Of a stretch of DNA of 64,000 bases, positions 1 to 64,000 are shown piece after piece (position 1 is the first letter of the stretch; each line of letters opens with the position of its first letter). A program made the translations under genes and the position numbers. Under the pieces are notes generated by a model. The model saw only the letters and a list, made by a program, of their open reading frames with translations, did not search any database and was not told the origin of the DNA. Source of the DNA: Kribbella caucasensis (GTDB lineage: Bacteria > Actinomycetota > Actinomycetes > Propionibacteriales > Kribbellaceae); NCBI RefSeq assembly GCF_004361855.1, contig NZ_SNWQ01000010.1:186001-250000 (forward strand). Direction: 5' to 3'.

Positions 1-90
1 CCAGCCGCTTCCTCTCTGACAGTGGACCTGAGTCACCAACAGGCAGCTGAGTTAGTAGCAGCGCGGCTCTGTCGCGCCGATGATGAATGA
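1..90 (+). other. 3' end of an ORF entering from the left edge
   Basis: The first frame is open from base 1 to a TGA at 88-90 and gives about 29 residues ending in ARLCRADDE. No family can be recognised from so short a tail, and it may be a chance open frame. Confidence 0.2.
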
Positions 91-544
91 GCGATCCCCA
101 GCTGCTTGAGGATGGCAACGATCTGGCAACCGGATCCACCGGTCGTCAACCCGGCGGCCTTCGCTGCCCGCGATACCTACGACCTCAGACCGAGCTCTTG
201 AGCCTCGCGGAGGAAGATGTCAGCGCCGGTCGGCCCGATGCTCGCCGCCTGCTCGATGTTTGACATCAGGGCCCCGCGGAAACCGGAGATCCGGTGGCCG
301 GCGTGCTGGCTCGAACGTCTGAAGGGTTCGTCGAGCCAGCCCCGGCCGCCCCGGGGCGGCGATCCGGACAGCAACATCCAGTCGACGACCGGCAACGGTC
401 GAAGCGGGTCGTTCGTCGGTCGGGTGGTAGGCAAAGAATCGACCGCCGGAGCCGAAGGAGCGCGCGGAGCCGCAGAGGCAGAAGCCCACAAGCTGATCTC
501 GGGGCGTCGCGCCTCGACGTCGTGGATACACCTTAGGAGGAGCG
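91..544. other. Intergenic region, no gene recognised
   Basis: Several overlapping open frames exist on both strands, as expected at this GC content, but none has a credible ribosome binding site or recognisable motif. A GC palindrome (CCGCCCCGGGGCGG) lies near 350. The only clear signal is the ribosome binding site TTAGGAGGA just before the hemerythrin gene at 545. Confidence 0.5.
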
Positions 545-1120
545 ATGGCGACCATGCCGTCGGCCGCCCAGGACGATCTGGTCGGTGTGATCACGAAGGA
601 TCACCGTGAGATCGAGCTGATCCTGGCCCAGCTGCAGTTGGGCGAAGGTACGCCGCAGCATCGGCGGGACCTGGCCGATCACCTGACGACCGAGCTGGTT
701 CGTCACGCGGTGGCCGAGGAGATGTACATGTACCCGGCGGCACGCAGAGTGCTTGCCGATGGCGACGACGTTGCCGATCGGGCGATTGCTGAGCACGCTG
801 AGGTCGAGCACATCCTCAAGGATCTCGAAGGCGTCGATGCTACGGATCGACAGTTCGATGACCTGGTCGGCAGGGTGATCGCGGAAGTCAGGCACCACGT
901 GGTGGACGAGGAGCAGCAGGTGCTCATTCCATTACGGGAGGCCTGCGGCGCCGAGGGACTGCAGGAGTTGGGACGTATGGTCGTCAGAGCGAAGGAGTCC
1001 GCTCCGACCCGACCGCATCCGTCGGCACCGGACAAACCACCGGCCAATCTCATCCTCGGACCAGGCGTGGGCATGATCGACAGGCTCAGAGACGCTCTCA
1101 CCGGCCGGGACCGGTGCTGA
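545..1120 (+). CDS. Hemerythrin-like HHE domain protein
   Basis: A 191-residue protein with the HHE cation-binding four-helix fold that holds a non-haem di-iron centre. Candidate ligands are His20 (DHREIE), His54 and Glu58 (HAVAEE), His84/His89, and His117/His118 with Glu122 (HHVVDEE), spaced as in the family. The last 50 residues are Pro/Ala-rich and probably disordered. The start is fixed by TTAGGAGGA six bases upstream. No signal peptide is visible, so it should be cytosolic. In actinobacteria this family is linked to oxygen, NO or peroxide sensing and detoxification, but nothing here shows which ligand it handles. It is monocistronic; the next gene faces it on the other strand. Confidence 0.9.
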   Translation: MATMPSAAQDDLVGVITKDHREIELILAQLQLGEGTPQHRRDLADHLTTELVRHAVAEEMYMYPAARRVLADGDDVADRAIAEHAEVEHILKDLEGVDATDRQFDDLVGRVIAEVRHHVVDEEQQVLIPLREACGAEGLQELGRMVVRAKESAPTRPHPSAPDKPPANLILGPGVGMIDRLRDALTGRDRC

Positions 1121-1336
1121 CGCGGAACCAGTCCGCGACAGGGCGTCGTACGGGATCGTGGGACCTTACTTGGGATCCGGCATCGGCTCGACCGGATCGG
1201 GCGGTGGTGGTTCGAGCGGACCTGGCGGGCCTGGAGGTGTCGGTGGATCCGGTGGTGTCGGGGGGTGTGGGGTGACTGGTGGTTCGGGCGGGTCGGTGAT
1301 CGTGGCTTGCGCTGGACCCAGCATGGTGAAGTCCCT

Positions 1337-1825
1337 TCAGACTGGTTGCGATGGTGTGCTGTCTGCGGGCGTCGTTGGGCTGGTCTTGGCTTGGCGGCGA
1401 CGGCCGAGGGCCAGGCCGAGGAGGATCATGCCGGCGCCGAGGGCTAGGTGGAGCCAGTTGTCGGCGGTGTTGACCGGGACGAAGTTGGCGCTGCTGTCCA
1501 GGTCGATGACCAGGCCGTAAATCCACAGCGCGAGGTAGACGAGGCCGCCTCCGATGAGGAAGAGGTAGGCGCTGGACGCCGTACGAGCCATGGCGAGACC
1601 CACCACACCTAAGAGCAGATGGACGATGTTGTGCAGGATGGAGACCTGGAACAACCCGAGCAACATCGTGTCGGTCTCGTGGCCGGCGACGGTCAGGTCG
1701 TCGAGGTTCGTGGTGATGCCGGGGACAAAGCCCAGGACACCGACGACAAGGAAGGCGATTGATACGACGACGGCAGCCTTCTGGATCGGTGTAGCGGCCC
1801 CGGTCCGTGTGTTCATGTGGGACAT
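1337..1825 (-). CDS. DUF4383 family integral membrane protein
   Basis: A 162-residue protein with about four hydrophobic segments (near residues 17-37, 60-80, 85-107 and 124-141). It shows the DUF4383 pattern: an N-terminal helix followed by FVPGITT, then the HNIVHLLLGVVGL and NWLHLALGAGMI segments with conserved histidines. The C-terminus is a short basic, Thr/Pro-rich tail. It lies convergent to the hemerythrin gene. Its start is MSHMNT, with GGAGATCCTCACC upstream; MNTRTG three codons later is an alternative. The function of the family is unknown; in actinobacteria these small membrane proteins often sit near stress genes. Confidence 0.8.
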   Translation of the reverse strand: MSHMNTRTGAATPIQKAAVVVSIAFLVVGVLGFVPGITTNLDDLTVAGHETDTMLLGLFQVSILHNIVHLLLGVVGLAMARTASSAYLFLIGGGLVYLALWIYGLVIDLDSSANFVPVNTADNWLHLALGAGMILLGLALGRRRQAKTSPTTPADSTPSQPV

Positions 1826-2339
1826 GGTGAGGATCTCCTGCCCTTTGTGCTCGGGAAGGGGATGGCCAGTGCCCTGCGGTCTGTGCGTTCAGCCTGGCAC
1901 TGATCATCCTCGTTCCGTCCACGCTCCTGAGCGGATGCGAAGAGACGAATATTCGGTACCCAGTTCCACTTCGTCCTAACGTGACTGTCAGTGATGGCAG
2001 CACGGGGGCGAGGGCGACTCTGAATGAGTTGCTGGGCATGGAGGCGCTTGCCGCGAGCGGTGCTCGGGATCGGCATCGACTCATCGATCGGCGTCTACGT
2101 CATCCAGACGGCCCGGCAGCGGGCACCTCGGCGGTCAGGCCCACTCAACGTCTGAGCCGCGCTGGCCGGGCAGCCGCTCTGCGGGTTTGTGGGTCTCGTG
2201 CAGGCCCCCGATTGAGTTGCTTCGGCGCCGTTGGCGAATGAGCGCCGCCCGCCGCGCGAACGAGGATGGGTAGCTCTACCGATGCGGGCTCTGTAGCCGC
2301 CAGGGGAGCGTGGCACCACTGAACGAAGGAGTGGTTGCC
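1826..2339. other. Intergenic region, no gene recognised
   Basis: About 500 bases between divergent genes. Open frames are present on both strands but have no motif or ribosome binding site. The 14-base string CTCAACGTCTGAGC at 2144-2157 also occurs in the dispersed repeat near 61123, so this may hold a small repeat remnant. Confidence 0.4.
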
Positions 2340-3161
2340 ATGACACGTACGGACGTACCCACCATCACGCGGGTGGTTTCCCGCGACGGCACCGAGATCG
2401 CCTACTGGACGAGCGGTGACGGGCCGCCGCTCGTGCTGGTGCACGGCACGACGGCCGACCACACTCGCTGGGCGCCCGTGTTGAAGTATCTGGAGCCGCA
2501 CGTCACGGTGCACACCATGGACCGCCGCGGCCGAGGTGGCAGCGGCGACGCGGCCGAGTACGACGGGGTGCGCGAGTTCGAGGACGTCGCCGCCGTGGTG
2601 GACGCCGTGGCCGAGACCTCCGGTTCGGCGGTCGACCTGCTCGGCCACTCGTACGGTGGGTTCTGCGCGTTCGGCGCGGCGACGCTGACCTCGAACATCC
2701 ACAAGCTGGTGCTGTACGAGGGCTGGCCCGCCCCGAACCCTGCCGCGTTGGCCATCCCGCCGGAGCTTGAGGAGCGGATGGACGCGTTGCTGGCCGAGGG
2801 CGAGCGCGAGCGCGTGCTGGAGGTGTTCTTCCGCGAGATCGTGCGAATGCCCGACCACGAGTTCGAGCGGTATCGCGCCCTGCCCGCCTGGCAGGCACGC
2901 ATCGCCGCGGCGCACACGATCACCCGTGAGGACCAGGCGCATGGCGCGCGAGCCTTCGATCCCGAGGAGGCGAAGAAGATCACGGTGCCGGTGCTGCTCA
3001 TGGTCGGCGGCGACAGCCCGCCCGCGATGCAGGCCGACTACGAGACCGTCGCCTCTGCCCTTCCGGATGCGCGGGTCACCGTCATGGACGGCCAGCAGCA
3101 CATCGCGATCGACCTGATTCCGGAGGAGTTCGCGCGCCGCGTACTCACCTTCCTGCGCTGA
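2340..3161 (+). CDS. Alpha/beta hydrolase
   Basis: A 273-residue alpha/beta-hydrolase. The oxyanion HG motif is at residues 35-36 (LVLVHGTT) and the nucleophile elbow GHSYGG has Ser104. The acid is probably the Asp in the late GGDSPPAM strand and the base the His in GQQHIAID. No signal peptide or lid insertion is obvious. The start is MTRTDV at 2340 because AAGGAG lies eight bases upstream; an in-frame ATG 30 bases earlier lacks this. The substrate is unknown. The nitrilase gene follows 145 bases downstream in the same direction, which may hint at a shared catabolic role. Confidence 0.88.
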   Translation: MTRTDVPTITRVVSRDGTEIAYWTSGDGPPLVLVHGTTADHTRWAPVLKYLEPHVTVHTMDRRGRGGSGDAAEYDGVREFEDVAAVVDAVAETSGSAVDLLGHSYGGFCAFGAATLTSNIHKLVLYEGWPAPNPAALAIPPELEERMDALLAEGERERVLEVFFREIVRMPDHEFERYRALPAWQARIAAAHTITREDQAHGARAFDPEEAKKITVPVLLMVGGDSPPAMQADYETVASALPDARVTVMDGQQHIAIDLIPEEFARRVLTFLR

Positions 3162-3306
3162 GACACCGCGCATCCTCTTCACGAGTAGGCGACGACGCCG
3201 ACAATCGATCCGGCGCGCCGCGAGCGGTCCCGAGCAGCCGATGATCGGCTGTGATGCGCACCTGCCCGCGCCGTTCGGCGTATCGTCGAGATCGGAGGGG
3301 GGCGAG

Positions 3307-4263
3307 ATGGCGACGTTGACGGTGGCGGCGGTGCAGGCGAGCTACGTTCTGATGGATCGCATGGCGACGCTCGCCAAGGTAGAGGAGTTGCTGGTCGACC
3401 CCGCGGTACGGGCGGCCGACCTGGTCGTGTTTCCGGAGGCATTTGTGCCCGGTACGCCGATCTGGATCGACGGACCGCCGATCTGGGACGGTGACGAGCA
3501 GTGGTTCGCGATGCTCGCCGATCAGGCCGTGGTCGTACCGAGTGAGGCCACTGATCGGCTCGGGGCGGCCGCCCGGGACGCGGGCGTGTATCTGGTCATC
3601 GGGATCAACGAGCGCGAGCCGACCGGGAGCACGATCTACAACACGTTGCTGTACTTCGATGCCAGTGGCAACCTCCTCGGCAAGCACCGCAAGCTGATGC
3701 CGACCGGCTCGGAGCGCACCGTGTGGGGAATGGGCGACGGCTCGATGCTCGACACCTACCCGACACCCTTCGGGCGCATCGGTGGGCTGATCTGCTGGGA
3801 GAACTACATGCCGTTGGCTCGGTTCTACTTGTACTCCCAAGGTGTCGACATCTGGGTGGCCCCAACGCTGGCGAGAGGTGACGGCTGGGTCGCGACCATG
3901 CGACACATAGCCCGGGAGGGCCGCTGCTACGTCATCGGTGTGAATCCGTGCCTGCGCGTCGACCAGATCCCGGCAGACTTCCCCGACCGGGAGCGAGTGT
4001 GGCGAACCGATCCGGACGACCCCGACTGGGTGGAACCCGGCAACACGGTGATCGTCGGCACGAACGGGGAGATCTTAGCCGGACCGGCCCGGCACGCCGA
4101 GACCATCCTGGTTGCCGAACTGGATCTCACGAAGGTGCTTTCGGCGCGGCGGCTGTTCGACCCGGTTGGCCACTACAACCGGCCCGACGTGTTCCGGCTC
4201 GCCGTCGACACCGCACCACGGCCGGTCGTCACCCCACTGCGCAACAACCTCGACGACGGCTGA
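3307..4263 (+). CDS. Nitrilase / carbon-nitrogen hydrolase
   Basis: A 318-residue nitrilase-superfamily enzyme with the full E-K-C triad: Glu44 (FPEAF), Lys129 (HRKLMPT) and Cys163 (CWENYMPL). The sequence after the cysteine (WENY) and the length match true nitrilases and cyanide dihydratases rather than amidases, so the expected reaction is nitrile to carboxylic acid plus ammonia. The protein is cytosolic. The start at 3307 follows GGAGGGG; an upstream in-frame ATG at 3241 would add a tail of low similarity. A decayed insertion sequence lies immediately downstream. Confidence 0.9.
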   Translation: MATLTVAAVQASYVLMDRMATLAKVEELLVDPAVRAADLVVFPEAFVPGTPIWIDGPPIWDGDEQWFAMLADQAVVVPSEATDRLGAAARDAGVYLVIGINEREPTGSTIYNTLLYFDASGNLLGKHRKLMPTGSERTVWGMGDGSMLDTYPTPFGRIGGLICWENYMPLARFYLYSQGVDIWVAPTLARGDGWVATMRHIAREGRCYVIGVNPCLRVDQIPADFPDRERVWRTDPDDPDWVEPGNTVIVGTNGEILAGPARHAETILVAELDLTKVLSARRLFDPVGHYNRPDVFRLAVDTAPRPVVTPLRNNLDDG

Positions 4264-4364
4264 GCAGCCGCGATCCACGCTGTCACACCGGGTGGGCAAA
4301 GCCCCCGGGCAGATCGCCCGACCGAGTCAGGTTGCAACGCAACGCAACATCGTTGAATCGGTTA

Positions 4365-4682
4365 CGTCCGGAGTACTGCCGTTGCACGCCCACGGTGCGC
4401 CGGCCCTTCTTGGCGTCACCGGTCTCGTCGAAACACCGGCGTCACCAGATCCGGCTCCATCCCATCAGCCAGATTCTCCACCGCGTAGGCGGCAACCTCG
4501 GCCCGGACCGTCTCGTGGTCCCAGCTCGCCCGACCCAGCAGGTGCTGTATCCGGTCCGGGGAGCCATGGCCGGCATGCTCGGCCAGGCTCCAGCAGTTCT
4601 CGCGTCACACAGCCACGCCGATCCCAGATCCCTTACCAGGAAAGCGAATCAGCCAAGGCAACGATCCACGGCTGTAGTACTG
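4365..4682 (-). pseudogene. Decayed IS701-family transposase with one element end
   Basis: On the minus strand, 4602-4367 encodes an N-terminal portion typical of IS701 transposases: NCWSLAEHAGHG, QHLLGRASWD, then after a frameshift near 4430 the catalytic DETGDAKKG and VGVQRQYSG. The frame ends there; the rest of the transposase is gone. Upstream, at 4662-4680, lies TACTACAGCCGTGGATCGT (read on the minus strand), the same end sequence as at 6066 and 45342. Part of the 5' coding region between this end and 4602 is also missing. The element is non-functional. Confidence 0.75.
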
Positions 4683-4769
4683 GGCGGCCCAGGCGCAGTG
4701 CCTGGGCCAGGGCAATTCTCAGAAGCCGTGCTTGTGCCCATCGTCACGACGCTCGCTCACACGAAGCCG

Positions 4770-5375
4770 TCATCCCGCCGCCGCGCCGACCATCGCCTCC
4801 ATGAGATCGGCAGCCTCTTCGCTCGTGAGCGATCCCTCCCGGACGAGCGAGTGCCATGTCACGAACGAGATCGCGTGGCCGACGGCGGCCGCCGTGCGCA
4901 CGCGCACCCGACCTCGCTCGCGGCGTCCCGTCATCAGTGAACGAGCGACGTGGCGGAAGTATCCGACGAACGCCTCGCGGGCCGCCGGCGGGACAGCATC
5001 GATATCGCGGATGCCTACCGAGAGCATCGCCTCCGTTTCCTCGTACCACCGATACAGTTCGCGCACCGCGACGCGCAAGCGCTCGTTGGGTGAGGCGATG
5101 CCGACCCACGACGTCGGGTCGGGCATGGGGTGCCGCTCGTAGTAGTGGGCGTTGCACGCCTCGAACAGCACCTGGAGATCGGGGAAGTGGTTGTACACCG
5201 TGGCACGCTGCACGCCCGCGCGCTCGGCGATGGCCTTGATGGTCGTCTGCGCGGGGCCGAGCGTTTCGTGGAGCTCGACCGTCGCTTCAACGATTCGTTG
5301 CCGGGTCTCGGCTTCGGTGAGCGCACGCTTCGTCTTCCGGTATGGGCGTGGCGACGCTATGTTCGCTGAACACAT
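4770..5375 (-). CDS. TetR/AcrR family regulator, divergent from cupin gene
   Basis: A 201-residue TetR-type repressor. The N-terminal helix-turn-helix covers about residues 25-70 (TTIKAIAERAGVQRATVYNHF). The rest is the variable ligand-binding domain. The proposed start ATG (5375-5373) lies inside one copy of a 14-base repeat whose second copy is just before the cupin gene, so the protein probably controls itself and the cupin. A start a few codons later cannot be excluded because no good ribosome binding site precedes 5375. The ligand is unknown. Confidence 0.85.
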   Translation of the reverse strand: MCSANIASPRPYRKTKRALTEAETRQRIVEATVELHETLGPAQTTIKAIAERAGVQRATVYNHFPDLQVLFEACNAHYYERHPMPDPTSWVGIASPNERLRVAVRELYRWYEETEAMLSVGIRDIDAVPPAAREAFVGYFRHVARSLMTGRRERGRVRVRTAAAVGHAISFVTWHSLVREGSLTSEEAADLMEAMVGAAAG

Positions 5376-5436
5376 ATGTTAGCCAATCTTGACAGGGCGC
5401 TTCGCTGCTGCTTCATTGTACGCATGTGTCAGCCAA
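5373..5436 (+). promoter_or_regulatory. Divergent control region with duplicated operator and promoter
   Basis: Two near-identical direct repeats, CATATGTTAGCCAA (5373-5386) and CATGTGTCAGCCAA (5423-5436), start exactly 50 bases apart. Between them is TTGACA (5389-5394), 17 bases before TTCATT (5412-5417), a plausible promoter for the cupin gene. The layout fits a TetR repressor binding on both sides of the promoter. Confidence 0.6.
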
Positions 5437-5449
5437 ATGGAGGTGCGGC

Positions 5450-5971
5450 ATGAGTGCAGGGACTGTAGCGGCCACGACCGTCAAGGTTGTCCAGCCCGGT
5501 GAAGGTCGGCGCGGCGGATTGATGCCCGGCGTCGGGGTGATCTTCAAGATCGACGGTGTCGACTCCGGTGGCGCCCTCGCCGTCGTCGAACACCCCTTCG
5601 AGGTCGGCGGACTCGTCCCGCCCCACGTCCACCACCGCGAGGATGAGATCTCCATCGTGCTCGAGGGCGAGATCGGCTTCCGGTCCGAGGACAAGGAGAT
5701 CGTGCTCGGCCCGGGCGGATACATCGTGAAGCCGCGCGGCGAGGTCCACGCGATGTGGAACGCCGGGCCGACGCCGGCGCGCATGATCGAGATCATCTCG
5801 CCTGCCGGACTCGAAGAGCTCTTCCGGACGGTCGTCGGCCTGACCGAGCGCGGCGAAGCAGAGATGTCGAAGATCGTCGAGCTCGCGAACCGCTACGAGG
5901 TCCCAATCGCGGAACCCGAATGGTTCGCGGACGTCATCCAGCGCTACCAGCTCTCCATGCCGACGCCTTAG
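5450..5971 (+). CDS. Cupin-domain protein (quercetinase-like fold)
   Basis: A 173-residue single-domain cupin. Motif 1 gives metal ligands His59, His61 and Glu66 (PPHVHHREDE) and motif 2 gives His100 (PRGEVHAMWN). This arrangement binds Fe, Mn or Ni in small dioxygenases and isomerases. The C-terminal 60 residues form a helical extension. Start 5450 has GGAGGTG four bases upstream; an in-frame ATG at 5426 overlaps the operator and is unlikely. It is expressed divergently from the TetR gene and ends in a strong terminator. The reaction cannot be assigned from sequence alone. Confidence 0.85.
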   Translation: MSAGTVAATTVKVVQPGEGRRGGLMPGVGVIFKIDGVDSGGALAVVEHPFEVGGLVPPHVHHREDEISIVLEGEIGFRSEDKEIVLGPGGYIVKPRGEVHAMWNAGPTPARMIEIISPAGLEELFRTVVGLTERGEAEMSKIVELANRYEVPIAEPEWFADVIQRYQLSMPTP

Positions 5972-5975
5972 TCCG

Positions 5976-6004
5976 GGGCCGCCTGGACGCAAGCCAGGCG
6001 GCCC
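5976..6004 (+). terminator. Hairpin terminator of the cupin gene
   Basis: GGGCCGCCTGG (5976-5986) pairs perfectly with CCAGGCGGCCC (5994-6004) over a 7-base loop, five bases after the cupin stop codon. No T-run follows, as is usual at this GC content. Confidence 0.7.
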
Positions 6005-6040
6005 ACACCCGTTCGCGATGGACTACCTGCTCGACAGGAA

Positions 6041-6066
6041 CACGATCACGATCTACGGCTGTAGTA
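6041..6066 (-). mobile_element. Solo IS701-type element end
   Basis: CGATCTACGGCTGTAGTA ends at 6066, directly followed by CTAG. The same end occurs at 45325-45342 and, with small changes, at 4663-4680. No transposase remains beside it. IS701-family elements are known to duplicate a 4-bp YTAR-like target, and CTAG fits that. Confidence 0.65.
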
Positions 6067-6141
6067 CTAGGGACATGAACCCCCACGTGTCCGACGAGGG
6101 ACACGCACCTTAAACAACACGCCTCAACCTCAACGTCTGAG
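6067..6141. repeat. Dispersed palindromic repeat, copy R1 (half-palindrome)
   Basis: CTAGGGACATGAACCC is the right half of a palindrome that is complete at 61050-61077. A second hairpin follows, with arms CGTGTCC (6086-6092) and GGACACG (6099-6105), and then a tail with CTCAACGTCTGAG. The left half of the palindrome is replaced by the IS701-type end. Bases 6142-6422 hold no recognisable gene. Confidence 0.7.
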
Positions 6142-6422
6142 CCCGTGGGAGCGGCTATCTCGAACCCCGAATCCGCTGATTTCCGATCTGGATTGATCGC
6201 CGATTGTGGTTAGTTCGCGAAATGCCTTGTAGCCTCTGGGTTTTGCCAGATCCCGATGTGCGTCTGTCGTCATGGTTTGGCGGCAGGGCGCGCTGGTTGA
6301 GGTGCGTAAACGGGTGAGCGGTCCCGAGGCACAGATACAACTCCCTTGGGGTGCAGGTGGAGACGTTCAGGTCGGTGGCTGGTGTGCAACTTGGGCTACG
6401 TTGTGTGACGGGCATGGGGCGT

Positions 6423-7106
6423 CTAGAGGGAAGCGCCGCCGCAGATTGTCAGGTGTTGGCCGGTGATCATGGCGCCGCTGTCGGTGAGGAGGAAGTGGGC
6501 GAGGGCGGCGACTTCTTCGGGGTGGATGAGGCGGCCGAGGGGTGGTACGACGGGTGGCGTCGCCGCTCGGGCCGGGTCGGCGAGCATGGCAGTGTCTGTC
6601 GGGCCGGGTTCGATGACGTTGACAGTGATTCGCCGGGGCACGAGTTCCGTTGCCCAGGATCGCGCCAGGGCGCGCAGGGCGGCCTTCGTCGCGGCGTACT
6701 GGCTCTTGCCGGCGACGCCGATGGCGGTCCTGCTGCCGATCAGCAGGATGCGACCGCCATCCGTCATCCTGCTGACGAGGCCGTTGGCGAGGCGGATCGC
6801 GGCGTCGACGTGGACGGCGTACATGCGGCTGCCGTCATCGGGATCGAGGTCGCCGAGCCGGCCGCTGACCTGGAAGCCGGCCGCGTGGATCAGGGCATGC
6901 ACGGATCCGATGTCGCCGACCGCGGTCGCGGTGCTGTCCGGCTGGGCGAGATCACAGTGCCGCCAGCTGAACCCGTCACCGTCGAAGTCCGGCCGCAGCC
7001 GGGACAGCCCGATCACGGTCCAGCCGTCCTGGAGCAGGCGTACCGCGACGGACCGCCCGATCCCGGAGCTGACACCGCTGACGACGGCTGTGCGGTCAGC
7101 CGGCAT
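6423..7106 (-). CDS. Short-chain dehydrogenase/reductase
   Basis: A 227-residue classical SDR. The nucleotide-binding glycine motif is SGVSSGIG (residues 10-17). The catalytic residues are Ser125 (IGSRTA), Tyr137 and Lys141 (YAATK). HAAG replaces the usual NNAG at about 74-77. It is the last gene of the nine-gene minus-strand operon and overlaps the sialidase-like gene by 11 bases, so the two are translationally coupled. It could oxidise a sugar-derived alcohol or acid in the four-carbon acid pathway proposed for this locus; the substrate is unproven. Confidence 0.88.
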   Translation of the reverse strand: MPADRTAVVSGVSSGIGRSVAVRLLQDGWTVIGLSRLRPDFDGDGFSWRHCDLAQPDSTATAVGDIGSVHALIHAAGFQVSGRLGDLDPDDGSRMYAVHVDAAIRLANGLVSRMTDGGRILLIGSRTAIGVAGKSQYAATKAALRALARSWATELVPRRITVNVIEPGPTDTAMLADPARAATPPVVPPLGRLIHPEEVAALAHFLLTDSGAMITGQHLTICGGASL

Positions 7107-8286
7107 TCAGATGTTCCTGGAGGATTGCGGCCGGAATGTGGAGGTAGCGGATCGCCCGGCGGTGATGGGTGAACGCGACATGGAGGTCGCCGCTGTCGTC
7201 GACCACGACCGAGGGATAGCTGAGTTCGCGGTTCAGGCCGTCGCGCGAGTTGTTCGACAGCGCATAGCCGTCGCCGTCCGCGAGCACCCGCCGGACTGGC
7301 CAGGACAGTCCGTCATCGCGGGAGACGGCGAGACTGAGCGGTGCCCGTGGTGCTCCCCAGAAGGCGGTTCGCTCGGTGGCATCCTCAACCTCGCGCACCC
7401 GCGGCTTCGAGCCTTCGACGATGCCGCTCTCGTCGATTTCGTCGTACAGCGAGACCCGGCGCGCGACCGCGTCGGCCCGGCTGCTGTCGTTGAACACGAT
7501 CGCGGTCAGTTCGCCGGGCAGGGCGATGGCCTGGATCGATGCGTTGTTGTTCGGGAGCTCGGTCGGCCGTGGCGGTTCCCACGTGATGCCGTCTGTCGAG
7601 GTACTGCGGTAGATGTTGTCGGCCCAGCGGCTCCGGAAGTACGCCGTGAGTCGCTCACCCGGCACGATGTTCATGTGCACGCATCCGGTGGAATCCGGCA
7701 CGGGCACCTCCTGCCACGACGCGCCTTGATCGTCGGAGAACCACACGCTGCTGGTGTCCCGATCGCCTGCCCACTTGTGGCCTTCGATCCGCACGCAGGC
7801 GAACGTCGGCAGCAGCCATCGCCCGCTCGAGAGGACCACGATCGGCTGGCGAACGAAGACACCGCCGTCCGGTGAGTTGAGCAGTTCCCGGATCGGTCCC
7901 CAGGTCACACCGTTGTCGGCGGAGACTCGCGCCCGGACCACCGCGGTGTCCTGGTCGCCGGCGTGCTGCGCGGTGTAGAGCAACCAGAGTTCGCCGGTGG
8001 GCGCGGGGAACAGCACGGGGTTCTGCTCCGAGCGGGTGTCGTCGTCGCTGAGTCGCACTGGCTTGCTCCACGCCCCGCCCGGCGCCAGCCGTGAGAACCA
8101 CACGCTGATGTCCGCGACGCCTTCTTGCGTCCCCCCGAACCACACGCATCCCAGATCACCACCAGGCAATAAGGCGAGCTGTGCCGCATGCGACTGAACG
8201 GTCTCGGTCGGCAGGAACGCCTCACCGAGCCCGTCCGCTCGCTCGCGTACGACGCCATCCGTGGCCAGCTGCTCGAGCGCACTCAT
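7096..8286 (-). CDS. Sialidase-like (BNR/Asp-box) beta-propeller hydrolase
   Basis: A 396-residue protein with repeated Asp-box motifs: SADNGVTWG (122-130), SDDQGASWQ, STDGITWE and SRDDGLSWP, the mark of six-bladed sialidase-type propellers. There is no signal peptide, so it probably acts in the cytoplasm on an imported substrate. It overlaps the aldolase gene by ATGA (8283-8286) and the SDR downstream. Similar proteins occur with HpcH/HpaI aldolases in catabolic clusters. A true sialidase role is unlikely, because no N-acetylneuraminate genes are present. Confidence 0.82.
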   Translation of the reverse strand: MSALEQLATDGVVRERADGLGEAFLPTETVQSHAAQLALLPGGDLGCVWFGGTQEGVADISVWFSRLAPGGAWSKPVRLSDDDTRSEQNPVLFPAPTGELWLLYTAQHAGDQDTAVVRARVSADNGVTWGPIRELLNSPDGGVFVRQPIVVLSSGRWLLPTFACVRIEGHKWAGDRDTSSVWFSDDQGASWQEVPVPDSTGCVHMNIVPGERLTAYFRSRWADNIYRSTSTDGITWEPPRPTELPNNNASIQAIALPGELTAIVFNDSSRADAVARRVSLYDEIDESGIVEGSKPRVREVEDATERTAFWGAPRAPLSLAVSRDDGLSWPVRRVLADGDGYALSNNSRDGLNRELSYPSVVVDDSGDLHVAFTHHRRAIRYLHIPAAILQEHLNAG

Positions 8287-9053
8287 CGGTCACCCGCCAC
8301 GCGCAAGTGCTCGGCCGCCGCCTGATCGAGGTGCACGAGATCCGAGGAGACGGTAGCGAAGGTGAACCCCTCGGCCAGCCTTTGTGCAGCGACCGAGCCG
8401 TGAGCGGTATGGATGCCTGCGGCAACGTTCGCGGCCTTCGCCGCGGTCCGCACCCGCTCCAGCGCCGACTCGAACACCTCCGCGACCGCGGGGTCGCCGG
8501 GAAACGCGCCACCGACGGCCAAGCAGAGATCCGAAGGACCGACATACACACCCGTGAGACCGGGCACGGCGCAGATGCTCTCCACGTTCGCCAGGCCCTC
8601 GGGGGTCTCGATCATCGCGAGTACGGCGATCGACGCGTTCACCTCGGCGGGCTTCGGTCCGACCCGCAACATCGACCGCATTGGCCCGTACGAACGGACA
8701 CCACCAGGAGGGTACGTCGCAGCCGCGACCGCTCGCGCCGCGTCGTCGGCTGTGTTGACGAGTGGCACGATGATTCCGGCCGCACCGGCGTCGAGCGCCT
8801 GGCCGATGTGGAACGGATCGTTCGCGCCGACCCGGACCACGCCGACCGAGCTCCCGCCCGCGTCGATGGCGGTGAGCCCACGCAGGATCCCGGCATACTC
8901 GATGAGTCCGTGCTGGGCGTCGATGCAGACGTAGTCGTAGCCGAGGCGCGCGATGCGCTCGGTGGAGACGGGGGAGTCGAGCACGACCCAGTAACCGAGG
9001 GCGCGGTCGCGGCGGCGAAGCTTGTCGGTGAAGGAACGGGCAGTTACAGGCAA
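8283..9053 (-). CDS. HpcH/HpaI family class II aldolase
   Basis: A 256-residue member of the HpcH/HpaI family, which cleaves 2-keto-3-deoxy or 4-hydroxy-2-oxo acids to pyruvate plus an aldehyde. Family residues visible are His48 (DAQHGL), Arg74, the metal ligands Glu149 (MIETPEG) and Asp175 (GPSDL), and the GxxGxR-like RSYGPMR loop (121-127). It overlaps the next gene by four bases. Within this operon it is the best candidate for the carbon-carbon cleaving step. Confidence 0.88.
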   Translation of the reverse strand: MPVTARSFTDKLRRRDRALGYWVVLDSPVSTERIARLGYDYVCIDAQHGLIEYAGILRGLTAIDAGGSSVGVVRVGANDPFHIGQALDAGAAGIIVPLVNTADDAARAVAAATYPPGGVRSYGPMRSMLRVGPKPAEVNASIAVLAMIETPEGLANVESICAVPGLTGVYVGPSDLCLAVGGAFPGDPAVAEVFESALERVRTAAKAANVAAGIHTAHGSVAAQRLAEGFTFATVSSDLVHLDQAAAEHLRVAGDR

Positions 9054-9067
9054 GGGCTCTCCAAGTG

Positions 9068-10009
9068 TTATCGGTTGTAAGCAGGCATGGGACCGGACAG
9101 CACGCGGCCAACTTCGTCACAGGCGTCGAGGACGTCCTCCGGCAAGCGGCCTTGCTGCGCGGCGGCGATGTTGCTGAGTAGCTGCTCGGGCTTGGAACCG
9201 CCGAGCAGTACGGCGGTGACGACATCGCGAGACAGCAACCACCGCAGCGAAAGCTCCGGCAGCGTAAGGCCCGCATCAGCCGCGATGGTCGACAACGACG
9301 AGACGGCGTCGAAGAGCGGACGGCTCCAATAGCGATCCCGGTACATCTGAGACAACGCCGACGAGCCGAAACGGCCTTCACCGGGGGTGTCGTCGAACGA
9401 GTGCCGTCCGGTCAACAGCCCGCCGCCGAGTGGGTTGTAGACAATCGTGTCCAGGCTGTGCGTCGTGGCGTACTCGACGTACTCGGTCTCGATCCTACGG
9501 GCGACGAGGTTGTACAGCTGCTGCGCGACGACCGGCCGGGGCGCACCGGCAGCCACGCACGCGGTGGACACGTCGGTGATCTGCCAGGCGGCGTAGTTGG
9601 ACACGCCGATCGCGCCGATCAGTCCGTCCCGTACGGCGTCGGCCAACGCTCCGGCGGTCTCCTCGAGGGGCACCGACCGATCCGGCTGGTGCAGATAGAA
9701 GAGATCGACCCGGTCGGTGCCGAGACGGCGCAGGCTGGCTTCGAGCGACGACCGGATTCCCTGACCCGACAGGAGCGGCCGGCCGCCGGCGTCACCGGGG
9801 TAGATACCGGCTTTGGTCGCGATCGTGACATCGTCCGAGCGGCCGCGGAGGATCTCACCGAGCATCTCCTCGCTCCGGCCACCGGCGTACCCGTTGGCGG
9901 TGTCGATCGAGGTGACGCCGTTCGCGACCGCCAGATCGACCATCGATCGCGCGCAGTCGAGGTCGACCGTGTCGCCGAAGGTCATAGTGCCGAGCACGAG
10001 GCGCGTCAT
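9068..10009 (-). CDS. Aldo/keto reductase
   Basis: A 313-residue AKR with the full catalytic tetrad Asp36, Tyr41, Lys66 and His107 (SIDTANGY, ATKAG, YLHQPD). The late LLGGSKPEQLLSNI segment is the NADPH-binding region. It starts with an ATGA overlap on the upstream ABC ATPase gene (10006-10009) and lies 14 bases before the aldolase. It should reduce or oxidise an aldehyde or keto sugar produced in the pathway. Confidence 0.9.
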   Translation of the reverse strand: MTRLVLGTMTFGDTVDLDCARSMVDLAVANGVTSIDTANGYAGGRSEEMLGEILRGRSDDVTIATKAGIYPGDAGGRPLLSGQGIRSSLEASLRRLGTDRVDLFYLHQPDRSVPLEETAGALADAVRDGLIGAIGVSNYAAWQITDVSTACVAAGAPRPVVAQQLYNLVARRIETEYVEYATTHSLDTIVYNPLGGGLLTGRHSFDDTPGEGRFGSSALSQMYRDRYWSRPLFDAVSSLSTIAADAGLTLPELSLRWLLSRDVVTAVLLGGSKPEQLLSNIAAAQQGRLPEDVLDACDEVGRVLSGPMPAYNR

Positions 10010-10848
10010 GAGGCGGCCGCACTTTCGGCCGCACTTTCGGCCGCGCGGGCGGCTGCGATGGCGCGGACGACTTCGCGGGGTTTGCGTCCCGAGATGAGCG
10101 CTGGTTCGAGTGCGCTGCGCCGGAGCCGTTGTGTGTATTCGTGCTGTGGGCGCTGCAGTACGTCGGCCGTCGTACCCTGCTCGACGATCTGGCCGGACCG
10201 CAGTACGGCGACCTGTTCGGTGACAGCTCCGACGACGCCGAGGTTGTGCGAGATGAACAGGTAGGTCAGCCCCTGCTCGGCCCGCAGCGTGGCCAGGATC
10301 TCGAGAACCTGTGCCTGGACGGACACGTCCAGAGCACTCGTTGCCTCATCCAGAACCAGCAGGTCCGGCTCGGAGGCGAGCGCTCGCGCGATGCCGATCC
10401 GCTGCCGCTGGCCGCCGGAGAACTCGTGCGGCTTGCGGGTCAGCGCCGATGACGGCAACCCGACCTGGTCGAGCAGTTCGGCCGCACGCTTGTCCCGGGT
10501 ACGGCGAGATCGTTCGCCGCGGACCGCGATCGGTTCGGCCACGATGTGCTGGGCGTCGAGATGCGGGTCGAGCGAGCCGTACGGGTCCTGGAACACCATC
10601 TGGATCCGGTGCCGCAGTGGCCGCAACCGGCGCTCGGACAGGGTCGTCAGATCGACCCCATCGAAGACGATCGAACCGGCCGAGGGTCGGATCAGACGGA
10701 CCAGCGCACGCGCGATGGTGGACTTCCCGGAGCCCGATTCGCCAACGAGGGCAAGCGATCCACCGCGATCCAGCTGGAACGACACGTCGTCGACGGCCCG
10801 GTGTTCGCCGTACTGCACGACCAGACCGGAGACCTCCAGCAAGGTCAT
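10006..10848 (-). CDS. Oligopeptide-type ABC transporter ATPase (DppF/OppF-like)
   Basis: A 280-residue ABC ATPase with Walker A GESGSGKST, signature FSGGQRQRIGIARAL, Walker B LLVLDEATSALD and the H-loop ISHNLGVV. The C-terminal extension carries the YTQRL segment common to Opp/Dpp ATPases. The start is MTLLEV at 10848, with GGAGGGG upstream and a four-base overlap on its partner ATPase. The longer open frame upstream is out-of-frame read-through of the partner gene. It energises import together with the four other transporter genes of the operon. Confidence 0.92.
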   Translation of the reverse strand: MTLLEVSGLVVQYGEHRAVDDVSFQLDRGGSLALVGESGSGKSTIARALVRLIRPSAGSIVFDGVDLTTLSERRLRPLRHRIQMVFQDPYGSLDPHLDAQHIVAEPIAVRGERSRRTRDKRAAELLDQVGLPSSALTRKPHEFSGGQRQRIGIARALASEPDLLVLDEATSALDVSVQAQVLEILATLRAEQGLTYLFISHNLGVVGAVTEQVAVLRSGQIVEQGTTADVLQRPQHEYTQRLRRSALEPALISGRKPREVVRAIAAARAAESAAESAAAS

Positions 10849-11690
10849 GACGCCCCTCCATTCATGAGCTCGAGCTTCCGAGCCGTCGGTACGTCGGTGT
10901 CGTCCCACGGGCCGAGCTTCGGGATCGCCTCGAGCAGCTTGCGCGTGTACTCGTGCTGCGGCCGATCGACCACGTCCTCGACGGGACCGCTCTCCACGAA
11001 CCGGCCGGACTGCATCACATGGATGCGGTCGCTCATCAGCCGCGCGACCCCGAGATCGTGGGTGATCAGCAAGATGCCGACACCGGTCTCCTGCTGGATC
11101 TCCAACAGCAGATCGAGGATGCCGGCCTGGACGGTGACATCCAGGGCCGAGGTCGGTTCGTCGGCGACGATCAGATCGGCCTCGGCGGACAGCGCCATCG
11201 CGATCAGGACGCGCTGGAGCATGCCGCCGGAGAGCTCGTGCGGGTACTGCTTCAGGCGCTGCTCGGGCCGGCTCAGGTGGACCTGCCGGAGCAGACTCAG
11301 CGCACGCTGGCCCGCGTCCGACTTGCCACACCGATGCCGCAACCGGATCGCCTCGACCATCTGCCGGCCGACAGTCGCGATCGGGTTCAACGCGGTCATC
11401 GGGTCCTGCGGGACCAACGCCACCGTCCGTCCGCGCAGTCCGTTGATGTGCTTGCGCGTCCCGATCACGTCCTTGCCGGTGAGTTCCGCGTGGCCGGTGA
11501 GTACGGCGAGATCGTCCGGGAGCAACCGGAGCAGGGCCATCGCTGTCGTCGACTTGCCAGAACCGGACTCCCCGATGATCGTGACGGTTTCGCCGGAGTC
11601 GATGTCGAAAGCCACCCCGTCGACGGCCCGGATCACTCCGGCCGCGGTCATCAGATCGACGGTGAGGTCACGAACACTGAGGATGGGCAT
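10845..11690 (-). CDS. Oligopeptide-type ABC transporter ATPase (DppD/OppD-like)
   Basis: A 281-residue ABC ATPase with Walker A GESGSGKST, signature LSGGMLQRV, Walker B LIVADEPTSALD and H-loop ITHDLGV. It is the DppD-type partner of the downstream ATPase. The start MPILSV at 11690 shares one base with the end of the permease gene. A tail with EYTRKLLEAIP matches the Opp/Dpp family. Confidence 0.92.
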   Translation of the reverse strand: MPILSVRDLTVDLMTAAGVIRAVDGVAFDIDSGETVTIIGESGSGKSTTAMALLRLLPDDLAVLTGHAELTGKDVIGTRKHINGLRGRTVALVPQDPMTALNPIATVGRQMVEAIRLRHRCGKSDAGQRALSLLRQVHLSRPEQRLKQYPHELSGGMLQRVLIAMALSAEADLIVADEPTSALDVTVQAGILDLLLEIQQETGVGILLITHDLGVARLMSDRIHVMQSGRFVESGPVEDVVDRPQHEYTRKLLEAIPKLGPWDDTDVPTARKLELMNGGAS

Positions 11691-12583
11691 CAGCCGGTCA
11701 CCGCCTTCGCCCGCCGGACCCGGTCGCGCAGGCCGTCGCCGAGCAGGTTGACTCCGAGCACGAGCAGCGCGATCGCGATGCCGGGGATCGTCACGAGCCA
11801 CCAGGCACCGGTGACGAAGAGTTCACGGCCGTCGGAGATGATGCCGCCCCAGGTCGGGTACGGACGTTGCACGCCGGCACCGAGGAAGCTCAGGGCGCTC
11901 TCGAGCAGCACGGCCTGGGCGAGCAGCAGGAAGACGACGACCAGGCTCTGCGACAGGATGTTCGGGATGATGTGGCGGACGATGATCTTGATCCGTCCGA
12001 GCCCGAGTACCTGTGCGGCGGCGACGTACGGCTTCTCGCGTTCGACCAGGACCAACGCGCGGGTGAGCCGGGCCGGCTCGGGCCATTGCGCGATCGCGAT
12101 CACCAGCGTGATCACCGGCACGGACGGGCCGAAGAGCGCGACCACGAGCAGCAGCATGAGCAGCAGCGGCAACGACAGCTGCGCTTCGAGCAGCCGGGAG
12201 ACGATGGTGTCGACCCAGCCGCCGAAGTACCCCGCGGCGGCGCCGGCCGCGATGCCGAGGACTCCGGACAATGCGATGGCCAGCAGTCCGATCAGCAACG
12301 AGGTCTGTCCACCGTGCAGGATGCGGGACAGCAGGTCCCGGCCGTTGGGGTCGGTGCCGAGCAGATGTCCCGGACTGAACGGCGGCAGCGAGGTCTCCTT
12401 GAGTACGCCGTGCACCGGGTCGGGCAGCGGCAGCACGCGGGCCAGCGCCACCGGGATGATCACGATGCCGGCGCAGATCGCACCGAGCCAGATCTTGATC
12501 GTGCTGTAGCGGGCCTTGCGCGCGGCGGCCGATCGGCGCAGCAACCGCCGGCCAACGTTTGACGGTACGGCCGCATCGGTCAT
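11690..12583 (-). CDS. ABC transporter permease (DppC/OppC-like)
   Basis: A 297-residue permease with an N-terminal membrane segment (about 32-52), the LLGTDPNGRDLLSRILHGG motif that marks DppC/OppC, and five further helices. The coupling segment EKPYVAAAQVLGLGR (EAA loop) contacts the ATPases. The start is MTDAAV at 12583, preceded by GGAGG and overlapping the partner permease by four bases. Confidence 0.92.
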   Translation of the reverse strand: MTDAAVPSNVGRRLLRRSAAARKARYSTIKIWLGAICAGIVIIPVALARVLPLPDPVHGVLKETSLPPFSPGHLLGTDPNGRDLLSRILHGGQTSLLIGLLAIALSGVLGIAAGAAAGYFGGWVDTIVSRLLEAQLSLPLLLMLLLVVALFGPSVPVITLVIAIAQWPEPARLTRALVLVEREKPYVAAAQVLGLGRIKIIVRHIIPNILSQSLVVVFLLLAQAVLLESALSFLGAGVQRPYPTWGGIISDGRELFVTGAWWLVTIPGIAIALLVLGVNLLGDGLRDRVRRAKAVTG

Positions 12584-13515
12584 CGGCGGGCCTCCTGACC
12601 AAGCCGGACCCGGGGGTCGATGAGCGGATAGAGCAGGTCCACCAGCAGCTGGACCAGCAGGGCGAGGACGACGGTCACCAGGACCGTTGCCTGAATCAAC
12701 GGGAAGTCCCGCCGCGACAGCGCGTCGACGACGAGTTCGCCGACACCCGGCCATTTGAACACGACCTCGACGATGACCACGCCGTTGAGCATCGCGGCGA
12801 ACCGGGTGCCGAGCGCGGTGACGACCGGGATGGACGAGTTCGCGAACGCGTAGCCCCAGGTCAGCCGGCGCTCGGAGACCCCGCGGGATCGGGCGATGGT
12901 CAGGTACGGCGCGGCCAGGTTCACGCCCATCTCGCGACGGACCAGCCGGGAGATCAGCGCCACCTGGAGTACGACGATGGTCAGGCACGGCAGCACGATC
13001 GCGGTCATCGAGTTGAACCCGGACGAGGGAAGCCACTGCAGGTTCACCGCGAACACGATCAGCAGCACGAAGCCGATCCAGAAGTCCGGCATCGACTGGC
13101 CGGCGATGGTGGCGATGTTCGCCCCGAGCTCGGGAGCGGTGTTGCCGCGGCGCGCCATCCACACGCCGAGCGGGATCGCGACCGCCGCGGTCACGGCGAT
13201 GGCCGCGACTGCCAGCGTGATCGTGTACGGCAGTCGGTCCATCACGACCTGCAACGCGGGCTGCCGGAACTGGAACGACGTACCGATGTCACCCTGCAGC
13301 AGGTTGCCCAGATACGTGAGGTACTGCGACAGGATCGGCTGGTCGAGCCCGAACTCCTGCCGTACCGCGGCCAACTGCTCGCTGGTCGGGTTCGGCGGGG
13401 CGTAGTTCGCAGCCGGATCACCGGGCGCCAGCCGGAGCAGAAGGAAGACGATCGTCACCGTGAACCAGGCCGTCAGGACGGTCTGGCCGAGACGCCTGAG
13501 AAAGTAGCGCGGCAT
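12580..13515 (-). CDS. ABC transporter permease (DppB/OppB-like)
   Basis: A 311-residue permease of the DppB type: MPRYFLRRLGQTVLTAWFTVTIVFLLLR in outline (N-terminal helix), the LAPGDPA motif and about six membrane helices. The coupling loop reads APYLTIARSRGVSERR. It follows the binding-protein gene after three bases and overlaps the second permease, so the transporter subunits are made together. Confidence 0.92.
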   Translation of the reverse strand: MPRYFLRRLGQTVLTAWFTVTIVFLLLRLAPGDPAANYAPPNPTSEQLAAVRQEFGLDQPILSQYLTYLGNLLQGDIGTSFQFRQPALQVVMDRLPYTITLAVAAIAVTAAVAIPLGVWMARRGNTAPELGANIATIAGQSMPDFWIGFVLLIVFAVNLQWLPSSGFNSMTAIVLPCLTIVVLQVALISRLVRREMGVNLAAPYLTIARSRGVSERRLTWGYAFANSSIPVVTALGTRFAAMLNGVVIVEVVFKWPGVGELVVDALSRRDFPLIQATVLVTVVLALLVQLLVDLLYPLIDPRVRLGQEARR

Positions 13516-13518
13516 GGC

Positions 13519-15144
13519 TCAGCCCGAGACCTTGACCTTCGAGAGTTCGTAGGAGTTGGTCGGCGACAGCTCGAGGGTGGTGACCCGCTTCCGCTTGGCC
13601 AGGACGTTGTCCGGCGTCCACGCCCACATCGCCGGCCACAGCGCCCAGATCTTGTCCTGTGCCTGCTTGAGCAACGCGTCCCGCTTGCCGGCGTCCGGCT
13701 CGCTGCTCGCCTGGTCGAGGAGAGTGGTCACGTCGGGAAACACGAAGCCGTGGTACGTGTCGCGGGTCTTCTCCTTGGCCGCCGTACCGGCGTACTGGCC
13801 CTGCAGATTGGTGATCGCCAGACCGGTCTGGTTGCCGTAGCCGTTGCCGAGCACGTCCCAGTCACCGGCCTCACCACGCCGCCAGGTGTTGATGTCGCCG
13901 CCCTTCGGGATCTCCTTCAGTGTCACTTTCACGCCGACGTCGCCGAGCATGCCGACCAGCGCCTCCATCACCCGGGCCGCGCCGGCGAACTCCGCCTCTT
14001 CCCAGATGAACGTCAGCTTCAGGTTCGACACGCCTTCGGCGGCGAGCATCGACTTCGCCTTCGCCGGGTCGAACGTGTACCCGCCGGTCTTCGCGAAGCC
14101 GGACAGGGTCTTCGGTACGACGCCCTCCGCGGATGAGACGAGTCCGTTCATCAGGCTGGAGATCAACGATTCGTGGTCGACGGCGTAGCTGAGGGCCTCG
14201 CGCACCTTCGGGTTGGTGAGCGGGTGGCCGGCCGGTTTGCGGAAGTTGTAGAAGAGGTGGATCAGCCGGGTGCCGGGCTCCTGGACGAGTTCGATGTCGT
14301 TCTTCTTCTTGAGCGCGGTGGCCGACTCGGGCGTGATCGTGTCGATCACGTCGGCCTGGCCGGAGGTGATCGCGATGACCCGGGCGCCCTCTTCCTCCTG
14401 GTACGACACGTTGACCTCGTCGAGCAGGGCCTTCTCGCCCCAGTAGTTGTCGTTGCGGACGAGGCGGTAGGTGCCGGTGCCGGAGTCGGCCGAGGCGACC
14501 GTGAACGGTCCGCTGCCGATCCCCTCGCGCAGCTCCTCGGCCTTGTTGGCGTTGGCCGGCGTGATCAGGATGTTCGACATCAGCGAGTCCAGCGTCACCA
14601 CGGGCTTCTTGGTGGTGAGCGTGAAGGTCTTGTCGTCGACCTTGGCGAACGTGGGCTGCTCCGGGAACTGCGAGGCGACGTACCCGGCCTTGACCTGGAA
14701 GTACAGCTTCAGCGCGGTCTCGACGTCCTCGACCGTGACCGGCGACTTGTCGGAGTACTGGATGTCGCCGCGCAGCTTCACCGTCCAGACGGTCGGCGAG
14801 GTGAGCTCGAACTTCTCCGCGAGCACCAGTTGGGGCTTCAGGTCCGAGCCGATCCGGGTCAGCGCCTCCCGGACCGCGCGCTGCACGGTCACGGCGGCGT
14901 CGTACTGGTTCAGCTTGTTGTCCAGGCTGACCAGGTTGCGGTTGAGCACGATGCTGAGCTTCCCGCCGGTGCCTGAGCCGCCGCCTCCGCTCGTCGTACC
15001 CGAACTCTGCGGACCGGCGCAGGCAGTGACAGCGGATCCGAGCGCCGTACTCGCGCCGACGATGCCGAAGAACTGCAGGATCGCCCGTCGGGAGACCCCC
15101 GTGCCCGACTCGGCGGTATCGACCAACTTCTCGATGTCGGACAT
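13519..15144 (-). CDS. ABC transporter substrate-binding lipoprotein, SBP family 5, Tat-exported
   Basis: A 541-residue family 5 binding protein, first gene of the nine-gene operon. The leader has a twin-arginine motif SRRAILQFFG (18-27) and a lipobox ending in Cys42 (AVTAC), so it is probably a Tat-exported lipoprotein, followed by a Gly/Ser linker. The start is MSDIEK at 15144 with AAGGAGAACGTC upstream; the open frame extends further but without signal. Family 5 proteins bind peptides, nickel or oligosaccharides. With these downstream enzymes a sugar-acid conjugate or oligosaccharide is more likely than a peptide. Confidence 0.9.
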   Translation of the reverse strand: MSDIEKLVDTAESGTGVSRRAILQFFGIVGASTALGSAVTACAGPQSSGTTSGGGGSGTGGKLSIVLNRNLVSLDNKLNQYDAAVTVQRAVREALTRIGSDLKPQLVLAEKFELTSPTVWTVKLRGDIQYSDKSPVTVEDVETALKLYFQVKAGYVASQFPEQPTFAKVDDKTFTLTTKKPVVTLDSLMSNILITPANANKAEELREGIGSGPFTVASADSGTGTYRLVRNDNYWGEKALLDEVNVSYQEEEGARVIAITSGQADVIDTITPESATALKKKNDIELVQEPGTRLIHLFYNFRKPAGHPLTNPKVREALSYAVDHESLISSLMNGLVSSAEGVVPKTLSGFAKTGGYTFDPAKAKSMLAAEGVSNLKLTFIWEEAEFAGAARVMEALVGMLGDVGVKVTLKEIPKGGDINTWRRGEAGDWDVLGNGYGNQTGLAITNLQGQYAGTAAKEKTRDTYHGFVFPDVTTLLDQASSEPDAGKRDALLKQAQDKIWALWPAMWAWTPDNVLAKRKRVTTLELSPTNSYELSKVKVSG

Positions 15145-15199
15145 GACGTTCTCCTTGAAGTCTGCCAGGGGCGCCCGGTGACGGGCTCGTTTCCACAAG

Positions 15200-15260
15200 A
15201 TGACATTCTTGCGTGTTCTGCGCAATAGCTGTAGCGTCATTTGCGTGATCTGATCTTTTG
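15200..15260. promoter_or_regulatory. Divergent operator region with TTGCG inverted repeats
   Basis: TTGCG (15209-15213) and CGCAA (15221-15225) form an inverted repeat with a 7-base centre. A further half-site TTGCGTGA is at 15241-15248. The same half-site occurs in a palindrome upstream of the secreted esterase gene (20296-20311). The local DeoR protein is the obvious candidate regulator. Confidence 0.55.
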
Positions 15261-15367
15261 AGGCGGCTGCCTGGACAGGTCGTCCGGTTGGCGTCCTCAG
15301 TGCTGCGCTCGGACAGCGAAAGGCCTGTCAACGCAGGGCATTCTTGGAATCGGCGAAGGGAGGGGTG

Positions 15368-16582
15368 ATGCCGGAGCTGGCGATCGTCGCGGACGATCTG
15401 AGTGGAGCGGCCGAGTCGGCCGCCGCCTTTTTGTTGCGCACAATGCGTATCTCGGTCGGCCTGTACGCCGCGCACCGGCCTCCCGTGGTCGATTCGCGAT
15501 CCACGAACCGTGTGATCGCCGTCGACACGAACTCCCGGCGACAGAGCCCGGCGGAAGCGGCGGATTCAGTGCGGTCCGCGATCGCGGCCTGCGGCGGTGT
15601 GCCGATCCTCAAGAAGGTCGATTCGCTCCTGCGCGGCAACCTTGCCGCCGAAGTGGGTGCCCTGCGGGATCTGTATGGCGTTGTCCCCATCGTTGCGACG
15701 GCTCTGCCGGTCGCCGGTCGGGTCGTGGTCGACGGAGTCCTGCGGGTTGCCGGCGTTCCCCTGCACGAGACCGGATTGTGGCATGCCGAGGACCGGCCCG
15801 CGCCGCGCTCCGTCGCGGAGGCGTTGGCGCCGCTGGATACCTGTTTGGTGCCCTTGGCAACGGTTCGCGAGGGCGGTGAGATCTTGGCCAAGGCACTCGC
15901 GGAAACCGGCGCGGCGGGGCTCGTCGCCGTCTGTGACGCCGAGTCCGACGACGACCTCGACGGTGTCCACGCCGCCGCGCGCCTGGTCTGTGAGCGGCCG
16001 GTGCTGGTTGGGTCAGGCGCACTCGCCGGCGCAGCCGCACGTGCCTTCCCCGCCGACGGCCCGGAGTTGGTTGCCCCGGCACCATCCGTGGCGGAGGCCG
16101 TCCTGGTTGTGGTCGGCAGTGCGGCTCCCTCGCTGTCCGTCCAGCTGACCGCGCTGGAGGCCGCCGCTGACGTCGTACTGCGGCTCGACCCCCACGCCCT
16201 GCTGCGTGATCCGCGCGGGGTACGTCGTTACATCACGGCCCGAGTCCGAGGGTCCCGGTGCGCGGTGGTGAGCCTGGCCGGAGACGCCGGCGTACGGCCT
16301 GAGCTTGCACCACAACTGGCTGCCTCGCTGGCACAGGCCGTCGAGCCCGCGGCCGCGGATCACCGCGCTCTCGTTCTCACCGGTGGTGAGACTGCCCGCG
16401 GGGTCCTGGATCTGCTCGGCATCGACCGCCTGACGCCGGTCGCGGAGCGCTGCGGGGCAGTGCTTTCCCGAGCCGGTGATCGACTCGTGGCCACCCGTCC
16501 CGGCAGCTTCGGCAGCCCAACTTCGCTCGCCGATCTCGTCGCCAGCCTGTTCACCGAACCCGTACCCGAGGAGCCGATATGA
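15368..16582 (+). CDS. Four-carbon acid sugar kinase (DUF1537 family)
   Basis: A 404-residue DUF1537 protein. The N-terminal substrate domain has VADDLSGA (Asp9/Asp10) and KKVDSLLRGN (82-91). The C-terminal nucleotide domain has LTGGETARGV (about 337-346) and the late RPGSFGSP loop. Characterised members phosphorylate D-threonate, D-erythronate or related acids. It overlaps the PdxA-like gene by ATGA, the known DtnK/PdxA2-type pairing. The start is at 15368 after GGGAGGGG; a TTG 24 bases earlier is less likely. It is divergent from the importer operon. Confidence 0.9.
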   Translation: MPELAIVADDLSGAAESAAAFLLRTMRISVGLYAAHRPPVVDSRSTNRVIAVDTNSRRQSPAEAADSVRSAIAACGGVPILKKVDSLLRGNLAAEVGALRDLYGVVPIVATALPVAGRVVVDGVLRVAGVPLHETGLWHAEDRPAPRSVAEALAPLDTCLVPLATVREGGEILAKALAETGAAGLVAVCDAESDDDLDGVHAAARLVCERPVLVGSGALAGAAARAFPADGPELVAPAPSVAEAVLVVVGSAAPSLSVQLTALEAAADVVLRLDPHALLRDPRGVRRYITARVRGSRCAVVSLAGDAGVRPELAPQLAASLAQAVEPAAADHRALVLTGGETARGVLDLLGIDRLTPVAERCGAVLSRAGDRLVATRPGSFGSPTSLADLVASLFTEPVPEEPI

Positions 16583-17583
16583 GCAGCACCCCCCAGATCG
16601 CCGTCACGATGGGCGACGGCGCCGGCATCGGTCCGGAGGTCATCGTCCGAGCGCTCCTCGACCCCACCATCTCGGCGGCCGCGCACTGCGTTGTCATCGG
16701 GGATGCCGAGCGACTCCGGCAGGCCGCGCGGATCGTCGGTCTCGAACCCGACATCGTCGCGATCGAGACTGTGGGGGAGGCGGAGTTCACCCCGGGACGG
16801 ATCAATGTCATCGATCTGGGGTTGTTGCCGCCGGATCTGCCGTTCGGTGCGGTGTCCGCGGTCGCGGGAGATGCGGCGTACCACTACATCCGGGTGGCGA
16901 GCGAGCTCGCGATGTCCGGACAGGTGCAGGCGATCTGCACCGCGCCGCTGAACAAGGCAGCGTTGCAGGCAGGCGGGCACATCTTCCCCGGCCACACCGA
17001 GCTCCTGGCGGAACTCACCGGCACCAAGGAGGTGTCGATGATGCTGTCGACGCCCAAGGTGAAGGTCATCCACGTCACCACGCATATCGGCCTGATCGAC
17101 GCGGTGGACCGGATCGAACCCGGGCTGGTCGAGCGCACCATCCGGCGCGGCCACCAGGCCCTGGTCGACGCGGGGGTCGCGGCGCCGAAGATCGGTGTCT
17201 GCGGGATCAACCCCCACGCCGGTGAGAACGGCCTGTTCGGACGGGGCGAGGAGGAGACGAAGATCGCTCCAGGGGTCGAGGTGTGCCAGGCCGACGGGAT
17301 CGATGTTCACGGTCCGCTGCCGGCCGACACGCTGTTCTTCTTGGCCGGTCGTGGTGACTACGACCTGGTGGTGGCGATGTACCACGATCAGGGTCACGGT
17401 CCGGTCAAGATCCTGGGACTCGAGGCCGGCGTGAATGTCACGGTCGGGCTGCCGGTGATCCGGACGTCGGTCGACCACGGTACGGCGTTCGACATCGCCG
17501 GCAAAGGCATCGCCGACCACCGATCGATGATCGAGGCACTCCGGCTCGCGGTCGAGATGGCTCCGGAGCGAGTGGCGGGCTGA
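16579..17583 (+). CDS. PdxA-like 4-phospho-acid dehydrogenase (PdxA2 type)
   Basis: A 334-residue PdxA-family oxidoreductase. Metal-ligand histidines are visible at His169 (VTTHIGL), His213 (NPHAGE) and His269 (YHDQGH). True PdxA makes pyridoxal phosphate. The translational coupling to a DUF1537 kinase instead points to PdxA2, which oxidises and decarboxylates 4-phospho-D-threonate or erythronate to dihydroxyacetone phosphate. No other vitamin B6 gene is nearby. Confidence 0.9.
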   Translation: MSSTPQIAVTMGDGAGIGPEVIVRALLDPTISAAAHCVVIGDAERLRQAARIVGLEPDIVAIETVGEAEFTPGRINVIDLGLLPPDLPFGAVSAVAGDAAYHYIRVASELAMSGQVQAICTAPLNKAALQAGGHIFPGHTELLAELTGTKEVSMMLSTPKVKVIHVTTHIGLIDAVDRIEPGLVERTIRRGHQALVDAGVAAPKIGVCGINPHAGENGLFGRGEEETKIAPGVEVCQADGIDVHGPLPADTLFFLAGRGDYDLVVAMYHDQGHGPVKILGLEAGVNVTVGLPVIRTSVDHGTAFDIAGKGIADHRSMIEALRLAVEMAPERVAG

Positions 17584-17624
17584 TCTTCCTTGGCTGCGTC
17601 ATCTTCTTGGGTAGGGTGCGAAGC

Positions 17625-18416
17625 GTGAGCAGGCAGAAGTCGGGGGCGCGACGCGAGCAGATCGTCCGGATGGCCGCGTCCGATGGGCTGGCCAACGTGG
17701 AGGATCTGTCCGCGCGGCTCGGCGTCACGCCCTCGACGATCCGGCGCGACCTTGCCCTGCTGACCGCGCAGGGGAAACTCGCGCGCACCTATGGCGGCGC
17801 GCTGAGTCTGGAGCCGCATCCGGAGGCGTCGCTGCGTCAGCGCCTGGGCGAGGCGTACGACGCCAAACGCGCGATCGCGGCCTGGGCCGCTCGCCAGATC
17901 GTGCCCGGTGAGAACGTGCTGCTGGACGGCGGATCGACCACGACCGCGCTGGCTCAGGAACTCACCAGCTTCACCAACCTTTCCGTGACGACAACCGCCC
18001 TGACCGCGCTCGACGTACTGGCCGAAGCCGAGAACATCGAGGTGATCGTGCTGGGCGGGCGGCTGCGGATCATCAGCCAGTCCTTCGTCGGACCGCTCAC
18101 CGAGGCCTCGCTCGAGCGGATGTCGTTCGACCGTGCGTTCATGGGCGCCGACGGGGTCCGCGTCGACCGCGGAATCAACGAAAAGGATCTCGAGCAGACG
18201 CGGCTGAAAGAGCTCATGATGGGCCGGGCCGATCACGTCTACGTCCTCGCACACGGCGCCAAGCTCGGCCAGGGACCCTTCCACGCGTGGGCGGTGATGC
18301 CGCCGCGCTGGACCCTGGTGACCGACGACTCGGCGCCGCCCGCCGAGGTCCGCAGGTTCGAGGACAAGGGAATCGAGGTCGTCCTCGTCCCGGCGATCCA
18401 AGCGTCGGCAGACTGA
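17625..18416 (+). CDS. DeoR/GlpR family transcriptional regulator
   Basis: A 263-residue DeoR-type repressor. The N-terminal winged helix (VEDLSARLGVTPSTIRRDLALL, about 25-46 in outline) is followed by a sugar-phosphate sensor domain with LLDGGSTT and the FMGADGV and LKELMM segments. The start is uncertain between GTG at 17625 and in-frame GTG/TTG codons up to 18 bases upstream. It follows the kinase/PdxA pair by 41 bases and probably senses a phosphorylated pathway intermediate. Confidence 0.9.
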   Translation: MSRQKSGARREQIVRMAASDGLANVEDLSARLGVTPSTIRRDLALLTAQGKLARTYGGALSLEPHPEASLRQRLGEAYDAKRAIAAWAARQIVPGENVLLDGGSTTTALAQELTSFTNLSVTTTALTALDVLAEAENIEVIVLGGRLRIISQSFVGPLTEASLERMSFDRAFMGADGVRVDRGINEKDLEQTRLKELMMGRADHVYVLAHGAKLGQGPFHAWAVMPPRWTLVTDDSAPPAEVRRFEDKGIEVVLVPAIQASAD

Positions 18417-18434
18417 CCTGCTGACCCACGATCG

Positions 18435-18461
18435 GGCCCCGGGAACCTCGGTCCCGGGGCC
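18435..18461. terminator. Bidirectional hairpin terminator
   Basis: GGCCCCGGGA (18435-18444) and TCCCGGGGCC (18452-18461) form a perfect 10-bp stem with a 7-base loop between the convergent DeoR and esterase genes. Confidence 0.8.
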
Positions 18462-18475
18462 TGATGCTTGTCCGG

Positions 18476-20230
18476 TCAGCGCTGCAGCTGGACGTTGTTG
18501 CCCTGGGCATCCTTGTTCCATCGGGAGTACCAGTCCCAGAGGACCCGTGCCTCCTCGGCGATGGTGCTGTGACCGCGACCGCGGGTGACGCCGTACCTGG
18601 CCACGGTCGTCTCGTCCGCGTTCTTCCAGGAGGAGATGTCGTACCGCCCGACTCGCTGGACCGACGCCGGAGTGGTCGGCGTACCGATTGCGTCGTTGCG
18701 GTTGATCCAGTACCGCATGGTCTCACCGACGTACGGCGTCGACAGGTCGGCCGGCCAGAAGTCGAACTCGCCGAACAGCACGAAGAACGGAAGTGTCTCG
18801 CCGGTGTAGTCGGTCGTCGACGACGTTTGGCCGCCGGAGGTCGCGCCGAGCGCGGCGAAGTTCTTGGAGAGCTCGAGGTTCTTCCCGGCCGCGATCGTCG
18901 TCATGCTCCCGTTCGACTGCCCGCCCAGATAGATTCGGCCCGGATCGACGTTGTAGTCGGTCTTGACCTCGTCGAGAAGCAGCTGCAGGAAGGTCATGTC
19001 GATGTGGGCGGCCGTCGTACCCCATCCCGTCCGGTTCTGGGTGTTGAGGCCAGTCGGCACGACGAGGATGAAACCTTCGTCATCCGCAACCTCCCACCAC
19101 CGGGAGAAATCGAACATCGAGTACATCGTCAGCCCGGAACCGTGCAGCGAGATGACGGCCGGCACGTTCTTACCCTTCCTCGCGGCCTGCTTCGCCTTGG
19201 CGGGCACATAGATCATGTACTCGCGCAGCCGACCGGCCAGCTCCATCGTCCTGAATTGGACACCGAGCTCGTCGTAGTCAGGTCGCGAGCCAAGAGTGTT
19301 GCCGCCGACGTTGCCGCCGTAGCGGGTGTAGCGCGACAGGAAGTCGTCGTAGATGCCGGCGGCGTTCTTCACCTTCTCGGCGACGGCGACGGCGCTGAGC
19401 GAGCCGTCGGCGACGTAGTACTTCAGTGCGCCCTTTCGCTGGTAGAAAATCCTTCCACCGTGGAACCCGGCAGACCTGGTCTCGGTCTGGTTGGCGTCCT
19501 TCCAATACCGGACGACACCAGCGGCCTTGGCGTCCAATCGGTCCTCCATGATCCAGACCGGAAGCGGGACGCTGCTGCTCGCGACCCGCTGACCGTTCCA
19601 GTCCGGCGTCGGATAGAACGTACTGTCCAGTTGCTTGAGAAATGCGGTGTCGATGTCGCTGGCGTTGACGAAGGTCGCCGCGGCGACGAGGGTCGGGTCC
19701 TTCATGACGATCTGCTGCAGCACCGAACCGGGGCTGTCGTACCCGACGACGTAGTAGCTCTCGGGCGGGAGGTACCAGGTGCCGCGGCCGTCGGGGGAGT
19801 TGACGCTGATGTTGGCGTAGGCCGTTTCGAGGTAGGACCGCTCCTCGTCGGGTGATCCCCACCGTCCGGACGCGTCAGGCTCGAAGACGTACAGGAGAAA
19901 CTTGTTCTTCTCGGCCAGGTCGATCCATCCGCTCTCGACCAGCCAGGAAACGGTCCGCTCACCCACCGGGACGTTGAGCACGACCATGGAGGCACCGAGA
20001 TGCGCAGCCTTGGGGACGTAGAGCTTGGCCGTACGGTCCGTGCCCGAGATGGTGCGCTCGAACAGCCCGCTGATGCCCATCTTGATGCCCGCCATCGGCT
20101 CGTAGACGGGCGTCGTGGCGCTGAGCTGCTGCACGGGCGGAAGCCCGGACGCCTTGGCCGCCCGCGCGAATCCCGTCAGGGGAACCATCATCGCGGCCGT
20201 CAGAACGATGATCAGGAGCCTGTTCTTCAC
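18476..20230 (-). CDS. Secreted esterase with two alpha/beta-hydrolase domains (PHB depolymerase/LpqC-like)
   Basis: A 584-residue protein with a Sec signal peptide (about residues 1-28, ending FARAAKA). Residues 60-300 resemble a degenerate alpha/beta-hydrolase domain with the elbow-like GYDSPGS. Residues 330-584 are a polyhydroxybutyrate depolymerase/feruloyl esterase-like domain: oxyanion loop SLHGSG, nucleophile Ser439 in GGQSNGS, and a late GRGHS histidine. It probably releases a hydroxy acid or aromatic acid from a polymer outside the cell. A TTGCGTGA palindrome upstream like that of the importer operon suggests co-regulation. Confidence 0.82.
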   Translation of the reverse strand: MKNRLLIIVLTAAMMVPLTGFARAAKASGLPPVQQLSATTPVYEPMAGIKMGISGLFERTISGTDRTAKLYVPKAAHLGASMVVLNVPVGERTVSWLVESGWIDLAEKNKFLLYVFEPDASGRWGSPDEERSYLETAYANISVNSPDGRGTWYLPPESYYVVGYDSPGSVLQQIVMKDPTLVAAATFVNASDIDTAFLKQLDSTFYPTPDWNGQRVASSSVPLPVWIMEDRLDAKAAGVVRYWKDANQTETRSAGFHGGRIFYQRKGALKYYVADGSLSAVAVAEKVKNAAGIYDDFLSRYTRYGGNVGGNTLGSRPDYDELGVQFRTMELAGRLREYMIYVPAKAKQAARKGKNVPAVISLHGSGLTMYSMFDFSRWWEVADDEGFILVVPTGLNTQNRTGWGTTAAHIDMTFLQLLLDEVKTDYNVDPGRIYLGGQSNGSMTTIAAGKNLELSKNFAALGATSGGQTSSTTDYTGETLPFFVLFGEFDFWPADLSTPYVGETMRYWINRNDAIGTPTTPASVQRVGRYDISSWKNADETTVARYGVTRGRGHSTIAEEARVLWDWYSRWNKDAQGNNVQLQR

Positions 20231-20536
20231 TGTCTGCCTCCAGTGGATGTCGACGAGCCGGACGTCCGGTCATTTCGGCACAACCTTGGCAGGGCTGCGT
20301 GATTCACGCAATGGGTCATGCGCGAACTGTGAGCAAGCGGTCGGCCGTGCCCAGGCAGATCACTCCCCGAAATCGGCTCTTTCTCCAGCTAGGGAGGAGA
20401 TCCATCTGGGGTGAGCCTGCCTAGGTCGCATCGGTGCGAATGAGGTTCGACGTACAGATACGCAACGAGTTGCGCAGTCTGCGCAGATTTTTTCTGTCAG
20501 GTCGGGCTGGAAGGGGGGCAGTTTCAGCCGTTGGCG
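20231..20536. promoter_or_regulatory. Esterase upstream region with TTGCG-type palindromes
   Basis: TGCGTGA and TCACGCA flank one base (palindrome 20296-20310). CGCAAC and GTTGCG flank GA (20461-20474), and TGCGCAG is repeated directly at 20471-20477 and 20480-20486. These match the half-sites at 15209-15248. No gene is seen in this stretch. Confidence 0.5.
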
Positions 20537-21163
20537 TCAGCGAGGCAGCAGGATGCCAACCTGCCTCTGGATGTCCTGCAGGATCTCGTCGACGCTCAAG
20601 GCGATGTTTACGCTCGCCGCCATGCTGACGAACATGACGGCGGACACGATGCGTGCCAGCGCCGCGGCGTCATCCTCTCCGACCCGCTGGTCGCGGCGCA
20701 GCACGGCGGCGACGGCTTCCTCGGTCTGCGCGACGATGCCGAGCGCTTCGCGGTGATGGGGCTCCTCGGGGTCGCCGAAAACCATCTCTCGCAAGTAGGT
20801 GCGCCCGTTGTCGATCTGGATGCGGTTGCATTCCACGATTGGCTGGACGATCGCCAGCACTGCATCCAGCGCATCGGGAATGGTTTCGGCATCCGCCCGG
20901 CCCCGCTCGAGCGCTTCGGCGTAGTGGGCGTTCTGCACAAGCAGGAGGAGCTCGCCCTTGGTCTTGGCGTAGAGGAACAGCGTCCCGGTGCCGATGTCGG
21001 CCTTGTCGGCTATCTGCTGGGTCGTGACCTCATCGACGCCGTGTACGGCGAACAGTTCGCTGGCGGCAGCGGTGATGCGGTCGAGTTTGTCCTGCTTGTT
21101 CCGCTCGCGCCGTCCGACCGGGCGAGCGGATCCGGCGGTCCTTCCCCCGCCCGCGCCGCTCAC
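20537..21163 (-). CDS. TetR/AcrR family regulator
   Basis: A 208-residue TetR-type protein with its HTH at about residues 30-65 (VTTQQIADKADIGTGTLFLYAKTKGELL in outline). The GTG start at 21163 overlaps the stop of the upstream gene (GTGA), which fixes it; the longer open frame is read-through. It is the last gene of a three-gene operon with a hydrolase and an EthD-like protein. It probably represses this operon through the palindrome at 22932-22947. Confidence 0.85.
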   Translation of the reverse strand: MSGAGGGRTAGSARPVGRRERNKQDKLDRITAAASELFAVHGVDEVTTQQIADKADIGTGTLFLYAKTKGELLLLVQNAHYAEALERGRADAETIPDALDAVLAIVQPIVECNRIQIDNGRTYLREMVFGDPEEPHHREALGIVAQTEEAVAAVLRRDQRVGEDDAAALARIVSAVMFVSMAASVNIALSVDEILQDIQRQVGILLPR

Positions 21164-21966
21164 TCCTCGTACCCCGGCAGGATGTCGCCGTTCCTGACGT
21201 AGGTGAGGGCGGCGGCGACGTCGTACGCGTGGATCGCGGAGGCGAGTGGTCTCAGCTGGTTCGACAGTTCCTCGATCACCTTGCTGGTGAAGAAGGCGTC
21301 CCGTGATGCGGTGTCGGTGAACCCGAGGATGAGCGAGGCGTGGAAGTGCTGGTCGTCGGGGTTGTCGTGGGCGACGTCCGGGGTGTCCCACAGCTTCTCG
21401 ATCCAGGGCAGGAACGTCTGCGTGCGCAACTCCTTGAGCACTCCGGTGCCGGCGAGTGCGGGAACGAGCTGTTTCTTGATGAACCTCCGGAACTCACCGG
21501 CGCCGACTCCGTCTCTGCGGCGGAGGTAGACCAGGGCGCGGGCACCGACCGTCTCTCCCGGGCCGGCGACGTCGTACCAGCGGGACGAGTTCGGCGGGCC
21601 GGCGTAGAGCAGAGTGCGGCGGAACACGTTGATCTCGTCCTTGTAGGCCAACTGCGTCTGCTTGCGCCCTTGCAGAGGTGAGAGCGCCGACTGGAAGGTG
21701 ACTTCCGCGACGCCGTCGACCTTGCGGTCGGCGGGGATCGAGGTCTCCACCCCGTCGGTCACCGGCCACCGGCCGGGGTTGTGCTCGGCGAGGTGGATCT
21801 GCCGGTACTCCGCCAAGCCCGGAGTGGCGGAGATGATCCCTGAGTGCGGGCCCTTCCAGTAATCCATCCCGGTCTGGCGGGGCTGGTCGGTGCGCACCCA
21901 CAGCAGGATGGAGGAGGTGAGGTGCTTCTTCACGTCCGGTTGTACGGCGGATGGTGACGTGCTCAT
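21160..21966 (-). CDS. EthD-like dimeric alpha/beta-barrel protein
   Basis: A 268-residue protein whose N-terminal half (LLWVRTDQPRQTGMDYWKGPHSGI in outline, then YRQIHLAEH) and C-terminal half (FIKKQLVPALAG to QHFHASLILGFTD) look like two ferredoxin-like barrels of the EthD/stress-responsive type. Assignment rests on pattern only. It lies between the hydrolase (43-base gap) and the overlapping TetR gene. EthD-like proteins often act in degradation of aromatic or ether compounds, but the reaction here is unknown. Confidence 0.55.
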   Translation of the reverse strand: MSTSPSAVQPDVKKHLTSSILLWVRTDQPRQTGMDYWKGPHSGIISATPGLAEYRQIHLAEHNPGRWPVTDGVETSIPADRKVDGVAEVTFQSALSPLQGRKQTQLAYKDEINVFRRTLLYAGPPNSSRWYDVAGPGETVGARALVYLRRRDGVGAGEFRRFIKKQLVPALAGTGVLKELRTQTFLPWIEKLWDTPDVAHDNPDDQHFHASLILGFTDTASRDAFFTSKVIEELSNQLRPLASAIHAYDVAAALTYVRNGDILPGYEE

Positions 21967-22009
21967 GGTGTTGCCCTTCTCTTCTTGTCAGGAATGTGCG
22001 TTGCGGTGG

Positions 22010-22870
22010 TCATCGGCCGAGGAACTCGACGGCGACGGGGGCGAACTTCTCGTGGAACTGGAAGATGCCGCCGTGACCGGAGTCGGGGTAGATGATCAGC
22101 TCACTGTCCTTGATGCGCCGGTGCAGATCCTCGGAGAGGATCGAGGGCACCATCCGGTCGTTGTCGCCATTGGCGATCAGAGTGGGCTGGGTGAGCTTCG
22201 ACAGGTCGTCGGGGGTGGAGCGGCCCCACTTCTGGATCGCCTTCAGCTGTGTCCGGAACGCCTTGACCTTGATCGGTGCGTCGCGATCGGCGGTGCGCTC
22301 GTTCAGCCGGTTGACGAACGCGCGGGCGGCGGGTTTGCCGGTGGCGTTGCGGTTGAAGAACAGGAACTCCTTGGCGTCGGACCGGGTCAGGGTGGCGCGC
22401 AGGATGTCCCAGTAGGTGGTGGCGACGACCTTGTCGATGTTCTTGCCGCCCTTCGGCCCGGTGCCGGTGAGGACGAGCTTGCGGACGAGCTCGGGGTGCT
22501 TCACCACGAGGGCCTGGGCGACGAAGCCGCCGAGAGAGAAGGAGAAGACGTCGATCTTGTCGAACCCGAGCGCCGTGATGAAGGTGTAGGCGTCGTCGGC
22601 CATCGCCTCGACACTGTCCGGCACCTGGCCCGTGGACGCCCCGACACCGCGCTGATCGAAGGCGATGACGTGACGCCCCTTCGCGATGGGGTCGATGATG
22701 CGCGGGTCCCAGTTGTCCAGGGTCGCGGCGAGGTGGACGAAGAAGACGACGGGGATCCCGCCCTTCGGCCCCAGCTCGCGGTAGCCGTAAGTGACGCCAC
22801 CGGCGGTGACGGTGCGGGCCGGGGCTTTCGCGTAAGAGGTGATGACGGGCTCGTTCTGGGTGTTGCTCAT
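22010..22870 (-). CDS. Alpha/beta hydrolase (haloperoxidase-like)
   Basis: A 286-residue alpha/beta-hydrolase. The oxyanion segment is FFVHLAATLDNW (43-54), FDQRGVGAS is the typical strand-4 loop, and the nucleophile is Ser112 in SFSLGG, where the first small residue of the usual GxSxG is Ser instead of Gly. The acid is in NGDNDRMVP and the base in DSGHGG. It is the first gene of the three-gene operon and has a good promoter overlapped by an operator. It resembles non-haem haloperoxidases and C-C bond hydrolases. Confidence 0.87.
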   Translation of the reverse strand: MSNTQNEPVITSYAKAPARTVTAGGVTYGYRELGPKGGIPVVFFVHLAATLDNWDPRIIDPIAKGRHVIAFDQRGVGASTGQVPDSVEAMADDAYTFITALGFDKIDVFSFSLGGFVAQALVVKHPELVRKLVLTGTGPKGGKNIDKVVATTYWDILRATLTRSDAKEFLFFNRNATGKPAARAFVNRLNERTADRDAPIKVKAFRTQLKAIQKWGRSTPDDLSKLTQPTLIANGDNDRMVPSILSEDLHRRIKDSELIIYPDSGHGGIFQFHEKFAPVAVEFLGR

Positions 22871-22931
22871 GACTGCTGTCCCTTTCTGGTTCGGATCGCC
22901 CGTCGCAGTTGCGGCGAGTCAGTTCCGAGTA

Positions 22932-22976
22932 GACTCAATCATGAGTCCCCTCAGAAATTTTGTCAAGGGAGGTTCC
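22932..22976 (-). promoter_or_regulatory. Promoter overlapped by palindromic operator
   Basis: On the minus strand TTGACA is followed after 17 bases by CATGAT. GACTCA (22932-22937) and TGAGTC (22942-22947) form a palindrome with a 4-base centre covering the -10 box. This fits repression by the TetR encoded at the end of the operon. Confidence 0.65.
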
Positions 22977-23047
22977 GCATGCCCAGCGGAGTACGGAGAT
23001 CGCGGTGCTCGTCCAGACCTTCGCCCCAGTTGTGCAACTGTTTAGAG

Positions 23048-23064
23048 TATGATCATAATATTAT
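23048..23064. promoter_or_regulatory. AT-rich overlapping palindromes before enoyl-CoA hydratase gene
   Basis: TATGATCATA (23048-23057) and ATAATATTAT (23055-23064) overlap in an otherwise GC-rich region 32 bases before the start codon. They may be an operator and the -10 region. Confidence 0.45.
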
Positions 23065-23095
23065 CGAGATCGCAGCCTCAGACAGGAGCACCGCC

Positions 23096-23926
23096 ATGAA
23101 TCGGCCAAGCACCATCAGCATCGAGCGTCCGAACCCCAAGATCGCGAACATCACCTTCGCGAACCCGCCTGTGAACCTGGTCGTCGGCGAGACCGTGACG
23201 CGGCTTCACGAGCTCGTCAAGGAACTCGGCGACGACCCCGACATCCAGGTCGTCGTCTTCAAGAGCGGTGTTCCCGACTTCTTCATCAACCACTTCGACC
23301 TCGCCGCGGCCGCGGACTTTCCAGCGCCGGAGGATGAGGATGAGGTGCCGATCTGGACCGACCTGGTCCTGCGGCTGGCAAACGCGCCGTACATCACGAT
23401 CGCGTCCATCCGTGGTCGCACCCGGGGCGGCGGCAACGAGCTCGCGCTGGCTCTCGATCTGCGCTACGCCAGCCTGGAGAAGGCGATGTTCGGCCAGCCC
23501 GAGGTGGGCAGTGGACTGTTGCCCGGAGGTGGCGGGACCGAGCGACTGCCCCGGTTCGTCGGTCGCGACCGTGCTCTGGAGGTCATCTTGAGCAGCAGTG
23601 ACTACGACGCCGAGTTGGCCGAGCGCTGGGGGTGGGTCACGCGGGCTCTGCCGGACGCCGAGCTGGACCAGTTCGTGGACACCATGGCGGCCCGTCTGGC
23701 GTCGTTCGACAGAACCTCGCTGGCGTCCGCCAAGTCGATGGTCAACCGGGCGTCGCTACCGCCGGACGCCGACCTGGTCTCGGCCTATCGCGAGTTCGCC
23801 CACTCGCTCACGCTGCCGGGGTTCCTGGCTCGCGCCGCCGGCGCTCAAGCCTTGATCGCCGAGAAGGGTCTGGACTTCGAGTATCGGATGGGCGAGTACA
23901 TCGGCATCGCCAATCAACAGGCCTGA
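23096..23926 (+). CDS. Enoyl-CoA hydratase/isomerase family protein
   Basis: A 276-residue crotonase-fold protein. The oxyanion-hole segments are DFFINHFDLAA and IRGRTRGGGNELALALDLRYAS. The QPEVGSGLLPGGGGTERLPR block is a clear crotonase signature. The start is MNRPST at 23096 with AGGAG upstream; the much longer open frame is antisense read-through over the hydrolase operon. The C-terminal third is less conserved, so activity toward CoA esters is inferred from fold only. It precedes a TetR gene by 74 bases. Confidence 0.88.
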   Translation: MNRPSTISIERPNPKIANITFANPPVNLVVGETVTRLHELVKELGDDPDIQVVVFKSGVPDFFINHFDLAAAADFPAPEDEDEVPIWTDLVLRLANAPYITIASIRGRTRGGGNELALALDLRYASLEKAMFGQPEVGSGLLPGGGGTERLPRFVGRDRALEVILSSSDYDAELAERWGWVTRALPDAELDQFVDTMAARLASFDRTSLASAKSMVNRASLPPDADLVSAYREFAHSLTLPGFLARAAGAQALIAEKGLDFEYRMGEYIGIANQQA

Positions 23927-23937
23927 CGGCGCCGTAG

Positions 23938-23956
23938 ATTACGAATGTAATATAAT
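23938..23956 (+). promoter_or_regulatory. Promoter with TetR-type operator before tetR gene
   Basis: ATTAC (23938-23942) and GTAAT (23947-23951) form a palindrome directly joined to a consensus TATAAT (23951-23956). The core TACGAATGTA matches two boxes upstream of the SDR gene at 26962. Confidence 0.6.
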
Positions 23957-24000
23957 ACGTGGGGAGACCCGGGTGGGCCTCCCCATGAGTGGAGGAGTCG

Positions 24001-24579
24001 ATGGCGCGGTACGGCAAGGAGCACAAGCAGGCGACGCGGCAGCGGATCACCGAGACCGCCGGTCGCCGGTTCAAGCGCGATGGCATCGACGGCTCGGGGA
24101 TCGCGACGCTGATGGCGGACGCCGGGCTGACCAACGGCGCCTTCTACGCTCACTTCGAGTCCAAGGACGATCTCGTCACCACGATCATTGCCGACCAGCT
24201 CCGCGGACAGCGCGAGTGGATCAGCAGCACGGCAACCGACCGCGCCGGGGTGGAGCGACTCGTGCGCGAGTACCTGTCACCCACTCACCGCGACAACCCT
24301 GAAGAAGGCTGCCCGTCCGCAGCGCTGCTCGACGAGATCGGGCGCTGCCCGGATGCGGCCAAGCAGGCGTATACCGACGGTTTGCTCGGGTTCATTGACG
24401 ACATCGCCGCCGTACTGGCGCCACGCGATCCGCAATCGGCGCAGGCAAAGATGCTCAGTGCCTACGCGCTGATGGTCGGAACCATGCAATTGTCCCGTGC
24501 CTTGACCGACCGGCAGCTTTCCGATCAGGTCCTCGAGCAGGGCATCCAGAACGTCCTCACCTTGCTCGACATCACGTAG
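24001..24579 (+). CDS. TetR/AcrR family regulator (paralogue of 29548)
   Basis: A 192-residue TetR-type protein starting MARYGKEHK. The HTH is GSGIATLMADAGLTNGAFYAHF. Ribosome binding site GGAGGAG precedes ATG 24001. Most positions are identical in the TetR at 29548-30138, including HRDNP, ALLDEIGRC and LSRALTDRQL, so the two arose by duplication. The palindrome over its promoter suggests autoregulation, and the same box precedes the SDR at 26962. Confidence 0.88.
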   Translation: MARYGKEHKQATRQRITETAGRRFKRDGIDGSGIATLMADAGLTNGAFYAHFESKDDLVTTIIADQLRGQREWISSTATDRAGVERLVREYLSPTHRDNPEEGCPSAALLDEIGRCPDAAKQAYTDGLLGFIDDIAAVLAPRDPQSAQAKMLSAYALMVGTMQLSRALTDRQLSDQVLEQGIQNVLTLLDIT

Positions 24580-24614
24580 GCCCCCGAGGGCGAGATGGTA
24601 GCTGGACTGTTCAG

Positions 24615-25157
24615 TCAGTGGTTCTGCGCCAGCGCGCCTCGGAAGGTGCGTCGGTATGCGAGTGGTGAGACGCCGATCGCGGCGTGCAGGTGTTCCCGCA
24701 GCGAGGTGCCGCCGGCGAAGCCGACCTGGCTCGCGATCTCGTCCACCGCCAGGTCGGTGGATTCGAGCAGATGCCGGGCCCGGCCGACACGTTGCTGGAT
24801 GAGCCATCGTCCCGGGCTCATGCCGACTTCGTCGTTGAAGCGGCGGGCGAAGGTGCGCAGGCTCATGTGGGATTGCTCGGCGAGGTCGGTCAGGGCCAGC
24901 GGCTTGTGGAGGTGTTCCAGCGCCCATTGGCGGGCGGCGGAGGTTCCGTGCGCCGTGGGATCGGGGACCGGGTACTCGATGTACTGGGCCTGCCCTCCGT
25001 CGCGCCATGGCGGGGCGACGCACATGCGTGCCACGTGGTTGGCGACCTCGCTGCCGTGGTCCTTGCGCACCAGGTGCAGGCAGACGTCGATCCCCGAGGC
25101 GGCGCCGGCAGAGGTGAGCACGTCGCCGTCGTCGACGAACAGGACGTCGGGGGTGAG
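24615..25157 (-). pseudogene. Truncated GlxA-type AraC regulator (5' half lost)
   Basis: On the minus strand, about 180 residues match the C-terminal half of GlxA-family regulators: LFVDDGDVLTSAGAASGID, VANHVARMCV, then the AraC double HTH (LALTDLAEQSHMSLRTFARRF; VDEIASQVGFAGGTSL). The DJ-1-like N-terminal domain is missing. The frame runs without a stop into antisense dehydrogenase sequence, so the long open frame is a chimera. The break at about 25158 coincides with the truncated start of the plus-strand dehydrogenase. Confidence 0.8.
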
Positions 25158-26007
25158 CGAGATCCTCGTCGCCGTCCACGCCGCCGGCGTCAACCCGACG
25201 GACTGGAAGAACCGCGCCCAGGCCACCACCATCGCCGGGATGCCGCTCGTCCTCGGCTGGGACGTCTCCGGCGTCGTCGAGGCCGTCGGCATCGGCGTCA
25301 CCCTTTCAAGCCCGGCGACGAGGTCTTCGGGATGCTGCCCTATCCCGGCGGGGTGGGCTCGCACGCCGAGTACGTGACCGGACCTGCCCGTGTCTTCACC
25401 CACAAGCCCGCCGGTATCGACCACATCCAGGCCGGCGCCCTGCCGCTGGCCGCGCTCACCGCCTATCAGGCGCTGGTCGAAACGGCCGAGGTCCGCGCCG
25501 GGCAGCGGGTCCTGATCCACGCGGCGGCCGGCGGTGTAGGTCACCTCGCTGTGCAGATCGCCAAGTCCCGCGGCGCGTACGTCATCGGCACCGCCAGCGC
25601 GGCTAAGCACGACTTCGTACGATCCCTCGGCGCGGACGAGGTGATCGACTATCACTCGGTCGACTTCGCCAAGGCAGTCAGTGATATTGACGTGGTCCTC
25701 GACCCGGTCTCGTTCGACTCCGGTGCCCGCGCCCGCTCCCTCGAGGTCCTGCGCCCGGGCGGCACCCTCGTCTCGATCCTGCCGGTACCCCGTCGAAGCC
25801 GACGAGTTGGCCGCGATCGCCGAGCGGGGCATCCGCTACGAGTCGCTGCTCGTCGAGGCCGACCACGCCGGCATGCAAGCTATCGCCGACCTGGCCGAAT
25901 GCGGCGCCCTGCGCGCCCACATCGAGGCGACCTTCCCGCTCGCGGAGGCCGCCAAGGCGCACGCCCTCGGCGAGACCGGCCGCACCACCGGCAAGATCGT
26001 GCTGAGC
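25158..26007 (+). pseudogene. Zinc-type quinone oxidoreductase/alcohol dehydrogenase, truncated and frameshifted
   Basis: The sequence begins inside the family pattern at EILVAVHAAGVNPTDWKNR, so the first 30 or so residues are lost. A frameshift near 25304 separates VEAVGIGVT from FKPGDEVFG, and another near 25790 separates GGTLVSILP from VEADELAAIAERG. Between them is an intact Rossmann segment (VLIHAAAGGVGHLAVQIAKS). The end GKIVLSV runs in frame into the SnoaL gene. Two frameshifts plus loss of the start make it non-functional. Confidence 0.8.
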
Positions 26008-26805
26008 GTGCGGGAAGAGACCGGCAAGGCGCAGCTTGCCCTCCGACTCATGCAGGATCTGTTCCAGCGCGGCGACACGGCCATCGTCGACCGGCTCGTG
26101 CGGCCGGACTACATCCAGCACAACCCGCTGGCCCCCGATGGCCCCGACGCCCTCAAATACTTCGTCGCCACCACGCGGCAGCAGTTCCCGGACGTCACCT
26201 ACGACCCTCAACGGGCCATCTCCGACGGCGACGTGGTGCTCCTGCACTCCCGCAACGTCCTCGTGCCCGGCACCCCGGGTACGGCGGTGTTCGACATCTT
26301 CCGCTACCAGGACGGGAGGATCGCCGAGCACTGGGACATCCTCCAGAACGTGCCCGCCACCACCGCCAACGGCAACGACATGTTCTCCACCCTCAGCCGA
26401 CCGCAGACCCAGGCGCCGGGACAGCGGTGGTTCACGGCGTACAACAAGAAGCTGGTCACCGCGTTCGTCGACCAGCTCCTGGTTCGCAAGGACCTGGTCG
26501 CCATCGACACGTACGTCGGTACCGAGTACCACGAGCACAGCCCCAACATCCCCGACGGCGCGGCGGGCCTGAAGGCCGGGCTGGGCGCACACTTCGAGCA
26601 GTTCCCACAGCTGAATGTGGTGCCGAAGCGGGTCATCGCCGAGGGCGATCTGGTCGCCGTCCACAGCCACTACATCGACACACCAGGGCAGCGCGGCCGG
26701 GCGGTGATCGACCTGTTCCGGGTGCGCGACACAAAGATCGTCGAGCACTGGGACGCCTCGCAGGACGTGCCGGAGACCTCCGCCAACGACAACACGATGT
26801 TCTGA
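26008..26805 (+). CDS. Tandem SnoaL-like (NTF2-fold) protein
   Basis: About 265 residues with two SnoaL-like domains. Domain 1 (RLMQDLFQRGD to AEHWDILQNVP) and domain 2 (LVTAFVDQLLVRKD to VEHWDASQDVP) share the pattern YIQHNP/YHEHSPN, the GD-V-hydrophobic strand and the AEHWD/VEHWD ending. The frame is open from the dehydrogenase remnant upstream. No clear ribosome binding site exists, so the start (GTG 26008 or ATG 26050) is uncertain and expression may be lost. A strong hairpin follows. Confidence 0.65.
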   Translation: MREETGKAQLALRLMQDLFQRGDTAIVDRLVRPDYIQHNPLAPDGPDALKYFVATTRQQFPDVTYDPQRAISDGDVVLLHSRNVLVPGTPGTAVFDIFRYQDGRIAEHWDILQNVPATTANGNDMFSTLSRPQTQAPGQRWFTAYNKKLVTAFVDQLLVRKDLVAIDTYVGTEYHEHSPNIPDGAAGLKAGLGAHFEQFPQLNVVPKRVIAEGDLVAVHSHYIDTPGQRGRAVIDLFRVRDTKIVEHWDASQDVPETSANDNTMF

Positions 26806-26810
26806 CGGCC

Positions 26811-26843
26811 GCGGGGCCGTCGCGAATCCCCGCACGGCCCCGC
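26811..26843 (+). terminator. Hairpin terminator
   Basis: GCGGGGCCGT (26811-26820) pairs with ACGGCCCCGC (26834-26843) just after the SnoaL stop codon. Confidence 0.7.
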
Positions 26844-26913
26844 AAGCCGGCTTGGCAATCTCAGATCGCCGGATGTGATCACTTGCCATCGACCGGTGAT
26901 CGCCGTATGGTCG

Positions 26914-26939
26914 TACGAACGTAAGGCATACGAACGTAA
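26914..26939. promoter_or_regulatory. Two operator boxes before SDR gene
   Basis: TACGAACGTAA occurs at 26914-26924 and again at 26929-26939. Each contains the palindromic core TACG-AA-CGTA. The same core with one change (TACGAATGTA) overlaps the promoter of the tetR gene at 24001. Confidence 0.6.
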
Positions 26940-26961
26940 TTCAAAACTATTGGAGCCCGTG

Positions 26962-27777
26962 ATGACAGCAACTCGGCAGGTCGCGCTCGTAACCGGCGCC
27001 ACCTCAGGCATCGGCAAGGCGACAGCGATCGCGCTGGCCGCCGCAGGCTTTGAGGTGATCGGAACCGGCCGCAACACCGCGCGCCTCACCGCGCCTGCCG
27101 GGGTGACCTACCTCGACCTCGACGTGACCAGCGACGAATCGGTCGCCTCGGCGGTCAAGCAGGTGATCGACCGGTTCGGGCGCATCGACGTCCTGGTCAA
27201 CAACGCCGGCGTCGGCTCAACCGGCGCAGGCGAGGAGTTCTCGATCACCCAGACGCAGGACATCTTCGACATCAACGTCTACGGCGTCATGCGGACGACC
27301 AAGGCGGTCCTGCCGCACATGCGGGCGCAACGGCAGGGACGCATCATCAACGTCTCGTCCCTCAGCGGGTTCGTCCCCAGCCCGTTCATGACCGTCTACG
27401 TCTCGACCAAGCACGCGGTCGAGGGCTACTCCGGCTCGCTGGACCACGAGGTTCGCGAGTACGGCGTGCGGGTCCTGCTCGTCGAGCCCGGCCCGATCAA
27501 CACTCCGTTCGCAGGCCACAGCGTGGAGGCCGACACCCCCATGCCGCTCTACGCGGCGGGACGGCGCAACTACGACGAGCTGCTGGAGAAGAACCTCAGC
27601 AGCGGCGACGACCCCGCCGTCGTCGCCAAGGTGATCGTCGGGGCGGCCACCGACCGGAACCCGAAACTACGGCGTACCGCCGGTACGACTGCCCGGACCA
27701 TCAACGCGGTGTACCGCGTCGCCCCGGCCCGGATCTTCGACCGCGTCATCCGCAGATTCAACCGGATGCCGAACTGA
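26962..27777 (+). CDS. Short-chain dehydrogenase/reductase
   Basis: A 271-residue classical SDR with TGATSGIG (11-18), NNAG (80-83), Ser133/Ser134, Tyr146 and Lys150 (YVSTK). The long C-terminus with PGPINTPFAG and the helical tail resembles the oxidoreductases that act on ketones or steroids. The start MTATRQ at 26962 follows TTGGAG. It is preceded by a double TetR-type operator and followed by a hairpin, so it is probably a single-gene unit. Confidence 0.9.
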   Translation: MTATRQVALVTGATSGIGKATAIALAAAGFEVIGTGRNTARLTAPAGVTYLDLDVTSDESVASAVKQVIDRFGRIDVLVNNAGVGSTGAGEEFSITQTQDIFDINVYGVMRTTKAVLPHMRAQRQGRIINVSSLSGFVPSPFMTVYVSTKHAVEGYSGSLDHEVREYGVRVLLVEPGPINTPFAGHSVEADTPMPLYAAGRRNYDELLEKNLSSGDDPAVVAKVIVGAATDRNPKLRRTAGTTARTINAVYRVAPARIFDRVIRRFNRMPN

Positions 27778-27815
27778 CGCTCACCTTTCGCGTACCCGAA
27801 CCCGTCCGAAACCGC

Positions 27816-27838
27816 CTGGGCACGGCAAACGTGCCCAG
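27816..27838 (+). terminator. Hairpin terminator
   Basis: CTGGGCACG (27816-27824), loop GCAAA, CGTGCCCAG (27830-27838), 38 bases after the SDR stop. Confidence 0.7.
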
Positions 27839-27925
27839 TCATGAGAAGGAGTGTCCGTGATCGACATTTCGGCCGACAAACCTCGGCACACCCAGCGACA
27901 TCCCCCTCCGTCAGACAGGAACACG

Positions 27926-28350
27926 ATGACTGAGCAACCCTTCAACCCGCAGCTGCGGGCCGCGCGATTCCTTCCCCGCACCATCATCACCGCCCGAACG
28001 CTTCCCACGCTCCGTGTCCTCACCAAGCTCACCCGGAGGGCTCGGCGGCCGGACGCGCAGGTCGTCTCCGTGGACGCCGACGTGTCAGTACACGTCTTCC
28101 GGCCGGCTTCGGCCCGGCCTCGGACGCCGGCGCTGTTGTGGATCCACGGCGGCGGAATGGTGCTCGGCGACGCGGCGCAGGACAGCCGGTTCTGCCGCCG
28201 GATCGCCGATCAGGCCGGCGTCGCCTGCCCCTTCACGTAGTGCCCGGCGCCTACCACAACTTCGACTCGTTCGAAGCGAAAGCCGCCATCTCCCGGGCCT
28301 TCCTCCAGGCCCAAACCACCGCACTGGACGAAGCACTCAACGGCAGTTGA
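27926..28350 (+). pseudogene. Alpha/beta hydrolase (HSL-like esterase) with central deletion
   Basis: The N-terminal part (MTEQPFNPQLRAARFLP to LLWIHGGGMVLGDA and FCRRIADQAGV) has the HGGG oxyanion motif of hormone-sensitive-lipase-type esterases. After about 28220 it jumps, in another frame, to the typical C-terminus VPGAYHNFDSFEAK with the catalytic histidine. The middle, including the GDSAGG nucleophile, is missing, and the N-terminal frame stops at 28240. A ribosome binding site (CAGGAA) is still present at the start. Confidence 0.78.
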
Positions 28351-28411
28351 CGGACGCAAGCACCCGAAAGTCCGTTGATGAGTCACTCGTTCGATTTACC
28401 GAGGAGAAGTC

Positions 28412-29494
28412 ATGCAGCAGCAACGCCAGCAAACGGCCCGGCGCAGTGCAACGAGCGCAAGGCGTTTTCTGAAGAAGAATGTGGGAATCGCGCTGGCGGT
28501 TACCGCGACGGCGGCCGTCCTGGGGTCGGCGCCGTCCGCGTCCGCCGGGACGGGACACTCGTATCGCGGATCCGTTGTCACCGACGTACGGACCGCGGCG
28601 ACGTTCGACTACGCCGCCGGCGAGATTCCCGAGAACATCACCGTCAACCCTGACGGCTCAGCGACCCTGTCCATGCTCGGCAGTTGCGCGGTGTGCCAGC
28701 GCACCCATGGGCCGCAGTTGATGCATATCTCCGCGTCCGGAGACCGCACGGTGCTCGTCACCGGGCAGGTGGGTGAGGCGATCAGCGGCAACACCCGTGG
28801 CAATGACGGCACCGTCTACTACAGCGTGTGGGCCCCGGGCAACGCGGCCAGGAACGGCGTGTACGCGCTGCGGGAGAACGGTACCCCTCAGCGCATCGCC
28901 GCTCTGCCCGCCGACGCCGGCCCCAATGGGCTGGCCATCGACCCCGCCGGACGCACCCTCTACATCGCGGACAGCTTCAAGGCCACCGTCTGGTCCGTTC
29001 CGGTCTCGGGCGGATCGGTGACCCCGTGGCTGACCGATGCCGCTCTCGCGCCCGTGCCGACCGAAGCCCTGCCGATCGGTGCCAACGGGCTCAGGTTCCA
29101 CGGCGGCGCTCTGTGGGTCAGCAACTTCAACAAGGGAACACTGCTGCGGGTACCGGTCACCGGCACCGGCGCGGCCGGTCCCATCCGCGTTGTCGCGGAC
29201 GGTCTGCCCAACATCGACGATCTCAGCTTCCCGACCCCCTGGTCCGATGTGGTGTTCGTGGCGCAGAACGGCTCCTCCTCGCAGAACGGTCCGGACAGGA
29301 TCGTGGTGGTCTACCCGAACGGCACCTACAAGGCGGTACTGACCAGCGCGGACGGTCTCGCCTCGCCCTCCGCGACCGCGGTTCGGGGCGACCGGTTGTA
29401 CATCACCGACGGCGGGGTCCCCGAGCCCCACGACGCGAAACTGCAGACCGGGAGGATCAACTTCGCTGCTCTGTTTGCCAACGCGGCACACTGA
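28412..29494 (+). CDS. Secreted SMP-30/gluconolactonase-like beta-propeller protein
   Basis: A 360-residue protein with a long signal peptide (cleavage probably after SAPSASA, about residue 45). The rest has repeated beta-propeller motifs: ENITVNPDGSATLS, NGLAIDPAGRTLYIADS, NGLRFHGGALWVSN, ITDGG. This is the SMP-30/NHL six-bladed pattern of lactonases and strictosidine-synthase-like proteins. The pair SCAVCQ (about 91-96) could form a disulfide. The start has GAGGAGAAGTC upstream. The catalytic activity is not certain. Confidence 0.82.
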   Translation: MQQQRQQTARRSATSARRFLKKNVGIALAVTATAAVLGSAPSASAGTGHSYRGSVVTDVRTAATFDYAAGEIPENITVNPDGSATLSMLGSCAVCQRTHGPQLMHISASGDRTVLVTGQVGEAISGNTRGNDGTVYYSVWAPGNAARNGVYALRENGTPQRIAALPADAGPNGLAIDPAGRTLYIADSFKATVWSVPVSGGSVTPWLTDAALAPVPTEALPIGANGLRFHGGALWVSNFNKGTLLRVPVTGTGAAGPIRVVADGLPNIDDLSFPTPWSDVVFVAQNGSSSQNGPDRIVVVYPNGTYKAVLTSADGLASPSATAVRGDRLYITDGGVPEPHDAKLQTGRINFAALFANAAH

Positions 29495-29547
29495 CTCGGC
29501 CCAGGGCGGTGTCCGGAGCCCAAGCCCCGACCTAGATGGAGGAACGC

Positions 29548-30138
29548 ATGGTGCGGTACACGAAAGAACACAAGCAGGAGACAAGGCAGCGGATCATTGC
29601 GACGGCCGGCCGCCGACTCAAAAGCGACGGCATCGACGGCTCCGGAGTCGCGACGCTCATGAAGGACGCGGGCCTGACCAACGGCGCCTTCTACGCCCAC
29701 TTCGCATCCAAGGACAGCCTCGTCGCCGTCGCGATCGCCGACCAACTGCACACATTGCAGGCGAACATCGTCGCGCAGGCGGAGCCCGGCCTGGCCGGCC
29801 TCGAACAGATCGTCCGCTGGTACCTGTCGGCCGACCACCGGGACAACCCCGGCGACGGCTGCCCCAACGCCGCCCTGCTCGACGAGATCGGGCGCTGCGA
29901 TGACGCAACCAGGCAGGCGTACACCGACGGCGTGCTAGTTGTCATCGACGGCTTCGCCGCCCGCCTGGCCCCACACGATCCGCCGTCGGCGCGCCTGAAG
30001 TCGCTCAGCCTCCTCGGCATGTTGGCCGGGACACTGCAGCTCTCCCGTGCCCTGACCGACCGGCAGCTCGCCGACGAACTCCTCGAACAGGGCATCCGCA
30101 ACGCCCTCGCACTGCTGGATACCGAGCAGCACAACTGA
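29548..30138 (+). CDS. TetR/AcrR family regulator (paralogue of 24001)
   Basis: A 196-residue TetR-type protein, MVRYTKEHKQ, with HTH GSGVATLMKDAGLTNGAFYAHF, closely related to the TetR at 24001-24579 along its whole length. ATG 29548 has GGAGGAAC upstream; ATG 29536 lies inside that site and is not the start. It lies 53 bases after the SMP-30-like gene and 56 bases before a deleted SDR gene. No copy of the TACGAAYGTA box was seen in front of it, so its target may have diverged. Confidence 0.88.
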   Translation: MVRYTKEHKQETRQRIIATAGRRLKSDGIDGSGVATLMKDAGLTNGAFYAHFASKDSLVAVAIADQLHTLQANIVAQAEPGLAGLEQIVRWYLSADHRDNPGDGCPNAALLDEIGRCDDATRQAYTDGVLVVIDGFAARLAPHDPPSARLKSLSLLGMLAGTLQLSRALTDRQLADELLEQGIRNALALLDTEQHN

Positions 30139-30194
30139 GACGCCATCGGCGTATCGCCCGCATGCTGCGACCCCACAACAGAAAGAACGTCAAC

Positions 30195-30590
30195 ATGCCT
30201 TCCCTCAATGGAGCAGTCGTCCTGGTCACCGGGGCAAACGGCGGCATCGGAAGCCACTTCGTCCACCAAGCTCTCGCGCGTGGAGCGGCGAAGATCTACG
30301 CCACGGCCCGCACTCCTCGCACGTGGGACGACGAGCGCATCGTCCCCCTCACCCTCGACATCACCGACGCCGAATCCATCGCCGCGGCCGTGGCCGAAGC
30401 GCCGGACGTGACGGCGCTCATCAACAACGCGGTCTTCGACGCCGTCGAGGCCGGCGAGTACGAGGTCCTCGCCGATGAGCTGACCACCCAGGTCAAGGCG
30501 GCTCTGAGCGGTCCGGTCGAGGCGCTCTATCCGGAGCTCCGCTCCCTCGACCGGATCGCGGTTCCTGTCGCAGGAGGAGGGCTCGTCTGA
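30195..30590 (+). pseudogene. SDR gene with in-frame central deletion
   Basis: The 131-residue frame starts as a normal SDR (VLVTGANGGIGSHF; LTLDITD; ALINNA), then jumps directly to a C-terminal segment (FDAVEAGEYEVLADEL, VEALYPEL). The whole Ser-Tyr-Lys catalytic region, roughly 100 residues, is absent although the frame is kept. It cannot be an active dehydrogenase. The stop codon is followed after two bases by a dispersed repeat (from 30593). Confidence 0.75.
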
Positions 30591-31600
30591 GCAAATCCAG
30601 GAGTCCGGGACTTGCTCTTCTGGGTTCATACCTGTGCGGTGTACGGCGAGATCTGGTGCCGTATGCACGAACGGTTCTTGCCGTGGGCAACTTTGACTGG
30701 TCGGACGTTGTCACTGGTCTGACGGGGTTGTCATCGGGCGCGGTGTTGTCTATCGTGGCGCGTGGTTGGGAGAACAGCCAGGCGGCGAGGGTGCCGCCGG
30801 TGTCGACGGAGATCGAGGATCCCACCGCCTCCAGGTCATCTGCTGTACTGCGCTGTGCCCGCGCTCGGCCTGATCAGTCGTGGTTCGGATTCGCCATCGC
30901 CACACCGTGCACATCCCGCCGCCGAGCCAGCACGCGAACGGTCAGGGGTGAGAACAGTGGCGTGGATGATTCATTGCTGCGGTGATCGGCGCAGAGGCAA
31001 CGACTGGCTGATCGGCGGGGTGGGCTGACGGGCACCGCGGTGATGGCGCCGCGAACGAGACTCACGTACGTCGACAGGCACGGGCACCCGATCAACCGCA
31101 GCACCTGGCTGGCCTTGTCCGCCAGGCGTGAGTACGTGGTGATCGAGTACGACTGCGTGGCCGGGGGTCGTCACCAGCCCGGGGCCATTCAGCAGCAACG
31201 AATGCACCGAGCCCAGCACGTCCACCAGAGGCTCATCACTTCGCCCATCTGTAGCCACGGTGCCACCCGTTCCTGCCCTGACCGACCTGCTCCCGGCAAC
31301 CGATCGAGCCCACGGGCGGAGGGCGGACAGCTACAGATGAACAGTGACGGCAATTCAGACGCTACGCCGTCTGGCAGCGATTACCAGGTGGCGGGGTGCT
31401 CCCGCGGAGACGGCCGGCCCTGGCGGCTGGAGCCGGGGGGGTGGGCTCAACAAGACGCGCAGAGTCGACCGTCTTGCCTCCAGTGTTACGCCATCGCCTT
31501 CGCGTAAGCCGCACTGACGTTCAAAGAGTGGTCAGTTCGCAACCGAATGTTGAGCAAGCCGATGCGCCCAGGGCATGGTGCGTGCGGACACCGTTCGCGA
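30591..31600. other. Gene-poor region with a dispersed repeat
   Basis: 30593-30660 is a copy of a repeat also found at 42253 and 60926 (core AGGAGTCCGGGA, then a GGTTC and TGTACGGCGA segment). From 31043 a plus-strand frame (MAPRTRLTYVDRHG, WLALSARREYVVIEYD) looks protein-like for about 45 residues and then loses character, perhaps a decayed small hypothetical gene. The rest shows nothing recognisable. Confidence 0.4.
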
Positions 31601-32389
31601 TTACTTCGGTGAATCCGTCGTACGTGGGATGTCGGGGAGCTTTCGGGTGGTGATGAGATGCCGGGCTACCGCGTTGAGCTTGATGTTGTTCTGTTGTGAG
31701 TATCGGCGGAGTACATCGAATGCCTGGTCTGGAGTGAGGTTGTAGCGCTCCATCAGGATGCCTTGAGCCTGGCCAATGGTATTTCGGGCGTCCACGGCGA
31801 GGGACAAGGTGGTTGTCTGCTGGGCAGTGGCGACGGCGACGGCGGCATGCTGCGCGAGAATGTGTGCGGTGGCCTCCTCGTCGCGGCCGAAGGCGTACGG
31901 CTTCTCCGCGATGAGATTCAGGGCACCGGTGGCCGCATCGTCGGCGTGGACTCGGACACTCAGAACGCTGCGGAGTCCGAGTTCGACCATGGCGGACGCC
32001 CAGGTGGGCCAGCGATGCTCGGTGAGCGTGTCCGGCACGAGTTCGCTCACTCGGTCCGCGATTCCAGCCAGGCACGGTCCTTGCCCGCAGTCGAGCTGCG
32101 TGCGGATGGCCTGTTCGGCGAGGGGGTCGGTCACAGCTGCGACCTCGAGATGACTGCCGCGGCGGACCAGCACGAGGCTGGCGTGATCGCAGCCGACGGC
32201 TTGCAGCGCGAACCGTACGATCGACTCGACTGTTGTTTCGACGGTGGGTTGGCTGTGCAGTCGCATCGCGAACTCGGCGAACATCTCGGCAACGCTGCCG
32301 TCGTCGTCTTTCTCCACGCCGCTCACCGTCCCCAGGCGATCCCGGTCTGGCGACTGACGAACACCGTCCCGGCCTTCGCTGCTACTCAT
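31601..32389 (-). CDS. GAF and ANTAR domain RNA-binding regulator
   Basis: A 262-residue protein. Residues 50-190 form a GAF sensor domain (CDHASLVLVRRG; DCGQGPCLAGI; GLRSVLSVRVHA; GALNLIAEKPYAF). Residues 195-255 form an ANTAR domain (RNTIGQAQGILMERYNLTPD; AFDVLRRYSQ), which binds paired hairpins in mRNA leaders to prevent termination. ANTAR proteins with GAF domains are common in actinobacteria, and their targets are usually elsewhere in the genome. No ANTAR hairpin pair is evident beside it. Confidence 0.9.
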   Translation of the reverse strand: MSSSEGRDGVRQSPDRDRLGTVSGVEKDDDGSVAEMFAEFAMRLHSQPTVETTVESIVRFALQAVGCDHASLVLVRRGSHLEVAAVTDPLAEQAIRTQLDCGQGPCLAGIADRVSELVPDTLTEHRWPTWASAMVELGLRSVLSVRVHADDAATGALNLIAEKPYAFGRDEEATAHILAQHAAVAVATAQQTTTLSLAVDARNTIGQAQGILMERYNLTPDQAFDVLRRYSQQNNIKLNAVARHLITTRKLPDIPRTTDSPK

Positions 32390-32646
32390 GGACAGTAGCC
32401 CTTCACCAACGATTGAGCACAGGGGTGCGGTCCAGGGTGAAGCGTCGGCTGATGCGCGCAGTGATCAGTTGACTCCGTCAGACGGGCACTACCCGCGCCG
32501 GCTCGTCAGTGTGCACGCGTTCATTCGAACATGCACGAGCGAACGGCAACGACCGCCGCTGCCCAGGCGTGAGACACACCTGGGCAGCGTCACCGGCAAT
32601 GGAGTACGAAGTCGGCAGCGCAGTACGTCGCCAGCACCGGTGTTCA

Positions 32647-33753
32647 TCACCAGTGGTGGGCGATGTCGATGACGAGCCGGCTGTTCGAGCCCGGGCCGGC
32701 CAGGGTGAAGGTGCGGAACGGGAGCCGGGCGCGGACGCCCACACCGAGGGTGGTCTGGCCCTCGAAGCTGCCGGCGTGGGCGACCTGGCGGAGCGTGCGG
32801 AAACCGGTGACGTTCACCAGTTCGCGCCGGTTGGCCGGGCGATAGGTCGACTGATAATCGGCGTCGTAGTCCGGTGGCGTCACGATGATCTGAAGCTTGG
32901 CTCCGCCGCGTAACGGCACGGGGTCCCCGGAGCCGTCCATGGAGACGACCGGCACGTACCGAACGTCGTAGCTCAGGTAGCCGCCACGGACGTCGACCAC
33001 GACGCGGTCAAAGCAGGCGTGCCGGCCGGCCCGAACGTTGGTCAGGGCACCGTAGCTTGCGGCGGTGCCGGACCGCCTTCCGGCTTCGGGTAGCGAACCC
33101 CAGCCGGACGGGCAGGCGGTGGTCGCGGGGGAGGCCGTCCATCGATGGGCGATGTCGATGACGATGCGGCTGTCGTTGCCCGGGCCGGCCAGGGTGAAGG
33201 TGCGGAACGGAAGCCGGGCACGAACGCCGACACCGAGGGTGGTCTGGCCCTCGAAGCTGCCGGCGTGGGCGACTTGGCGGAGCGTGCGGTAGTCGGTGAC
33301 GTTCACCAGTTCGCGTCGATTGGCCGGCCAGTAGCTTGTCTGACCCGCCGGCGTGTAGTCAGGCGGCCGCACGATGACCTGAAGCTTCGCTCCGCCGCGC
33401 AACGGCACCGGAGCCCCGGAACCGTCCATCGACACGGCCTTGACGTAGCGGACGTCGTAGCTCAGGGAGCCGCCGCGGATGTCGATCACCAGGCGGTCGA
33501 AGCAGGCGTGCCGGCCGGCGCGGACGTTGCTCAGGGAACGGTCGTAAAGCAGGTTGCCCGCACGATGACCTGATTCAGGCAACGAGCCCCAGCCGGACGG
33601 GCAGGCGGTGGTTGTCGCTGCTGTCCGGATCGTCGCGGAGGAGGCGGTGCCGGCGAAAGTCGGTACAGCGACCGCGCCCACCGGGACGGCGGCGACGGCG
33701 AGAACGGCCAGTGCGGTTCGGATCGGTCTGCGGATGGTGTTGGTGGTCTTCAT
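32647..33753 (-). CDS. Secreted protein with two AMIN-like domains
   Basis: A 368-residue protein with a Sec signal peptide (MKTTNTIRRPIRTALAVLAV in part). Two tandem AMIN-like domains are about 75% alike: CPSGWGSLPE, RAGRHACFDR, SYDVRYV, PVPLRGGAKL, RRELVNVT, AGSFEGQTTLG and ARLPFRTFTLAGPG occur in each, ending in VIDIAHRW/HHW. Each domain has two cysteines. AMIN domains localise proteins to the cell envelope; the function of this group is unknown. The start follows GGAGG, and the promoter is one of the four conserved AAC-N17-TCTAAG boxes. Confidence 0.88.
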   Translation of the reverse strand: MKTTNTIRRPIRTALAVLAVAAVPVGAVAVPTFAGTASSATIRTAATTTACPSGWGSLPESGHRAGNLLYDRSLSNVRAGRHACFDRLVIDIRGGSLSYDVRYVKAVSMDGSGAPVPLRGGAKLQVIVRPPDYTPAGQTSYWPANRRELVNVTDYRTLRQVAHAGSFEGQTTLGVGVRARLPFRTFTLAGPGNDSRIVIDIAHRWTASPATTACPSGWGSLPEAGRRSGTAASYGALTNVRAGRHACFDRVVVDVRGGYLSYDVRYVPVVSMDGSGDPVPLRGGAKLQIIVTPPDYDADYQSTYRPANRRELVNVTGFRTLRQVAHAGSFEGQTTLGVGVRARLPFRTFTLAGPGSNSRLVIDIAHHW

Positions 33754-33775
33754 GATGTCCTCCTCTGGACACTCA

Positions 33776-33803
33776 CTTAGACACCTCCCAGCGCCTCGCA
33801 GTT
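33776..33803 (-). promoter_or_regulatory. Conserved ECF-like promoter box (copy D)
   Basis: On the minus strand AAC (33803-33801) is followed exactly 20 bases later by TGTCTAAG (33783-33776), then GTGTCC and GGAGG before the start. The same spacing and elements precede three other loci in the window. Confidence 0.6.
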
Positions 33804-33991
33804 TGCCTCTGGACTTGGGGACTTCACCCGCGCGGACGATCTGACCGCGACCTTCCGAAAACAATTGGCTGGGTTCATCACCATTAACAGGTTCGCCTCC
33901 TTCAACAGCGCAACGGGCTCGGCCAAGGCGGCTCCCCGCGCCTGCCGCGATTGTGCTTGAGGCGGCTGTGCCGGCTGAGGCCGTCTTGCGT

Positions 33992-34028
33992 CAGGCGGAT
34001 CCACTGCAGTAGCCGGTGGATCCGCCTG
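33992..34028. terminator. Hairpin terminator of the secreted-protein gene
   Basis: CAGGCGGATCCAC (33992-34004) pairs perfectly with GTGGATCCGCCTG (34016-34028) over an 11-base loop, 12 bases beyond the stop codon of the gene at 34040. Confidence 0.75.
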
Positions 34029-34039
34029 GCCTGTCTGCG

Positions 34040-35689
34040 TCAGCTGCAGCCGGGGAACGCGAAGGAGCCGATCCTCGTCTGCCAGCCGTTGTTGGAGGAG
34101 TTGCGGTAGTACTGGTTGACGTACCAGAAGGTGCAGTCGTCGACCGGGTCGACGTTCATCGACGTGTAGTCGCCCCAGCGGTTGCTGACCAGTTGCGATC
34201 CGGTGCCTGCGATCATGCTCGCCTCGGCCTGCATCGTGCCGAGTGGTGCGGTGGCGAGCCGTCCGGTGAATCGGACACCCGGGAACACCTGCTGGCTGGA
34301 GACGCTGTAGCCCAGCGCCATGTTGCCCCTCTCGTCCATGGCGATGCTGCCCATCCAGCGGTGCACCTTGTCCGCGGGCGAGTAGGTGCCCTGCTGGAAG
34401 ACGCTCCAGCCGGAGCCGGTGTTGCGCAGCTCGTACCAGCGAGTGCCGGCGAGCTTGGGCTGTGCTTCGACGGACTGGTTGGTCACCATCGCCTGGTGCG
34501 TGCCGAAGTTGCGGTAGGCCAGCCGCCAGATCGGCCGCTGCCGATACGACAACACGTCGATCAGGTTCTTGGTCCCCGGCTGCGGGATGCACGCGCGGGA
34601 GTTGTTGCCCCGGCACGGGAAGATCGAGTCGAACGATGCCACCGGCAACGATCCGGTGAAGGTGAAGGTCGATGCGGCCGGCGTGGCCCAGTCGACGTGG
34701 AACTCGAACACGTTCAGTGCGTCGGCCGGCGCCCCGTACTGTGCCCCGTCGTCCATCGAGCCGACGTAGAAGTTCGGCGTACCGGCGGGCGGCGGCTGGT
34801 TGCCGTCCAAGTCGGTGGGCAGCAGGCCGTCGCCCCGCAGCCATGGGGTATTGCCCGGTGGCAGGAGGAAGCTCACCACTGCGGCGTTGGGATCACCGGC
34901 GTACAGCTGGTCCTTGTTGACGACGTAGGCGCCGTTGCCGGCGAAGTTGTCGTCCGGGTCGAACTCCCTTGTGCTGATGTAGAGCCCGTCCGGCCAGACG
35001 CCGTACTTGGGGTAGTCGGGGAAGTTCAGGCCGGTCGGTACGGCGTACCGGAAGTAGGCGCCGAGCGGGTCGGACGTCTGCGATACCGCGATGCAGTTCC
35101 AGTAGTTCGGGCCGAGGGCGGTGAATTGGGTGAGGATCCAGCGGTCCGCGAACTGGTCGTGCAGCACGATCGGGTCGCCCGCGCTGTCGGAGCAGTGGGG
35201 GATGGCGAAGCCCTGCCACAACGTGCCGAGGTCGGCCGGTCCGAACAGCTTCGTGCCGAACTTGTTGTAGATCGCGAAGCTGAGGTTCACCATCTCGACG
35301 TAGTGGTTCGGACCGACGTCGCCTACCGGGTCGGGCGGTGAGACCTGCTGGATGTTCGGCACGCCCTCGAACGACTGGATCAGCGTCGGCGCGTCACCCG
35401 CTGCCGGTGTGGTCTGTAGGGCGGCATCACCGCTGTACCCGGTGTCCCGCGGTACGGCGCCACGCTCGACAGGGCTGGTTCCGGTCCTTCGCGGTGCGAC
35501 GACCTGAAGATCGCGCAACGGCTTGCTGCGGTCGAAGGCGGCGACCTTCGACACCTTCGGCTTCTGCTGCTGTTGCCGCTCGGGAGCGCCGGAGGCGCTG
35601 GAGACGGCGAGCGTCGATGCGACGAGTGCCGCCCCGACGATCGCCACTATGAGGCCTCGGCGGCGCGAGGCTGTGGACACGGTGCGCAT
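34040..35689 (-). CDS. Large secreted protein of unknown function
   Basis: A 549-residue protein with a signal peptide (MRTVSTASRRRG, then a hydrophobic core, cleavage near SSASG). A Lys/Gln-rich linker is followed by the conserved stretch SFEGVPN, PPDPVGDVGPNHYVEMVNLSFAIY, WPDGLYIS and the repeated aromatic segments of a likely beta-propeller. I recognise the family pattern (DxGPNHYV) from many secreted bacterial proteins without a known function. Cysteines occur in pairs (HCSDS; PCRGNNSRAC; DDCTFW; FPGCS). The start at 35689 is set by GGGAGGA upstream. Confidence 0.75.
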   Translation of the reverse strand: MRTVSTASRRRGLIVAIVGAALVASTLAVSSASGAPERQQQQKPKVSKVAAFDRSKPLRDLQVVAPRRTGTSPVERGAVPRDTGYSGDAALQTTPAAGDAPTLIQSFEGVPNIQQVSPPDPVGDVGPNHYVEMVNLSFAIYNKFGTKLFGPADLGTLWQGFAIPHCSDSAGDPIVLHDQFADRWILTQFTALGPNYWNCIAVSQTSDPLGAYFRYAVPTGLNFPDYPKYGVWPDGLYISTREFDPDDNFAGNGAYVVNKDQLYAGDPNAAVVSFLLPPGNTPWLRGDGLLPTDLDGNQPPPAGTPNFYVGSMDDGAQYGAPADALNVFEFHVDWATPAASTFTFTGSLPVASFDSIFPCRGNNSRACIPQPGTKNLIDVLSYRQRPIWRLAYRNFGTHQAMVTNQSVEAQPKLAGTRWYELRNTGSGWSVFQQGTYSPADKVHRWMGSIAMDERGNMALGYSVSSQQVFPGVRFTGRLATAPLGTMQAEASMIAGTGSQLVSNRWGDYTSMNVDPVDDCTFWYVNQYYRNSSNNGWQTRIGSFAFPGCS

Positions 35690-35994
35690 GGGGTTCCTCC
35701 CGGTGCACGTGCGAGCGCGACCGGTCCCCGCGCGACACCCCCAAGTCAGTCGCACCCCGGGAGCGGCCACGGGTGCGTCGACGACGTACCACCAACCTCG
35801 GTAGCACCACGACCACGCCGGGTCAACAGGCTGCGCGCTGACAACCCTGGCGCGGTTCGAGACCCGGGCACGCTGGCCGGCGGATACCAGCCCAACTCGG
35901 CGTCCCGGCCACCTGATGTCCAGTCGGGAGCCTGGCCGCGAAGCCCGGCGAACTCGGCCTGCCGTCGTGCCGGTTGCCGGTGCTCAGGCCGCTG
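35690..35994. other. Intergenic region, nothing recognised
   Basis: Spacer between two minus-strand genes. Open frames occur but have no motifs or ribosome binding sites. Confidence 0.4.
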
Positions 35995-36681
35995 TCAGGC
36001 GTTGCGGGGATTGTCGGGTCGTGTTCGGATGGTGACGCCGTGCAGGGTGATATCGACCAGCGCGCCGGCGTGCTCGACCGCAGGCATCGGCTGGCCGGTG
36101 ATCGCCCGCACGATCAGCACCCCGGCCAGCCATTCGACCAGCAGCTGTGCGTCGGCGTCGGCGCGAACTGGTTCGGCGCGCCGCCGGGCCCGGTCCAGCG
36201 CGGCGGCGGTCAGGTCGGCCCGGTGCCGAAGGTAGCGGCGGTACGCGGCGGCCGCTGCCGGCGCACGGCAGGCCTCGGTGACCGCGAGCCGGATGAACTC
36301 GACGCCACCTGGGGTGGCGGCGAATGCCAGCGTGTCGCGGTAAGCATGTTCGAGGTCGCCGCGCAAGGTGCCGGTGTCTGGGTCGGGGATCTGCACATCG
36401 AACAGCCCGGCCAGAGCGTCCTCGGCGAGCTCGGCCTTGCCCGGCCAGCGGCGGTAGATGCTGGCCTTGCCGACCCCGGCCGCGGCGGCGACGTCGTCGA
36501 TGGTCATCTTGTCGAAGCCGCGCTCCAGCAACAGGCCGATCGCGGACTGCATGATCCGGGCCTCGACTTCGGGGTTCCGCGGTCGACCGCGCCGCGCCGA
36601 CCCTGGCTCGGGCTCAAGCGCGGTGCGGGTCTCGGACCCGGGCCTGGGAGCGGACGGAGGCTCGCGTTCGGAGGCGAACAT
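35995..36681 (-). CDS. TetR/AcrR family regulator
   Basis: A 228-residue TetR-type protein with a 35-residue Pro/Glu-rich N-terminal arm before RRGRPRNPEVEARI. The HTH is MTIDDVAAAAGVGKASIYRRW, and the C-terminal domain is of the TetR_C_16/AcrR type. Start ATG 36681 is chosen because AGGAGG lies nine bases upstream; the ATG at 36699 overlaps that site. The upstream gene-free region means its target is not obvious; efflux or lipid genes elsewhere are possible. Confidence 0.87.
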   Translation of the reverse strand: MFASEREPPSAPRPGSETRTALEPEPGSARRGRPRNPEVEARIMQSAIGLLLERGFDKMTIDDVAAAAGVGKASIYRRWPGKAELAEDALAGLFDVQIPDPDTGTLRGDLEHAYRDTLAFAATPGGVEFIRLAVTEACRAPAAAAAYRRYLRHRADLTAAALDRARRRAEPVRADADAQLLVEWLAGVLIVRAITGQPMPAVEHAGALVDITLHGVTIRTRPDNPRNA

Positions 36682-37105
36682 ACGGCGGGTCCTCCTCATC
36701 TCTGGTAGGTCGGCGGGCTGCTGGACCTATAAATCCAGTAGGGCAGCGGGCTGCTGGGCCGTCCAGGGGTGGAGGAGTGTGACTTGCTGACGTGTCCGCG
36801 AGGGAGCCCTGGTCGAGAAATGACTTGCGCCCGTGAGGCCAAGTCCCAGTCCTGTGAGGCTGCTATCGCGCTGAGGACCAGCCGGTACCGTCCGGCGAGC
36901 AGGTTCGAGTTGATCGTCTGGTACGGCGGCCTCCGTAGCCGTAGTCGAGACGCTGGAACAGGTGCCACACGACCACGTGGTCGTACGCGCGTGGCCTGGT
37001 CGGGTGCGGCAACGCGTGTTCCGGCCTGGTCGGAATCGGGTCATTCCGGTGGCTGTTCGGACGGTGGCACCTTGACCACACGCCGGGCTCCAGGGATGCG
37101 TGTCG
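36682..37105. other. Intergenic region, no gene recognised
   Basis: The sequence has a palindrome ACCACGTGGT near 36975 and several weak open frames on both strands. None has a family motif. It may be an eroded gene. Confidence 0.4.
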
Positions 37106-37729
37106 TCAGGACGTCGCCATCTGCGTGGTCTGCTGAGCCGCCCATTGGGCGGCTGCGTCGGCGACCGGGATCGTCGGGTTCACCAACCACGCGGCCTCGA
37201 GTCCATAGCAGTACGCGATGATCTCCATTGCCTTGAGCCGCGGGTCGATGTCGTCGCGCATCTCGCCGCGCTGTTGTGCGGCGCGAAGGGTCGCCGTCAC
37301 GCGATCGATTGTCGTCCCGTAGCCCTCGACCAGGCGCGGGTGGAGGTCGGTGTCGGGGCTGACGTTCTCCCCGAGCACGACGGTGTTCATGCCGAGCAGG
37401 CTGTACACCGTGTCGTCGTGCTGGCTCGGCCAGCTGGCCATGTGCCTGGCGATGATGTTCACGATCTTGACGCCGGGGTCGGGGCCGTCGCCCCACAGCC
37501 ATTCCTCGGTGAAGGCCAGGTGGCGGTCCAGTACGGCGTTGAGCAGTGCTTCCTTGCTGCCGAAGTGATACAGCAGTCCGGTCTGTGACACGCCCGCCTC
37601 GGCCGCGATGTCGGCGAGGCTTGTGCCGCGTGCCCCGTTGCGGGCGATGAATCGCACGGCGACGTCGACGATGCGCTCCCGTGTCTCGAGGCCCTTGGCC
37701 GAGGTCTTGGGCTTCTGGGCGGCGCGCAC
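37106..37729 (-). CDS. TetR/AcrR family regulator, divergent from esterase/ABC operon
   Basis: A 207-residue TetR-type repressor with HTH TSLADIAAEAGVSQTGLLYHF. The GTG start at 37729 follows GGGAG; a much longer open frame continues upstream across the divergent gene but is antisense. Two palindromes sit between this gene and the esterase gene, so it very probably controls both directions. It most likely senses the substrate or product of the esterase and sugar importer. Confidence 0.9.
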   Translation of the reverse strand: MRAAQKPKTSAKGLETRERIVDVAVRFIARNGARGTSLADIAAEAGVSQTGLLYHFGSKEALLNAVLDRHLAFTEEWLWGDGPDPGVKIVNIIARHMASWPSQHDDTVYSLLGMNTVVLGENVSPDTDLHPRLVEGYGTTIDRVTATLRAAQQRGEMRDDIDPRLKAMEIIAYCYGLEAAWLVNPTIPVADAAAQWAAQQTTQMATS

Positions 37730-37780
37730 GGTCGATCTCCCTCGCAGTGGTCGTGACGGTCGCCGCCAAGCATAGACAAC

Positions 37781-37828
37781 TGACTGAGTACTCGGTAGCT
37801 TTTGCAAAACAGACTGAGTACTCAGTCT
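37781..37828. promoter_or_regulatory. Twin TetR operators, one a perfect 18-bp palindrome
   Basis: AGACTGAGTACTCAGTCT at 37811-37828 is a perfect palindrome. TGACTGAGTACTCGGTAG at 37781-37798 is an imperfect copy exactly 30 bases away. They lie between divergent start codons at 37729 and 37858. Confidence 0.8.
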
Positions 37829-37857
37829 GGAATGATGGCAACGAGAGGACGGATCCG

Positions 37858-38874
37858 ATGAGCGCAGTGTTCGGGCGGGGGGCCTCGGTCGGCCGCGATG
37901 GGGACCCTCCGCCACGGCCGCACGAGCAGGTCCAGGCGTTCCTGGACAGCTCCGGTCCGTCGCCCGATCCATGGAGCGCCGACATCGCGATCGTGCGGGC
38001 GGACGCACGCGAGAAGGTCCTGGCGGTGACCGGCGAGCCCGTGCCGGTGGCTTCCGTTGAGTCGATCGACGCGGACGGCGTGCCGGGCCGGCTCTATCGG
38101 CCCACCGGCGGGGAACGAGAAGTGCTGGTCTGGGCGCACGGCGGCGGCTGGATGCACGGCGACCTCGACACCGCCGACGGTGTCGCCCGCGCTCTCGCGA
38201 ACCGGGCCGCCTGCGCGGTCTTGTCGATCGACTATCGGCTCGCGCCCGAACATCCCTTCCCGGCCGGCTTCGACGACGCATGGACCGCGATCACGTGGGC
38301 ACGGCGCAACTTCGACAGCGTGGCCGTCGGTGGCGACAGCTCGGGCGGCAATCTCGCCGCGGCGGCGGCGCTCAAGGCGCGCGATGAAGGCGTCGAGCTG
38401 GCGGCCCAGCTGCTCGTCTACCCGGTGCTCGACAGCACCGAGGACACCGACTACAAGATCGCGTTCCAGCAGCGGTATGCCCGCTTCGCGGGCCGGCCGG
38501 GCTTCGGCTCCAACAGCTACCGGCGGCTCGAGCACATCTGGGAGACCTACGTCCCCGACCCATCGGCCCGCAAGGCGTCGTACGCGTCTCCGCTGCACGC
38601 CGAGTCTGTGTACGGCGTCGCGCCCGCGACGATCATCACTGCCGAACACGACTTCCTCCGCGGCGAGGCCGAGGACTACGCCCGGCGCCTGAGGTCGGCC
38701 GGCGTACCGGTCGAGCTGCACGAGTACGCAGGCCAGATTCATGGCTTCTTCGAGATGTTCGCCGTCATGACCGACGCGCATCATGCCGTCGGCGTGGCCG
38801 GCGACGCCGTCCGTCGCGCCTTCCAGTCCAGCCACCCCAACGAGCCTTCGAAGGAGTTCTCGTGCGATCACTGA
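37858..38874 (+). CDS. Alpha/beta hydrolase, hormone-sensitive-lipase type esterase
   Basis: A 338-residue HSL-family esterase: oxyanion HGGG at residues 94-97 (WAHGGGWMHGD), YRLAPEHPFPA, nucleophile Ser161 in GDSSGG, acid in EHDFLRGEAEDYA and base in GQIHGFF. The enzyme should cleave short-chain or acetyl esters. It overlaps the ABC binding-protein gene by 13 bases, so esterase and importer are one operon, as expected for removing acyl groups from an imported sugar. Confidence 0.9.
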   Translation: MSAVFGRGASVGRDGDPPPRPHEQVQAFLDSSGPSPDPWSADIAIVRADAREKVLAVTGEPVPVASVESIDADGVPGRLYRPTGGEREVLVWAHGGGWMHGDLDTADGVARALANRAACAVLSIDYRLAPEHPFPAGFDDAWTAITWARRNFDSVAVGGDSSGGNLAAAAALKARDEGVELAAQLLVYPVLDSTEDTDYKIAFQQRYARFAGRPGFGSNSYRRLEHIWETYVPDPSARKASYASPLHAESVYGVAPATIITAEHDFLRGEAEDYARRLRSAGVPVELHEYAGQIHGFFEMFAVMTDAHHAVGVAGDAVRRAFQSSHPNEPSKEFSCDH

Positions 38875-40220
38875 CCCAGTACCGCGGAACCGTCCGGGTG
38901 GTCGCCATCGCCGCGGCCGCTGCACTGCTCCTCGCCGCCTGTGCACCCGGCGGGAACTCCGAAGCCGGTCCGGGCCCGTCCAAGGAGGTGTCCACCGGCG
39001 TCGGCAGCGAGCCTGTCACGCTGAAGCTGCTAGTCAACAGCGGCGTCGACGTCCCGTTCTACACCGCCCTCGGCGAGCTGTTCCACGCCAAGTACGACAA
39101 CGTCACCGTCAAGGTGGAAAACCAGGACTACGCCACCCTGACCACGAACATCGCGCACATCCTCGCCGGGAGCAACGTGCCCGACCTCGTCCGCGTCTCG
39201 CAGCTGGGCAACCTGATCAAGGACCACCTGCTGACCAGCCTCGACCCCTATGCCAAGGCGTACGGGTGGGACAAGTGGCCGCAGTCGCAGTTCGCCTCCA
39301 CCCGCGTCGGGCCGGACGGCAAGCAGCGCGGGACGGGTTCGCTCTACGCGGCCGGCGCCGGTTTCGGCCTGACCGGGGTGTATTACAACAAGGCGCTCGC
39401 GCAGCGGATCGGCATGACGCGGCCACCGGCGACCGTCGCCGAGTTCGAGCAGCTGCTCGCCAGGGCGAAGGACGCCGGGCTGCAGCCGATCATGATCAAC
39501 GGCAAGGACGGCGGCAGCGTCTATCCACTGCAGAACCTGGTGATGTCCTCCGCGGGCGACGCACAAGCCGTCCAGGACTGGAACTACGCCAAGACCGGCG
39601 CGAGTATCGACAACGCGGCGACGGTCAAGGCCGCCACGACGCTGCAGCGCTGGGGACAGGCGGGATACCTGCCGGCCGACGTGAACGACATCGACCAGAC
39701 CCGGGCGCCGGCCGAGTTCATCAGAGGCAACGGCGTGTTCTTCCCGAGCGGCAACTGGCAGGCGCCAGGACTCGACAAGGCCGGGGCCGGCCAGTTCGGG
39801 TTCTTCCTCTTCCCGGCCGGCGACGCCGGTGGCCCGTCGTACGCGATGACCGCTGCCGCCAACCTGGGGATCCCGGCAAAGTCGCCCCATTCCGACGTCG
39901 CGGCCGCGTTCCTGGACTTCGTGCAGACCAGCCAGCAGGCGCGGCAGGACACGGTGACCCTCGGCGGCCTCGTGCCCGCGGGCCCGGCGGACGCCCCCGC
40001 TCCGACCGCGCCCGAGGGGTCGGCGGTCGCCGCCACCGTGAGCGCGTTCCAGGAGCTGCTGAAGAGCAACGGGTTGGTCGGCTTCATGGCTGATGCGACG
40101 GCTTCGATCCACGTCAACAGCCTCATCCCGCAGACGCAGCTGCTGCTGGCCGGCAAGACGACGCCCGAGGCGTACGCGGCCAAGGTGCAGTCCGACTACG
40201 AGCGAGACCTCGGGCGATGA
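38862..40220 (+). CDS. Sugar ABC transporter binding lipoprotein (SBP family 1)
   Basis: A 452-residue binding protein with a lipoprotein signal (AAAALLLAACAPG, Cys at about residue 27). Family 1 features are visible: LVNSGVDVPFYTALGELFHAKY, GVYYNKALAQRIGM, and VFFPSGNWQ near residue 295. The GTG start overlaps the esterase gene. The sugar cannot be told from sequence. Confidence 0.9.
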   Translation: MRSLTQYRGTVRVVAIAAAAALLLAACAPGGNSEAGPGPSKEVSTGVGSEPVTLKLLVNSGVDVPFYTALGELFHAKYDNVTVKVENQDYATLTTNIAHILAGSNVPDLVRVSQLGNLIKDHLLTSLDPYAKAYGWDKWPQSQFASTRVGPDGKQRGTGSLYAAGAGFGLTGVYYNKALAQRIGMTRPPATVAEFEQLLARAKDAGLQPIMINGKDGGSVYPLQNLVMSSAGDAQAVQDWNYAKTGASIDNAATVKAATTLQRWGQAGYLPADVNDIDQTRAPAEFIRGNGVFFPSGNWQAPGLDKAGAGQFGFFLFPAGDAGGPSYAMTAAANLGIPAKSPHSDVAAAFLDFVQTSQQARQDTVTLGGLVPAGPADAPAPTAPEGSAVAATVSAFQELLKSNGLVGFMADATASIHVNSLIPQTQLLLAGKTTPEAYAAKVQSDYERDLGR

Positions 40221-41218
40221 TCCCGGCGAACCGACCCGGAGGTGATGCCGTGCGGAGCATCTCGAGCCCGCCGGTGATGCGGCAGGCTTCGCCTATGGCG
40301 GAACCGTCGAGCGCGTCAGCCCCAACGCAAACCGTCGTACCGTGCCGAACCACACGGCGGGCCCGGCACTGGAGGGCGCTGCTCTGGGTAGCGCCGGGGT
40401 TCGGCATGTACGCCGTGTTCGTGCTGTTCCCGATGCTCCAGTCCGTTCAGTATTCGTTCTACGACTGGGACGGCATCGGCCCGGCGACGCCGGCCGGGCT
40501 GGACAACTGGAAGGCGATCTTCACCCAGCCGGAGCTGCTGCACTCCGTGGAGCACGCGTTCATCCTCATCATCTTCTACACGGTCCTGCCGGTCGGGCTC
40601 GGGCTGGTCGCGGCCTCACTCATCCGCGAACTCCGGCCCGGTGCGTTCAGCACGACCGCCCGGGTGGTGCTGTTCATCCCGCAGGTGCTGCCACTGGTCG
40701 CGGCGGGCATCGCCTGGACCTGGATGTACTCCTCGGACGGTCTGGTCAACGAGGTCCTGCGCGCGGTCGGCCTCGATCAGCACACCCGGGCGTGGCTCGG
40801 TGACTTCACGTTCGCCTTGCCCGCGGTCGGCGTCATCGGGGTCTGGGTCATGCTCGGCTTCTGCACGGTGCTGCTACTCGCGGGCATCGGCAAGATCGAT
40901 CCAGCGCTGTACGAGGCGGCCCGGCTGGACGGCGCCGGGCGGATCAGCGAGTTCTTCGCAGTGACGCTGCCCGGGCTGCGGAGGGAACTCGTCGTGTGTA
41001 CGACGTTCACGATGATCGCGGCACTGGCGAGCTTCGACGTCATCCAGATCGCAACGCAGGGCGGCCCCGGCTACCAGACGATGGTGCCTGGCGTGGAGAT
41101 CTACCGGCTGACGTTCCTGCAACAGCACGTCGGCCAGGCCTCGGCACTCGCGGTGTTCCTGGCCGCCCTCGTGCTGGTGGTCATCTGGCCGATCCAGCGT
41201 CTTGGAAGGGAGAAATGA
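40217..41218 (+). CDS. Sugar ABC transporter permease (MalF/UgpA-like)
   Basis: A 333-residue permease with an unusually long hydrophilic N-terminus of about 50 residues, then six membrane helices. The coupling loop is ALYEAARLDGAGRISEFFAVTLP. It overlaps its neighbours by four bases on each side. A shorter start inside the N-terminal tail is possible. Confidence 0.9.
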   Translation: MIPANRPGGDAVRSISSPPVMRQASPMAEPSSASAPTQTVVPCRTTRRARHWRALLWVAPGFGMYAVFVLFPMLQSVQYSFYDWDGIGPATPAGLDNWKAIFTQPELLHSVEHAFILIIFYTVLPVGLGLVAASLIRELRPGAFSTTARVVLFIPQVLPLVAAGIAWTWMYSSDGLVNEVLRAVGLDQHTRAWLGDFTFALPAVGVIGVWVMLGFCTVLLLAGIGKIDPALYEAARLDGAGRISEFFAVTLPGLRRELVVCTTFTMIAALASFDVIQIATQGGPGYQTMVPGVEIYRLTFLQQHVGQASALAVFLAALVLVVIWPIQRLGREK

Positions 41219-42039
41219 CGACGTCCGCGGTGGCCCACCGCGTCACGCGCACCGCCATCCTGCTCGCGCTGATGCTTTTCGCGATCGTGCCGCTGCTGAG
41301 TATGTTCACCACGGCGCTCGCGGCGCCGGGCAGCACGCCCCAGGGGCTGAGCTGGCCGAGCGACCCGCACTGGAACAACTTCGTGGACGCGTGGAGCGCG
41401 GCGAACTTCCTCGCTCTGTTCCGCTCGAGCACGCTCATCGTGCTGGGCGTCGTCCCGGCCACGGTCGCCATGGCCACCGCCGCGGGCTACGCCCTCGCCC
41501 AGCTGAACGTGCCCTTCGGCAAGGCGATCTACGGCCTTCTGCTCGTTGGGCTGACCCTGCCGTTCGAGGCACTCATCACCCCGCTGTACTACGACCTTCA
41601 AAGCATGGGACTGCTCGGGACGCGGCTGGCGATCGTCCTGCCACTCATCGGGCTGCTCATGCCGTTCGGCGTCTTCTGGATGCGCGCGCACTTCCTCGGC
41701 GCCGAGCAGGCGCTCACCGAAGCCGCGAAGGTCGACGGCGCAAACACCTGGCAGACGTTCCGCCGTATCCACCTGCCACTCGCCACGTCCGCGTGGTCCG
41801 CGTTGGCTGTGCTCTTCTTCCTCGCCAGCTGGAACCAGTACCTGCTGCCCCTCGTCCTCGTCGACGACCCGACGAAGCGAACCGTGGCCGGTGGGCTGGG
41901 CGCCTTCCAGGGCCAGTACGGCACCGACATCGTGCTGCTCTGCGCCGGATCGCTGCTGATCATCCTGCCTTCGTTGGTGATCTTCCTGATCTTCCAGCGC
42001 AACTTCGTCAAGGCGCTGATGCAAGGAGCCGTGAAGTGA
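41215..42039 (+). CDS. Sugar ABC transporter permease (MalG/UgpE-like)
   Basis: A 274-residue permease starting MTTSAV with ATGA overlap on the previous gene. It has six membrane helices and the coupling loop ALTEAAKVDGANTWQTFRRIHLP. No ATPase gene accompanies the set, so the importer probably shares a general sugar ATPase (MsiK type) encoded elsewhere, as is common in actinobacteria. Confidence 0.92.
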   Translation: MTTSAVAHRVTRTAILLALMLFAIVPLLSMFTTALAAPGSTPQGLSWPSDPHWNNFVDAWSAANFLALFRSSTLIVLGVVPATVAMATAAGYALAQLNVPFGKAIYGLLLVGLTLPFEALITPLYYDLQSMGLLGTRLAIVLPLIGLLMPFGVFWMRAHFLGAEQALTEAAKVDGANTWQTFRRIHLPLATSAWSALAVLFFLASWNQYLLPLVLVDDPTKRTVAGGLGAFQGQYGTDIVLLCAGSLLIILPSLVIFLIFQRNFVKALMQGAVK

Positions 42040-42692
42040 TCTGTCGGCGACGGATTGCCGCGGCCGGGCGGCGGCAGCGCGCGTGCGGTAACTCGCGTGT
42101 GACGCCGCTGGTGGCAATCAGGGCGGCGAGGCTCTTAGGCCGGTCATTGTGGACCGGTAGCAAACCCCACGATGGCACTCGGCCGAGGGAGGGAACCGCC
42201 AAGGCGCCGACTCACAGTGCGAGCACGGAAGTTGATCCAGGTCGGGGCTGAGCAGCTCCGGGAGTCCGGGATTTCCCGTTCCGGGTTCTGGGCTGCCCGG
42301 ACTGCTACGAGACTCGTGCCGAGAGCAAGCAATGGGCAGCCGGGCATCGACTCGGAGCGCAATGAGGAGCAACAGGCCAGGTCGAAGCACCAACACCGAG
42401 CGGGATGGGAAAGGGTTCAAGTCCCCAGGGACTTGAACCCCCACGTGTCCGAGGAGGGACACGCACCCTAACCACACGCATCGAGCTCAAGAGCTGAAGT
42501 CCACAGCGCCATGGACGTCGGCCGTTGGCTGAGGGGATTGGGGGGGTGCCCTGCTCCGAGGAGCCAGATGCTGCGCTGTGCGGACTGTCCGATGCGAAGC
42601 CTGCTCTGACCTCCAGGGGCACCCTGCCCCAGAGTCAGGCGGCCAGTCACGATAGATCCACAGTGGACCGAGGAGGATCAAACCCAAAACCA
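42040..42692. other. Gene-free region with dispersed repeats
   Basis: It holds a copy of the GGAGTCCGGGA repeat (42253-42300) and, 156 bases on, the palindromic repeat R2. No coding sequence is supported. Confidence 0.5.
42413..42499. repeat. Dispersed palindromic repeat, copy R2
   Basis: GGGTTCAAGTCCC and GGGACTTGAACCC form a 13-bp inverted repeat around CA (42413-42440). A second hairpin follows with arms CGTGTCC and GGACACG (42444-42463), then AACCACACGC and a CTCAA tail. GGGTTCAAGTCCC resembles a tRNA T-arm and the second hairpin a class II variable arm, but no complete tRNA can be drawn. Confidence 0.7.
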
Positions 42693-42716
42693 GGGCTGCG
42701 CCCCTGAGCGCAGCCC
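42693..42716. terminator. Hairpin, terminator-like
   Basis: GGGCTGCGC (42693-42701), loop CCCTGA, GCGCAGCCC (42708-42716). It lies before the AMIN-like fragment and is not obviously linked to a gene. Confidence 0.5.
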
Positions 42717-42904
42717 CGGTCCGGGCCTAGTTTGCGTACCTCGCGAAGCCGGCCGCGAGTTGCTCGACGGACTCCCGAGCCGGGACCGCGTCTGCGAGCC
42801 GGCCGTGCCCATCGGTCGTCTCGAGGTCGATGACCTTCAGCGCGTCGTCAGTGCGGTGGTCGTCGGTCACGCGCTTCAGCAGCAGCAGGGCGCGGCAGCG
42901 GCCG

Positions 42905-42985
42905 GCGACCCCGAGCGCGAGCGCGAACTGACGAATGTGGCCGGCTACCGAACCTTCCGGCAGGTCCAGCTCCTGCCTGGCGTGC
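42905..42985 (+). pseudogene. Fragment of an AMIN-like gene
   Basis: In one frame this reads RELTNVAGYRTFRQVQ, matching RELVNVTGFRTLRQV of the gene at 32647 and VTGYRTFRQVEYA of the gene at 58326. A 33-base stretch from 42929 differs from the latter at only about five bases. The flanks on both sides are no longer recognisable. Confidence 0.55.
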
Positions 42986-43147
42986 GGTTCAGGCGACGTG
43001 CCGTCCCAGCCGGCGAGGTGGGCGTCCATCGCCGCCTATCGGGTGATTCACGTCAAGCTCAAAGAGCTCGCCCGGGTAGAAGTCCGTCGTTCCACAATTC
43101 GTTGGCATTGGCAGCACGGTCGTGTTCGGGCGAATGTTCTGTACCGT

Positions 43148-44188
43148 ATGAAGAATGGCGCGAAATGTCGCGCCGTTGGGTTGGGGGCTGCCGTGACGAA
43201 GTCGGGCGAGCACGGGCGGGACGATATCGCCGGGGCGGAGCAGGCTTATCAGTTGGCGATTGATTCCGGGCACGCCGACCGGACACCGAAGGCGGCGTTC
43301 AATCTCGGGGTGCTCCGTGAGGATCGGGGCGATTTCGCCGGGGCGGAGTGGGCCTATCAGTTGGCGATCGACTCCGGGCACGCCGACCAGGCCCCGAAGG
43401 CTGCGGTCAACCTCGGGGTGCTCCGTGAGGGGCGGGGCGACTTCGCTGGGGCGGAGCAGGTCCTCCAGTTGGCGATCGACTCCGGGCACACAGACATGGC
43501 CCCGATGGCAGCGGTCAACCTCGGGGTGCTCCATGACGATCAGGACGGGGCGGAGCGGGCCTATCGGCTGGCGATCGACTCCGGGCACGCCGACCAGGCC
43601 CCGAAGGCTGCGGTCAACCTCGGGGTGCTCTGTGAGGGGCGGGGCGACTTCGCTGGGGCGGAGCGGGCCTATCGGCTGGCTATTGACCTCGGGCACGCCG
43701 ACATGGCCCCGATGGCTGCGGTCAACCTCGGGGTGCTCTGTGAGGGGCGGGGCGACTTCGCTGGGGCGGAGCGGGCGTATCGGCTGGCGATTGACTCCGG
43801 GCACGCCGACCTGGCCGCGAAGGCGGCGGTCAACCTGGGGGTGCTCCGCGAAGGGCGGGAAGACTTCGCTGGGGCGGAGCAGGCGTACCAGCTGGCGATC
43901 GACTCCGGGCACGCCGACCAGGCCCCGCAGGCGGCGGTCAACCTGGGGGTGCTCTGTCACAGTCGGAAGGACTTCGCCGGGGCGGAGCTGGCTTTCCAGC
44001 TGGCGATTGACTCCGGGCACGCCGACCTGGCCCCGAAGGCGGCGTTCAACCTCGGGGTGCTCCGTGAGGATCAGGGCGACTTCGCCGGGGCGGAGCGGGC
44101 CTATCAAATCGCCATCGACTCCGGGCATCCAGTGGCTGCTTCATTCGCGCGAGAGGCGATGATGCAGCCACGCATACGCGACGGCTAG
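43148..44188 (+). CDS. 36-residue TPR-repeat protein
   Basis: About 330-346 residues made almost wholly of eight full and one partial 36-residue tetratricopeptide repeats with the consensus AGAExAYxLAIDSGHADxAP, xAAxNLGVLxEGRGDF. The repeats are so alike at DNA level (108-base period) that the gene must have grown by duplication. Repeat 3 lacks three residues. The start is ATG 43148 or, with a better ribosome binding site, GTG 43193. TPRs mediate protein-protein contact; the partner is unknown. The gene ends 13 bases before a pentapeptide-repeat gene. Confidence 0.85.
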   Translation: MKNGAKCRAVGLGAAVTKSGEHGRDDIAGAEQAYQLAIDSGHADRTPKAAFNLGVLREDRGDFAGAEWAYQLAIDSGHADQAPKAAVNLGVLREGRGDFAGAEQVLQLAIDSGHTDMAPMAAVNLGVLHDDQDGAERAYRLAIDSGHADQAPKAAVNLGVLCEGRGDFAGAERAYRLAIDLGHADMAPMAAVNLGVLCEGRGDFAGAERAYRLAIDSGHADLAAKAAVNLGVLREGREDFAGAEQAYQLAIDSGHADQAPQAAVNLGVLCHSRKDFAGAELAFQLAIDSGHADLAPKAAFNLGVLREDQGDFAGAERAYQIAIDSGHPVAASFAREAMMQPRIRDG

Positions 44189-44201
44189 CCTCGACAGGGA
44201 C

Positions 44202-45020
44202 ATGCCCGCTACCCACCAGCCCGTACGACGCTCGGACCTGCGCGCCAATTGCGCGCAGTGCGCCGGGCTGTGCTGCGTGGCGCTGACGCTGACCGCGTCC
44301 GCCGACTTCGCTATCGACAAGCCGGCCGGTGAACCGTGCCCGAACCTGAAGCATGACTTCCGCTGCGGCATCCACGCGCGGCTGCGGGACGGTGGTTTCC
44401 CCGGCTGCACCGTGTACGACTGCTTCGGCGCCGGCCAGAAGGTCACGCAGGTGACCTTCGGCGGCCGCGACTGGCGGCAGGCGGCGGACTCGGGCGCGCA
44501 GATGTTCGAGGTGTTCGCGGTGGTGCGGCTGCTACACGAGCTGCTTTGGTACCTGACCGAGGCGCTGGAACTGGCACGTCCCCTCCACGGCGAGCTCAGG
44601 CGTGCGCTCGACGATACCGATCGCCTGACCCTCGGCAGCCCGGAGTCGCTCGCGGAGCTCGACGTGTCCGCCCACCGCTCACGGATCAACGACCTGCTGT
44701 TACGGACCAGCGAGCTCGTCCGTGCCGGCGTCTCGCCCACACCGATGAACCGCCGCGGCGCGGACCTCATCGGAGCGAAGCTGCGCGGCGCCGACCTCCG
44801 CGGCGCCGATCTGCGCAGCGCCTACCTGACCGCCGCCGACCTGCGTCAGGCCGATCTCACGGCCGCCGACCTGATCGGTGCCGATCTCCGGGACACCGAC
44901 CTGCGCGGCGCCGACCTGGCGCGGAGCATCTTCCTGACCCAGATGCAGGTCAACGCGGCACGCGGCGACGCCGGTACGACGCTCCCGCCCCGGCTGATCC
45001 GCCCGTCGCACTGGTCCTAG
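44202..45020 (+). CDS. Pentapeptide-repeat protein with N-terminal Cys cluster
   Basis: A 272-residue protein. Residues 17-74 contain eight cysteines (17, 20, 24, 25, 46, 55, 69, 74) in a CxxCxxxCC pattern, likely to bind zinc or an iron-sulfur cluster. Residues 185-250 hold about 13 pentapeptides of the A(D/Y)LxX type (GADLIGAKLRGADLRGADLR in outline), which fold as a right-handed beta-helix. A helical segment lies between. The gene follows the TPR gene closely and may be co-transcribed. The role is unknown; similar helices mimic DNA in gyrase-protecting proteins. Confidence 0.85.
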   Translation: MPATHQPVRRSDLRANCAQCAGLCCVALTLTASADFAIDKPAGEPCPNLKHDFRCGIHARLRDGGFPGCTVYDCFGAGQKVTQVTFGGRDWRQAADSGAQMFEVFAVVRLLHELLWYLTEALELARPLHGELRRALDDTDRLTLGSPESLAELDVSAHRSRINDLLLRTSELVRAGVSPTPMNRRGADLIGAKLRGADLRGADLRSAYLTAADLRQADLTAADLIGADLRDTDLRGADLARSIFLTQMQVNAARGDAGTTLPPRLIRPSHWS

Positions 45021-45324
45021 CCTCGATCTCTCGCGTCTTGGGTGTCTGCATCGTTCTGATGGTGGATGGAGTTATCGGTGAGGAGCCTGACCCGGTTCTC
45101 CGGGGTGGTGTGGTGACTATGCTGCTCGTTCGGGGGGTTGCCGTCGAATGCGCCGGCGGTGGCCTCACGGGCTGGGGCTGGCACATCCCGGAGTTGTGAG
45201 GTCGGCGAAGCGCTTCGGGCGTTCACGCGCGTCCGTCGTGGCTTGCTGGCTGAGCCGGGCACTCGCTTGGCTCAGCCTCGCCGCCGGAACCCGTTTCCAT
45301 ATGGTTCGCCCTGGAACGCGATCA
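45021..45324. other. Intergenic region leading to an IS701-type end
   Basis: No gene is recognised. The last 20 bases run into the element end at 45325-45342. If an element lay here, its interior has decayed beyond recognition. Confidence 0.4.
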
Positions 45325-45346
45325 CGATCTACGGCTGTAGTACTAG
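45325..45346 (-). mobile_element. Solo IS701-type end with CTAG target
   Basis: CGATCTACGGCTGTAGTA (45325-45342) followed by CTAG (45343-45346), identical to the end at 6049-6070. No transposase is present. Confidence 0.6.
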
Positions 45347-45405
45347 GACGCGGCTATGCGACCCGGCGATGTCTGCGGCGATGCGACTAACCCGCGGGCC
45401 CTTAC

Positions 45406-45516
45406 TCACCGCGAGGCATTGCCGACGATCGCAACCACAACGGCGCCAGCGGCAAGCAGTACCGCGATGCCTCTGACGCTCTTCCAAGATGCGGTACTCG
45501 GTGCGGGCTTCGGCAT
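45406..45516 (-). CDS. Possible small single-span membrane protein
   Basis: A 36-residue frame beginning MPKPAPSTASWKSVRG with one hydrophobic segment (IAVLLAAGAVVVAIVG) lies 58 bases downstream of the sortase gene on the same strand. No clear ribosome binding site was seen. It could be a small gene or chance. Confidence 0.3.
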   Translation of the reverse strand: MPKPAPSTASWKSVRGIAVLLAAGAVVVAIVGNASR

Positions 45517-45574
45517 CGCGGGGGGTGTCGGCGATGCGCTGGTCGCGCCGCAGGTGTTGGTGATGTGTTCGTGG

Positions 45575-46315
45575 TCACCGGACTGGTTCGGCGATGACGA
45601 CGGCGTTGCTGAGGTAGACCTTGCCGTTCCAGTCCTCGCAGGTGACGAGTACGAGCCGGCCGCGGGTGGTCTGGTCGAAGACCTTCGCGGCGTGCTTCGC
45701 GAGTGATCGTTTGGGGTGGTTCGTCACCGAGGTCGTGACGTAGGTGATCGGGCCGGTGCTGGTCATGACGGTCACGATGGCGCCCACTCGAAGTTTGTCG
45801 AGATCGTCGAAGGCGCCACCGCCGGTGTGGACGGTGTGCGCGGTCATGACGGCCGAGCCGATCTTGGCCCCGGGTCGGGCGCCGCCCGACCACCAGCCCA
45901 CGACGCGCGGGTTCGACGGCGGTGTGAGAGAGCCGTCTTTGGCGGCTATCGGTATCACCTGCGCCGACACTGCGATCTGTGGGAGCAGGATTCGCCTCGG
46001 ACCGCCCTGGCCGGCATTCTCGGACTGGGCAGCCGGAGGGCTCGTGGTCGGTGTGACCGGCTTGGTCGTCGGTGACGTCTGGGGGATTGTCGGCGGGCGC
46101 GCGGCCGGCGGCCAGGACGGCGAGGTCTGTGGACCTGCGGGCGGCTGGTTTGTCGGCGCGTTCGTCTCGGACGGTAGGGCGGCCTCATCGCCGGCCGGCC
46201 GGCCGAACACGACCCACCCGCCCAGCAACGCGAGCAGGACGCCGGCCACCACGACCGGCGGGCCTAGAAGTGATGAGGTCGGCCGGTCGCGGCGTGTACG
46301 CCGGTTTCTGCCCAT
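45575..46315 (-). CDS. Class F-type sortase
   Basis: A 246-residue sortase: one N-terminal membrane helix (about 18-38), a long Pro/Thr-rich extracellular linker (45-105), then the sortase barrel with His160 (MTAHTV) and Cys226 (LVTCEDWNG). No arginine sits at the usual place within about 12 residues after the cysteine; the segment reads GKVYLSNAVV. Sortases join proteins to peptidoglycan or other amines. The gene follows its probable substrate gene by 15 bases. Confidence 0.87.
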   Translation of the reverse strand: MGRNRRTRRDRPTSSLLGPPVVVAGVLLALLGGWVVFGRPAGDEAALPSETNAPTNQPPAGPQTSPSWPPAARPPTIPQTSPTTKPVTPTTSPPAAQSENAGQGGPRRILLPQIAVSAQVIPIAAKDGSLTPPSNPRVVGWWSGGARPGAKIGSAVMTAHTVHTGGGAFDDLDKLRVGAIVTVMTSTGPITYVTTSVTNHPKRSLAKHAAKVFDQTTRGRLVLVTCEDWNGKVYLSNAVVIAEPVR

Positions 46316-46330
46316 GCGGGGCGTTTCCTG

Positions 46331-47110
46331 TCAGAGCTGGTGCAGTCCGCGGCGTCGCCGAACCAGGAGCGAGGCTAGGCCGATCATGATGCCGACGGCC
46401 GCCAGCAGGCCGGCGGCGACGATCGTCCGGCCGTGGTAGGAGTCATCCTGCGCGACAGGGCCAGGAAGACCAGCCTCCACCGCGGTTGGCACGCCCACCG
46501 GGGTCGACGGCACGGCGGTCGTCGCGGACGACGTGCCGGTCGTCGGCGACGTAGTCGGCGTCTCCGATGGCGATGCGGTTGGCGTACTCGTAGGCGTTTC
46601 GGTCGGCGTACCGGTCGGCGTTCCGGTTGGCGTTGCGGTTGGTGTGCCGGTCGGCGTACCGGTTGGCGTTGCGGTTGGTGTGCCGGTCGGCGGCGTGGCA
46701 TCGCACAGCACACGCACCCGGGTCTGGGCGACGAAGTCCCCGTCGGCGTTCTGGACCCGGAGCAGGTAGGTGCCGTCGTTGGGGGCGCCGAACTGGACGA
46801 GTTCGGTGCCGTGGGCGGCCACCGTCACAACGTAGTCGTCATCGTCCGGTGTGATCCCGACCATGTAGTGCTGGACCGTCGTGTTGGGGTTGCGCAGCTT
46901 GGCCACGACGCTGGGGCCCCCGTCGTGGCAGGTGACCCGTGCCTTGCTGAGCACCGGCGGCCGGACCGTGGTGGCGTGGCGCTTGTGGTCTGTGCTGCCG
47001 GTGACAGCCTGGGCCGGGGTCTGGGCTGACGCAGATGTGCTCCCCACGAGGAGCAGACCTGTCGCCAGCGTTGCGGTCAACAGACTGCCCACGAACGAAT
47101 GACGTTTCAT
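46331..47110 (-). CDS. Secreted Thr/Pro-repeat protein, probable sortase substrate
   Basis: A 259-residue protein with a signal peptide (MKRHSFVGSLLTATLATGLL in part, ending near SAQ). A small domain with two cysteines (VTCHDGG to RVLCDAT) is followed by a roughly 60-residue TPTGTPT repeat, then VEAGLPGP, a membrane helix and RRRRGLHQL. The tail has the order motif-helix-positive charge of a cell-wall sorting signal, although LPxTG is absent. The start is joined by ATGA to a leader ORF upstream. Confidence 0.82.
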   Translation of the reverse strand: MKRHSFVGSLLTATLATGLLLVGSTSASAQTPAQAVTGSTDHKRHATTVRPPVLSKARVTCHDGGPSVVAKLRNPNTTVQHYMVGITPDDDDYVVTVAAHGTELVQFGAPNDGTYLLRVQNADGDFVAQTRVRVLCDATPPTGTPTATPTGTPTGTPTATPTGTPTGTPTETPTSTPTASPSETPTTSPTTGTSSATTAVPSTPVGVPTAVEAGLPGPVAQDDSYHGRTIVAAGLLAAVGIMIGLASLLVRRRRGLHQL

Positions 47111-47292
47111 TGCCAGACCTGAATTCGCGTGCCGAGGTTTCGGACACAACAGGAACAAGCCAGTGGGCGCAGAGCCGGCGCCGACGATCGCCGGGACAGC
47201 GATCGCTCCCACCGGTACGGCGGCGAGTTCGAGCACGTGGCGGGGATAGGTAGACGGATTCTGACAGAACGGATGATGTGAAAAGACTTCAC
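47107..47292 (-). CDS. Frame-shifted leader ORF (copy C)
   Basis: A 61-residue frame starting GTG as VKSFHIIRSVRIRLPIP, the start of an AMIN-protein signal peptide, but shifted so that the rest reads YRWERSLSRRSSAP. Its stop overlaps the next start as ATGA. In the other frame the signal-peptide sequence (AVPVGAIAVPAIVGA) runs on into MKRHSFVG. A similar arrangement is at 59047-59253. It is either a coupled leader peptide or a shared relic. Confidence 0.4.
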   Translation of the reverse strand: MKSFHIIRSVRIRLPIPATCSNSPPYRWERSLSRRSSAPALRPLACSCCVRNLGTRIQVWQ

Positions 47293-47314
47293 GATGCCCC
47301 CCTTAGGACACCTA

Positions 47315-47341
47315 CTTGATGCGCCGCGGGGGATCAAAGTT
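47315..47341 (-). promoter_or_regulatory. Conserved ECF-like promoter box (copy C)
   Basis: On the minus strand AAC (47341-47339) lies 20 bases before CATCAAG (47321-47315), followed by GTGTCCTAAGGGGGG and the GTG start. Confidence 0.6.
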
Positions 47342-47531
47342 ATCGACCCGCGTCGCATCGCGTCACGCGATCCGGGTACCTGAAGGACGTCACCCCGGAT
47401 TGGTGAGCCCGACCGGTCGTCCGGCCGGCACCGGACGGCCCAGCCTGAGCCCCGATCTCGAACAACCCCAGGTCGTGGTCATTGGTCGACCCGGGCGCCC
47501 GCAGGCCGCTGGGCGAGGATCACGGGTGCGG

Positions 47532-48020
47532 TCAACGGGTGAGTCTTACGGCGATCTGCTCGGTGCCGCCGGGGTTGTCGGTGATGTCGGCGGATCCGTG
47601 GGCGCTACGGAATCGTCCCGTGCCGCCGGTCACCGCGAAGGTGATCTTGGTCGGCTCGCTGGGCGGCCCGGTCGGTCCGTCCGCCATGGCCTGCAGGGTC
47701 AGCAGTCCTTCCGGTAGAGCGATCGTCATCACCCAGTTGCAGGTGAGCGTCTGTGCCGTCGCCTTCACCACAGTGCAGGTGACTGCGTCGGTGCCGGCGG
47801 CCTTGCCGTTGCGGAAGACCTTGTCGGAGCTGATGATCTGGTCACCCAGCCCCAGCACGGGCCCGGGCGTGCCGACGTCGATGACGGCGAACTGCTCGGT
47901 CTGAGCCGTGAGATTGAGTACTTCGATTCCGTCGGACGACCCGCCGGCGAGGGCTCCGCCGACAGTGGTGGCCGCGAAGATGGCCGTGGCGACGGCCGCG
48001 GCGGTGTGGATGCTGCGCAT
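47532..48020 (-). CDS. Secreted allene-oxide-cyclase/dirigent-like barrel protein
   Basis: A 162-residue protein with a signal peptide (MRSIHTAAAVATAIFAA, cleavage near ALAGG). The mature part has the pattern of AOC/dirigent-like eight-stranded barrels: a central LGLGDQIISSDKVF and late FAVTGGTGRFRSAHGSADI. Two cysteines (TCTVV, TCNWV) may pair. In bacteria these proteins are secreted and of unknown function. The start has GGAGAATTCAG upstream. Confidence 0.75.
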   Translation of the reverse strand: MRSIHTAAAVATAIFAATTVGGALAGGSSDGIEVLNLTAQTEQFAVIDVGTPGPVLGLGDQIISSDKVFRNGKAAGTDAVTCTVVKATAQTLTCNWVMTIALPEGLLTLQAMADGPTGPPSEPTKITFAVTGGTGRFRSAHGSADITDNPGGTEQIAVRLTR

Positions 48021-48182
48021 CTGAATTCTCCTTGTACTGGTTGTGGTGTCGCTATGAGAGTGCGGCGCCGCCGCGCGACGAGACATCCGTGCCGCCTACG
48101 GAGTTAGCCGCGCCGGATGCGGCTCACCCGGGCGTTCTGCAGCCCTGTTCACCTGCTGGGCTCTTGGGGTGTACTGAGTGTC

Positions 48183-51047
48183 GTGACTGCGGCGCTGGGT
48201 CCGTCTGCACTGGTCGGCCGCGAGATCGAGGTGGCCGTACTCCGGCGCGCGGTCGATGAGGCGAGGGCCGGTACGGGCGGTGTAGTGCTGGTCACTGGCG
48301 AGGCCGGCATCGGCAAGTCGAGACTGGTTCGTGAAGCGGCGCTCTATGCGCGGGAAGCCGGCCTCACGGTGTTGTCGGGTCGCGCGGTCCCGCAGGGTGG
48401 CGCATATCGCCCGCTGGTGGATGCGCTCCTCGGACAGTTGCGCGACGCAACGATGTCCGAGTCTCCGGAGCTGCGGCCCTTCCGTTCCGCGCTGTCGCGC
48501 CTCATCCCCGGCTGGTCCGGATCGGAAGCCGCCACCGAACCGGCGGTGGACTCCGTGGTCGTCCTTGGAGAAGGCTTGGTCCGGCTGCTGCGCCGGGTCG
48601 GCGGCGACGCGGGGTGCCTGGTCGTGCTGGACGACCTGCATTGGGCAGATGCCGACAGTCTCGCGTTGCTCGAGTTCCTCGCCGGCGCCGTCGGTACGTC
48701 GCGGATCCTCGCTGTCGGCGCGGCACGAACCGATGAGCGGTGGCACCGGGACCGGCTGATGCTGAACGAGAACGTGCTCGCCCTTGCGCTGGACAGGTTC
48801 GGCCGGGACGACATAGTCGGTCTCATTTCCAGCCGCCTCCGGCAGGAAGAGTCGCTCTCACCCGGTTTCGAGGAGCTGATCGTTGCGCGTTCCGAAGGCG
48901 TACCACTCGTAGTGGAGGAGTTGCTGGCGGGGCTGGTCGAGTCGGGTGCTCTGACGCCCGTCGGGTCGGTCCAGCACCTCACTGCGGAGTCAGGCCGGTT
49001 GGTTCCGGCGGGACTCGCGGCGCTGGTGGCCCGCCGCCTCGGATCGTTGACCGAGGATCAGCGCAAGGTCGTTCACGCCGCCGCCGTACTGGGCCGTGAG
49101 GTCGACTGGGCGCTGCTTCCGCTGGTGGCCGCGCTGGATGAGGACTCCGTCCTCGAGTGATTGCGCGCCGCTGCCGACAGTCATCTTCTGGTGCCGACCG
49201 GGTCGCCCGGGCGGCTCAGCTGGCGTCACGGGCTGATCCGGGATGCTGTCCTGGCCATGGTCGGGCCCGGCGACCAGAGTGTGCTGGCCCGCCGTGCGGC
49301 TGAGGCCCTCGTCTCTCGGCCGAACCGGACCGGCTCTACTCCTGACGACCTGGCCGCAGCGGTAGAGCTCTTCGTGGCTGCGGGTGACGGACCCCGGGCG
49401 GCACAACTGCTGACCGACCTCGCCCGGCGGGCGATCGCGGTCGGAGCCCTGAGCACTGCAGACGAGCAGCTGGAGCACGCAGTACGGCTTGCACCGAACG
49501 AGCCCGGTCTCGCTGCCGATCGCGTCCGGGTCCAAACCTTGTCAGGCCAGATGGATGCCGCGTTCGCGACAGGTGACGCGGGCCTCGGGCAGATGTCGGG
49601 AGACCAGCATGCCGACCTGTGCTTCCAGCTGGCCCAGGCGGCCGTTGCGGCCGGTCGCTGGCAGCGGGCGAGTGGCTACCTCGAGCGGGCCGGACGACCG
49701 GCGGATGCCCGGACACCCGCGATCGCCGCAGATGTGGCCTTCGGCAACGGTCAGATCGTCGAAGCCGCACGGCTCGCCGGTCGTGCGGTCGATCAGGCGG
49801 AGCGCGATGGTCTGCCCGAGCAGTGCTGCGCTGCACTCGAGGTACTGGGGCGCTGCGCCCGTGAAACGGATCCTCAAGCCGCGGCGGCCGCCTTCCGGCG
49901 TGCCGCGCAGATCGCCGCGGATCATGGTCTCGCGCCGGCCAGGATCAGCGCGCTGCTCGCTCTGGGAACGACCGAGCTGCTCGAGTCGGACACGTCGGAC
50001 ACGCTGCTCGAAGCACGCCGGCTGGCGCTCGATTGCGGGATGCTCGGCCGGGTGTGTGACATCGACCAGCTGCTCACCGATTGTGCCCTGGTGGTCGAGG
50101 GTCCGGCAGCCGGCGCCGTGATCGCCCGCCGTACTGCGGAGTTGGCCGCGGGGATCCGGCTGTACCGGGTGCAGTCGATGGTCGAGATGATGGCTGCGGC
50201 CGGAGCCGGCGTACGCGGTGATCTGGCAGCGATGACGGCGGTTCTCGATGCTGCCGCGCTGCGACCCGACGCGCCGTTCGAGGCGACCGCCGCGCGCCCT
50301 TGTATCGAGGCGATGGTGCCACTCGTCGGCCACGACCTGCCCCGTGCCAGGGACCTGCTCGACCTCGGCATCGATGCGCTGGCAGCCCATGGCTCGTCGG
50401 CTCCGATCGGCCATTGGGGTCTGTGGGCGCTGGTCCGGACGGTGCTTGACGACCGGGGAGACGAGGCCCGCGAGGCGCTACGGCACGCTCCGCCGGTGAT
50501 GCGAGCGATCAATCGAGCCGCGCTCGAATTCGCCGATGCGGTCGCCGCTGGACGAGCGGGCCGGTCGGCTGAGGCGGTTGCCCTGCTGGCGGCTGGGAAC
50601 GGGAGTCTGCCGGGTCAGCACTGGTGGCGCAGGCTGCTGCGGCTGCTGACCGCTGAGGCGATGATCGCGGACGGTTGGGGCGACCCGGTCGCGATGTTGC
50701 GGGCGGACCTCACCGCCTTCGAGGCCGCGGGTGACGAGCAGCTCGCTCGGACCTGCCGGACCCAGCTGCGGCGAGCCGGTGTGACCGTGCGCCGCGGCCG
50801 CGGTAGCGCCGCAGTACCGCCTGCGTTGCGGGCGATCGGAGTGACCAGCCGCGAGATGGACGTCCTCGGCCTGGTCGCCGACGGGCTGACTAACCAGCAG
50901 GTCGCCGAGCGGCTCTTCCTGTCACCACGCACGGTGGAGACCCATGTCACGAACCTGCTGGCCAAGACAGGCACCACCAGTCGTACCGATCTCGTCGCCT
51001 ATGCAAGTCGCGCGATCGGGGCTGACAGGGATGCCTTAAGTCCGTAG
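48183..51047 (+). pseudogene. LAL-type LuxR regulator split by one in-frame TGA
   Basis: About 955 codons in a single frame. N-terminal AAA-type ATPase: Walker A GEAGIGKS, Walker B CLVVLDDLHWAD. A middle TPR-like region follows. The C-terminal LuxR HTH is VTSREMDVLGLVADGLTNQQ to SPRTVETHVTNLL. The frame is broken only by TGA at 49158-49160, between DEDSVLE and LRAAADSHLLVP, which in relatives is continuous. One base change (CGA to TGA) would explain it. The halves are otherwise intact, so the loss may be recent or a sequencing error. Start GTG 48183 or ATG 48117. Confidence 0.85.
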
Positions 51048-51135
51048 CGGCCACGGATCCGCCAGCAGCCCGGCAAGTGGAGTCTCGGACCTGTAGACCT
51101 CGCATCCTGACGAGGTCCGGACCGGAAGGACTCCC

Positions 51136-51360
51136 ATGATCATCGGATTCGACTACGTGGTAGCGGCCGCCGAGGCCCCTGTCGTCGGCCATCGGCGCCA
51201 TGCAGACCAGTTGCGGGTGGGACAAGATACTGAGCCACGGCCCTCCCAATGGCGTTCCCGGCTGATGGCGGCTCTGCGCGCGATCGCCTTCGCTTCGGCC
51301 GCGCAGTACTCGCTGCCGTTCGTTCCGGAACCTCGCGACTACCCGGTGAGTCGGCCGTGA
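51136..51360 (+). CDS. Small hypothetical protein coupled to monooxygenase
   Basis: A 74-residue frame (MIIGFDYVVAAAEAP start; FASAAQYSLPF near the end) with GGAAGGA five bases before its ATG. Its stop overlaps the GTG start of the monooxygenase gene as GTGA. Both signals favour a real gene. The protein is soluble and Arg-rich in the middle; the family is not recognised. Confidence 0.5.
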   Translation: MIIGFDYVVAAAEAPVVGHRRHADQLRVGQDTEPRPSQWRSRLMAALRAIAFASAAQYSLPFVPEPRDYPVSRP

Positions 51361-52940
51361 CAGCGGATCGGAGGTCCACGTCGAGCACCGTCGAGCACGT
51401 CGAGGTGCTCGTCGTGGGTGCGGGACCCGCGGGTCTCGCCACGGCGATCAGCATGGCCTGCCATGGAATCTCACCGGTCGTGGTCGAACGGCACCCCGGT
51501 ACGTCGATCTTCCCGCGCGCGACGTTCGTCAGCACGCGGACGATGGAGGTCCTTCGGTCGTGGGGGCTGGACGAGGAGGTTCGAGCCGGCGGAATGGACA
51601 TCCAGCCGCAGATGTCGGTGTCGGCGACGCTGGCCGCCGGCCGCCACACTGTGGTGCCGATGGGTGTCCCGTCCGCCGACGATCTCCGGTCGATCAGTCC
51701 CACGGCTCCGTGCCTGTGCCCGCAGGACCACCTCGAGCCTGTTCTGGCGGAGCACCTCCGCAAGCTCGGCGGCGAGCTGCTCTTCGGCACCGAGGTCGTC
51801 TCGCTCGACCAGGACGCCACCGGTGTCACCGTGTCGCTGCGCGACCGCCGTACAGACGCAGTGCGCACGCTTCGGGCTGGGTATGTCGTTGCCGCTGACG
51901 GCGCCGGCAGCGCGATCCGTACTGGTCTTGGGCTGCGGATGGAGGGCCCGGACAACCTGGGCGACTTCGTCAGCACGCTGTTCCGAGCCGACTTGTGGGA
52001 CACGCTGGGCGAGCGTCGCTGTGCGCTCTATAGGATCGAGGCCCCAGAGGCCGCGGGTGTCTTGCTGCCTACCAGTTCCGGCGATCGCTGGGTCTACGGG
52101 CGGGAGTGGCACCCCGAGCTCGGTGAGCAATTGACGGACTACTCGGTCGAGCGCTGTACCGAGCTGATCCGTGCGGCCACCGGTCTACCTGACCTGCAGC
52201 TCGAGGTTCTCGCCGTTCAGACCTTCGAGTTCGCTGCCCAGGTCGCCGAACGCAGCCGTGAGGGCCGGGTCTTCCTGGTCGGCGACGCCGCGCACCGGAT
52301 GACGCCCGTCGGTGGGATGGGTATGAACACCGCATTCCTGGACGGCCACAACCTCGGCTGGAAACTGGCCTGGACTGTGCGAGGTTGGGGCGGCGAGACA
52401 CTACTGGACAGCTACCAGGCGGAGCGGCGGCCGGTTGGTGTGCGGAACACGCTCCGGTCGATGGGCGACAGCAGCAGATCGGTTGCCGACGGCCTCGCCA
52501 ACGATCTCGGCGTCAGGTACCGCTCGGAGGTCGTCCAGCAGAGTCCTGTCGAGGAGGACGAGGTCGGGGAGTTCCGTCAATCGGCTCGCCCCGGCGAGCG
52601 AGCCCCGCACGTCGAGGTCTGCCGCTCCGGTCGCCGACTGTCCGCCCATGACCTGTTCGGCGCTCACTTGACCTTGCTGGTGGGCGCGGATGGGGACGCG
52701 TGGAACGGAGCAGCAACAGAAGCAGAGGCTGGCGGGCCGTTGGTATCCCTGCGGTGCGGTGCCGACTTCGAGGATCCAACCGGGACCTTCCACGACTTGT
52801 ACGGCATCGGACCGGACGGCGCCGTACTCATCCGTCCCGACGGACACGTCGCCTGGCGCAGCCACACCGTCACCACTGATCCGCTCACGACTCTGCGCTC
52901 CGCCATCACCGGCTGCCTCGGCACAAGCCTCCAACACTGA
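51357..52940 (+). CDS. FAD-dependent aromatic monooxygenase (class A)
   Basis: A 527-residue flavoprotein hydroxylase: FAD-binding VGAGPAGLATA (20-30), the DG motif VAADGAGSAIR near 180, and the second FAD motif VFLVGDAAHRMTPVGG near 310. The C-terminal 130 residues resemble the thioredoxin-like domain of PheA/TfdB and polyketide hydroxylases. NAD(P)H-dependent ring hydroxylation is expected. The GTG start overlaps the small upstream ORF. The neighbouring LuxR regulator might once have controlled it. Confidence 0.9.
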   Translation: MTADRRSTSSTVEHVEVLVVGAGPAGLATAISMACHGISPVVVERHPGTSIFPRATFVSTRTMEVLRSWGLDEEVRAGGMDIQPQMSVSATLAAGRHTVVPMGVPSADDLRSISPTAPCLCPQDHLEPVLAEHLRKLGGELLFGTEVVSLDQDATGVTVSLRDRRTDAVRTLRAGYVVAADGAGSAIRTGLGLRMEGPDNLGDFVSTLFRADLWDTLGERRCALYRIEAPEAAGVLLPTSSGDRWVYGREWHPELGEQLTDYSVERCTELIRAATGLPDLQLEVLAVQTFEFAAQVAERSREGRVFLVGDAAHRMTPVGGMGMNTAFLDGHNLGWKLAWTVRGWGGETLLDSYQAERRPVGVRNTLRSMGDSSRSVADGLANDLGVRYRSEVVQQSPVEEDEVGEFRQSARPGERAPHVEVCRSGRRLSAHDLFGAHLTLLVGADGDAWNGAATEAEAGGPLVSLRCGADFEDPTGTFHDLYGIGPDGAVLIRPDGHVAWRSHTVTTDPLTTLRSAITGCLGTSLQH

Positions 52941-53118
52941 GGATGGATGTGCTCGCGGGCGCTCGGTGGTGGGGTGTGGTTGCCGGTGGCAATCGGCAGA
53001 GTCAGCCGGCTGCCTGGATAGTCCACAGGGTTCACCCAGCAAAGTTGTCGGCGGTTCAGTCTCGGCCCATTGACGCCCCTTCCTCGATGGCTGAGGCTCA
53101 AGAAGGGTGGGGGGCGCG

Positions 53119-54117
53119 ATGCGACGCGAGCGACGAGCGAGGCGGCTGGGGTCGCCGGTGGTCACGATCGGCACGGTCGGGTTGTTGTTCGCTGGTGCCG
53201 CGGCGCTCGGCGTTGATGACTCGACCGGAACCAAGGACAGCAAGGACTTCGTCAGCAGTGTGCCCTGGACGGTCTGGCGGATGGTTGCTGCCGCGGCGAT
53301 CCTGTTGTTCCTCGGGATGCTGCTGACGGCGGCCCGCGTGTTGGCCGAAGGCGGCAAGTGGGGGATTGTGGCGACCCCGGGCCGCCGTTGGGTGTATGTC
53401 GCAATCGCGGCAGCGGCGATCGGCGCCTTCTTCGTCTTCCTCAGCTTGGCCGGCGGCCGGTTCCCTGATGTGCCCGTCAAGAGTTTGGTGCTCCGCCTCC
53501 GCGCGGTTCTGTTGACCGGGATGGTCGCTAGCGTTCCTTGGCTCGCTCTGGTCTGGCTCGCGCACGAGGCGTGCCACTCCCTCCACGACCGGATCGAGTC
53601 ACTTTCACCGATCGCGACGAAGCCAGAGAAGGCGGCATCGCCTCCGGCCTCGCGCGCGGAGCCCGCGCCGTACCGGGAAGTGATCGCACAGCTCTTGAAC
53701 CTGTGGAGCCTGCTCGTCCTGTGTGTCGGGGCGTTCGCGTTGGGTGTCGTGGCCGCCATCGTGACCTCAGGCGCGCTGCGCGCCGCCTTCATCGCTGCCC
53801 ATCCTGATCGAGCCGGGGAGTTCCCGGCGGTCAACGTTTTGTACTACGGCGCGCTGTTCGCCGTGCTCCTGTCTGTACTCGCCGTACCGCTGGCCGCAAG
53901 CTGGCGGTCCTGCGCACGCAGCATCGTCGATCATGCCTACCCCCTTCCGCCCGACGGCCAACCGACCGAGGAATGGGTGGCTAGCCGGGCCCGGCTCGAG
54001 GCCCTGTTGCACCTCGACGTATCGCTGCTGCGCAACCCCCTGACTGCGCTAACCATCCTGTCGCCGCTACTCACCGGCGCGCTCGCGGCCTTCATCCCGG
54101 AGCTCGGCAGGGCCTGA
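53119..54117 (+). CDS. Integral membrane protein of unknown function
   Basis: A 332-residue protein with about seven hydrophobic segments (near 12-32, 55-77, 92-112, 127-147, 195-220, 240-262 and 300-325). A cytosolic or extracellular loop (VWLAHEACHSLHDRIESL) contains His/Cys residues. No family is recognised. The start at 53119 follows GGGTGGGGGG. It converges on the desaturase gene, with a hairpin between. Confidence 0.65.
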   Translation: MRRERRARRLGSPVVTIGTVGLLFAGAAALGVDDSTGTKDSKDFVSSVPWTVWRMVAAAAILLFLGMLLTAARVLAEGGKWGIVATPGRRWVYVAIAAAAIGAFFVFLSLAGGRFPDVPVKSLVLRLRAVLLTGMVASVPWLALVWLAHEACHSLHDRIESLSPIATKPEKAASPPASRAEPAPYREVIAQLLNLWSLLVLCVGAFALGVVAAIVTSGALRAAFIAAHPDRAGEFPAVNVLYYGALFAVLLSVLAVPLAASWRSCARSIVDHAYPLPPDGQPTEEWVASRARLEALLHLDVSLLRNPLTALTILSPLLTGALAAFIPELGRA

Positions 54118-54154
54118 CGTGCGGTGTCGTGTCAGCACTCGTCGGGGCGGGGCG

Positions 54155-54184
54155 CTGGATAAGTTGCGTCGAGCAACTTTCCAG
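54155..54184. terminator. Hairpin terminator between convergent genes
   Basis: CTGGATAAGTTGC and GCAACTTTCCAG form a stem with one bulge around GTCGA, between the membrane protein and desaturase genes. Confidence 0.65.
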
Positions 54185-54225
54185 CCTGGTTCTGGTACGG
54201 TCGCGGATGGCTGGAGCTCATCAAG

Positions 54226-55167
54226 TCAAGCGGCGGCCGCGCGCTTTTTCTCGAGGCGTTCGTGGTCTGGCCATTTGACGTCGTACGCCAAGCCAAGCCG
54301 TTCGAATCGCTTGATGAACCAGGCGTTGACGTCGGCCTGGCCTTTGAGTACACCGTGGCGTGCGCAAGTGGGGTCGGCGTGGTGGAGGTTGTGCCATGAC
54401 TCGCCCTGACTCAGGATGGCAAGCCACCAGACGTTTCCCGATCGGTCGCGGGCGTCGAAGGGTTTCTCGCCGGTGACATGACAGATCGAGTTGATCGAGA
54501 ATGTGACGTGGTGCATCAGGGCGATGCGGACCAGAGTGCCCCAGAAGAATCCGGTAGCGGCACCGTGCCACGACCTGTCCCAAAGCCCGCCGATGAGCGC
54601 CGGTGCTAGCAAAGAGACCGCCGCCAATCCACGGAAATGCCGCGAAATCCAAACCATGTCGCGGTCGTTCAGGAGGTCTGGGGCGTAGTGCTTCGGGTCA
54701 GCGCGATCCTCGCCCCAGAGCACCCACCCGACGTGGGCGAAAATGAACCCCTTGGTCACCGCCCAAGCGGTGGTGCCGTAGCGCCAGGGCGAGTGTGGAT
54801 CTCCATCTCGATCGGAGAACTTGTGGTGTTTGCGGTGGTCGGCCACCCAGCGGATGACGGGTCCTTCAAGCGCCATACTGCCGGCGATTGCGAGTCCGAT
54901 CTTGAGGCCACGCTTGCTCTTGAAGGAGCCGTGGGTGAAGCCTCGGTGGTAACCGGCGCCTATGCCGGTGGCGGTGATCACGTAGAACACGACCAGGAGG
55001 ACGATGTCGCGCCAGCCGATCCAGCCGCCCCAGGCGAAGAAGATCCCTGGCAGTAGCGCGAGAGTAGGCACGACGATGAAAACCCAGATGAGCCCACGCT
55101 CGAGCTTGCCACCAACGGGTTGGAATTCGCCCGGAGGCGAATTATCGGAATCTGCTGTTGAAGTCAT
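54226..55167 (-). CDS. Acyl-CoA/fatty acid desaturase
   Basis: A 313-residue membrane desaturase with the three histidine boxes that hold the di-iron site: HRGFTH (74-79), HRKHH (111-115) and HNLHH (about 268-272). Four membrane helices lie around them. It resembles delta-9 acyl-CoA desaturases, making monounsaturated fatty acids, and would use a ferredoxin or cytochrome b5 partner not encoded here. The start follows TAGGAG. Confidence 0.92.
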   Translation of the reverse strand: MTSTADSDNSPPGEFQPVGGKLERGLIWVFIVVPTLALLPGIFFAWGGWIGWRDIVLLVVFYVITATGIGAGYHRGFTHGSFKSKRGLKIGLAIAGSMALEGPVIRWVADHRKHHKFSDRDGDPHSPWRYGTTAWAVTKGFIFAHVGWVLWGEDRADPKHYAPDLLNDRDMVWISRHFRGLAAVSLLAPALIGGLWDRSWHGAATGFFWGTLVRIALMHHVTFSINSICHVTGEKPFDARDRSGNVWWLAILSQGESWHNLHHADPTCARHGVLKGQADVNAWFIKRFERLGLAYDVKWPDHERLEKKRAAAA

Positions 55168-55176
55168 GGTCCACTC

Positions 55177-55578
55177 CTAGACGTTGGTCTCCTTGGACCG
55201 ACACCCGAGCACGGGTGGGGCCGGTGAGCCGCCTCTTGGGTGGCCCCGGCGTGTCGCTTCTGAAGGCCGAAGCGTCGACGTCTCGGTCGGCCCGGGCGGA
55301 CCGGCGCATATCCACCAGGTGCCCCGATGCACGATCATCCACTCGCGGCTCCGCGCGGGTTCGGCCGATCTAGCCGGGTGGTTAACCGGTTCCTTGAATT
55401 TCCGTGCCACGTCATGCAGTTCACGACGGGAGGGTTTCACCAGCGGCCGTCCGGCAGCGAGCGGCCGCCGTGGGTTCGGTGCCTCGCGCAACCACTTCAC
55501 GAACTCGCCCACATCCAGCCGCTCCGCTCGCTCCCGCTGCCCCATCCGCGGTGCAGGACCGCCTGCTGGCACCCGCAC
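55177..55578 (-). CDS. Possible hypothetical protein upstream of desaturase
   Basis: A 133-residue frame (VGEFVKWLREAPNPRR; WMIVHRGTWWICAGPPG) ends nine bases before the desaturase start, with its TAG stop inside the desaturase ribosome binding site. Position supports a gene, but no family is recognised and the C-terminal third is low complexity. It may instead be leader DNA. Confidence 0.35.
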   Translation of the reverse strand: MRVPAGGPAPRMGQRERAERLDVGEFVKWLREAPNPRRPLAAGRPLVKPSRRELHDVARKFKEPVNHPARSAEPARSREWMIVHRGTWWICAGPPGPTETSTLRPSEATRRGHPRGGSPAPPVLGCRSKETNV

Positions 55579-55629
55579 TCCCTTCCGCGCTCGCAGCCGC
55601 CCCCCACGATCAACAGCAAGGTCGCCGCG

Positions 55630-56352
55630 CTACGCCATTTTACGGGTTCCACCGGCGCTGGTGGTCGCGCGTCGGCGGAGCAGGCATATACCCATGCTGA
55701 CCATGAACACGAAGAAGCCGATGAAGCCGAGGAAGGAGATGCCGCTGATCACATCCGACACGGGACTGAGCAATCCGAGCCATCCGGCGAAAGCTGCGAC
55801 GAATAGGCCAAGCCATCCGATCCACCGCGGCAGCGCTCGCGTCGTGAAAATCGCCAGCGCGTAGAGCGGTAGCGCCACACCCCAGCCTAGGAAGTTGCCC
55901 GCAGCATTGGTGACAGCGGCAATCGAGGCAAAGGTCTCGAACACGCCGCCCAGACTCGACTGAGTGGCGGGGGCGGCGTCGGTGTACGCCGGCACCAACT
56001 CGTAGGCCAACGCGATGGGAACCAGGTGGGAGACGGTCACCAGCGTCATGCCGACAGCGCCCAGGACCGGTGCCAGCACGAGCATCTGGCCGGCGTCCCG
56101 CAGGACGTCGTAGAACGCCACGAATGCCACGATCGCCAGAAACCCCATCAGGACGATGAGCCATGCACCCGCGAAAAAGAGCCCGCTGGCGCCGTCCACA
56201 TCCGTGATCCAGGAGCGGCCCTGCTGGCCGGTGTCCGGGATGAGAGTGTCGACCCCGCTGATCCCCATGGCGACGGCCCCCAGCACGAAACAGAACGAGG
56301 TGGAGATCGCACAGACGGCCCCGATCGAGGAAAGGCGCACGGACTGAAGCAT
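55630..56352 (-). CDS. Integral membrane protein (DUF4386-like)
   Basis: A 240-residue protein with six or seven membrane helices. The pattern of an N-terminal helix, GFLAIVAFVAFYDVLRDAG, and a late PRWIGWLGLFVAAFAGWLGL segment resembles DUF4386-type proteins. Function unknown. The ATG start at 56352 has a weak AAGGGGGACCC site upstream. Confidence 0.6.
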   Translation of the reverse strand: MLQSVRLSSIGAVCAISTSFCFVLGAVAMGISGVDTLIPDTGQQGRSWITDVDGASGLFFAGAWLIVLMGFLAIVAFVAFYDVLRDAGQMLVLAPVLGAVGMTLVTVSHLVPIALAYELVPAYTDAAPATQSSLGGVFETFASIAAVTNAAGNFLGWGVALPLYALAIFTTRALPRWIGWLGLFVAAFAGWLGLLSPVSDVISGISFLGFIGFFVFMVSMGICLLRRRATTSAGGTRKMA

Positions 56353-56666
56353 GGGTCCCCCTTTGCTGCTGTTATGAGGCTGCGCCGCGCGATGCCTAAC
56401 GTCAATAGCCGCACCCGGACCGCGAGATTGCGAGTCGTGCCCTCACCTCGCCAGGCGGATTCCAACGCCATTGGCCGTGAGAACACGCCTGCCATGCGGT
56501 TGCACACCACCGACACGGGTGCCCGTTACAACATCGGCGTACGGGTTCTGATATCGCCCACCTCCTACCCCCACGTCGGATTCGCCGTCATGGTGATGAC
56601 CGCTAGCCTGACTACTCGCAAATGGACGCGGCGGATCGGATACGGTCCGGCCGGACAGTCGGTACT
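56353..56666. other. Intergenic region, nothing recognised
   Basis: Divergent spacer between the membrane protein and the glycosyltransferase remnant. No conserved promoter or operator was identified. Confidence 0.4.
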
Positions 56667-57735
56667 GTGCGGCCGATACGGATCTTGTTCACGTTCAGCG
56701 GGGGTAGCGGGCATTTCCGGCCCCTGGTTCCAGTTGCTCGCGCGGTCGAGGCTGCTGGGCACACCGTCGCGGTCGCCGGGTCGGGCAAGGTCAGGCCGAG
56801 CTTCGAAGCGGCTGGGTTCACGGCCTTCGCCACCAGCGGGCCGCGGCCGAGTGGTGCGCCGGCTCCGGCTCCGGAGCGGCTGGTGAAGGTCGACCCTGCG
56901 GCGGAGTAGCGGCACTTCAGCGAGACCTTCGCGCGGCGTGGAGCACGTCGGCACGCGGCTGCCGGGCTCGAGATCGCCAGCCGGTGGAAGCCCGATGTGA
57001 TCGTGCGCGATGAGGTCGATTTCGGCGCCGCGATCGCCGCCGAACGGCTCGGTGTTCCCTGTCCGAGCGTGCTCGTCCTCGCGGCCGGATCGCTGCTGCG
57101 CAAGGAGCTCATCGCGGAACCGTTGGCGGAGTTGCGGGCCGAGTACGGCCTGCCCTCGGATCCCGGGCTCGCCATGCTCGACCGGGATCTGGTCCTGACT
57201 CCGTTCCCGCCGAGCTTCCGGAGCCCGGGATTCCCGTTGCCTGCGAGTGCGTTCTCCTACCGGCCCGCGGACGTCGTACCGGCCCTGGTCAGGTCGAAGA
57301 CCCCGACCGTCTACTTCACGTTGGGGACGGTGTTCCAGCCGGACGCCGACGACTTGTTCTCGCGGGTGCTCGCGGGTCTGCGGACGGTGCCCGCGAAGGT
57401 GATCGTGACAGTGGGCGAGCGCAATGATCCCGCGGCGCTGGGACCGCAGCCTGACCACGTCCGAGTCGAGCGGTTCATCCCGCAGGAGGAACTGCTGCCG
57501 TACTGCGATCTGGTCGTCTCGCACGGCGGCTCCGGCAGTCTCCTCGGAGCCCTCGCGCACGGTCTGCCGTCCGTGCTGCTGCCCCTCGGCGCCGATCAGC
57601 CGCACAATGCTCAGCGCTGCGTCGAACTCGGCCTCGGCCAAATGCACGACGCGGCGACCGTCACCCCGGACGAGGTCGCCGCGACGGTTTCGGCCGTGCT
57701 CGCCGACCAGAACTACCGCCACGCAGCCGAGCGCT
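56667..57735 (+). pseudogene. MGT/UGT-type glycosyltransferase with in-frame TAG and lost 3' end
   Basis: A macrolide-type glycosyltransferase: N-terminal ILFTFSGGSGHFRPLVPVARA, C-terminal donor-binding VVSHGGSGSLLGALAHGLPSVLLPLGADQ. The frame is interrupted by TAG at 56907-56909 (after VDPAAE) and continues in the same frame with RHFSETFARRG. After NYRHAAER near 57735 the family sequence stops and the frame runs into unrelated DNA. Start GTG 56667 or ATG 56622. The product cannot be full length. Confidence 0.82.
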
Positions 57736-58055
57736 GGCGATGTTCGGGACCACGGAACCCACCTCCGGACGGATGCTCCCAGGGCTGTCCGGTCGCCCGC
57801 GCACATTATCGAGTCCGCTTCGCTGTGTCCAACGCCACGAACAGCGGTGAGGCGACCGTTCTACCCCCCGCAGGTATTCGACCGATTGAGCGATCGCAAC
57901 GGAGCGATCCTCGACCTCATTTGCGTCGGGGACGTGGTCGGACTACGAGCCGGTCTTTTGCCAACGCGGACGGCGACTACCGCGATCCGGCCAACGTACG
58001 GCGGGATCCGAGGAGGCGCGATCACCGATCGGTAGCGAGGCGCTCGCGTCCGGTT
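57736..58055. other. Degenerate spacer after the glycosyltransferase
   Basis: An open frame here (FYPPQVFDRLSDRNGAILDL) has no recognised family. It may be further gene debris. Confidence 0.35.
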
Positions 58056-58160
58056 GGAGATGCCCGCCGTCGGCCCGTTGCTCGACCTGTACCACGTCGC
58101 TGGTAGCGACCGAGCCGAACTGATGGGCGTCGCCACACAGGCCGCCAGAGGAAGTCAGGC
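58056..58160 (+). pseudogene. Fragment of an XRE/DUF5753-type regulator
   Basis: About 30 residues (VGPLLDLYHVAGSDRAELMGVATQA) match the end of the HTH domain and linker of actinobacterial XRE regulators (pattern PLLDLYxVxDxxRAELxxLAxxA). Nothing upstream or downstream continues the match. Confidence 0.5.
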
Positions 58161-58274
58161 CGACCGCGGACCTCGAGGAGGCCCGGGAGTGGCATGTTGT
58201 GGCGGAAATCCCTCGCGATGTCTGATCGCGGTGCGTGCCGGTTCGGGCACCTGAAATCACCGCGGCATTATGTC

Positions 58275-58302
58275 AACTTCGGTTCGCGGGAGTGCATCTA
58301 AG
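58275..58302 (+). promoter_or_regulatory. Conserved ECF-like promoter box (copy A)
   Basis: AAC (58275-58277) is followed 20 bases later by CATCTAAG (58295-58302), then GTGTCTCTAAGGGGGG and the GTG start of the AMIN-like gene. Confidence 0.6.
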
Positions 58303-58325
58303 AGGTGTCTCTAAGGGGGGACCAA

Positions 58326-58916
58326 GTGAAATCCATTCACACCATCAAAACCATCCGAAGACCGATCCGTACCGCATTCGCCGTCCTCGCGGTCGCCGCA
58401 GTCCCGGTGGGCGCGGTCGCTGTGCCGGCGGTCGCCGGCGCCAACGCTGCGGCGAGCTCCAGCACCACCTGCCCGACCGGCTGGGGTTCGTTGCCTGAGG
58501 CAAACACCCGGGTCAGCACCGCGACGCTGGAGGCGGTCCGGACCGGTCGGCATGCCTGCTTCGACCGCGTGGTGTTCGACATCGCGGGCAAGCCGCCCGG
58601 CTACACCGCGCGGTACGTGTCGAACGTCTTCCGCCCGGGGGCGGGCCATCTCGTCCCGCTCCGTGGTGGCGCAAAGCTGGAGATCATGCTGGGCGTCCGC
58701 GAGTTCGACGAGGCCGGCCACTGGGCCTTCCAGCCTACGCACGAATCAAGTGTGACCGGTTACCGGACCTTCCGGCAGGTCGAGTACGCCGGCAGCACCG
58801 AGGGCGCCGCCTGGATCGGGCTCGGACTCCGCGCCCGCCTGCCGTTCCGCGTCTTCACCCTCGCAGGTCCGGGCGCCGGCAGCCGGATCGTGGTGGATGT
58901 CGCCCATCGCTGGTAA
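58326..58916 (+). CDS. Secreted single AMIN-like domain protein
   Basis: A 196-residue protein starting VKSIHTIKTIRRP, with a signal peptide nearly identical to that of the gene at 32647 (AVLAVAAVPVGAVAVP). The mature part is one AMIN-like domain: CPTGWGSLPE, RTGRHACFDRVVFD, VPLRGGAKLEI, GYRTFRQVEYAGS, RARLPFRVFTLAGPG, VVDVAHRW. It has two cysteines. GTG 58326 follows AAGGGGGG. A strong hairpin lies after the stop. Confidence 0.9.
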   Translation: MKSIHTIKTIRRPIRTAFAVLAVAAVPVGAVAVPAVAGANAAASSSTTCPTGWGSLPEANTRVSTATLEAVRTGRHACFDRVVFDIAGKPPGYTARYVSNVFRPGAGHLVPLRGGAKLEIMLGVREFDEAGHWAFQPTHESSVTGYRTFRQVEYAGSTEGAAWIGLGLRARLPFRVFTLAGPGAGSRIVVDVAHRW

Positions 58917-58924
58917 AACGGCCG

Positions 58925-58956
58925 CTGGACCTGCCGCCTCTCGGCGGCAGGTCCAG
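58925..58956 (+). terminator. Strong hairpin terminator
   Basis: CTGGACCTGCCGCC (58925-58938), loop TCTC, GGCGGCAGGTCCAG (58943-58956), nine bases after the AMIN-like stop. Confidence 0.85.
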
Positions 58957-58997
58957 ACTCATTTCGCCTCGGGGCCAGTACGACTGGGCGGATCGAT

Positions 58998-59025
58998 AAC
59001 TTTGATCTCCCCGGGTGCATCTAAG
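58998..59025 (+). promoter_or_regulatory. Conserved ECF-like promoter box (copy B)
   Basis: AAC (58998-59000), 20 bases to CATCTAAG (59018-59025), then GTGTCCTGAGGGGGC and GTG 59047. Confidence 0.6.
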
Positions 59026-59046
59026 CAAGTGTCCTGAGGGGGCACC

Positions 59047-59253
59047 GTGAAATCCTTTCACACCACCCGTTCTGTCAATCTCCGTCTACCGATCCGCACG
59101 GCGTGCGCGCAATTGTCCCAGTCGTCGCCGTACCGGTGGGAGCGGTTGCTCTCCCGGCGATCGTCGGCGCCAACTCTGCGGCGAACCGCTTCTACCTGCC
59201 GCGCGCGGGACCTCTGGATGCAACTGCCGGTTCGCGGAAGGGGCCGGCGATGA
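59047..59253 (+). CDS. Frame-shifted leader ORF (copy B)
   Basis: A 68-residue frame beginning VKSFHTTRSVNLRLPI and continuing YRWERLLSRRSSAP, the same shifted frame as the copy at 47107. Its stop overlaps an ATG (59250) as ATGA. That start gives MKRRSFVGG and stops at 59333 after 27 residues, a remnant of a secreted protein like the one at 46331. The GNAT gene follows at 59337. Confidence 0.35.
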   Translation: MKSFHTTRSVNLRLPIRTACAQLSQSSPYRWERLLSRRSSAPTLRRTASTCRARDLWMQLPVRGRGRR

Positions 59254-59336
59254 AACGCCGTTCGTTCGTTGGCGGTGCGGTGCAATGTCAAGCCGCCGGC
59301 CCTTCCGCGGCAATGCGTACAGGTGCACGCTGAATC

Positions 59337-60323
59337 ATGAAGACCATCGCTGGACTGCCCGACGGTTACACCGTCCGTTCGCCGGAGCCGACCGATGCCG
59401 AGGCACTGTTCGACATGCTCGCGGCCTACAACAAGGCGGTGGTCGGGTTCGCCGACACCACGTTGGAGGAAGTCGCCTACTGCATAGACAGGCCCGGCTT
59501 CGACCGCTCGACCGACGGCTGGCTGGTGCTCGCCGCGGACGGCCGGCCGGCCGGGTATGCGACCACGCTCGGCATCGGTGACCGTCAGCTGATCAACATC
59601 GAAGTGGCGTCGCAGGACCCAGAGGTCGCCGCCTGGCTGGTCGATCGGACGATGCAGCGCGCCCGGGAGATGGGACGCGAGCGTGGCCATGCCGAGGTCA
59701 CCGTCGACGCGTTCGTGTACCGGGCCGACGAGTCGCTGCGCGCGCAGTTGTCCGACCACGACTTCACCACTGGTACGACGTACCACCGGATGCGGATCGA
59801 CCACACCGGCCCGGCTGCCACCCCGGACGGACCCGCGGGCGTCGTGGTCCGCCGCGGTGCCTTCGACGAGGCCGCCCGCCGGGCCGCACACGAGGCCATC
59901 AACGAGTGCTTCCGCGGCCAGTTCGGCTGGGTCGAAACCCCACGCGAGGAGTGGCTCGAGGCGCACGAGGGTCTGCCCATCTTCGAGTGGTCCCAGCTCA
60001 CGCTGCTCGAGGTTGATGGCCGGGCGGTCGCGGTCCGCGTGTGCAACGACGGGTACGTCGAGACCGAGAATTGCGGTCACATCGGCATGCTCGGCGTGGT
60101 CGAGGAGTTCCGGGGGCGTGGTCTGGCGAAGTTCCTGCTGCGCGACGCCTTCGCCCTCGACGCAGCCACCGGCCGGGCCGGCACGATCCTGCATGTCGAT
60201 ACGAACAACCCGACGCCGGCCCTCGGCCTGTACCTGTCGGTCGGCATGAACGCCACCGTCGTCTTCGACGGCTGGCGCCGCGTCGTCCCCGTCACCTGGC
60301 TCCCGGGCCGCATGCCCCGCTGA
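59337..60323 (+). CDS. Double GNAT-domain N-acetyltransferase
   Basis: A 328-residue protein with two GNAT folds. The N-terminal one (about 10-155) is degenerate. The C-terminal one (160-325) has the acetyl-CoA motif GMLGVVEEFRGRGLAKFLLRDAF (in outline, Q/RxxGxG/A) and the late NPTPALGLYLSVGM segment. This two-domain form resembles mycothiol synthase relatives and antibiotic or small-molecule acetyltransferases. The acceptor is unknown. The start has no strong ribosome binding site, but ATG 59337 matches the domain start. Confidence 0.85.
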   Translation: MKTIAGLPDGYTVRSPEPTDAEALFDMLAAYNKAVVGFADTTLEEVAYCIDRPGFDRSTDGWLVLAADGRPAGYATTLGIGDRQLINIEVASQDPEVAAWLVDRTMQRAREMGRERGHAEVTVDAFVYRADESLRAQLSDHDFTTGTTYHRMRIDHTGPAATPDGPAGVVVRRGAFDEAARRAAHEAINECFRGQFGWVETPREEWLEAHEGLPIFEWSQLTLLEVDGRAVAVRVCNDGYVETENCGHIGMLGVVEEFRGRGLAKFLLRDAFALDAATGRAGTILHVDTNNPTPALGLYLSVGMNATVVFDGWRRVVPVTWLPGRMPR

Positions 60324-60424
60324 CTCCGGACCTCCCGAGCGGTGTCGCGGATACCACCAGGAAGGCCCAGATGCGACAGCGCACGACGGTTTCCAACGCC
60401 CGATGAAAGGTGAAGCACCGCGCC

Positions 60425-60735
60425 ATGGAGGAAGCAGTCGTCGGCGGGGTACTCGGCCCGATCGACCGCTTCGACGACGTCGTTGTCGACGAACTGGTCG
60501 ACCGGATCCGGTCCATCGTGGCCGGTACCGCGGCGGCGCAAGGAGTCGAGGCGGAGGCCGGGGTGATGGGCCAGTCCGCGACTCTCACACGTCCAGGGGC
60601 CGCGGCGGTCAGGGCGCGTACATCATGATCGGCGCGTCGAGTCCCGGGCCCCACCACAGTGCGACCTTCGACCTCGCCGAGGACGCCATCGCCATCGGCA
60701 TCTACACCCTGGAAGCCCTGATCCGCTCCAACTGA
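60425..60735 (+). pseudogene. Remnant of an M20-type amidohydrolase
   Basis: One frame (DDVVVDELVDRIRSIVAGTAAAQGVEAE; given in outline) resembles the dimerisation domain of M20 peptidases/amidohydrolases. Another frame from about 60606 resembles their C-terminus (GAYIMIGASSPG, DLAEDAIAIGIYTLEAL). The catalytic N-terminal half and the centre are missing. Confidence 0.5.
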
Positions 60736-61049
60736 CGAGTTCCTGGTAGGCGATTCCGGCGGAAGAACCGACCGGTGGCAGGAGACAAGGTGAACGGACT
60801 TGTCGGTCGCGTTGCATGCGGGGCTGCAGGCTTCTCGTTCGCATCCCGTGACCGCATACGCAGCGGACCTCGCCTTGGTCGCACCACAGTCCGGGGCGAC
60901 CTGAGCCCATCGGCACCGGACCGCAATTCCAGGAGTCCGGGACTAACCGTTCCGGGTTCGTGCCCGTCCGATGTACGGCGACACTGGTGCTGTGAACACG
61001 CAGTGGAGTGTGAATGGCGGACCGCCGCCGCGAGCCCAGAAATGAGAAA
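60736..61049. other. Gene-free region with dispersed repeat
   Basis: 60926-60990 is a copy of the AGGAGTCCGGGA repeat also seen at 30593 and 42253. No coding sequence is supported. Confidence 0.45.
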
Positions 61050-61106
61050 GGGTTCATATCCCTAGGGACATGAACCCCCACGTGTCCGAGGAGGGACACG
61101 CACCCT
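61050..61106. repeat. Dispersed palindromic repeat, copy R3
   Basis: GGGTTCATATCC, CTAG (61062-61065) and GGACATGAACCC form a palindrome with one mismatch (61050-61077). The second hairpin CGTGTCC/GGACACG is at 61081-61100. This is the uninterrupted version of the half-palindrome at 6067. Confidence 0.7.
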
Positions 61107-61228
61107 AACCACACGCATCGCACTCAACGTCTGAGCGGGCGACGCATGTGCCGGTGGTTTGTGCCCCGGGTCGCGCTCGGGTCAGCTCGCGGGTGGTCAG
61201 GTCTCGGGGACGGTGACGGTGGTTCGGT
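61107..61228. repeat. 122-bp direct repeat, left copy
   Basis: It matches 63879-64000 over 122 bases without gaps, with about 20 mismatches. On the minus strand it holds the last codons of a decayed frame ending TTVTVPET and a TGA at 61199-61197. The open frame extends about 46 codons to the right (LRIDTRHLYPVHVELDQ) before a stop. Confidence 0.7.
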
Positions 61229-61428
61229 CTTGTACTTCCAGGACGACGGACTGGTCGAGCTCGACGTGTACTGGGTACAAGTGGCGGGTGTCGATCCGCA
61301 GTGGTGGTGGGCGAAGTCGCCGAGAGGGTCCGCTTCCTTCAGGTTAAGGATGGGCCGGGGCTGCGGTCCTCGACGTGATCCGTCAGTCGGACGGTGGGGC
61401 GTAGGCCGCGGCTTGGTGGGGGTGTGGG
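61229..61428. other. Decayed coding remnant
   Basis: The minus-strand frame RRLRPPPLRIDTRHL continues into the repeat and ends TVTVPET. It looks like the C-terminus of a larger, lost gene, but the family is not recognised. Confidence 0.35.
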
Positions 61429-62109
61429 TCAGTCGCGAGATGGTGGGGTCCGGGTCAGGCGGATCATGGCGCGGTACAGGGCTCGGGGTGCTGGGGCGGG
61501 TGGTAGCTCCTCGGATCGGGCCGGGTTGGCGGCGTACGACTGGAGCATGTAGGCGACCAGGCGTCGCCAGGTGTCGCGGGCGGCGTCGCCGGTGGCGGTG
61601 ATGACGCCGGCGTTGGCCATCAGCAGGACCGGCAGGTCCTCGGGGGAGAAGTCTGGACGCAGTTGTCCGCTGTCCTTGGCATGGGCGATCAGTTCGAGCC
61701 ATCCGTGGTAGGCCGTGGTGCGTTTGGCCTCCAGCGCCTTGGCGGTGGGAAAAGTCAGGGTGAGCAGGTCGGCGAAGCCGCGGTCGGCCGCCTGCATGGC
61801 GCAGATGCGCTCGATGTAGGTGGTGAAGCCGTGCCAGGGGTCGGGGTCGGCGAGCGCCTCGGTGATGGCGTCCACGTAGGCGTCCATTCGGTCGGCGAAG
61901 ACGGCTCCGATGAGGTCCTCGCGGGTGGGGAAGCGCCGGTAGAGGGTGGCGATGCCGACCCCGGCCCGGCGGGCGATCACCGTCATCGGCACCTCGAGGC
62001 CCTGCTCGCAGAAGACACTCCGCGCCGCCGAGAGCACCCGCTCGCGGTTGCGTTCGGCATCGGTGCGCAGCGATTGCCGCGCGTCGTCGGGAGTCGCGGG
62101 CGGTGTCAT
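61429..62109 (-). CDS. TetR/AcrR family regulator
   Basis: A 226-residue TetR-type repressor with HTH MTVIARRAGVGIATLYRRF and a C-terminal domain of the SbtR-like type (FADLLTLTFPTAKALEAKR in outline). It is divergent from the quinone oxidoreductase gene, with two 19-bp direct repeats between them. It probably represses the oxidoreductase until a reactive carbonyl or quinone appears; the inducer is inferred. Confidence 0.88.
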   Translation of the reverse strand: MTPPATPDDARQSLRTDAERNRERVLSAARSVFCEQGLEVPMTVIARRAGVGIATLYRRFPTREDLIGAVFADRMDAYVDAITEALADPDPWHGFTTYIERICAMQAADRGFADLLTLTFPTAKALEAKRTTAYHGWLELIAHAKDSGQLRPDFSPEDLPVLLMANAGVITATGDAARDTWRRLVAYMLQSYAANPARSEELPPAPAPRALYRAMIRLTRTPPSRD

Positions 62110-62128
62110 GTCGCCATCCTAGCCAACT

Positions 62129-62191
62129 GGAATACCCCGTCCAATTCGGCTGCTAAGGTAGAGGGAGGAATCGGAAAACCCCATCCACTTC
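62129..62191. promoter_or_regulatory. Duplicated operator between tetR and oxidoreductase genes
   Basis: GGAATACCCCGTCCAATTC (62129-62147) and GGAAAACCCCATCCACTTC (62173-62191) are direct repeats 44 bases apart. Each contains GGA and TCC arms around CCC. Confidence 0.65.
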
Positions 62192-62207
62192 GTCGAGGAG
62201 AGCTTTC

Positions 62208-63143
62208 ATGCGCGCTCTGACCGTCCACTCCGTCCCCGCGGCCCCCGCCGTGACCGAGACGCCCGTGCCGCGGCCCGACGCCGGCGAGCTGCTGGTCCGG
62301 GTCCAGGCGTCGTCGGTCAACGGCTTCGACGCAGCCACGGCCGCCGGCTACGTGCAGGGGATGATGGAGCACCGCTTCCCGCTGGTGCTCGGCAAGGACT
62401 TCGCCGGCACAGTCGAGGCGGTCGGTGAGGGTGTGACCGAGTTTGCCGCCGGTGATCCTGTCTTCGGCGTTGTGGCGAAGCCGTTCCTGGGTGCCGGCTC
62501 GCTGGCCGAGTATGTCGTCGTTCCGGCCGGGTCGGGTGTGGCGCGCATCCCCGACGGCGTCTCGGTCACCGACGCCGGTGCACTCGGTCTCGCCGGCGCG
62601 GCCGCTCTCGACAGCCTCGCGGCTGTCGAACCCGCGGAGGGGGAGACGGTCCTGATCGCGGGGGCGACCGGTGGCGTGGGTGCGATCGCGGTGCAGTACG
62701 CCGCGGCGCGGGGCGCCCGGGTGATCGCCACCGCGCTGCCCGGCGCGCAGGCCGACTTCGTCCGCTCCCTCGGCGCGAATGTCCACGTCGTGGATTACAC
62801 CGGCGACCTCGCCGCACAGGTGAAGGACTTCGCTCCCAGCGGTGTCGACGTCGCGCTTCACCTGGCCGGCGACGGTCAGGCCGTCGCCGAGTTGGTGAGA
62901 GCAGGCGGCCGGGTCGCCTCCACACTCGGCTTCGGGCCGGACGCGGTCGCGGGCCGCGACCTCACCGTCGTCCCCGTGATGGCCGACGCGAACGCCGCGA
63001 CTCTGGAGCGCCTCGCAGCCGACGTGGCCGCAGGGCGACTGCGCGTGCCCGTCACCACCACCTACCCGCTGGAGCAGGCGCCGCAGGCATTCGCCGACTT
63101 CGGCGCCGGGTCGCTCGGCAAACTCGGCATCACCTGCGCCTGA
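62208..63143 (+). CDS. NADPH:quinone oxidoreductase (MDR superfamily, zinc-free)
   Basis: A 311-residue medium-chain reductase: N-terminal GroES-like domain (VQASSVNGFDAATAAGY; GKDFAGTVEAVGEGV), Rossmann motif LIAGATGGVGAIAVQYAA, and the C-terminal PLEQAPQAFADFGAGSLGK. No zinc ligands are seen, as in quinone oxidoreductases (QOR). It is the target gene of the divergent TetR and is followed by an NAD(P)-binding protein gene. Confidence 0.9.
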   Translation: MRALTVHSVPAAPAVTETPVPRPDAGELLVRVQASSVNGFDAATAAGYVQGMMEHRFPLVLGKDFAGTVEAVGEGVTEFAAGDPVFGVVAKPFLGAGSLAEYVVVPAGSGVARIPDGVSVTDAGALGLAGAAALDSLAAVEPAEGETVLIAGATGGVGAIAVQYAAARGARVIATALPGAQADFVRSLGANVHVVDYTGDLAAQVKDFAPSGVDVALHLAGDGQAVAELVRAGGRVASTLGFGPDAVAGRDLTVVPVMADANAATLERLAADVAAGRLRVPVTTTYPLEQAPQAFADFGAGSLGKLGITCA

Positions 63144-63184
63144 CCACTCACCTCCCTTCAGCCCGACCCCGCAAGGAGATGTCC

Positions 63185-63823
63185 ATGCGCGTCACCGTGT
63201 TCGGTGCCACCGGAAAAGTCGGCCGGCTGGTCGTCGACCAGCTACTCGGCGACGGCCATCAGGTCACGGCATTCGTCCGCAACCCTGCCAAGCTCGAGCA
63301 GCCCCGGCCCCGACTAGCCGTGCAGGTCGGCCAGTTGGGAGAGGTCGCCACCGTACGGCAGGCGATCGACGGCACCGACGCGGTGATCAGCGCACTTGGG
63401 CCCACCCTCAAACCATTCGCCAACGGCACCGCCCTGACCGAGGGCACCCGCGCCATCGTGCAGGCCATGAAGGAGACCGGCGTACGCCGGTTCATCGGAC
63501 TGGCCACACCATCCGTGCCGGACGAACGCGACCTGCCCACGCTTCAAGGCCGGATCATCCCGTTGATGGCCAAGACCATGTTCCCCCGTGCCCTCGCGGA
63601 GGTGATCGGCATGTCCGCAGCCGTCGCCGGCTCCGGGCTCGACTGGACCCTGGCCCGCATCACCAACCCCACCGACCGACCAGGCGTAGGCACACTGCGA
63701 GCCGGGTTCCTCGGCCACGACAAGATCGGCGGGGCCATGACCCGCACCGACATCGCCGCCTTCCTGGTCGCCCAACTCACCGACTCCACCTATCTCGAGG
63801 CCGCCCCAGCCATCAGCAACTGA
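63185..63823 (+). CDS. NAD(P)H-binding protein (NmrA/atypical SDR)
   Basis: A 212-residue atypical SDR with the dinucleotide motif VFGATGKVGRLV near the N-terminus, FVRNPAK, and the conserved GVRRFIGLATPSVP strand. The Ser-Tyr-Lys triad of classical SDRs is not evident. It may act as a reductase of flavin or quinone type, or as a redox sensor. ATG 63185 is chosen because AAGGAG lies six bases before it; ATG 63179 overlaps that site. It is 41 bases after the oxidoreductase gene, probably co-transcribed. Confidence 0.87.
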   Translation: MRVTVFGATGKVGRLVVDQLLGDGHQVTAFVRNPAKLEQPRPRLAVQVGQLGEVATVRQAIDGTDAVISALGPTLKPFANGTALTEGTRAIVQAMKETGVRRFIGLATPSVPDERDLPTLQGRIIPLMAKTMFPRALAEVIGMSAAVAGSGLDWTLARITNPTDRPGVGTLRAGFLGHDKIGGAMTRTDIAAFLVAQLTDSTYLEAAPAISN

Positions 63824-63878
63824 CCAACAACCATGGAAGCGCTCGCCTTAACCCACGTGGGCGGTTGCGGCACCCGTC

Positions 63879-64000
63879 AACCACACGCCTCGAGCTCAAC
63901 GGCTGGGCGGGTGACTCATATGCCGATGGTTCGGGCGCCGTGCTGCGCTTGGGCCGGGTCGCGGGTGGTCAGGTTTCGGGGACGGTGACGGTGGTTCGGT
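63879..64000. repeat. 122-bp direct repeat, right copy (runs to window edge)
   Basis: It matches 61107-61228 over its full visible length, so the repeat may extend past the window. The shared TTVTVPET frame end lies on the minus strand (TGA at 63971-63969), which suggests that a related gene continues beyond the edge. Confidence 0.7.

Follow-up and report, generated by a model that had tools for sequence, protein, structure and literature searches.

A probable ECF-type promoter of a Kribbella regulon with apparently captured AMIN start regions

The stretch of DNA analysed here, from the soil bacterium Kribbella caucasensis (64,000 nucleotides of contig NZ_SNWQ01000010.1; hereafter the window), carries four copies of a block that is probably a stress-type promoter of the ECF class. 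It would serve a Kribbella regulon made up mostly of genes for secreted or membrane proteins and including AMIN start regions that other genes appear to have captured. Sequence comparison establishes the position of this putative promoter, its strict spacing, its conservation within the genus and its occurrence before unrelated gene families. We infer that the element is read by a single ECF sigma factor, with transcription beginning a few bases beyond the box, and that the regulon has its role in the cell envelope. The predicted −35 element is AACTT and the predicted −10 element is C[AG]TCNAA, and 17 bases separate AAC from the latter. The leader would be the translation-initiation region of an AMIN-like gene, consisting of a G-rich ribosome site, a start codon that is usually GTG, and the first signal-peptide codons. 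In several lineages, this AMIN start region now appears to stand in front of a different gene, which encodes either a GNAT acetyltransferase or a secreted protein of another kind. The truncated AMIN start would be joined to that gene by an in-frame fusion or by an NTGA that overlaps its start codon. Where there is an overlap, ribosomes may load on the strong AMIN start, end at the overlap and restart on the captured gene, a case of translational coupling.

The four copies in the window and the genes behind them

Copy A (58275..58302, + strand) has AACTT as its −35 element and CATCTAAG as its −10 box 17 bases past AAC, and copy B (58998..59025, +) has the same AACTT and CATCTAAG. Copy C (47314..47341, −) combines AACTT with the box CATCAAGT, which is also present in two relatives (L335 and L337), and copy D (33776..33803, −), the weakest of the four, combines AACTG with TGTCTAAG. 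All four thus have an AAC −35 element, and the box core is of the CATC type in copies A, B and C and TGTC in copy D. An earlier note on this DNA had placed the sites at 58275+, 58998+, 47341− and 33803−, which is correct, and its distance of exactly 20 bases from AAC to the box holds in all four copies. It had also described the cassette as fixed in spacing; this is true of the AAC-to-box part but not of the stretch between the box core and GTGTC, which is 6 bases long in copies A and C and 7 in B and D, and the GTGTCC ascribed to every copy is GTGTCT in copy A. The start codon lies 21–23 bases from the box (23 in copy A) and is, as described, (A/G)TG: GTG in copies A, B and C and ATG in copy D.

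Both strands of the window were scored with a matrix whose training set was 27 sites picked by hand from other Kribbella genomes, with none from the own genome. Copies B (27.0), A (25.8) and C (16.6) ranked as the top three; a non-site at 19088+ came next behind copy C with 14.8, and copy D was sixth with 9.1. When the window was shuffled 50 times by mononucleotide, the best score averaged 12.2 and reached 18.8 at the highest, from which we conclude that copies A and B lie beyond chance and that copy C is borderline. The score of copy D falls below the shuffle mean, and it was kept as a copy because of its homologous leader and gene, not because of its score.

The leader of copy A (58306..58325, +), in which the transcript start probably falls, consists of TGTCT followed by a GGGGGG ribosome site (58315–58320). 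It leads into gene A (58326..58916, +), an intact AMIN-like gene with a GTG start that encodes 196 aa with a signal peptide (PF24837, 5.9e-41). Gene D (32647..33753, −) starts with ATG and encodes 368 aa with a signal peptide and two AMIN-like domains (PF24837, two stretches, 1e-89). Genes A and D are AMIN-like by profile, as both match PF24837 above the cut-off. A structural model of the gene A product (27 sequences) has a mean pLDDT of 82.5 and is all-beta. Its best PDB match was the amidase AmiC (probability 1.00, E 2.6e-3, TM 0.43), with PilQ entries lower, and no PDB match was found at E 0.001 or better; the predicted AMIN-type fold is in weak, only suggestive agreement with the Pfam name. 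The AMIN-like proteins may have a role at the cell wall.

The proposal that all four copies drive AMIN-like starts was borne out for genes A and D, which are intact, but not for copies B and C, where a mini-ORF leads via a remnant to a GNAT acetyltransferase gene (B) or into the gene for a different secreted protein (C). The mini-ORF of copy B (59047..59253, +; 68 codons) begins as an AMIN signal peptide and is then frameshifted, and its TGA overlaps the next ATG (ATGA). That ATG opens a remnant of 27 aa (59250..59333, +), which begins MKRRSFVGG and resembles the start of the gene behind copy C; the GNAT acetyltransferase gene (59337..60323, +; 328 aa; PF00583, 2.7e-11) begins 3 bases past the remnant's stop. 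The mini-ORF of copy C (47107..47292, −; 61 codons) leaves the AMIN frame and likewise ends with a TGA that overlaps the next ATG (ATGA). The gene entered there (46331..47110, −) encodes a secreted Thr/Pro-rich protein of 259 aa that starts with MKRHSFVG and matched no Pfam family at the thresholds applied. A copy of this protein with 85% identity is encoded beyond the window, some 72 kb away (C10:160904–161320), behind the same leader.

Conservation and targets of the element in Kribbella

The genome to which the window belongs is that of a Kribbella (9.46 Mb in 89 contigs), and the best named AMIN-like relatives are from Kribbella species. The genome-wide search suggested by the earlier note showed no enrichment by count alone: the literal pattern AAC-N18-RTCTAAG was matched 4 times in the 9.46 Mb, and its reversed-pattern control 3 times. 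The weight of the evidence lies on location and conservation. One of the 4 matches lies before a 199-aa ORF and, given the control, carries no weight. Two other patterns were rejected as definitions of the regulon by themselves, namely RTCTAAG-N3-GTGTC with one mismatch (17 matches in the own genome against 22 for the reversed control) and AAC-N17-CRTCNAAS (53 against 14, with many matches read as codons), and two further candidates (L016 and L017) were dismissed as promoter sites, both being inside genes.

Five AMIN-like domain matches were found in the own genome, in four proteins: the gene A product, the gene D product (two domains), one on contig C7 and one on C25. The element is present at all four, two in the window and two outside; the C7 and C25 genes have AAC-N17-CATCTAAC, then a G-rich ribosome site and the start. 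Allowing up to three mismatches, a pattern search gave 40 matches against 34 for its control, and among these were two further clear cassettes, C36:57234 and C10:161515. Two extra sites lie before a gene for a WGxPxTE-type secreted protein (C7:324744) and before an HlyIII gene (C14:196836), the latter target being a PF03006 match. Matrix scores were 18.5, 26.7, 23.3 and 16.6 for the C7, C25, C36 and C10 cassettes, respectively, and 29.0 and 26.3 for the WGxPxTE and HlyIII sites.

In other Kribbella genomes, AAC-N17-C[AG]TC-N-A-[AG]-[CG], followed by a ribosome site and a start, was found at 17 of 17 AMIN-like loci; these make up the whole Kribbella share of the 80 AMIN-like loci retained, the other 63 being non-Kribbella. 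Across the 17, the start codon lies 48–57 bases after AAC while the spacer is constant at 17, and other spacers of 12–22 bases occur only 5 times in total in the same regions. The site of K. antiqua (L087) recurs identically in a second genome, of the same genus as the own one (G005). Across 37 non-redundant cassettes, the upstream flank and the spacer held little information, and the two T residues after AAC were kept in 34 and 33 of the 37, the G before the box was kept in 35, and the A residues of the box were kept as well; AAC and TC were preset by the search pattern and are excluded here as evidence of conservation.

Across 38 Kribbella genomes, the own genome included, AACTT-N15-CRTCNAAS had 140 matches, compared with 65 for N14 and 6 for N16; the reversed-pattern controls (16, 167 and 10 for N15, N14 and N16) track codon phase. 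Many matches to CGTC or to the loose pattern are coding sequence. Since loose matches are often coding and the reversed controls depend on codon phase, only the narrower forms of the motif are telling. AACTTT-N14-CRTCNAAS had 38 matches in the 38 genomes, against 2 with a spacer one base shorter and none with a spacer one base longer, and the GCATC form had 45 against 0 and 3. Within the order, AACTTT-N14-CRTCNAAC was found 23 times in the 38 Kribbella genomes versus 4 times in 109 others, and two of those four sites precede secreted-type starts. At the 63 non-Kribbella AMIN-like loci, AAC-N17-CGTC occurs 10 times and 15 other spacers average 1.7 occurrences, a weak signal in which at least three of the ten sites lie in coding starts. 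A variant with a spacer one base longer, AACTT-N16-CATCTAAG, was seen in three Kribbella genomes (L325 in G020; G031; G032); the ORF that follows it, read in G020 only, resembles by eye a site-specific recombinase gene.

The site-bearing loci that were read lie before AMIN-like genes, before genes of two secreted families (WGDPKTE and SVTAGGDHR), before HlyIII genes and before the gene for a secreted repeat-type protein. A start of the secreted or membrane type was found within 200 bases of 13 of the 34 AACTTT sites and 8 of the 9 other GCATC sites, compared with 1 of the 27 remaining matches and 111 of 2760 random positions; the rule used is ad hoc and misses most of the HlyIII and SVTAGGDHR cases. 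By eye, most of the 21 AACTTT sites that fail it precede a gene of the HlyIII or SVTAGGDHR family. The reading as an ECF-type promoter, which the earlier note had offered, draws support from the spacing at 17 of 17 loci, from the enrichment of the narrower forms in 38 genomes and from these unrelated targets.

Further features were seen around some of these promoters. At two loci, in two Kribbella genomes (L218 and L243), a second AACTTT site faces the opposite way about 45 bases from the site of a WGDPKTE gene. Five AMIN-like promoters (L088, L089, L091, L092 and L155) contain an inverted repeat in the −35/−10 spacer, e.g. CCAGTTGGCAACTGG, where a repressor could bind; this repeat is absent from the own C7 copy. 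The spacers of SVTAGGDHR-family promoters (L217 and L235–L239) contain short inverted repeats, such as GGACCAGTCC.

AMIN-like start regions in front of other genes

The earlier note had also given the promoter a 5′ leader of its own. A short ribosome-binding segment is indeed present, but only the AMIN-derived subset has it, and other targets of the promoter do without. The block of GTGTCC, GGGGG and GTGAA occurs in AMIN-derived cassettes and is absent from the other target families read, and because it is so confined, we regard the leader as the start region of the AMIN-like gene itself. A search of the window against Rfam for a structured leader or riboswitch gave no match at the gathering score.

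In at least five relatives (L355–L359), an intact AMIN-like gene lies directly 5′ of a GNAT gene. At the C36 cassette and in several relatives, the start region, without an AMIN body, runs into the GNAT gene, and at copy C, C10:161515 and their relatives, the AMIN start region leads into the gene for a different secreted protein. A cassette was found at 9 of 12 matches to the secreted protein of copy C. Thirty loci came from the GNAT matches listed, and C36 (L060) and a locus in G020 (L251) were added from other searches.

Among the matches listed, 17 captured cassettes retain leader codons; in 11 of them the mini-ORF ends in a four-base NTGA overlap, five are in-frame fusions, and one has an overlap of 26 bases. 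Two of the 11 NTGA overlaps depend on the choice of GTG or TTG as the start (G006 and G035). Outside the 17 are three matches to the secreted protein where no cassette was found (L333, L334 and L338), a cassette that lacks leader codons (L354), and a locus in G015 (L249) whose AMIN frame is broken after 50 codons, with only a GNAT fragment downstream. The distances from the leader start to the next start were 182, 182, 203, 74, 95, 104, 104, 56, 56, 86 and 212 bases, all of which are 2 mod 3, and two others fall outside this class, 192 (a fusion) and 157 (an exception). Eight of the ten distinct lengths are 2 mod 3, for which the binomial probability with equal frames is 0.003, a value weakened by the kinship of the loci; the captured loci share descent, and this weakens all such counts. 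An earlier stop in the leader frame was found in none of the 13 cassettes measured. In 78 pairs of 13 related leaders, substitutions at codon positions 1, 2 and 3 numbered 239, 249 and 393. Taken at the level of sequence, this pattern points to mini-ORFs that would be translated and coupled to the next gene. At one locus (L352, in G017), AMIN-like start codons are fused in frame to a GNAT acetyltransferase in an ORF of 337 aa.

Alternative explanations and related systems

The likeness of the four copies could simply reflect gene duplication, the block being an inherited paralogous segment with no special promoter. The leader and first codons are indeed homologous among the AMIN-derived cassettes, and copy C and C10:161515, whose downstream proteins are 85% identical, are recent duplicates. 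However, common descent alone would hardly keep the TT after AAC and the G before the box in 37 non-redundant cassettes whose flank and spacer are uninformative, nor hold the spacing constant where the length of the leader varies, and non-homologous families without the AMIN leader have this promoter too; we consider duplication an improbable explanation. The block might instead be the operator of a DNA-binding regulator and not a sigma-factor promoter, a possibility that is suggested by the inverted repeats in the spacers, e.g. CCAGTT-x-x-x-AACTGG in L089, L091 and L092 and, for the SVTAGGDHR family, GGTCCAGACC or GGACCAGTCC. These repeats are not common to the other members, whereas the parts that are conserved are two short blocks of the ECF −35/−10 type at a fixed distance and orientation to the gene, and no sigma-70-like site was found around copies A and B (58150–59400 searched), all of which makes an operator improbable.

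Copies B and C and their relatives might be decaying pseudogene remnants whose mini-ORFs and overlaps do nothing. The signal peptides of B, C and the relatives are frameshifted relative to those of the AMIN-like genes, a 27-aa remnant lies behind copy B, and the broken frame and GNAT fragment of L249 fit such decay. Decay is harder to reconcile with mini-ORFs that reach the NTGA overlap at eight distinct start-to-start lengths with no earlier stop, with the other cassettes that are fused in frame, with the frame bias of the distinct lengths (8 of 10), with the greater variability of third codon positions, or with the high promoter scores of copy B and C36, and we regard decay as unlikely, though less so than duplication or an operator. 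A further reading, to which we give a probability somewhat short of even, is a portable cassette in which the ECF promoter is combined with a strong ribosome site and a mini-ORF of 19–71 codons derived from a truncated signal-peptide gene. Unrelated neighbouring genes would have captured this cassette time and again, and in-frame fusion or NTGA coupling would keep them subject to the same sigma factor.

In translationally coupled leader mini-cistrons, of which engineered bicistronic leaders are one kind, a strong ribosome site serves a short ORF that ends on the start codon of the next gene. The Kribbella mini-ORF differs in that it derives from the truncated beginning of a gene for a secreted protein and is found before at least two unrelated families in several genomes. 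If the portable-cassette reading is true, it would be a natural counterpart of the engineered leaders. In the captured start regions, one gene would lend its promoter, its ribosome site and its first codons to unrelated genes, by fusion as well as by overlap, so that the origin of translational coupling is open to experiment here. An ECF-type regulon is already known in kind, and the captured, coupled start region is the unusual part. No published account of this Kribbella promoter or regulon was found among titles and the openings of abstracts, a body of literature that included few subscription journals. The motif itself would define a regulon that can be put to the test, consisting for the most part of secreted proteins that are uncharacterised, and would help in finding its sigma factor.

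Promoters of E. coli sigma-E have GGAACTT at −35, and the Kribbella element resembles them in its AACTT and its GTC-type −10, but it has no conserved GG before AAC and belongs to another organism group and sigma factor. For this sigma factor, PMC10012870 quotes GGAAC at −35 and GTC at −10, and for Corynebacterium sigma-E and sigma-H it gives GGAAC-N17-18-cGTT; compared with the latter, the Kribbella element shares the ECF architecture and the AAC-type −35 but has C[AG]TCNAA instead of cGTT and, again, no GG conserved before AAC. The same layout is seen in the S. coelicolor sigma-E promoters (cell-envelope stress), for which PMC6767563 describes an AAC −35, TC in the −10, a spacing of 16–17 bases, variants such as AAC-N17-CGTCTA and CATCTT, and many envelope targets. 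The shared AAC/TC layout and spacing indicate the class of the Kribbella element, not the identity of its sigma factor. Unlike the S. coelicolor promoters in that account, the Kribbella sites extend to AACTT(T), have mostly CATC and end in AA, and the targets read comprise AMIN-like and HlyIII genes as well as two secreted families that are uncharacterised; the two systems are compared by promoter layout only.

A SigE-family model had 98 matches in the own genome, 13 of them above the cut-off, and some matches are two pieces of one gene. When 83 sigma-gene loci (30 with both flanks and 53 mainly upstream; nine weak matches lay outside the scan) were scored with a matrix built from hand-picked sites that included those of the own genome (training median 28.6), no site of 18 or more was found and the best scored 13.5; autoregulation was therefore not seen at these loci. 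At three Kribbella AMIN-like loci (L121, L123 and L128; encountered again as L212), an ECF sigma gene, with no matching site visible before it, lies about 1 kb before the AMIN-like gene on the opposite strand, with another gene between them.
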